From positions 1 through 24,118 of the forward strand of contig NYZA01000173.1 in assembly GCA_002686955.1 (NCBI GenBank): a stretch of DNA of 24,118 nucleotides, given 5' to 3'. The position numbers and the translations under genes were made by a program. The notes below the pieces were generated by a model, which saw only the letters and a program-made list of their open reading frames with translations, was not told the DNA's origin and ran no database searches. Positions 1 through 24,118 of this stretch are shown one piece after another. Position 1 is the stretch's first letter. Every line of letters starts with the position of its first letter. This DNA comes from Gemmatimonadota bacterium. GTDB taxonomy: Bacteria > GCA-2686955.

Positions 1-1
1 C

Positions 2-196
2 GGAATAGGTGATAATGCCGATGAATTCCCGTTAGATATCACAGAAACTAAAGATTCAGATGGGGATGCTACGGGGGATAATGCCGATGCTTTTCCTCAA
101 GATGGTACTGAAACTCTAGACTCAGATAATGATGGAAACTGTGGGCTTGATGATAACTGCCCGGAGGTCCCCAACCCCGATCAGCTCGATGAAGAT
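2..196 (+). CDS. Thrombospondin type 3 repeat protein, internal fragment
   Basis: The reading frame is open from the first bases and encodes aspartate-rich calcium-binding repeats: units beginning GDNADEFP and GDNADAFP, then DDNCPEVPNPDQLDED, the classic TSP3 signature. Such repeats are known from secreted or surface proteins, often as stalks between a catalytic or adhesive domain and a C-terminal sorting signal. The 5' end lies outside the window. The recognisable protein stops near 196, although the frame happens to stay open to 850 because it runs antisense to the DUF885-like gene. Base composition up to about 150 is clearly poorer in G+C than the rest of the window. The fragment may belong to another genome or to transferred DNA. 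TSP3 identity is well supported; its physical link to the neighbouring gene is doubtful. Confidence 0.6.
8..139 (+). repeat. Two tandem 66-bp units encoding TSP3-like 22-residue repeats
   Basis: Units 8-73 and 74-139 encode two 22-residue repeats that share GDNAD, FP, TET and DSD at equivalent positions. The DNA is also similar, with GATAATGCCGATG in both units. Confidence 0.75.
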
Positions 197-418
197 CTCT
201 CGCTCGATTCGATCGCATTCCGAGAGTGTTTCGGGGTCGATCTCGCGGGCGCGGCGAAGGCAGCTCTCTTCGAAATCCAACTTCTCGGCCCGGGTCTCCT
301 CGGAGCAGTCGGTGAGCCGGTTTTCGAATCGCCGGTCGCCCAGCTGGGTGGCGAGAGTGGGGTCGTCGTGCAGAACACGCTCCCAATACTCGCGAAAGAG
401 AGATCGAAGATCGGACAT
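182..418 (-). CDS. DUF885-like protein, N-terminal 79 codons only
   Basis: The ATG at 418 is preceded by a GGAGG ribosome binding site five bases upstream, so it is preferred over the in-frame start at 448. The protein begins MSDLRSLFREYWERVLHDDP and continues with TLATQLGDRRFENRL and SEETRAEKLDFEE. This matches the N-terminus of DUF885 family proteins, which are several hundred residues long, are often called peptidase-like and have no firmly established function. Recognisable similarity ends around residue 79 (EREIFIEL), where the sequence becomes the antisense of the thrombospondin repeats. The gene is therefore cut at a junction rather than by a stop codon. It points away from the CDF gene at 531. 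The family call rests on the N-terminal pattern only. Confidence 0.55.
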
Positions 419-530
419 CGGAACCTCCGGTTCGGACGTGGCCGGCAAGGCCCGCTTTCGGTAACGTGGGGGGGGGCGAAGTCGAGGATGGCGATTCTAC
501 TTTCTTCCATCCGGAATACACCCGCTCGAA

Positions 531-1463
531 GTGAATCGAGAAGGCGATCTCCTGACCGCGTTCGATGCCCGCGGCGGACTGAGGTGGGCATGGCTCGCCT
601 TCGGCTGCGGGTGGCTGATCCTCGGCCTGAAGGTCTTGGCCTACAGGTGGACCGGCTCGGTGGTGGTTCTGTCGGACGCTCTGGAGGGCTTGGTGAACGT
701 CGCCGCCGGGGGGTTCGCGCTCTTCGCGGTCTACTTGGCCGAGCAGCCCGCCGATGCGAACCACCCCTATGGACATGGAAAGGTGGAGTTCCTCTCGGCC
801 GCGATCGAAGGCGGTCTTGTGCTGCTGGCGGCTCTTGCCATCGCGTATGAGGCGGGGATCGACATCGTTCGGGGACCCGAGATCGGGGCGCTGCGCGGGG
901 GCAGTTTATTGCTCATGGCCTCGGCCCTTGCGAACGGGGCACTCGGCTGGACCCTCCTGCGGGCGGGCCGGCGAACCGACTCGTTGGCACTCGAAGCTGA
1001 TGGCCGCCATCTGCTGACCGATGTGGTGACCAGCGTTCTGGCGGTGCTCGCGCTGGGGCTGGTCTCCCTGACCGGCATGACGATTCTCGACCCTCTGCTC
1101 GCCCTCGGTGCTTCGGTCGTCGTCGCACGAACCGGCATTGCGCTGCTGCGGGGCGCGATCGGCGGTATGATGGATGAGGCCGATCCGACCGATCTGGCGA
1201 ACTTGGAGAGTGCGCTGGAGAGGATCGACGAGCCGCTCGTGCGCGGACATCGCAATCTTCGCTCCCGGCACCAAGGGAAGGTGCATCAGGTCGATGTAGA
1301 GCTTCTGGTCGATTCCGATCTCACGGTGGGGCGGGCTGCCGCCGTCGCGCGGCGGGTGGCGGAAGCTCTCCATCGGGTTCTCGGATCGGCGTCGGTCTCG
1401 TGCAGAATCGAGCCCTTCGAGACGCTGGGATCTTCGGGCGACGCCTCGGAGGGCGGCGATTGA
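531..1463 (+). CDS. Cation diffusion facilitator (CDF) family metal transporter
   Basis: This is a 310-residue inner-membrane divalent metal/proton antiporter of the CDF (ZT_dimer) family, the usual length. A membrane region of about six helices spans residues 17-210, followed by a C-terminal cytoplasmic metal-binding domain from about 215. The family motif HPYGHGKVEF is at 78-87. The fifth-helix transport site HLLTD is intact (H160, D164). The second-helix site reads SDALEGLVN (D49, E52, N56) where many family members have SDALHS..D, so the metal preference may differ; zinc, iron or manganese are all possible. The start is GTG at 531. The stop overlaps the TTG start of the next gene (TTGA), which implies translational coupling with the YgiQ-like protein. 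The reason for that pairing is unknown. Confidence 0.87.
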   Translation: MNREGDLLTAFDARGGLRWAWLAFGCGWLILGLKVLAYRWTGSVVVLSDALEGLVNVAAGGFALFAVYLAEQPADANHPYGHGKVEFLSAAIEGGLVLLAALAIAYEAGIDIVRGPEIGALRGGSLLLMASALANGALGWTLLRAGRRTDSLALEADGRHLLTDVVTSVLAVLALGLVSLTGMTILDPLLALGASVVVARTGIALLRGAIGGMMDEADPTDLANLESALERIDEPLVRGHRNLRSRHQGKVHQVDVELLVDSDLTVGRAAAVARRVAEALHRVLGSASVSCRIEPFETLGSSGDASEGGD

Positions 1464-3352
1464 GTGCTTTGCCATTTCTCCCCATGGGGGCGGCGGAGAT
1501 CGACGCTCTGGGATGGGAGGCACCGGACGTCGTTTTCGTAACCGGCGACGCCTATGTGGACCACCCCGCATTCGCGATGGCGGTGCTCGGGCGGGTTCTC
1601 GAAGCCGATGGCTTTCGGGTGGCGATCCTCAGCCAGCCCGATTGGCGTAGCGTCGATCCCTTTCGATCGCTCGGCCGACCGCGCCTCTTCTTCGCCGTGA
1701 GCGCGGGCAACATGGACTCGATGGTGAACCACTACACCGCCAACCGACGGCCGAGATCGGACGACGCCTATTCGCCGGGAGGCCGCGCAGGACTCAGACC
1801 CGATCGGGCCACCAACGCTTATGTGCAGCGATGTCGCCAGGCGTACAAAGGTGTACCGGTCATTGCGGGGGGCGTCGAAGCGTCGCTGCGTCGCTTCGCT
1901 CACTACGACTACTGGAGCGACAAAGTCGTAGCGTCGATTCTGGTGACATCGAAAGCGGATCTGGTCGTTCACGGCATGGGTGAAGAGCCGATCGTCGAGA
2001 TTGCTCGTGCTCTCGATGCCGGGCGAGGGCTCAGCGAGTTGAGAACGATGCGGTCGGTGGCGTATCTAGGCGGCGCGCGTGAGTCTCCACCGACGGGGGC
2101 TGTTGTTCTTCCATCCTTCGAAGACGTGAAAGGGAGTGTATCGGCTTTCTCGCGCGCTACCCGTTTGATCCATAAAGAGACCAATCCGTACAACGCGAAT
2201 ACAGTGGCGCAGAAACACGGAAAGCGTTGGGTCGTCGCTCAACCGCCGGCCGAACCGCTTCCTATGGATAAGGTCGACGGGATCCACGGACTTCCCTTCG
2301 CGCGCGCTCAGCACCCGAGCTACGACGAAAACGTCCCTGCCTTCGAGACGGTACGTTTCAGCGTCTCTCTGATGCGAGGTTGTTTCGGGGGATGCACCTT
2401 TTGCTCGATCACTCTGCACCAGGGCCGAATCGTGCAGTCTCGGTCACGTCGATCGGTTCTCGATGAGGTCGATCGCTTCGGTGACGACGATCGATTCACC
2501 GGCGTCATCTCCGATCTCGGCGGCCCGACCGCGAATATGTACCGTATGCGTTGCAAGGAGCCGGAGATCGAACGGATCTGCCGCCGTCTCTCCTGTGTTC
2601 ATCCCACGGTTTGCAGGCTCTTGAACACGAGTCACGCTCCTTTGCGAAAGTTGATGGCTGACGTGAGAGGGCGGCGACATGTTCGCAAAGCGTTGGTTGC
2701 GAGCGGCGTTCGCATGGATCTAGCGCTTCGCGATCGCCGCTACATCGACGATCTGGCCGCGCACCACACCGGCGGACGGATCAAGGTTGCCCCCGAACAT
2801 GCGTCGAAGGGGGTCCTCGATGTGATGAGGAAGCCGCCGATCGAGGATTTCGAGGAGTTTTCGAAGCTCTTTCTCGCATCGAGCCGCCGGGCCGGCAAGC
2901 GCCAGCAGATCGTTCCGTACTTCATCTCCTCGCATCCCGGCTCCGACCTCGATGCAATGATCGAGCTCGCTTCGTTCCTGCAGCGAAGCGGTCACCGTCC
3001 GCTCCAGGTGCAAGATTTCCTGCCCACTCCGATGGACATCGCCACCTCGATTTACCATACGCGCGTCGATCCTCTTACATCGAAGCGGCGGCAGGTTGCC
3101 AAGCGCACACGCGAGCGACAACTGCAGCGCGCGCTGATGCAGTACTTCAAGCCCGAGAACTACTTCCTCGTGCGTAAGGCGTTGCTGATGGCGGGGCGGG
3201 AGGAGCTGATCGGTGACCACGAGGGGGCGCTGATACCGTCTCGACCGCCCCGTGGGGCTGTCTCCGCGCGCAAAGGAGAAGGCTCTGATAGCCGGGGGAG
3301 GGGACAGCAGCGATCGGTAGGGTATCGCCCTCACAGGAAGGGGAAGAAGTAA
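1460..3352 (+). CDS. ygiQ: YgiQ family (UPF0313) radical SAM protein
   Basis: This 630-residue protein resembles YgiQ/UPF0313 radical SAM enzymes of unsettled function. The N-terminal part contains PFLPM and VTGDAYVDHP, hallmarks of the family. The radical SAM 4Fe-4S motif CFGGCTFC supplies C308, C312 and C315. The later segments DLGGPTANMY and IKVAPEHAS are also typical. The TTG start at 1460 is chosen because GGAGGG lies six bases upstream (1448-1453), it overlaps the CDF stop by four bases, and it leaves the expected short leader before PFLPM. A frame extension to GTG 1400 lies inside the CDF gene and adds unrelated residues. At 630 residues it is shorter than the E. coli protein (about 740), the difference being at the C-terminus, which ends in a basic, probably disordered tail. 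Confidence 0.92.
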   Translation: MSALPFLPMGAAEIDALGWEAPDVVFVTGDAYVDHPAFAMAVLGRVLEADGFRVAILSQPDWRSVDPFRSLGRPRLFFAVSAGNMDSMVNHYTANRRPRSDDAYSPGGRAGLRPDRATNAYVQRCRQAYKGVPVIAGGVEASLRRFAHYDYWSDKVVASILVTSKADLVVHGMGEEPIVEIARALDAGRGLSELRTMRSVAYLGGARESPPTGAVVLPSFEDVKGSVSAFSRATRLIHKETNPYNANTVAQKHGKRWVVAQPPAEPLPMDKVDGIHGLPFARAQHPSYDENVPAFETVRFSVSLMRGCFGGCTFCSITLHQGRIVQSRSRRSVLDEVDRFGDDDRFTGVISDLGGPTANMYRMRCKEPEIERICRRLSCVHPTVCRLLNTSHAPLRKLMADVRGRRHVRKALVASGVRMDLALRDRRYIDDLAAHHTGGRIKVAPEHASKGVLDVMRKPPIEDFEEFSKLFLASSRRAGKRQQIVPYFISSHPGSDLDAMIELASFLQRSGHRPLQVQDFLPTPMDIATSIYHTRVDPLTSKRRQVAKRTRERQLQRALMQYFKPENYFLVRKALLMAGREELIGDHEGALIPSRPPRGAVSARKGEGSDSRGRGQQRSVGYRPHRKGKK

Positions 3353-3355
3353 CCA

Positions 3356-3384
3356 TTGCATTCGTCCGTTGTTTCCTGGACAAT
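3356..3384 (+). promoter_or_regulatory. Possible sigma-70-like promoter before the ParA-CBM48 gene
   Basis: TTGCAT (3356-3361) and GACAAT (3379-3384) are separated by 17 bp. They lie in the 97-bp gap after the ygiQ-like gene. The match to consensus is moderate (3/6 and 4/6). A small GGCCT/AGGCC hairpin follows within the leader. Confidence 0.27.
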
Positions 3385-3449
3385 TCGTCGCCGGCTTGTC
3401 TGGCCTGGGAGGCCGCACGACCGAGCCAGAGCCAAACGAGGAGTAATCG

Positions 3450-4532
3450 ATGCGAACGATTGCGATTGCGAATCAGAAGGGTGGATGCGGCAAGACGACG
3501 ACGGCGATAAACCTCGCCTGGGAACTCTCGAATCGAGACAGACGGACGCTTGTCGTCGATATGGATCCCCAAGGGCACGTTGCGATCGGATTCGGGCTGG
3601 ATACCAGTGATCCGCGCGGAACCCTGTTCAGCCTGCTCCTTGAAGAGGATCCGGTTACCAGGCTCGACACACTTCTTTGCGAGGTGGAGGAGGATCTGTT
3701 CGTCGTCCCTTCGACTCTGCAGCTGACCATGCTCGAGCAGCGCCTGGTCGGCAAGAAGCACCGTGAAAGCCGTCTCTCGTCGGTCTTGCGCGATATGGAG
3801 GAACGATTCGACTACGTCCTTGTCGACAGTCCGCCGAATCTGGGAATGCTGACGTTCAATGCGCTCTTCGCGTGTGAAGAGATCGTCATTCCGGTCGAGG
3901 CGAGCGTGTACTCAGTCGAGGGCCTGTCTCGCCTCATGGAGACGGTGAAACTGGTCGAAGAGCATGCCGGGCACGAGAAGTCGGTGAGAATTTTGAGAAC
4001 GAGTCACGATCGCCGCACGCGCTACGCAAGAGCGATCGGTGACCGTCTGATCGAGACCTATTCGGGCCAGGTCTACGAAACGCCGATTTCTAGAAGCGTG
4101 CGCTTCCGCGAGGCCGCCGAGCGGGGCGGTGCGATCGGGGCGCTCTATCCTCGGTCGAGAGGCTCGGCGGACTATTCGTCCTTGGCGGCGGATGTGTTGC
4201 GCTCCGAAGACTCGGCCTCGGCGAGAGCCGAATCGAATCGGCAAGCTCTCGAATCGCAACACCCGATCGGTGAGCGAGTGCTCTTCACCTTCGCGATGCC
4301 TGAAGCGAGCGACGTTCGACTCGTGGGCGATTTCAACAACTGGGATCCTTCGGGTGTGCCGATGACCAAGGGGCTCGACGGAGTCTGGACCGGTACGGTC
4401 TCTCTCGAACCAGGCGCTTACCAGTATCGTTTCCTTGCCGACGGCCGCTGGCATCGCGATCCCAAGAACACCCGGGTAGTCGAAAACGCCTACGGTGGCC
4501 GGAACTCTCTGGTGGAGGTGGGGATAGGGTAG
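3450..4532 (+). CDS. ParA-family ATPase fused to a C-terminal CBM48/AMPK-beta glycogen-binding domain
   Basis: This 360-residue protein has two modules. Residues 1-250 form a complete ParA ATPase. The deviant Walker A is KGGCGKTT (K10, K15), Walker A' is VVDMDPQG, Walker B is YVLVDSPPN, and the C-terminal ParA signature FREAAERG...YPRSRGSADY is present. A polar linker (about 250-268) leads to a CBM48/AMPK-beta-type module (about 270-358). The glucan-contacting positions are conserved: FNNW with W298, YQYRF, GRW with W334, a DP pair, and N352. ParA proteins bind non-specific DNA in the ATP state and position cargo by gradients, and CBM48 modules bind glycogen or starch, so the fusion suggests a cargo-positioning ATPase for glycogen. 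That role is inference. The ATG at 3450 has a strong GAGGAG site. No parB homologue is visible nearby. The next gene starts 5 bp downstream. Confidence 0.93.
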   Translation: MRTIAIANQKGGCGKTTTAINLAWELSNRDRRTLVVDMDPQGHVAIGFGLDTSDPRGTLFSLLLEEDPVTRLDTLLCEVEEDLFVVPSTLQLTMLEQRLVGKKHRESRLSSVLRDMEERFDYVLVDSPPNLGMLTFNALFACEEIVIPVEASVYSVEGLSRLMETVKLVEEHAGHEKSVRILRTSHDRRTRYARAIGDRLIETYSGQVYETPISRSVRFREAAERGGAIGALYPRSRGSADYSSLAADVLRSEDSASARAESNRQALESQHPIGERVLFTFAMPEASDVRLVGDFNNWDPSGVPMTKGLDGVWTGTVSLEPGAYQYRFLADGRWHRDPKNTRVVENAYGGRNSLVEVGIG

Positions 4533-4537
4533 CGAGA

Positions 4538-5506
4538 GTGACGAATCCCGGATCGGCCGAGATCGCTCGGCTCTACTTCTCGACGCCGGATGCCGGACAA
4601 GCGCCGGCGCCGGGACTCGTGGTTTGTATCCCATCGTGGGAGCAGCCGCGCCTCTGTTTCGAGGACGTAGCGTCGACGATCTCGTCCTGGGGCATACCCT
4701 CGTCGGTCATGGGAGAAGGTGCGAGCTCTGAGATCGGCGATTCGGGTTTGACTCTGTGGCCCGCCGCGGTCGACACGCTCCGAGAGTGGCCAGGCGCCCC
4801 CGGAGCCTATTTTGTCGCCATCTCTTGCGCCGATCGCGAAGCCCTTGTCGCGGGATACGAGTTGGCCCGAAGCATCTCGACCCAAGCTCCAACGGGCGTC
4901 TGGCTCTGGGCCGAGTCGCGCCCCTCCCTGGTTCGAGCCATGGAGGGGTTTCGATCGCTCTGGAACGAGCATGGGGGCTCGACCCCTTTGGCGCTCTCGG
5001 GCGCCTGCGGCTTGGTGCACGAGTCCTCGGCGAGATCGATTCTGCGAATCTGCGGGCTCGTGGAGCGCGCCGACGCCGGGGAAGGGAATGCGCCGGCGGA
5101 TCCGAGCCGCGGCATGTCGCCGATCGACGTGGTACATGTCGACCGCCCCGCGGCCGGGCAGGTTTCCGTGCTACACGCGTCCACGCCGGCTCGTGAGCTC
5201 TGCGAGTACGCCCGTGCGCTCTCGCCCGAGGTGCGGATCGCGCACGAAGGGACCGATCTGAACATCTTTCTGCCCGGCCTGAAGCGTTGCACGATCATTT
5301 CGCTCGAGGATCTGACGACGGTGCACGTGGCCGAGGAAGCGATGATCCTCACCAGCGCGACCCTGTCCGATGCTTGCCTGTGGCTGTCGAGGCTCGCCGG
5401 TGACGCGGATGCCGCGATCGGCGTGAAGGCAATCTGGACACCGCTCTCCATCGCGGAGATGGCCGGCGCAGCCGCCTTGTCGAGGAGGGTTACGATCGGC
5501 TCCTAG
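4538..5506 (+). CDS. Unrecognised 322-residue protein, co-transcribed with the ParA-CBM48 gene
   Basis: I do not recognise a family. The GTG at 4538 follows the ParA-CBM48 stop by five bases, and the GGTGGAGGTGGGG just upstream can serve as ribosome binding site, so translation is probably coupled. The protein has no signal peptide, no clear transmembrane helix and no cysteine cluster. It looks like a soluble alpha/beta protein with alternating hydrophobic stretches, such as GLVVCIPSW, GAYFVAISCADREA, CTIISLEDLTTVHVAEEAMILTS near the C-terminus and a linker of low complexity around residues 185-195. Because it always follows the ATPase here, it could be a ParB/McdB-like partner or regulator of it, but nothing in the sequence proves this. 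Coding character is good throughout. Confidence 0.78.
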   Translation: MTNPGSAEIARLYFSTPDAGQAPAPGLVVCIPSWEQPRLCFEDVASTISSWGIPSSVMGEGASSEIGDSGLTLWPAAVDTLREWPGAPGAYFVAISCADREALVAGYELARSISTQAPTGVWLWAESRPSLVRAMEGFRSLWNEHGGSTPLALSGACGLVHESSARSILRICGLVERADAGEGNAPADPSRGMSPIDVVHVDRPAAGQVSVLHASTPARELCEYARALSPEVRIAHEGTDLNIFLPGLKRCTIISLEDLTTVHVAEEAMILTSATLSDACLWLSRLAGDADAAIGVKAIWTPLSIAEMAGAAALSRRVTIGS

Positions 5507-5511
5507 GAGCC
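5498..5511. repeat. 14-bp perfect palindrome spanning two convergent stop codons
   Basis: GGCTCCTAGGAGCC is its own reverse complement. The central CTAG supplies the TAG stop for the plus-strand gene (5504-5506) and for the minus-strand gene (5503-5505). There is no T tract, so it is not an obvious terminator. Confidence 0.6.
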
Positions 5512-5880
5512 TGATCCGCACTCCCCTCGCGACAATATCGAGTAGTAGCGGTAGCGCCCCGGCATGTGGCTGCTCACAGAAGCCAGCCCGATGGCGATGA
5601 GCAGTAGCGGAATCTGGCCCGCCGGCCAAGCCGCGGCGATCCAGATCAGGGCGATCTTGACGACCGTCGCCACTCCGCGGAGCTCCAGAATCCACCCCGG
5701 CGAGCGAGCGATGCTCACCGCGGCCAGAGCCCCGCCGCTCATGCCGGCCCAGAAGAGAGCCGCCCCGACCCGATCCGCCCCGTACCAGATCCCCCCAGCA
5801 TAAACGGAAAAGGCGATGATATGCGCGCTTCGAAGCGCGATGCGAAGCCAGCGCTCGGATTGAGAAGATGGGGCAACCAT
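5503..5880 (-). CDS. Small multi-pass membrane protein
   Basis: This 125-residue, very hydrophobic protein has about four predicted transmembrane helices: around SAHIIAFSVYAGGIWYG, ALFWAGMSGGALAAV, VVKIALIWIAAAW and PLLLIAIGLASVSSH. It ends with the polar segment SHMPGRYRYYS. The histidines in the first and last helices recall small haem- or metal-associated membrane proteins such as CopD-like ones, but this likeness is weak and I assign no function. The ATG at 5880 is preferred over TTG two codons earlier, though neither has a strong Shine-Dalgarno sequence. The gene converges on the unknown gene at 4538 and diverges from the beta-helix gene, with a 69-bp shared upstream region. Confidence 0.7.
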   Translation of the reverse strand: MVAPSSQSERWLRIALRSAHIIAFSVYAGGIWYGADRVGAALFWAGMSGGALAAVSIARSPGWILELRGVATVVKIALIWIAAAWPAGQIPLLLIAIGLASVSSHMPGRYRYYSILSRGECGSGS

Positions 5881-5949
5881 GGTCAACAGTCCGATAATAC
5901 AGGGTGTGGGTTAGCTTGTTGATGAACCTCGACTCAAGGGATCCTTCCA

Positions 5950-7674
5950 ATGCGGCTCCGCTCCTCGTTCTTGCTTGCGGTGACAATCCTGGCCTCCGCG
6001 CTCTCTCCCGCTCTAGCGCAGCGAGATATGGCGGTGATCGAGCTGCTCGAGATGCAGTACAACCTCGACGACGCCGTGCGCTTCTTGCCAGAGGGGCCGA
6101 ATGGACCTCACTCGACGCTTTCGATCGTTCCCGATGACCATGTCACGATTCAGGCCGCCATCGACGCGGCACCCGCGTCGGGCCATACGATACTCATCCG
6201 AGCGGGCACATACGTAGAAGAGACCCTCATCGACGCGAGCCGTTTCGACGACCTGACGATAGAGGGCGAGTGCGGGCGTCTACCCGTATTGGATGGCTCC
6301 AACGGGCGATGCATCTCGATCAGCAATCCCAACGACGACACTCTTACGGTCAAGATCCGAAATCTTCACCTGACCAACGGCACGCATGGGATCGACGTCA
6401 GAGGCTCGAGCTCCGACATCGACGCGGTGGTCACCACTTTGCACGCCTCCCGCCTTCAGTTCACCGACCTCCTCTACGGCATCGAAGCCGGCAACCGCAC
6501 CGGTGATTTTCGATGCAACGGAGATTGGGGCGCGGTGAATGCGGATCTCTTGGACCAACCGATTACCCGGGTCTACATCGACCGCTGCACATTCCTGGCG
6601 TGCTTCTACGACGCCATCAATCTGTGGAGGGCGAACGGCGCAATCGTATCGAATATCATTCTCCATTCCGGCGGCGAGGGGATTCACACCACCGATCTCT
6701 TCGATGCGGTGATCGCGAACAATTTCATGATGGAATGCGATGACATACAATGCCATCTGCAGTACGCGGGCGCCGTAGAGATCAAGAACAACATCATCGT
6801 GGGAGGGGACGAGAGCTTCACTAACTATCAGTCCGACGGTATCGTTGTTGCCGGCGCCAAGCGCGCTCATTTGCCCGTTGGCCCGGAAGTACACATAGAT
6901 AACAATATATTTTACGGGAGTCAGGGAGCGGGTGTCCATGTCGTCGGCACCTCGATCGTGATCAAGCACGATCCTTGTAAGGAGGTGCTCATTCCTTCTA
7001 GAGTGAGGTTAAGAAACAACGTTTTTCTAGGCAATGCATTCGGCAGCGAACACTACGCCCTCCACATAGTAGACGCGAGGCACAATCTACTCGACGACTG
7101 GGTCGAGCACACCCTTTTCCACGACAACAACGGCAGGCATTACGATCCCACCATCGACATCCTCGGCGAAGGAAACATTTTCGATCAATCCCCTCTTTTT
7201 TCCGCTCTGCCCCATCGCGACAGCCTGCTCGCCATGGCCACCGCGGAAGAGATTCGCGACATCATCATGGGGTTCAGACCGCACAACGCTTCTCCGCTGA
7301 TCGACGCGGGGAATCCGGGCGGTCGCTTTACGGATCGTTCGTATTTGGCGGGTGGCGGCCCCACCAACGATATCGGGGTTTTCGGCGGCCCCCAGGCCGT
7401 ACCGAGCCCGCTTCATGTGGGCTCTCGGTCGACCCCGTGCCTTTCGATGCTCGTGGACTGGTCGGGTGCGAGGGTCTACTTCGATGATCCGCTCTTCGTC
7501 GAGCCCGGCGGCGATCCCCTGGCGGCTTCGACGAGAGCGCGCATGTTTGGCCGAGAGGTGAATCTCCACTGGGTGGCGCAGGGGATCGATATGCGGTGGG
7601 TGCAGCCGACCGCTCTGCTCTCCACGCACGAGCTCGGCAACCACCGGCTCAAGGTGATCACAGTGCCGGAGTAG
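5950..7674 (+). CDS. Secreted right-handed beta-helix (pectate-lyase-like fold) protein
   Basis: This 574-residue protein begins with a Sec signal peptide (MRLRSSFLLAVTILASALSP, cleavage likely after ALA near residue 23). The segment VTIQAAIDAAPASGHTILIR followed by AGTYVEE is the usual entry into a parallel beta-helix of the pectin-lyase fold. Repeated PbH1-like coils follow, rich in N, G, I and V (IKNNIIVGGDE, VHIDNNIFYGSQGAGVHV, VRLRNNVFLGNAFG). The DIGVFGGPQ segment near the end of the helix is common in such surface proteins of uncultured bacteria. The C-terminal 80 residues form a separate, probably beta-rich region without a recognisable sorting signal. It may bind or cleave extracellular polysaccharide, but no catalytic motif can be assigned. 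The ATG at 5950 is followed directly by a good signal peptide. Confidence 0.82.
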   Translation: MRLRSSFLLAVTILASALSPALAQRDMAVIELLEMQYNLDDAVRFLPEGPNGPHSTLSIVPDDHVTIQAAIDAAPASGHTILIRAGTYVEETLIDASRFDDLTIEGECGRLPVLDGSNGRCISISNPNDDTLTVKIRNLHLTNGTHGIDVRGSSSDIDAVVTTLHASRLQFTDLLYGIEAGNRTGDFRCNGDWGAVNADLLDQPITRVYIDRCTFLACFYDAINLWRANGAIVSNIILHSGGEGIHTTDLFDAVIANNFMMECDDIQCHLQYAGAVEIKNNIIVGGDESFTNYQSDGIVVAGAKRAHLPVGPEVHIDNNIFYGSQGAGVHVVGTSIVIKHDPCKEVLIPSRVRLRNNVFLGNAFGSEHYALHIVDARHNLLDDWVEHTLFHDNNGRHYDPTIDILGEGNIFDQSPLFSALPHRDSLLAMATAEEIRDIIMGFRPHNASPLIDAGNPGGRFTDRSYLAGGGPTNDIGVFGGPQAVPSPLHVGSRSTPCLSMLVDWSGARVYFDDPLFVEPGGDPLAASTRARMFGREVNLHWVAQGIDMRWVQPTALLSTHELGNHRLKVITVPE

Positions 7675-7746
7675 CGCAAGGCAGAACCTCTTCGGGCTAG
7701 GATCCTCCCCCCCTCCCCGGAAACTCCGCAGAGCATCGAGGCCGAA

Positions 7747-9153
7747 TTGGAAGAGCGCGCGCCCTATCAGCCAGGCGCCCTGCTGAAGCTATCCGCCCCA
7801 CTCGTGGTCTCGTTCTGGATGCGCTCGGCGTTCACTTTCGTCGATACGATCTACGCCTCGACCTTGGGCGACGAGGCGATCGCGGCGATCGGTCTCTCGG
7901 TCCCGCTCGAGTTCGTTTTCATCGCCGTGTGGGTCGGTCTCTCGAACGGGCTGACCGCGACGCTCGGCGAGGCCTTTGGCGCCCGGGATGACGCCCGGGT
8001 CGATCGCCTACTTGGCGCGGCACGGGCCATGGTCTTCGTCATGATGCCCGCATTCGTCCTGCTCGGTGTCGCCGTCTGGTTCGTCGCGCCCGGGTTCGCG
8101 CTCGACCCGGTCGTGGCGCGGCATTTCGCCGTCTACGCCACCGTGCTCGTGGCGGGCACGGGCCTGACCGGATTCTGGTCGGTCCTTCCCGACTCGCTGA
8201 TCAAGGCGCACTACGATACCCGCGCCACGATGATCGCCGGTGTGGTCTCGAACATCGTGAATCTCGTCCTCAACACCGTCTTCCTTTTTGTCCTCGAATG
8301 GGGTGTGTTCGGGATTGCCCTGTCGACGGTGATCGGGCGCCTCGGCGGGTTGAGCTACGCCTTGTGGCGCGCGTCGGTGTTGGAAGGGGAACGGAAAAGG
8401 ACCTGGGCCACCGGACGACCCGGAGCGCCGGAGGGGCGATCGGCTGCGACGCGCTCGGGAGCCCGGCGGAACGCGGGCAGCGCGATTCTCGCATTGGCCC
8501 TGCCCGCATCTCTTTCGTTCGGCCTGATGGCCGCCGAATCCGGGATTGTCAATCGAATCCTGGCGGGTCTCGATTACGCCACGGCCGGGATCGCCGCATT
8601 CGCCATCTACCATCGGGTCGCCCTATTCGCCGGCATGCCGATGATCGCCGTCTCGGCGGCGGCGCTGCCCTTCTTCGCCCGCGCTTTCGGCGAGGGAGAT
8701 CTGCGTGCAATCCGCCGAGGCTTCGCCGAGGTGGCCAGGGCCTCCTTGGTCTACGTTCTCCTGGTGGTCGGGCCCGTGAGCTACTTCTCGGCCGGCTGGA
8801 TCGCCCGCGCACTGGCCGATTCCCCAGACACCATCACATTTGCGATCTTCGCTCTGCGAGCCGTTCCATTCGCGGCGTTGGCGACACTGCCTTTCGTCCT
8901 CTGCCGCCCGGTTTTCGACGGCATGCAACGGGGAGCGCCGGGCGCGGTCATGGCGGTCGTTCGCTTCGCGATCCTCACCTTCCCGTGCGCCTTCGGTGGC
9001 GCCTACGCGGCCCGGGCGGTCGGCCGACCTCCATTCGAAGGGCTGGTCGCGGGCCTGATCGTCGCCGGCCTCACGGCGTCGGGGGTTTTCTTGATCTGGA
9101 CCTACAAGGCCCTCGGTCACTACCCCGCCAAGACCACCCGACCCATCTCGTGA
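7747..9153 (+). CDS. MATE family multidrug/organic cation exporter
   Basis: This 468-residue inner-membrane antiporter has the two-bundle MATE architecture of about twelve helices. The first repeat opens with LLKLSAPLVVSFWMRSAF and VDTIYASTLGDEAIAAIG, and the second with AILALALPASLSFGLMAAES. These match the pseudo-symmetric MATE halves (P, DT and G positions). The two halves are joined by a long basic cytoplasmic loop (residues 212-240, many R, A and G). MATE proteins couple Na+ or H+ import to efflux of cationic drugs or metabolites; the substrate here is unknown. The TTG at 7747 has GAGG five bases upstream. The last 34 bases overlap the 3' end of the convergent thpR gene. Confidence 0.88.
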   Translation: MEERAPYQPGALLKLSAPLVVSFWMRSAFTFVDTIYASTLGDEAIAAIGLSVPLEFVFIAVWVGLSNGLTATLGEAFGARDDARVDRLLGAARAMVFVMMPAFVLLGVAVWFVAPGFALDPVVARHFAVYATVLVAGTGLTGFWSVLPDSLIKAHYDTRATMIAGVVSNIVNLVLNTVFLFVLEWGVFGIALSTVIGRLGGLSYALWRASVLEGERKRTWATGRPGAPEGRSAATRSGARRNAGSAILALALPASLSFGLMAAESGIVNRILAGLDYATAGIAAFAIYHRVALFAGMPMIAVSAAALPFFARAFGEGDLRAIRRGFAEVARASLVYVLLVVGPVSYFSAGWIARALADSPDTITFAIFALRAVPFAALATLPFVLCRPVFDGMQRGAPGAVMAVVRFAILTFPCAFGGAYAARAVGRPPFEGLVAGLIVAGLTASGVFLIWTYKALGHYPAKTTRPIS

Positions 9154-9683
9154 TGGACCGCTCCGCGGGGGGCGAGCTCGCTCTCGAAAAGCGTGACCTC
9201 GCGCACCGGAATCACGATCGGTGCTCCTTCGGAATGAGGCGATGGGACGGGGGACGGCGCCCGTCCGCGGAATCGCCCGAGCGTAAGGTGGGCGTTGAAG
9301 CGACGGCGCTCACGCGACATTCGGAGTTCGGCCAGCGCTTTCTCCACTTTGGCGGCGAGAATCCGCAGATCGGCATCGTGCTTCGGATGGAGCGCCATCA
9401 CGATCGGCCGGCGCCCGGGCGGAAAGGGAGCGAGGCGGTCCCACTCGGTCCGGAATGGGGGAACATCCCGGAGCTGCTCGCGAAGTGTGTCGCGAAGGGG
9501 AGCGACGAAGTTCGGGTCGATATCGCCCAGGAAGCGCAGAGTGACATGCCATGTCGCCGGAGCGGTCCAGCGAATCCGGTCGTCAGGCTCTCTGATACGG
9601 CTCACCCAGCCGGCGATCCGCTCCTTTGTCGGTCGATCGAGCTCGATCGCGATGAAGCTTCGGAGCTTCGGAACATCGCTCAC
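9120..9683 (-). CDS. thpR: RNA 2',3'-cyclic phosphodiesterase (2H phosphoesterase, ThpR/LigT)
   Basis: This 187-residue protein of the 2H phosphoesterase superfamily hydrolyses RNA 2',3'-cyclic phosphates; family members also show 2'-5' RNA ligase activity. It begins with LRSFIAIEL, typical of ThpR, and carries both HxT motifs: H46 in HVTLRFLG and H132 in HLTLGRFRG. The length is normal (about 180). The GTG at 9683 is preferred because it forms a GTGA overlap with the stop of the upstream PP2C gene and has AAGGA immediately before it. A longer frame would lie inside the phosphatase gene. It is the last gene of the clpB minus-strand cluster and overlaps the convergent MATE gene by 34 bases. 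Confidence 0.92.
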   Translation of the reverse strand: MSDVPKLRSFIAIELDRPTKERIAGWVSRIREPDDRIRWTAPATWHVTLRFLGDIDPNFVAPLRDTLREQLRDVPPFRTEWDRLAPFPPGRRPIVMALHPKHDADLRILAAKVEKALAELRMSRERRRFNAHLTLGRFRGRAPSPVPSPHSEGAPIVIPVREVTLFESELAPRGAVHHEMGRVVLAG

Positions 9684-10432
9684 TCCTTGGTGCGACCCAC
9701 GATCACGACCGTGACATTGTCTTCGCCGCCGGCTTCGAGGGCTGCTCCGATGAGGGCGCGGCACGCCTCCTCGGCGCCAGATTCTCGATCGAGGATCGCC
9801 CGGATCTGAGCATCGGTCAGCATGCCGGTGAGGCCGTCGGTGCAGAGAATGAGTCGGTCCCCCGGATCGAGCTGGAGCGGTTCCGGATTCCGAGACACTT
9901 CCAGAATCGGCGTGGCCCCGAGCGCCATCGTGATGATGTTTCGTTCCGGATGGGTGCGGGCCGCCTCTTCGCTAATCAGGCCCGCGTCGATCATCGCCTG
10001 TGTCTTCGAATGATCGCGGGTCAGTAGCTTCAGTCCCGAAGGGTTGTGCAGGTAGATGCGGCTGTCCCCTATATGGCCCCACCAGGCCGAGGCGCCGTCG
10101 ATGTAGACGGCCACGCAGGTCGTACCCATGCCGAAGAGCGACGCGGGATCGGTCATCGAGCGAACACGGATCGTATCGTGGGCCGATCGGAAGGCCAGAT
10201 CGAAGCGCTTTCGCACGATGTCGTGATCGAGCTTCGGCCCGCCGAAGGCCTCGACGACGGAGCGCACCGCGAGCTCGCTCGCGATCTCGCCCCCGTTGTG
10301 GCCCCCCATGCCGTCCGCCACGACGTAGAGAGAGCGCGCTTCGTCGAACCTCTCCATCGCGAAGAAGTCCTGATTCTCCGCGCGCACTTTTCCGACATCG
10401 GTCGCGCCGTGGACTACGAGTTGTGCTGACAA
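9680..10432 (-). CDS. PP2C-type protein serine/threonine phosphatase (PrpC/Stp-like)
   Basis: This 250-residue single-domain metal-dependent phosphatase is of normal length for bacterial PrpC/Stp. It has all the PP2C motifs in order: TDVGKVRAENQD (11-22), VADGMGGHNGGE with metal ligands D40 and G41, GDSR (122-125), CTDGL with D199, and GGEDNVTVV with D238. It is predicted cytoplasmic, with no membrane helix, and would reverse Hanks-type Ser/Thr phosphorylation. The partner kinase is not in this window. The TTG at 10432 has GGAGG six bases upstream. The gene overlaps thpR by four bases and lies 66 bp after the repeat-protein gene, in a gap that holds a promoter-like element. Confidence 0.92.
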   Translation of the reverse strand: MSAQLVVHGATDVGKVRAENQDFFAMERFDEARSLYVVADGMGGHNGGEIASELAVRSVVEAFGGPKLDHDIVRKRFDLAFRSAHDTIRVRSMTDPASLFGMGTTCVAVYIDGASAWWGHIGDSRIYLHNPSGLKLLTRDHSKTQAMIDAGLISEEAARTHPERNIITMALGATPILEVSRNPEPLQLDPGDRLILCTDGLTGMLTDAQIRAILDRESGAEEACRALIGAALEAGGEDNVTVVIVGRTKE

Positions 10433-10483
10433 CAGTTGCCTCCGAACCCTCGAATTGCGATCAAAGTACCACCTCTGCCTTCT

Positions 10484-10512
10484 ATTGTATGCTGACCATC
10501 AGTCCTTCACGA
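10484..10512 (-). promoter_or_regulatory. Possible promoter for the PP2C-thpR pair
   Basis: On the minus strand, TACAAT (10489-10484) is a good -10 box, with the weak -35 candidate TCGTGA (10512-10507) 17 bp upstream. It would start transcription about 45 bases before the phosphatase TTG codon, allowing expression apart from clpB. Confidence 0.33.
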
Positions 10513-11251
10513 TGTCGAGTTTCGGCTGATCTTCCAGGCCCAGCCGAATCGATGCCCTTCTCGCGCCGCCGGCGTCGAAGAGCTCGATGGCGGTGCCGCT
10601 CTGGTTGCCGGCCCGCATCAGAGCCCGCACGCGTGCCTGAGCGTCGCTCAATCGAAGATGTGCTCCGGCCTTCGAAACCGCCGCGCCGAGTCGCTCTCCC
10701 CCCTCGGCGTCGGAAAGGGTCAGATTCGGCTCGCCGCGCACCAAGCCCAAGTTGGCGCGAGGTTGATCGTTCTCGTCGCTCAAAGTGATGGCCGGCCCAT
10801 TCTCGGTCGAAGCGATCAGGAGATCGGGACTCTCCGGCTTCGGGCCGAGGCTGAGCCCCGCGCCCTCACCGATCGTGCCGAAATGCCCCTTGATCCGGCC
10901 CCGTCCGTCGAGCGTCTGGAGGCCGGTCTGCGAAAGCCGGGCTGTCGGATCGCCTTGCTCGGAATAGAGATAGACGCCCGGAACGCCGTCCTCCACCCGA
11001 AGGGCGACCCTTTGGCGCCCCCGGTCATCGGTCACGACGACCTCCTTCGCATAGAGGGTGCTCGTATCGGCGCTCAGCGGCGAATCGGAGACACCGCCGC
11101 CCTGATAGATCAAATAGACGATCATTGGGCCGAATCCACCCGCGATCACGACTCCGATAGCCAGGAAGGTGAACTGTTTCAGGCGCTTGATTTCTGCTTC
11201 CAGCCCGCGGAGCCGGCGGTCGAATTGAGCGGAATCGTCGTGAGATCGCAT
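10499..11251 (-). CDS. Membrane-anchored protein with degenerate beta-strand repeats
   Basis: This 250-residue protein has a charged N-terminal helix (residues 8-26, coiled-coil-like), one transmembrane segment (about 27-49, FLAIGVVIAGGFGPMIVYLI) and a long exported part. The exported part is built from four or five degenerate repeats of about 25 residues, each with an L-x-L-x-D turn followed by an R: for example VVTDDRGRQRVAL, ITLSDENDQPRANL, LTLSDAEGGERLGAA, LRLSDAQARVRAL and IELFDAGGARRASI. This periodicity suggests a small beta-solenoid or stacked hairpins. Similar repeat proteins are common in planctomycete and candidate-phylum genomes and have no known function. The ATG at 11251 has GGAG six bases upstream. 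It lies 25 bp after clpB on the same strand. Confidence 0.78.
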   Translation of the reverse strand: MRSHDDSAQFDRRLRGLEAEIKRLKQFTFLAIGVVIAGGFGPMIVYLIYQGGGVSDSPLSADTSTLYAKEVVVTDDRGRQRVALRVEDGVPGVYLYSEQGDPTARLSQTGLQTLDGRGRIKGHFGTIGEGAGLSLGPKPESPDLLIASTENGPAITLSDENDQPRANLGLVRGEPNLTLSDAEGGERLGAAVSKAGAHLRLSDAQARVRALMRAGNQSGTAIELFDAGGARRASIRLGLEDQPKLDIVKD

Positions 11252-11276
11252 CGATGTCTCCGGTTTGCCGCGAATC

Positions 11277-13919
11277 CTAGCCTACTCCCGCGGCCACCGG
11301 CGAATCGCTGATGCTCCGCTCGCTCCCGAATTGGAGCGCATCGCCTCTCAGCTCGACTCGCACCGAATCCCCATCGCGCACATCGCCCGCCACGATCGCC
11401 CGTGCGAGCGGCGTCTCCACTTCGCCGGCGATCAGGCGTTTCAGGGGACGTGCACCGAAAGCGGGATCGAAGCCCTTGCGGGCGAGCCACCGGCGGGCGT
11501 CGGCGTCGAGCTCGATCGAGATTCGCTGCTCTTCGAGACGGCCGCGAAGCTCGGCCAGGAGCAGATCGGCGATCCGCTCGATTTCCGTCTCTTGAAGCGG
11601 TTTGAAGAGAACGGTTTCGTCGAGACGGTTGAGGAACTCGGGCCGGAAGGTCGAGCGAAGCTCCCGATCGATCGCCGAGCGCAGATCACCGGGGATCGAG
11701 CCGTCGCTGGATGCGCGCTCGAGAAGCAGCGGACCGGCCAGATTCGACGTGAGGACGATCACCGTGTTCTTGAAATCGACCTCGCGACCGTGCGAATCGG
11801 TCAACCGCCCCTCGTCGAGCACCTGTAGGAGCGTGCCCCAGACCTCGGGATGCGCCTTCTCGATCTCGTCGAAAAGAACAACGGCGTAGGGGCAACGGCG
11901 GACCGCTTCGGTGAGCTGTCCCCCATCCTCGAAGCCGACGTAGCCCGGCGGAGCGCCGATCATGCGGGCGACGGAGTGTCGCTCCATGTACTCCGACATG
12001 TCGAGGCGGACCATGCGCGACTCGTCGTCGAACAGGGCATGGGCCAGCGCCCGAGCGAGCTGCGTTTTGCCCACACCGGTCGGGCCGAGAAAGAGAAACG
12101 ATCCGACCGGCCGCTGTTGGTCCTTCACGCCGGCCCGCGCCCGCAAGACCGCATCGGCGACGACCCGCACCGCTTCGTCCTGGCCAATCACCCGTTCGTG
12201 CAAGAGTTCATCCAGGCGGAGAAGCTTCTCGCGTTCCCCCTCTTCGAGTCGGCTCACGGGCACGCCGGTCCACCTTGATACAACATGGGCGACGGCGTCG
12301 GCGCCCACCTCTTCGCGCAGCAAGGCTCCTTCGGCACGGGCTACGAGTGTCGCTTTCTTCTCCGCGGCCTCCAGCTCCGCCTCCAGCTTTACTTGGGAGC
12401 CGTAGCGCAGCTCGGCCAGCTTCGCCAAATCGTGCGTGCGTTCCGCCTCGCCCATCTCGCGTCGCAGAGATTCGAGCTCTTCCTTCAGAGCGCCAACGCG
12501 AGTAAGCGTGCCTTTTTCTCGCTCCCAACGCGCGCGCAGGGCATCGGATTGCTCGCGCAGTGACGCAAGCTGGGAGTGCAGCTCCGCCAAACGTGCCTTC
12601 GATGCGGCATCCTTCTCTTTGTTCAGAGCTTGTTCCTCGATCTCCAACTGCAACACTTTGCGGTTGGCATCGTCGACCGCCGCGGGCATCGAGTCGATCT
12701 CGGTTCGCAGACATGCCGTCGCCTCGTCGATCAGATCGATCGCTTTATCGGGAAGGAAGCGATCGCCGATATATCGATTCGACAGTGTCGCTGCCGCCAC
12801 CAGCGCGGAGTCGGCAATGCGTACACCGTGGTGGATTTCGTAGCGTTCCTTCAGCCCACGCAGAATCGAAACTGTGTCTTCGACCGTAGGCTCGCCCACG
12901 AGCACCGGCTGAAAGCGACGCTCGAGCGCCGCGTCCTTTTCGATGTTCTTACGGTATTCGTCGAGCGTTGTGGCGCCGATGCAGTGTAGGGCGCCCCGGG
13001 CCAGAAGCGGCTTCAGCAGATTCCCGGCGTCCATTGCCCCCTCCGTCTTCCCCGCGCCGACGATCGTATGCACCTCGTCGATGAAGAGGAGGATTCGACC
13101 ATCGGCCTCGGTGACATCGGCCAGAACCGCCTTGAGGCGTTCCTCGAACTCGCCGCGGTATTTGGCTCCGGCGACGAGGGCGCCCATGTCGAGCGCGAAG
13201 ATAGACCGTTCCTTCAATCCCTCGGGCACGTCGCCCCGGAGCACGCGGGCCGCCAACCCCTCGACGATCGCGGTCTTGCCCACGCCCGGTTCGCCGATGA
13301 GGACCGGGTTGTTCTTGGTGCGGCGGCTCAACACCTGGATCACCCTTCGGATCTCGTCGTCTCGGCCGATCACGGGATCGAGACGGCCCTCGCGCGCCTC
13401 CGCCACGAGATCGCGACCGAAGCGCTCCAGCGCGTCGTAGGTGGCTTCGGGGTTCTCGCTGGTGACACGCCTCCCACCGCGCATGGTCTTTAGCTCGCCG
13501 AGCAGCGCATCTCGAGTGACGCCGGCATCGCGCAGTGCCCGACCAGCGGCTCCGTCTCGGTCGTCCTCCACGAAAGCAAGCAGCAAATGCTCACTGGAAA
13601 CATACTCGTCGCCGAGCTTGCGCGCTTCGGCATCGGCGTGGGCGAGGGTGCGGGCCAGCGAGCCGGACAATCGTAGATCGCCCGCCCCCGGTCCGCTGAC
13701 CGAGGGGGCCGATTCGAGATCTTCGGCGAGACCGACCCTGAGGGCGCCCGGGTCGGCGCCCAACCTTTCGAGCAGCCGAGGGGCGAGCCCACCGGGTTGA
13801 TCCAGAAGAGCGAGAAGCAGGTGCTCGCCCTTCAGCTCCTGATGGGCGCGCTTCAAGGCGTCCGCTTGTGCGCTCGCGAGAGCTGCTCGAACCATCTCTG
13901 TGTAGCGAGTGGGGTCCAT
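11277..13919 (-). CDS. clpB: ATP-dependent chaperone ClpB
   Basis: This 880-residue Hsp100 disaggregase works with DnaK/DnaJ/GrpE to rescue aggregated proteins. Clp_N repeats fill residues 1-145. The first AAA+ module has Walker A GEPGVGKT (209-216) and Walker B ILLFIDE (276-282). The coiled-coil M-domain (about 405-530) distinguishes ClpB from ClpA and ClpC. The second AAA+ module has Walker A GPTGVGKT (612-619) and Walker [15 protein letters not shown] ClpB C-terminal small domain completes it. There is no ClpP-docking IGF loop evident. The ATG at 13919 has a strong AAAGGAGG site; an upstream in-frame start at 13988 adds 23 residues unlike the family. No CIRCE element or clear sigma-32 promoter is visible in the 183-bp divergent gap to the glycosyltransferase gene. 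Confidence 0.96.
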
Positions 13920-14102
13920 TCTTGCCTCCTTTTGGACGGGGAATCGGCACCAGCCGTAGAGGAGCGCAAGTTCCAGGCCGGACTCCAAGAGGCCAAATCA
14001 CAAGGGCCAAGGGGGAGGACCCATCGGCCGTGCTGCCATAATGACGCAATGCACGCCAATCTGGCAGACGGTCCGCCGAGGCGTATCGGCTAGGCTTTCG
14101 GC

Positions 14103-14855
14103 ATGAGTAAGTCGCCCGACCTGTCGCTCGTGATTCCGGCGTACAACGAACAAGGTCGCATCGCGAGCTCGCTCGACGCGATCGCCGATTTCCTGGGCCG
14201 GCGCGACGGTGATAGTGAGTTGATCGTCGTGGACGACGGATCGGTCGATGGCACCGCGCGGGTCGTGCGCTCTCATGCGGCGTTCGGCGGGCTCCTGCGA
14301 CTGATCCAGCTCCCGGCGAACCGGGGCAAGGGAGCGGCGATTCGGGAAGGAGTGTTGGCCTCGCGCGGTCGTAGAGTGCTCTTCTCCGATGCCGATCTTT
14401 CCACCCCCCTCTCCGAACTGGCCAAGCTCGAAGCCGCCCTGGCGGATGGCATCGAGATCGCCGTGGCCTCGCGGGCGCGACGGGGAGCCGAGCTGCGCGA
14501 GCGCCAGCCCTTTTACCGCGTGTTGATGGGGAAGACCTTCAACAAGATGGTGCAGCTCTTCGCGACACCCGGGATCGCTGATACGCAATGTGGGTTCAAG
14601 CTCTTCGACGGTGATGTCGCCCGGCGGGTCTTCACCCTGTCGAAGATCGACGGCTTCGGATTCGACGTCGAGATACTTTTTTTGGCCAGGACGGCCGGCT
14701 TTTCCATCCGCGAGATCCCGGTTGTCTGGATCAACGATCCTCACAGCACCGTCAATCCGATAAGAGACAGTATTCTAACGTTTCTCGATCTTGTGCGCAT
14801 CCGCATTCATCGCTACGATCCGCTTCCTCCTCCGTCTACCCCCGACACCGAGTGA
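14103..14855 (+). CDS. Family 2 glycosyltransferase, dolichyl-phosphate glucosyl/mannosyl-synthase type
   Basis: This 250-residue GT-A fold enzyme is similar to the ALG5/DPG-synthase branch of GT2, which transfers a hexose from a nucleotide sugar to a polyprenyl phosphate at the cytoplasmic membrane face. Conserved elements are SLVIPAYNE (8-16), IVVDDGSVDGT (41-51), NRGKGAAIREG, the metal-binding FSDADLSTP (94-102) and the branch signature TQCGFKLF. No C-terminal membrane helices are present, as in soluble or peripheral members. The ATG at 14103 gives the normal N-terminus. The stop overlaps the next start (GTGA), so it is coupled to a secreted protein gene. The substrate cannot be inferred. 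Confidence 0.9.
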   Translation: MSKSPDLSLVIPAYNEQGRIASSLDAIADFLGRRDGDSELIVVDDGSVDGTARVVRSHAAFGGLLRLIQLPANRGKGAAIREGVLASRGRRVLFSDADLSTPLSELAKLEAALADGIEIAVASRARRGAELRERQPFYRVLMGKTFNKMVQLFATPGIADTQCGFKLFDGDVARRVFTLSKIDGFGFDVEILFLARTAGFSIREIPVVWINDPHSTVNPIRDSILTFLDLVRIRIHRYDPLPPPSTPDTE

Positions 14856-15850
14856 GATCCATGTTCGACTTCAGATTCGCTCTGGCGATACTCGCCGCCA
14901 CCACGCTTTTCATCGACTTAGCGTCGGCCCAGCCCGCCGTGATTCCACCCGCCGTTCTCGATAAAGCTCAGGAGCTCAGCGGCAAGGAAGATTCCAGGCG
15001 AGAGGTGTTGGAAAATGCGTTGCAATGGCGTTTTCGCCCCAGAGAAGGGGAGCAGCGGGTGTTGTTTCGCGAAACCGTCTCGATATCGGGAACGACGGTG
15101 CAAGGAACGCCGATGCGCGAGGAGTGGGAGCGGGGGTACACGCAGACGGAGTCGACTCGCAAGGCCGGGGCGGCGTGGGGAATCACTACGACACTCACGC
15201 ACATCGAGGGGTTTCGAAACGGCAAGCTGGTCGAAGACCCGGTCGCGGAGGCGTTCATGGGAAAGTCGGTGCTGCTCTCGATTGGCGAGGACGGGAACTT
15301 GGCATCGATGGCGGGGGTCGAAACGGCGATCCAAGAGGTTCGCGCGAGCATTGGGGTCGAAGCCGCGACCTCAGCCGGTGACAAGCTGAGTGTCGAAACA
15401 GTGCGACGGCAGGTCGGGGCCCGGTTCCAGGAGCGCTACCTCGATGTCATTGGACGGCCGCTCACCGAGGACGCCTGGATCGTCAGGGGCCGTCGATTCC
15501 GAGCTCCGACGGGTAACGACATAGAAGGTGTTACGGCAATCAAGCTCGATAGCTACGAAGAGATCGATGGCGTGCGCTGCGCACGGATACGCGTCGATCA
15601 GGGCGGTACACCCGACGATTTCAAGGATGAAGGCGCGAAGGGAGCGGTAGAGACATACTTCAAGGCGGCGGGGCATCCTCCAAGAGCTCCATCGGGCGCC
15701 GTGCTGGGAGGGAGCACCTACTGGTTCGAGGTCGAAACCGGAATGATGAAGCGGATTCGGAGGAAGATGAGCGGTGAGAGTCGGAGACGACTGGGGGCGC
15801 GCGCCGAATCGATCCACTTCACAGTCGAGCGCCGCACCGATTTTCGGTAG
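14852..15850 (+). CDS. Exported protein of unknown function
   Basis: This protein is about 330 residues with a Sec signal peptide (hydrophobic FALAILAATTLFIDLASA, cleavage likely before QPAV). The mature part is hydrophilic and probably beta-rich, with the segments GEQRVLFRETVSISGTTVQG, GFRNGKLVED and LLSIGEDGNL. It resembles the many periplasmic or lipoprotein-like proteins of uncultured bacteria that carry lipocalin/LolA-like beta sheets, but I do not recognise a specific family. GTG 14852 gives a 4-nt overlap with the glycosyltransferase stop; ATG 14861, three codons later, is an alternative that keeps the signal peptide. The gene sits 22 bp before the aldo/keto reductase. Confidence 0.75.
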   Translation: MRSMFDFRFALAILAATTLFIDLASAQPAVIPPAVLDKAQELSGKEDSRREVLENALQWRFRPREGEQRVLFRETVSISGTTVQGTPMREEWERGYTQTESTRKAGAAWGITTTLTHIEGFRNGKLVEDPVAEAFMGKSVLLSIGEDGNLASMAGVETAIQEVRASIGVEAATSAGDKLSVETVRRQVGARFQERYLDVIGRPLTEDAWIVRGRRFRAPTGNDIEGVTAIKLDSYEEIDGVRCARIRVDQGGTPDDFKDEGAKGAVETYFKAAGHPPRAPSGAVLGGSTYWFEVETGMMKRIRRKMSGESRRRLGARAESIHFTVERRTDFR

Positions 15851-15872
15851 CAAGAAAGAACCGGGGACCACA

Positions 15873-16829
15873 GTGCAATACCGATACCTTGGCAAGAGCG
15901 GACTCAGGATCAGCAATCTGGCTCTCGGAAGCTGGCTCACCTACGGATCGAAGGTCGATGTCGGTGGCACGCGATCGTGTATCGATGCAGCGCTAGACGC
16001 GGGTGTGAACTTCATCGATACGGCCGATGTGTACAGCTTTGGCGACGCGGAGAAGGTCTTGGGACGGGCATTGGAAGGACGCGCTCGATCCCATCTGGTG
16101 TTGGCGACCAAGTGTTTCTTCCCGATGAGCGACGATCCGAACGATCGCGGGCTATCGAGAAAGCACATGGTGGAGTCGGCCGATGCGAGCCTCGGGCGCC
16201 TGCGAACCGACTACATCGATCTCTATCAGTGCCATCGCTTCGATGAGCGTTCCCCCTTGGCTGAGCTGGTGCATACGATCGGTCTGCTCATGAACCGAGG
16301 GAAGATCCTCTACTGGGGAGTAAGCTGCTGGAGCGCGGAACAGATCCGCGAGGTGTGCCGGCTCTGCGATTCGATGGGCGTTCCACGTCCGATTTCGAAT
16401 CAGCCTCCGTACAATCTGCTCGAGCGGGGAATCGAGGAATCGGTGGTGCCGGCCTCGATTGAAGAGGGGCTGGGGCAGGTGGTCTTCAGCCCCTTGGCGC
16501 AGGGGATGTTGACGGGCAAGTATGAGAAGGGATCGATCCCGGAAGGGAGCCGGGCGTCGGAAGAACGGGACGGGGTGTGGCTGCGGCCATGGATGCGCGA
16601 AGAGGTGTTCGAGGCGGTCGACCGGGTCCGGGAGGTGGCGGACGAGCTGGGAACGACGCTCGCGCGGTTGGCGCTGGCCTGGTGCGCCCACAAGCCGGGG
16701 ATCGATTCGGTGGTTTTCGGCGCGTCGTCGGTCAGGCAGGTGGAAGAGAATGCCGCGGCCGCGGAAGTGTCGCTATCGGATGAGGCGGTGGAGCGGGTCG
16801 AGGCGGCTGTGGGGGGGGTGCGCCTGTAG
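15873..16829 (+). CDS. Aldo/keto reductase (Kv-beta/YghZ-like)
   Basis: This 318-residue NADPH-dependent (beta/alpha)8 oxidoreductase has the full catalytic tetrad: D49 (FIDTADVYS), Y54, K80 (ATKCFF) and H121 (YQCHRFD). The sequence pattern MQYRYLGKSGLRISNLALGSW and the segment NQPPYNLLERGIE match the Kv-channel-beta/YghZ branch, which reduces aldehydes such as methylglyoxal. The actual substrate here is unknown. The GTG at 15873 is chosen because it gives the family N-terminus and has GGGGA five bases upstream; an upstream extension lies inside the preceding gene. Third gene of the plus-strand cluster, it converges on the amylase gene with a 29-bp gap. Confidence 0.93.
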   Translation: MQYRYLGKSGLRISNLALGSWLTYGSKVDVGGTRSCIDAALDAGVNFIDTADVYSFGDAEKVLGRALEGRARSHLVLATKCFFPMSDDPNDRGLSRKHMVESADASLGRLRTDYIDLYQCHRFDERSPLAELVHTIGLLMNRGKILYWGVSCWSAEQIREVCRLCDSMGVPRPISNQPPYNLLERGIEESVVPASIEEGLGQVVFSPLAQGMLTGKYEKGSIPEGSRASEERDGVWLRPWMREEVFEAVDRVREVADELGTTLARLALAWCAHKPGIDSVVFGASSVRQVEENAAAAEVSLSDEAVERVEAAVGGVRL

Positions 16830-16858
16830 ATGGCGGGGAATGAAGCTGGGCGCGCGGG

Positions 16859-19288
16859 CTACTCGGAGCCCGGCAGAAACCGGAGGACGCGCGCCGAGAC
16901 CGGTGGGACTGTGAGAACAGCATCGCCGTGTTCGAGAAAGAGCTCTTCGCCCGAGAGCAGGTCGCGAGCGCGCGGCGCCCTGCCCGCGGTGTCGGTCCGG
17001 ATGGGTCTCGTATCGACTTGTCGAGAGCCATCGGCGCGATTGAGCAACACAATTATCCGTTCCAAGGGATGGTTGCGCTCGAAGACGAGCAGATCGTCCT
17101 CGGCGAGCAGGAGCTCGAAATCGCCGCGCCGCAGGGCGATGTGCTCGCGGCGGAGCGCGGTCCAGCGGCGGGTCTCTCGCAGATGGGCACGCTCTTCCGG
17201 CGTGAGCTCGGCACCGAAGCGCATCGGTCGGCGGTTGTCGGGGTCGCCGGCGCCGGCCATGGCGATCTCGTCGCCGTAGTAGAGGACCGGCAGGCCGGGA
17301 GCGGTCAGGATCCAGGCGAGAAAGAGCTGGACGCGGCGGAGGGTGAGGGGGTGATCGTTGCGGAGCGGCTCGGTCCAGCCCAGCTCTTTGTCGTCGGCGC
17401 CGGGAGGGATGTCCCCGTCGGCGAACGAAGCGAAACGGACCTGGTCGTGGGAGTCGATCAGGTTGCCCATCAGGTGTCCCGCGCCGAAATGGCGCCAGGC
17501 GGTCTGCATGCGGCGGCCGACTTCGCCCATCGATCGGGTCGTGTCGAGCAGAGCGGCGCGCACGATGTAGTAGGTCGAGAAATCGAACTGGGCGTTCTGC
17601 TGGCCCGGATTGACGTAGGAGGCGACCAACTCGTCCGATCCGAAGGTCTCGCCGATCTGGAACACGCGCCGGCCCCGTTTCGGCTCGACGCGGCGGGCGA
17701 TTGCGCCGGTCAGCACCCGCCAGAAGCGGTGCGGCACATGCTTGGTCGCGTCGTGGCGGAAACCGTCGGCGCCGCTCTCTTCGAGCCACCAGAGCGCATC
17801 GTCCACCGAGGCCCTGAGCGCGTCATCGGAGCCCATGTAGTCGAAGGAAGGCAGATAGGGCTCGAACCAGGTGGTGAGACGCTGCTCGTCGAAAAGGCGC
17901 AGGTTCGGCCTCCCGTCGGGCAGGAGCAGATCGCCGAACCACTCAGGGTGCTCGGAGAAGTAGGGATGGTCCTGGTGCACGTGGTTGGTGACCTGGTCGA
18001 GCAGGACCGCCATGCCGCGGCCGTGGGCGGTGCCGACGAGATCGCGCAGGGCCTCGATTCCGCCGAAGCGGGGCTCGGCGGCGCGGGGGGCGGTCGGCCA
18101 GTAGCCGTGGTAGCCGCTGTAGAAGCGGTGCGGGGGCGGATGCTCTCGGTAGGCGTTCGCGGGGGCGCGGGAGACCGGAGAGATCCAGAGGGCGTCGACG
18201 GAGAGGGAGTCGAAGTAGCCGCTCTCGATCGCCCAACGCACGCCCTGGAGATCGCCACCTAGCCAGTTGGCTCGAGGGGCGAGCTCAGGGTGCGTCACGG
18301 GCGCGTCGTTCCGAGGGTCGCCGTTGCGGAAGCGGTCGGTGACGAGGGAGTAGAGGATGGCGTCGCGCCAGCGGAAGTTGGAGCTCTTCCCGGCGCTTGG
18401 CGAGGGGCCGGAGCCCGCGGGTCGGCCCGCGTCGAGGTCGAGGCGGAGCAGGTTGGAGTGCGCCGGGGGTGCGTCGTAGATGAGGCGCAGGGTATGGCGG
18501 CCTTGGCGCCATTTCGATGCGAGATCGTCGCTTAGCTCGATGGCGAAGCCGGTTGACTGGGGGTGGATCGCGGCGGGGGGGAGGAGCGCGTCATCGAAGA
18601 GGGCGATGAGCCGGGGCGCGGCGTCGGGTGCGTCTGCCCGATAGAGGCGGATATCGAGGCGCGCGGCGTCGGGCGGGAGGGCGGTCCACGGTCCGAAGCG
18701 GAGACGCGGCGGGGTCCCCGTGCTCAGCGGGGGGACAATCAGCAGATTGTTGAATCCGCCGAATCCGTTCGGCACCCGTTCGGATGCTGTGGGGTCCAGC
18801 CTCTCCTTGCCGTCGACCCAGAATTTGTACTCGTAGCGACCGGGGACTAGCGGGACGGTTCGTTCCCACCAGCCGGTGCGGTTTGCGTCGGCCAGGGGGG
18901 TCGATTCGCGGTTCCAGCGATTCATCGTCCCAAAAAGAAAGACCGATTCGACCGATTCGGCGCCGGTGTCGAGCCGGAAGAGGACGGGGCGCTTCGGGGC
19001 GGCGATGACGGGGAGGGTGAGAGGGCGATCGTCGAGGCGAAGGCGGGGGAGGCGGATGCCGCGTTCGGTGGGGGGGAGCTCGATGCGCAGTGCGCCCGAT
19101 TCGAGGGGGGCGATGAGCAGGCCGGCGGGGTCGATGACGCGCACCGATGACGCACCGCCGGGGACGAGGTCGGCGGGGTGGAGGGTGTCGGGGATGCCCG
19201 GGGTGAGCCGGAGGATCGGGGGCGGGTCGGGGGAGAGAAGCGGCGCGAGGGCGAGGGTCAGGGAGAGAGGCGCGGTCAGGGGGACCAT
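16859..19288 (-). CDS. Exported GH13 alpha-amylase family enzyme with CBM48-like domain
   Basis: This 809-residue glycoside hydrolase probably cleaves alpha-1,4-glucans in the periplasm or outside. A signal peptide (1-20, [16 protein letters not shown]) is followed by a beta domain and a CBM48/AMPK-beta-like module (about 100-185; GTMNRW at 120-125, [18 protein letters not shown]). A second beta domain (about 200-290) and the GH13 barrel (about 304-700) follow. Catalytic regions are intact: DQVTNH (431-436), GFRHDATKH with nucleophile D513, IGETF with acid/base E547, and IDSHD with D615. A C-terminal beta domain ends the chain. The ATG at 19288 overlaps the hflX stop by 13 bases; the frame stays open far upstream only because of high G+C. 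The substrate could be glycogen, starch or maltodextrin. Confidence 0.93.
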
Positions 19289-20946
19289 TGGGCGGCTTCG
19301 GCCGGGATCTCGGAGGGGTCGCTGGTGCGGTCGCCGAAGATGGCGGCGTCGATCGTTCCGATCAGGGGGCGCAGGGTTGGGCGGTCGAGGGCCGAGATCG
19401 GGATGGCGTGGTGGGCGCATGCGATCCGGTCGGCGTCGGCGGGGTCGATGCGGTCGGTCTTGTTGAGCAGGAGGACGCGGGGTTTGTCGCCCAGGCCGAG
19501 CTCCACGAGGATGCGGTCGACGGCCTCTTTCCGGTCGCTGAAGTCGGCCTCGACGATGTCGACAACGTGGAGGAGCAGGTCGGCCTCGTCGAGCTCTTCG
19601 AGGGTGGCCTTGAAGGCGGCGATCAGGTCGTCGGGGAGGTCGCGGATGAAGCCGACTGTGTCGGTGAGGACGATTTCTCGGTCGGCGGGGAAACGGAGAC
19701 GGCGGCTGGCGGGGTCGAGGGTGGCGAAAAGCTTGTCCTCGGCGCGGACGCTTGATTGGGTGAGGGCGTTGAGCAGGGTCGATTTGCCCGCGTTGGTGTA
19801 GCCGACGATCGAGACGATCGGGACGCCGCGGGATTTGCGGCGCGACCGTTTCTGGGCGCGCTGTTTGCTCAGCCGTTTGATGCGATGCTCGAGCTTGTGG
19901 ATCCGGTCGCGGGCGCGGCGGCGGTCGACCTCGAGCTTCGATTCGCCGGGGCCGCGTCCGCCGATTCCGCCGGCGAGACGGGATAGGGCGGGGTTGCGTC
20001 CGACGAGGCGGGGGAGCATGTATTTGAGCTGGGCGAGCTCGACTTGCAGCTTGCCGTCGTGGCTGACGGCGCGGCGGGCGAAGATGTCGAGGATGAGCTG
20101 GGTGCGGTCGATGACGCGCAGCTCGGTGGCGTGGGAGATGTTGCGGAGCTGGTTCGGGGCGAGATCGCAGGCGAATATGGCGGTGTCGGCGTCGTGCTGG
20201 ACGCCGGCGAGGGAGAGCTCCTCGAGCTTGCCGCGGCGAACGATCGTTTTCGGGTCGGGGCGGCGGGTGGATTGGGTGATCTCCCCGACCACCTCGACGT
20301 CGGCGGTGCGGCAGAGTTCGTGCATTTCGGTGAGTAGCGGTTCGATCGCGCGCTCGGGAAGGTCGAGGGCGACGAGGAGGACGCGTTCGCGGTCTAGGTC
20401 GCAGGCGGTGGTGCTCAGGCGCCCGAACTCCTCTTCGAGGTCGGCGATGAAGCGGGCGAAGTCGAGGTCCATCAAGGTGATGGAGGGGGCGGAGCGGGTC
20501 TCCCAGGGGGCGGTGGAGCCGGCAGGAAGCAGGTGGGCCCAATGGACCGAGTCGAGGTAGCCATCCTCGCCGACGACCAGCGAGACCACCATGTCGAGGC
20601 GCAGGCGTGTGAGGTCGGCCTGGTCGTCGCGGCCGAGCTCCGGGCCGTGCAGGTGGGTGCGGATCAGGCGAATGCCGCGGAAACGGCCGGCGCCGGCGCG
20701 TTCGCGACCGATCTCGGGCAGGTAGATGCGGCGGGTATCGCCCACCATGACCCACTGGACCACACCGCGGCGGTCGACGAGGATCGCGACGATGCGGTTG
20801 AGCTCGCGGGAGATGCGGGTGAGGCGGTTGGCGAGATCTTGGGTGAGGGCGCCGTCGTCGCGCAGGCGGCGGGCGTAGAGGCGTTCGAGGTCCCTCCTCT
20901 GAGTGGATTTGATCCCTTCGATCCGTCCGAAGATGCGCTGTGCTAT
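19276..20946 (-). CDS. hflX: GTPase HflX, with probable non-AUG (AUA) start
   Basis: This ribosome-associated TRAFAC GTPase splits stalled or stressed 70S ribosomes. The frame has the HflX N-domain ([21 protein letters not shown]), the glycine-rich loop [14 protein letters not shown], then G1 [10 protein letters not shown]3 DTVGF and G4 NKTD. The first ATG/GTG/TTG is the GTG at 20763, but similarity to the extended HflX form continues 61 codons upstream: [20 protein letters not shown], followed by a helix and [11 protein letters not shown]. An in-frame TAG lies 20 codons before codon ATA 20946, which has AAAGGA six bases upstream, so ATA is the best start visible and gives 556 residues. A sequencing or assembly error changing ATG to ATA is the alternative. 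The G-domain call is certain; the start is not. Confidence 0.9.
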
Positions 20947-21005
20947 GGGAGGTCCTTTCGGAGATTGCGGGAGGAGGGTGGTGGTCAGCCGTGAAAAGGG
21001 AGGCT

Positions 21006-21034
21006 ATTGTAGACTCGACATGGAACCACGTCAC
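21006..21034 (-). promoter_or_regulatory. Probable promoter for hflX-amylase
   Basis: On the minus strand, GTGACG (21034-21029) and TACAAT (21011-21006) are separated by exactly 17 bp. Transcription would start near 20998, giving a leader of about 50 bases to the proposed hflX start. The element overlaps the 5' end of the small divergent gene at 21020. Confidence 0.42.
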
Positions 21035-21259
21035 CATGATGACATCCAGGACTTGGCCGCGCGAGTTTCTTTGATCTCGGTTCTGTTGGGGGAGCTGCTC
21101 GACGGCATGGCCGACGGGCGTTGGGGGAAGATCGCGCCGGGGACGAGAGACCGTTTCAGCGCTTCGGCGCACGCATTCGCCGATGGGATGGCGTTGCTGC
21201 AGCCGAGCGTGCGGCGTGCCGAAGAGGCGCCGCATCTGAAGGTGGTCGAGGGACGCTGA
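21020..21259 (+). CDS. Small hypothetical protein, 79 residues
   Basis: The frame encodes MEPRHHDDIQDLAARVSLIS and continues through a hydrophobic amphipathic helix (VLLGELLDGMADG) into a charged C-terminus. It looks like a helical cytoplasmic protein and I recognise no family. No Shine-Dalgarno sequence lies at normal spacing before ATG 21020; GGGAGG is about 16 bases away. The frame continues upstream into the hflX antisense. It diverges from hflX and lies 60 bp before ssrA. Codon third positions are G/C-rich as in neighbouring genes, which favours a real gene, but the evidence is moderate. Confidence 0.48.
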   Translation: MEPRHHDDIQDLAARVSLISVLLGELLDGMADGRWGKIAPGTRDRFSASAHAFADGMALLQPSVRRAEEAPHLKVVEGR

Positions 21260-21271
21260 GCCGGGCGCGGA

Positions 21272-21299
21272 TTGACGGGGGCCGGGGATAGGGGATAGG
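21272..21299 (+). promoter_or_regulatory. ssrA: Possible ssrA promoter
   Basis: TTGACG (21272-21277) is a good -35 box, followed 16 bp later by the weak -10 GATAGG (21294-21299), inside a short GGGGATA tandem repeat. A start near 21306 would leave a leader of about 14 bases for RNase P to remove. Confidence 0.3.
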
Positions 21300-21406
21300 T
21301 TGTAGATACATAAACACATGGGGGCGATCGGCTTCGACGAGGTCGGTGCTCCACGAGCAGCATGTCGAGTTGCCTCAGACTCGTAAAACGGGGGTTTTTC
21401 ACAACT

Positions 21407-21436
21407 GCCGACAACCAATTGGCAATGGCTGCGTAA
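21407..21436 (+). other. ssrA: tmRNA tag reading frame (ADNQLAMAA-stop)
   Basis: From the resume codon GCC at 21407 the frame reads Ala-Asp-Asn-Gln-Leu-Ala-Met-Ala-Ala and stops at TAA (21434-21436). The hydrophobic end AMAA fits the ClpXP-type degradation tags of other bacteria (LAA-like ends). Nine codons is slightly shorter than the ten of E. coli. The resume codon is inferred from frame and position. Confidence 0.8.
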
Positions 21437-21641
21437 TCACGCGGTCCGTCTCGCCACCGTCGACCCGGCGGAGGTGGTAGAGGCGACGACAATCCGGGAC
21501 GACGCCCTTCTCGAGCCAGCGGGAGAAGGAGCGTCGCAAGCACCGCCGGCTGGCCAAGCGGAATCCCGTCCACCGGAGCCCGCGAGGCGAGATCAAAGGT
21601 GGAACAAACATGTAGCGGTTCGTGGTTATCCGGTTTCGGAC

Positions 21642-21669
21642 GCGGGTTCGATTCCCGCCGCCTCCACCA
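21642..21669 (+). other. Probable attachment-site region at the ssrA 3' end
   Basis: The T arm and acceptor end of ssrA form the usual core for tmRNA-specific tyrosine recombinases. The integrase gene begins 57 bp beyond it, as in known ssrA islands. The gene end is intact, so this is the junction that regenerates ssrA. I found no second copy of this sequence later in the window; the other junction should lie beyond 24118. Confidence 0.55.
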
Positions 21670-21675
21670 GTTTTG

Positions 21676-21717
21676 GGCGCTCTCTCAACGGCGTAAAGCT
21701 AAGAGAGAGCGCCTTTT
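21676..21717 (+). terminator. Rho-independent terminator of ssrA
   Basis: An 11-bp perfect stem, GGCGCTCTCTC (21676-21686) with GAGAGAGCGCC (21703-21713), has a 16-nt loop and is followed by TTTT. It lies between the convergent ssrA and integrase genes. On the minus strand the stem is not followed by a T tract. Confidence 0.88.
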
Positions 21718-21725
21718 ACGTTGGG

Positions 21726-22850
21726 CTAGCCGAAGTCTGCATTCCTCCTCTCTGAGGCTCGCTCCACGATCGCTCCACGGCCCTGATCGGCTTGGGCATT
21801 CTCGAGCATGCGGACGGCGTCGTCCACGGCGCGAGGGCTGAGGTGCATGTATCGCTGGGTGGTAGACAGATCCGCGTGCCCCGCGAGCTCCTGGATGGAC
21901 CGCGCTGGGACCCCGGCCATGGCGAGGTGAGAGCAGTACGTGTGCCGGAGCACATGTACGCTCCTGTTGGCCAAGTTGGCGAGGCGAGCGGCCCGGAGGA
22001 CCAGGTTCCTCACGATCTTCTGAGTGAGGGGCTGATCGTCTGACCTGCAGAGGACCCGTGGGCTTCGGAGATGCCTGTGGGTCCGCAGCGTTGAACCGAG
22101 CCTGGCGGTCATCGGAACGAACCTCGGTCGACCGCCCTTCGGCGCGGTGACATGACCTTTCCATTCAGACCGCTCCACCTTCAGGCGGTCCCTCCGGAAA
22201 TCCACGTCCGTCCACTCCAGCGCCATCATCTCCCCGCAACGGAGTCCGGCCTCTCCTCCGAGGAGGACGATGAGGTGGGCCTCAGCACTCACCTCGCGGG
22301 AGGCGCCGACCAGCCACTCGTACTCCTCGAAGTCATGGAACTCGGCCTCCGAGCGTGCAATGGGCAGGAGGTGAATCGAGCAGGGCATTCGCTCGATTTC
22401 TCCCCACTCCACGGCCACCTTCAACATCTTGGAGAGCACGCTCAAGATGTTGTTCGAAGTGCTCCGGGCTTTCTTCGCCAGGTGGGACTTGAGCCGCTGG
22501 ACGTGCTCGTCGGTGATTTCGTCGAGGCGTCTGGAGCCCAGGAAGGGCACGAGGTGCACCCTCAAGATGGTCTCCTTCGCCGCCACTCCCGAGGGCTTGT
22601 GTCTGTTGGCCCTGGCCCAGCCTTCGACAAAACGCGGGGCGAATTCGGCGAGCGTGGGGGGCACCCGTCGGGGCTTCACCAGGCCGTTCATCAGGAGTTC
22701 CCGCTCCCTGGCCTGGCCCCACCTGAGTGCCGCGGACCGCGACGAGACCGGCGCCTTCCTCCGCTCACGGATCTTCTGGCCATCCGGCATCAGCAGGATG
22801 ATGTCAACCTCCCATCCGCGACCATCGCGGAATCGGACAGAAACACTCAT
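21726..22850 (-). CDS. int: Tyrosine recombinase/phage-type integrase
   Basis: This 374-residue site-specific integrase has an N-terminal arm-binding region, a SAM-like core-binding domain (about 65-150) and a C-terminal catalytic domain (about 170-345). All catalytic residues are present: R204 (GLRCGE), K238 (APKGG), H299 and R302 (HVLRH), H325 (GHADLSTTQRY) and nucleophile Y334. It would cut and join DNA at the ssrA 3' end. The ATG at 22850 has AAAGGAG six bases upstream and overlaps the HTH gene stop (ATGA). An upstream in-frame start at 22877 lies inside that gene. The start codon and ribosome binding site sit in a perfect hairpin (22847-22873). It converges on ssrA. Confidence 0.95.
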   Translation of the reverse strand: MSVSVRFRDGRGWEVDIILLMPDGQKIRERRKAPVSSRSAALRWGQARERELLMNGLVKPRRVPPTLAEFAPRFVEGWARANRHKPSGVAAKETILRVHLVPFLGSRRLDEITDEHVQRLKSHLAKKARSTSNNILSVLSKMLKVAVEWGEIERMPCSIHLLPIARSEAEFHDFEEYEWLVGASREVSAEAHLIVLLGGEAGLRCGEMMALEWTDVDFRRDRLKVERSEWKGHVTAPKGGRPRFVPMTARLGSTLRTHRHLRSPRVLCRSDDQPLTQKIVRNLVLRAARLANLANRSVHVLRHTYCSHLAMAGVPARSIQELAGHADLSTTQRYMHLSPRAVDDAVRMLENAQADQGRGAIVERASERRNADFG

Positions 22851-22873
22851 CGCCAGCTCCTTTCTGGCGATGA
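22847..22873 (-). promoter_or_regulatory. Hairpin enclosing the integrase ribosome binding site and start codon
   Basis: In the mRNA sense the arms TCATCGCCAG and CTGGCGATGA are perfectly complementary (10 bp). The 7-nt loop AAAGGAG is the Shine-Dalgarno sequence, and the integrase ATG lies in the 3' arm. When folded it could limit initiation. A ribosome finishing the upstream gene would open it, coupling integrase synthesis to the HTH gene. The structure is read directly from the sequence; the regulatory role is inference. Confidence 0.7.
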
Positions 22874-23179
22874 CCAACGACTTGCGTCAATCCATGCTAC
22901 CAACTCCTCTCTGCGGAACAGGAGCTTTCTCCCGATGCGGGTGACGCCAGGAATGGCTCCGCGCTCAACCCGTTTGTACACAGCAGCCCGACTCGTGCGC
23001 AGGAGTTCCGCCACTTCGGCGGGGGTGAGAAGTAGGGGCAGGTCGGCCCAGTCGGCGGGAACGCGCTGGCCATCATCGGGTGCGCAGGGCGCGGAGGCCT
23101 GAGTAGCGGGGAGGACGTCGTCGGAACAGGAGGACGTCGGAGGGCGGGCGGAACGTGATCTCGGAGCTTCTCTCGGCAT
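22847..23179 (-). CDS. Helix-turn-helix DNA-binding protein, excisionase/MerR-like
   Basis: This 110-residue protein has a proline- and serine-rich N-terminal half and a C-terminal HTH_17/excisionase-type domain (about 49-98). The domain is LLTPAEVAELLRTSRAAVYK, then RVERGAIPGVTRIGRKLLFRREELVAW, with a winged-helix tip. Proteins of this kind act as recombination directionality factors or regulators next to integrase genes, so it may be the excisionase of this element. The ATG at 23179 has AAGGGG six bases upstream; an upstream ATG at 23221 is possible but weaker. The stop overlaps the integrase start by four bases. Confidence 0.85.
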   Translation of the reverse strand: MPREAPRSRSARPPTSSCSDDVLPATQASAPCAPDDGQRVPADWADLPLLLTPAEVAELLRTSRAAVYKRVERGAIPGVTRIGRKLLFRREELVAWIDASRWSSPERSWR

Positions 23180-23201
23180 GGCGAACCCCTTGAGGTTCGC
23201 C
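23180..23201 (-). promoter_or_regulatory. Hairpin at the HTH gene ribosome binding site
   Basis: In the mRNA sense GGCGAACC pairs with GGTTCGCC (8 bp) around the loop TCAAGG, and ATG follows immediately. The Shine-Dalgarno AAGGGG lies across the loop and 3' arm. This mirrors the integrase hairpin and could be a shared control feature. Confidence 0.55.
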
Positions 23202-23258
23202 CCACCCGGCTGCGGTTCCATGTGGCCCTGTTTCCCGAGAGATCCAGGGACTTCAGAA

Positions 23259-23285
23259 TCCGACTTTCCGAGCTACTCCGACTTT
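23259..23285 (-). repeat. Two direct repeats of AAAGTCGGA
   Basis: Identical 9-bp copies at 23285-23277 and 23267-23259 (minus-strand sense) are separated by 9 bp, a period of 18 bp. They lie about 80 bp upstream of the HTH gene start, a position suited to operator or excisionase binding. Confidence 0.5.
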
Positions 23286-23633
23286 TCTCATTGCACATCC
23301 GCGGCGTGCGGTCGGGGCGTAGTCCTTCTCGCTGACGCGCAGGCCTCGCGCCCTGGGCGAGTTATCGTGTGTACCCGGGGACCTTCTGAGGTCCTCTTGA
23401 GTGGCCTGAAGATCGCTCCAGTATCGCCCGTCAAGACTTCTGCAGCAAGCTCGACGACGGCTCATCGACGTCCCAACCAGAACGGCGCCGGATTGAGCGG
23501 AGTACGGGACCGGAGGGGCACCCAAGCACGAGAGAAGTTGGCCAGCAAAGCAAAGGCAGGCCGAGACAGAAAAAGGGGCACCTACCCCGAGCCGGATCGC
23601 GTTGACCGGAGCTTTCGAAATCGTCATAGTCAG

Positions 23634-23667
23634 AGCCCCCACTCGACCTGCGAATCGAGTGGGGGCT
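23634..23667. repeat. 13-bp perfect hairpin, AGCCCCCACTCGA
   Basis: AGCCCCCACTCGA (23634-23646) pairs with TCGAGTGGGGGCT (23655-23667) around an 8-nt loop. It could act as a terminator or transcript-end structure, but only two Ts follow on the plus strand and none form a tract on the minus strand. Confidence 0.65.
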
Positions 23668-23797
23668 TCACTTCTCTGCCTCATGCCAAAACGACGGGTG
23701 TGGGCCGAGCAGTCAACGGCGACATCTTACCGCCTTCGGTGTTGGAATTCCAGCAACACATCTTTGCCGCTGCTCGACCACTCCGGAAAGGTGGTCG

Positions 23798-24019
23798 GTG
23801 CCGGTGGACTATCGATCAATGACAGTCCGGGATCAGCTCATCTCGCGGCTGTCGAACGCGGAACTCGACCCTTACTCCGGGATCGACACGGCGGCGGATC
23901 TCGTCCGTTGTCTCTGGTCGGAGTTGATAGATCCGGCCCTGGTGGATGGCGCTGTAGCCCCCCAGTCCCGCCCACCTCCGCACCGCCCTTTCTTCCCGGC
24001 GCATTCCGCGCTCGCGTAG
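23798..24019 (+). CDS. Possible small gene of the integrated element
   Basis: A 73-codon frame starts at GTG 23798, just after AAAGGTGG, with alternatives at GTG 23804 and ATG 23819. The middle segment MTVRDQLISRLSNAELDPYS, followed by a short acidic helix, looks protein-like. The C-terminal part is proline-rich and less convincing. I recognise no family. It would be the first cargo gene of the element. Confidence 0.35.
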   Translation: MPVDYRSMTVRDQLISRLSNAELDPYSGIDTAADLVRCLWSELIDPALVDGAVAPQSRPPPHRPFFPAHSALA

Positions 24020-24061
24020 AATCGCCCTCGGTGGAGTTCGGGCGCCTTTGGTACAGAACAC

Positions 24062-24111
24062 CCCACCGAAACCTCCCCGTAGTCGTCGCAGACAACGGAG
24101 GTTCCGGTGGG
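24062..24111. repeat. 15-bp imperfect inverted repeat at the window edge
   Basis: CCCACCGAAACCTCC (24062-24076) and GGAGGTTCCGGTGGG (24097-24111) pair with one A-C mismatch around a 20-nt spacer. No T tract follows on either strand, so an ordinary terminator is unlikely. It could be an RNA hairpin, a recombination site or the edge of another element. Confidence 0.6.
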
Positions 24112-24118
24112 CCGAGGA

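Follow-up and report, generated by a model that had tools for sequence, protein, structure and literature searches.

A ParA-type ATPase with a built-in AMPK-beta-like module and its usual partner: a possible role in the positioning or sensing of stored sugar polymers in bacteria

A wide range of bacterial cargoes is organised by ATPases of the ParA/MinD family, in which orphans without a known cargo or partner are numerous; partners typically make contact with these ATPases through an N-terminal peptide (PMC10241942). In ATPases of the Soj type, basic residues matter for DNA binding (PMC3778016). The positioning of bacterial organelles was reviewed in 2025 for carboxysomes, magnetosomes, PHB and polyphosphate granules, and glycogen distribution is not covered there (PMC13052382). 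On the carbohydrate side, the glycogen-binding domain (GBD) of AMPK-beta contacts its ligand through W100, K126, W133 and N150 (PMC4032982). Mutation of contact residues markedly lowers glycogen binding, and the domain is regulatory as well as targeting (PMC2642990).

The gene described here brings both families together in one protein. It lies at positions 3450..4532 on the plus strand of a 24,118-nucleotide stretch of a Gemmatimonadota genome (contig NYZA01000173.1), the whole of which is called the window below, and encodes 360 aa in a single unbroken frame with an ATG start and GGAG upstream. Its definition draws on Pfam and PDB matches, an AlphaFold2 model and homologues of the same architecture. 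The Soj-type ParA ATPase domain covers residues 1-250 (3450..4199, plus strand), as judged from Pfam AAA_31 (residues 1-172, E 1.1e-48, above the gathering score), a structural match to Soj and alignment with Soj-type ParAs. A predicted glucan-binding module of the AMPK-beta/CBM48 type occupies residues 283-357 (4296..4520, plus strand), where AMPK1_CBM (PF16561) matches residues 285-357 (E 3.9e-11, 43.5 bits vs a cut-off of 26.8) and CBM_48 (PF02922) also exceeds its cut-off (E 3.8e-9, 37.2 bits vs 22.4). Searched on its own with phmmer, the C-terminal stretch of 93 residues matches the AMPK-beta1 GBD in the PDB (1z0n, E 1.1e-8). The AlphaFold2 model, built on 31 homologues and with a mean pLDDT of 92, presents in order a ParA domain, a helix at residues 237-269 and a mostly beta domain at 275-357, the helix forming a predicted stalk between the two domains (4158..4256, plus strand). 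None of the NCBIfam equivalogs of ParA, BcsQ and MinD scored over its cut-off on the fusion protein. An earlier note on this DNA had proposed that a ParA ATPase is fused here to an AMPK-beta GBD; with these matches and its recurrence across phyla, the architecture is genuine and conserved.

A contig scan together with a search for relatives yielded 34 fusions including that of the window, nearly all of full length and spread over at least seven named phyla. The record labels are Nitrospirae, Rokubacteria, Latescibacterota, Acidobacteria, Planctomycetota (Phycisphaerae), Termititenax (Margulisiibacteriota) and Proteobacteria, the last of which comes from MAG names only. A sample of 198 genomes from Phycisphaerae, the class to which G076 belongs, gave 114 with a match that extends to the CBM end of the profile. 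The closest relative of the window fusion belongs to a genome of the same family (G001) and shares 53% identity. An artefact of frameshift or assembly is ruled out, because there are many independent full-length homologues, in 33 loci besides the window and in more than half of these Phycisphaerae genomes. In a tree of 86 ParA domains, all the CBM-fused ParAs and some CBM-less ParAs of Phycisphaerales form one group (support 92/86) separate from Soj-type outgroups, and we read the tree as placing the CBM at the ancestor of this clade. Resolution of its early splits is low, and between phyla the tree does not tell transfer from vertical descent. Within one Phycisphaerales branch, sugar-contact residues have been lost in L051, L072, L149, L158 and L159, and the whole module is absent in L059-L061, L063, L067, L069 and L071, with a separate loss in L068; the ParA and its partner, described below, persist in the clade that lost the module. 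Conserved lipoprotein-like genes lie downstream in this branch.

The ATPase domain carries the Walker A, A' and B motifs of the deviant Walker A ParA/MinD ATPases. All motifs quoted in the earlier note were found (KGGCGKTT at residues 10-17, VVDMDPQG at 35-42, VDSPP at 125-129, and PRSRG); the deviant Walker A, KGGCGKT (residues 10-16), is nearly invariant among the fusions, and DMDPQGH and VDSPP are present as well. In structural alignment (VIA-align), the ParA part is closest to Soj (9a6n; Z 36.9, rmsd 1.5 over 250 residues), followed by the Soj-DNA-Spo0J structure of H. pylori (8jmj, Z 35.3), McdA (Z 31) and MinD (Z 29). Alignment to Soj-type ParAs places R189 and R218 of the window protein at Soj DNA-binding positions; R189 is conserved in 69/87 fusions, and K or R stands at position 218 in 71/87. 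These positions point to a nucleoid role for the ParA-CBM protein.

Such likeness to Soj would also be seen in a ParA that serves the usual partition of a chromosome or plasmid and merely happens to carry an extra domain at its C-terminus, a reading that we regard as very improbable when set against several observations. The window's genome holds a separate canonical Soj with an adjoining ParB (L176), so the ParA-CBM protein is an additional ParA of that genome; the gene downstream of the fusion lacks a ParB domain; and the fused ParAs stand apart from the Soj outgroups in the tree. Plasmid origin was considered and ruled out, since in a comparison with plasmid records no match among the best 5000 extended over 80% of the query. 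A chromosomal system is the best reading of these data.

The predicted sugar site was compared across 88 non-redundant fusions: W298 (codon 4341..4343; AMPK-beta W100) is tryptophan in 87/88, R327 (4428..4430; AMPK-beta K126, a conservative change) is R or K in 85/88, W334 (4449..4451; AMPK-beta W133) is tryptophan in 82/88, and N352 (4503..4505; AMPK-beta N150) is asparagine in 72/87 and aspartate in 6, all four codons lying on the plus strand. The two sugar-stacking tryptophans named in the earlier note are accordingly in place and its terminal asparagine is N352, with the qualification that the K126 position holds an arginine. Ranked by conservation among the 75 module positions, W298 is 3rd, W334 12th, R327 13th and N352 22nd. 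Column entropy averages 1.93 bits over the module vs 3.16 bits over the linker (residues 251-274), the latter being the highest mean column entropy in the fusion protein. Strong constraint on the carbohydrate-contact residues, with a stalk free to vary, is well supported by these alignments, from which alpha-glucan binding by the module is inferred.

Homologues without the aromatic residues, which the earlier note had counted against its proposal, occur in one Phycisphaerales branch, where W334 is gone in five proteins. In these degenerate proteins (the five named above) W334 is kept in 0/5 and N352 in 1/5, while F295, Y326 and D337 are each kept in 5/5. This pattern of loss is what would be expected if the site had been maintained for binding and then released. 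A module that has given up sugar binding and acts as an E-set domain for protein interaction or oligomerisation is an unlikely alternative in our estimate. CBM48-type E-set domains are common in proteins not tested for binding, intact sites occur in genomes without GlgP and GH13 (two of them also without GH57), and the fusion shows no enrichment with alpha-glucan genes; these points have to be weighed against the rank of the AMPK glycogen-binding residues among the module's more conserved positions, and against a degenerate branch that loses precisely W334 and N352 with sister lineages that lose the whole module.

The genomic context of alpha-glucan metabolism was evaluated at two levels. Among the 34 fusion-carrying genomes, GlgP (TIGR02094) is present in 31 and GH57 likewise in 31, GlgA passes its cut-off in 12 and the GH13 branching enzyme (GlgB) in 13. 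A tie to classical GlgA/GlgB glycogen synthesis was therefore set aside, only about one third of carriers passing the curated cut-offs; several carrier lineages may use other alpha-glucan routes. The window's genome (84.5% complete) has GlgP, GH57 and, inside the window, a GH13 gene with its own AMPK1_CBM, and neither GlgA nor GlgB was found over cut-off in it. Co-occurrence with glg genes, which the earlier note had put forward as a check, holds for GlgP and GH57 in nearly all carriers and equally in non-carriers: within Phycisphaerae, 110/114 carriers vs 81/84 non-carriers have GlgP or GH57 (p = 1; no enrichment). Their co-occurrence with the fusion is uninformative, because they are as frequent without it; with both genes near-universal in the class, the power of the test is low. 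The fusion also occurs without GlgP or GH57 in four genomes (G170, G224, G270 and G277), two of which (G270 and G277) have no clear GH13 either, and the tryptophans are retained in some of these four carriers.

No recurrent alpha-glucan gene was seen near the fusion in the neighbourhoods examined, and among the listed Phycisphaerae matches the nearest GlgP on the same contig lies about 25 kb away. Since co-occurrence is uninformative and glucan genes do not adjoin the fusion, the glucan reading draws solely on the binding site. Glycogen granules as the cargo, the proposal of the earlier note, are weakened by the lack of enrichment, by the lack of a GlgP neighbour, by the failure of GlgA and the GH13 branching enzyme to exceed their cut-offs in the window's own genome and by a clade that keeps ParA and partner but no longer has the module. 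Apart from the partner, conserved neighbours were searched for as well and proved clade-specific only, for example a 3-dehydroquinate synthase gene upstream in one Phycisphaerales branch.

Several other features of the window and its relatives deserve mention. The GH13 gene, of the alpha-amylase/neopullulanase type (16773-18952, minus strand), carries its AMPK1_CBM at the N-terminus; it is encoded on the strand opposite to that of the ParA fusion, some 12 kb away, with no shared operon. Several tandem AMPK1_CBM-like modules matching the C-terminus of the query occur in three long ORFs (G030:C21:13240-15699, 989 aa; G026:C193:2181-3476, 604 aa; G013:C1:1475074-1476135, 1099 aa). A tmRNA gene (21320-21669, plus strand; tag ADNQLAMAA) is directly followed by a phage-type integrase gene (21726-22877, minus strand), near which an excisionase-like HTH_17 gene is found (22847-23221); an integrated element at the 3' end of the tmRNA gene is probable.

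Directly downstream of the fusion, the window carries a gene of 322 aa with a GTG start (4538..5506, plus strand), a candidate ParA partner whose placement and strand are those of a partner family elsewhere. Of 108 usable loci, defined as those with at least 1.2 kb downstream of the fusion, 57 have a member of this family (one HMM) directly downstream on the same strand, and 11 more, including the window, have a same-strand ORF at the same place. About 40 of the 108 have no adjoining partner; these belong mostly to one Phycisphaerae group (L034-L038, L042, L044, L058, L062 and kin). The gap between fusion and partner is typically -3 to +30 nt, and many partners either overlap the fusion stop by 4 nt or begin no more than 30 nt after it. 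The HMM spans Planctomycetota to Nitrospirota; seeded with Phycisphaerae sequences, it recovered genes from Nitrospirae and 'Proteobacteria' at E 1e-22 to 1e-40.

About 60 partner proteins share the N-terminal motif hxx[LI][AS][HD]LFL[SG], often preceded by basic residues, and the Rokubacteria version, KPLGRGLEDVSHLFLS, is close to RKVLGRGLSALIPP, the N-terminus of the ParB encoded in the window's own genome. The conserved LFLS-type helix resembles the ParA-activating peptide of ParB. The earlier note had envisaged an adaptor-free link between ATPase and cargo; this is doubtful because most loci have a dedicated, often overlapping downstream gene with a ParB-like N-terminal motif, and would perhaps apply in the partner-less Phycisphaerae group. 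In the window itself, the downstream protein starts with AEIARLYFST, a weak variant of the family motif, and is 25% identical to its G001 orthologue. Compared with the partner family by hhalign, it gave a probability under 1%, not significant, from only two sequences; the A3 profile matched it at E 2.6e-9, yet the protein is itself a member of A3. No Pfam domain, and hence no ParB HTH or ParB-N, was found in the downstream gene, whose product is a probable partner of ParA-CBM.

In the model of the L045 partner (pLDDT 82), the middle domain matches FlhG best (Z 13.1 and 16% identity over 178 residues) and FleN as well (Z 11), the fold matches listed spanning residues 82-266 only. No recognisable Walker A was found in the partners, a regular expression returning two stray GKT-type strings among 71 proteins. 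Because a MinD-like FlhG/FleN fold is combined with the lack of a recognisable Walker A, the partner is probably a pseudo-ATPase, a predicted MinD/FlhG-like fold without a P-loop. In Planctomycetota a C-terminal domain is fused to it. The partner of Rokubacteria is made of a body broadly like it, which also occurs as a separate gene in L039, L041, L043 and L046 (hhalign 94% between the two), with a weak link to the Planctomycetota C-terminus (hhalign 23-25%). This C-terminal domain is PD-(D/E)XK-like by eye only (EIDLLGVD...TVIDF), and Pfam gave no match even at E 10. The Rokubacteria and Acidobacteria partners (L027:9124-9786, L028:9180-9854, L030:7221-7817, L031:9135-9809, L033:9143-9793) consist of a LGRGLEDVSHLFLS motif and a body with EIDLLGVD-type strands, again PD-(D/E)XK-like by eye and without a Pfam match. 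In L037 (Acidobacteria), the ParA ORF continues into a partner-like C-terminus and the module is damaged; this is a possible natural ParA-partner fusion or, given the damage, perhaps the product of a deletion.

The likeness of the partner body to FlhG/FleN, whose known members act on regulators, also fits a glucan-sensing switch, in which binding of glycogen or maltodextrin would alter the ATPase activity or dimerisation as in AMPK, the module would carry no cargo, and ParA and partner would control division, gene expression or the activity of an enzyme. We consider this somewhat unlikely, though it has several points in its favour: the AMPK-beta GBD is itself regulatory, and the loss of the module from lineages that keep ParA and partner is in keeping with a sensor added on to the system. 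A MerR-type HTH gene, a candidate route to gene expression, stands directly upstream of the fusion in L032 (7440-7916), L039 (7346-7939), L041 (7347-7940), L043 (7380-7910) and L046 (517-1023); this neighbour is limited to few lineages, and the Soj-type DNA-binding positions suggest a nucleoid role instead.

The reading that we tentatively prefer, at somewhat less than an even chance, is a conserved chromosomal ParA system that couples alpha-glucan cargo through its built-in alpha-glucan-binding module. Good support exists for the architecture, for how widely it is conserved, for sugar-contact and DNA-binding positions that have stayed intact, and for a partner gene with its motif and predicted fold. 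From these we infer that ATP-bound ParA dimers would be held on the nucleoid by their Soj-type basic residues, while two AMPK-beta-type modules on helical stalks would hold an alpha-glucan, for instance in a glycogen-like particle, or an enzyme complex that bears glucan. The partner's N-terminal LFLS-type helix would enter the ParA dimer in the manner of ParB, McdB and MinE, and its insertion would lead to ATP hydrolysis and release, so that glucan-bound cargo would be spread or segregated over the nucleoid. The bolder version, a widespread bacterial system that tethers glycogen-like particles to the nucleoid by means of a ParA that binds the polymer directly, is rather doubtful.

A ParA system with a built-in carbohydrate module appears to be undescribed, as the earlier note had supposed: none was found in the open-access literature searched, where several searches were blunted by common words ('para', 'mind'). 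For a family rich in orphan ATPases, ParA-CBM offers a clue to the cargo built into the ATPase itself. It is found in more than half of the sampled Phycisphaerae and in several other phyla, and it brings a new partner family. If the bolder version is true, no earlier positioning ATPase would have a polysaccharide-binding domain of its own, and no machinery by which bacteria inherit or space glycogen would have been known before. A prediction is that the module by itself would bind maltoheptaose or glycogen by means of its two tryptophans.

Compared with known systems, ParA-CBM shares with Soj/ParA (parABS) the ATPase fold, the motifs, the R189/R218 positions and a candidate partner whose N-terminus carries a peptide of the LGRGL-like or LFLS type; it differs in its predicted C-terminal glucan-binding module, in a partner without the ParB HTH and in the presence of a separate parAB in the genome. 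With the AMPK-beta GBD (PF16561, a CBM48 relative) it has in common the fold family and the positions of W100, K126 (as R), W133 and N150, whereas the predicted module is joined here to a ParA ATPase and not to a kinase complex. BcsQ, the MinD-like ATPase of bacterial cellulose secretion, is a MinD/ParA-type ATPase tied to a glucan system, as is proposed for ParA-CBM; it has no CBM and belongs to the bcs operon for beta-glucan export, features of which were not seen for ParA-CBM. The partner's middle domain has the fold of FlhG/FleN, but lacks Walker A and is accompanied by an N-terminal motif and often by a C-terminal domain. Finally, McdA/McdB provides the parallel of an ATPase of the ParA family that has its own partner encoded next to it and, as proposed here, a non-DNA cargo, although McdA has no carbohydrate-binding domain and no microcompartment is involved in the present system: where McdB brings the carboxysome cargo, the ParA-CBM ATPase may do so itself.
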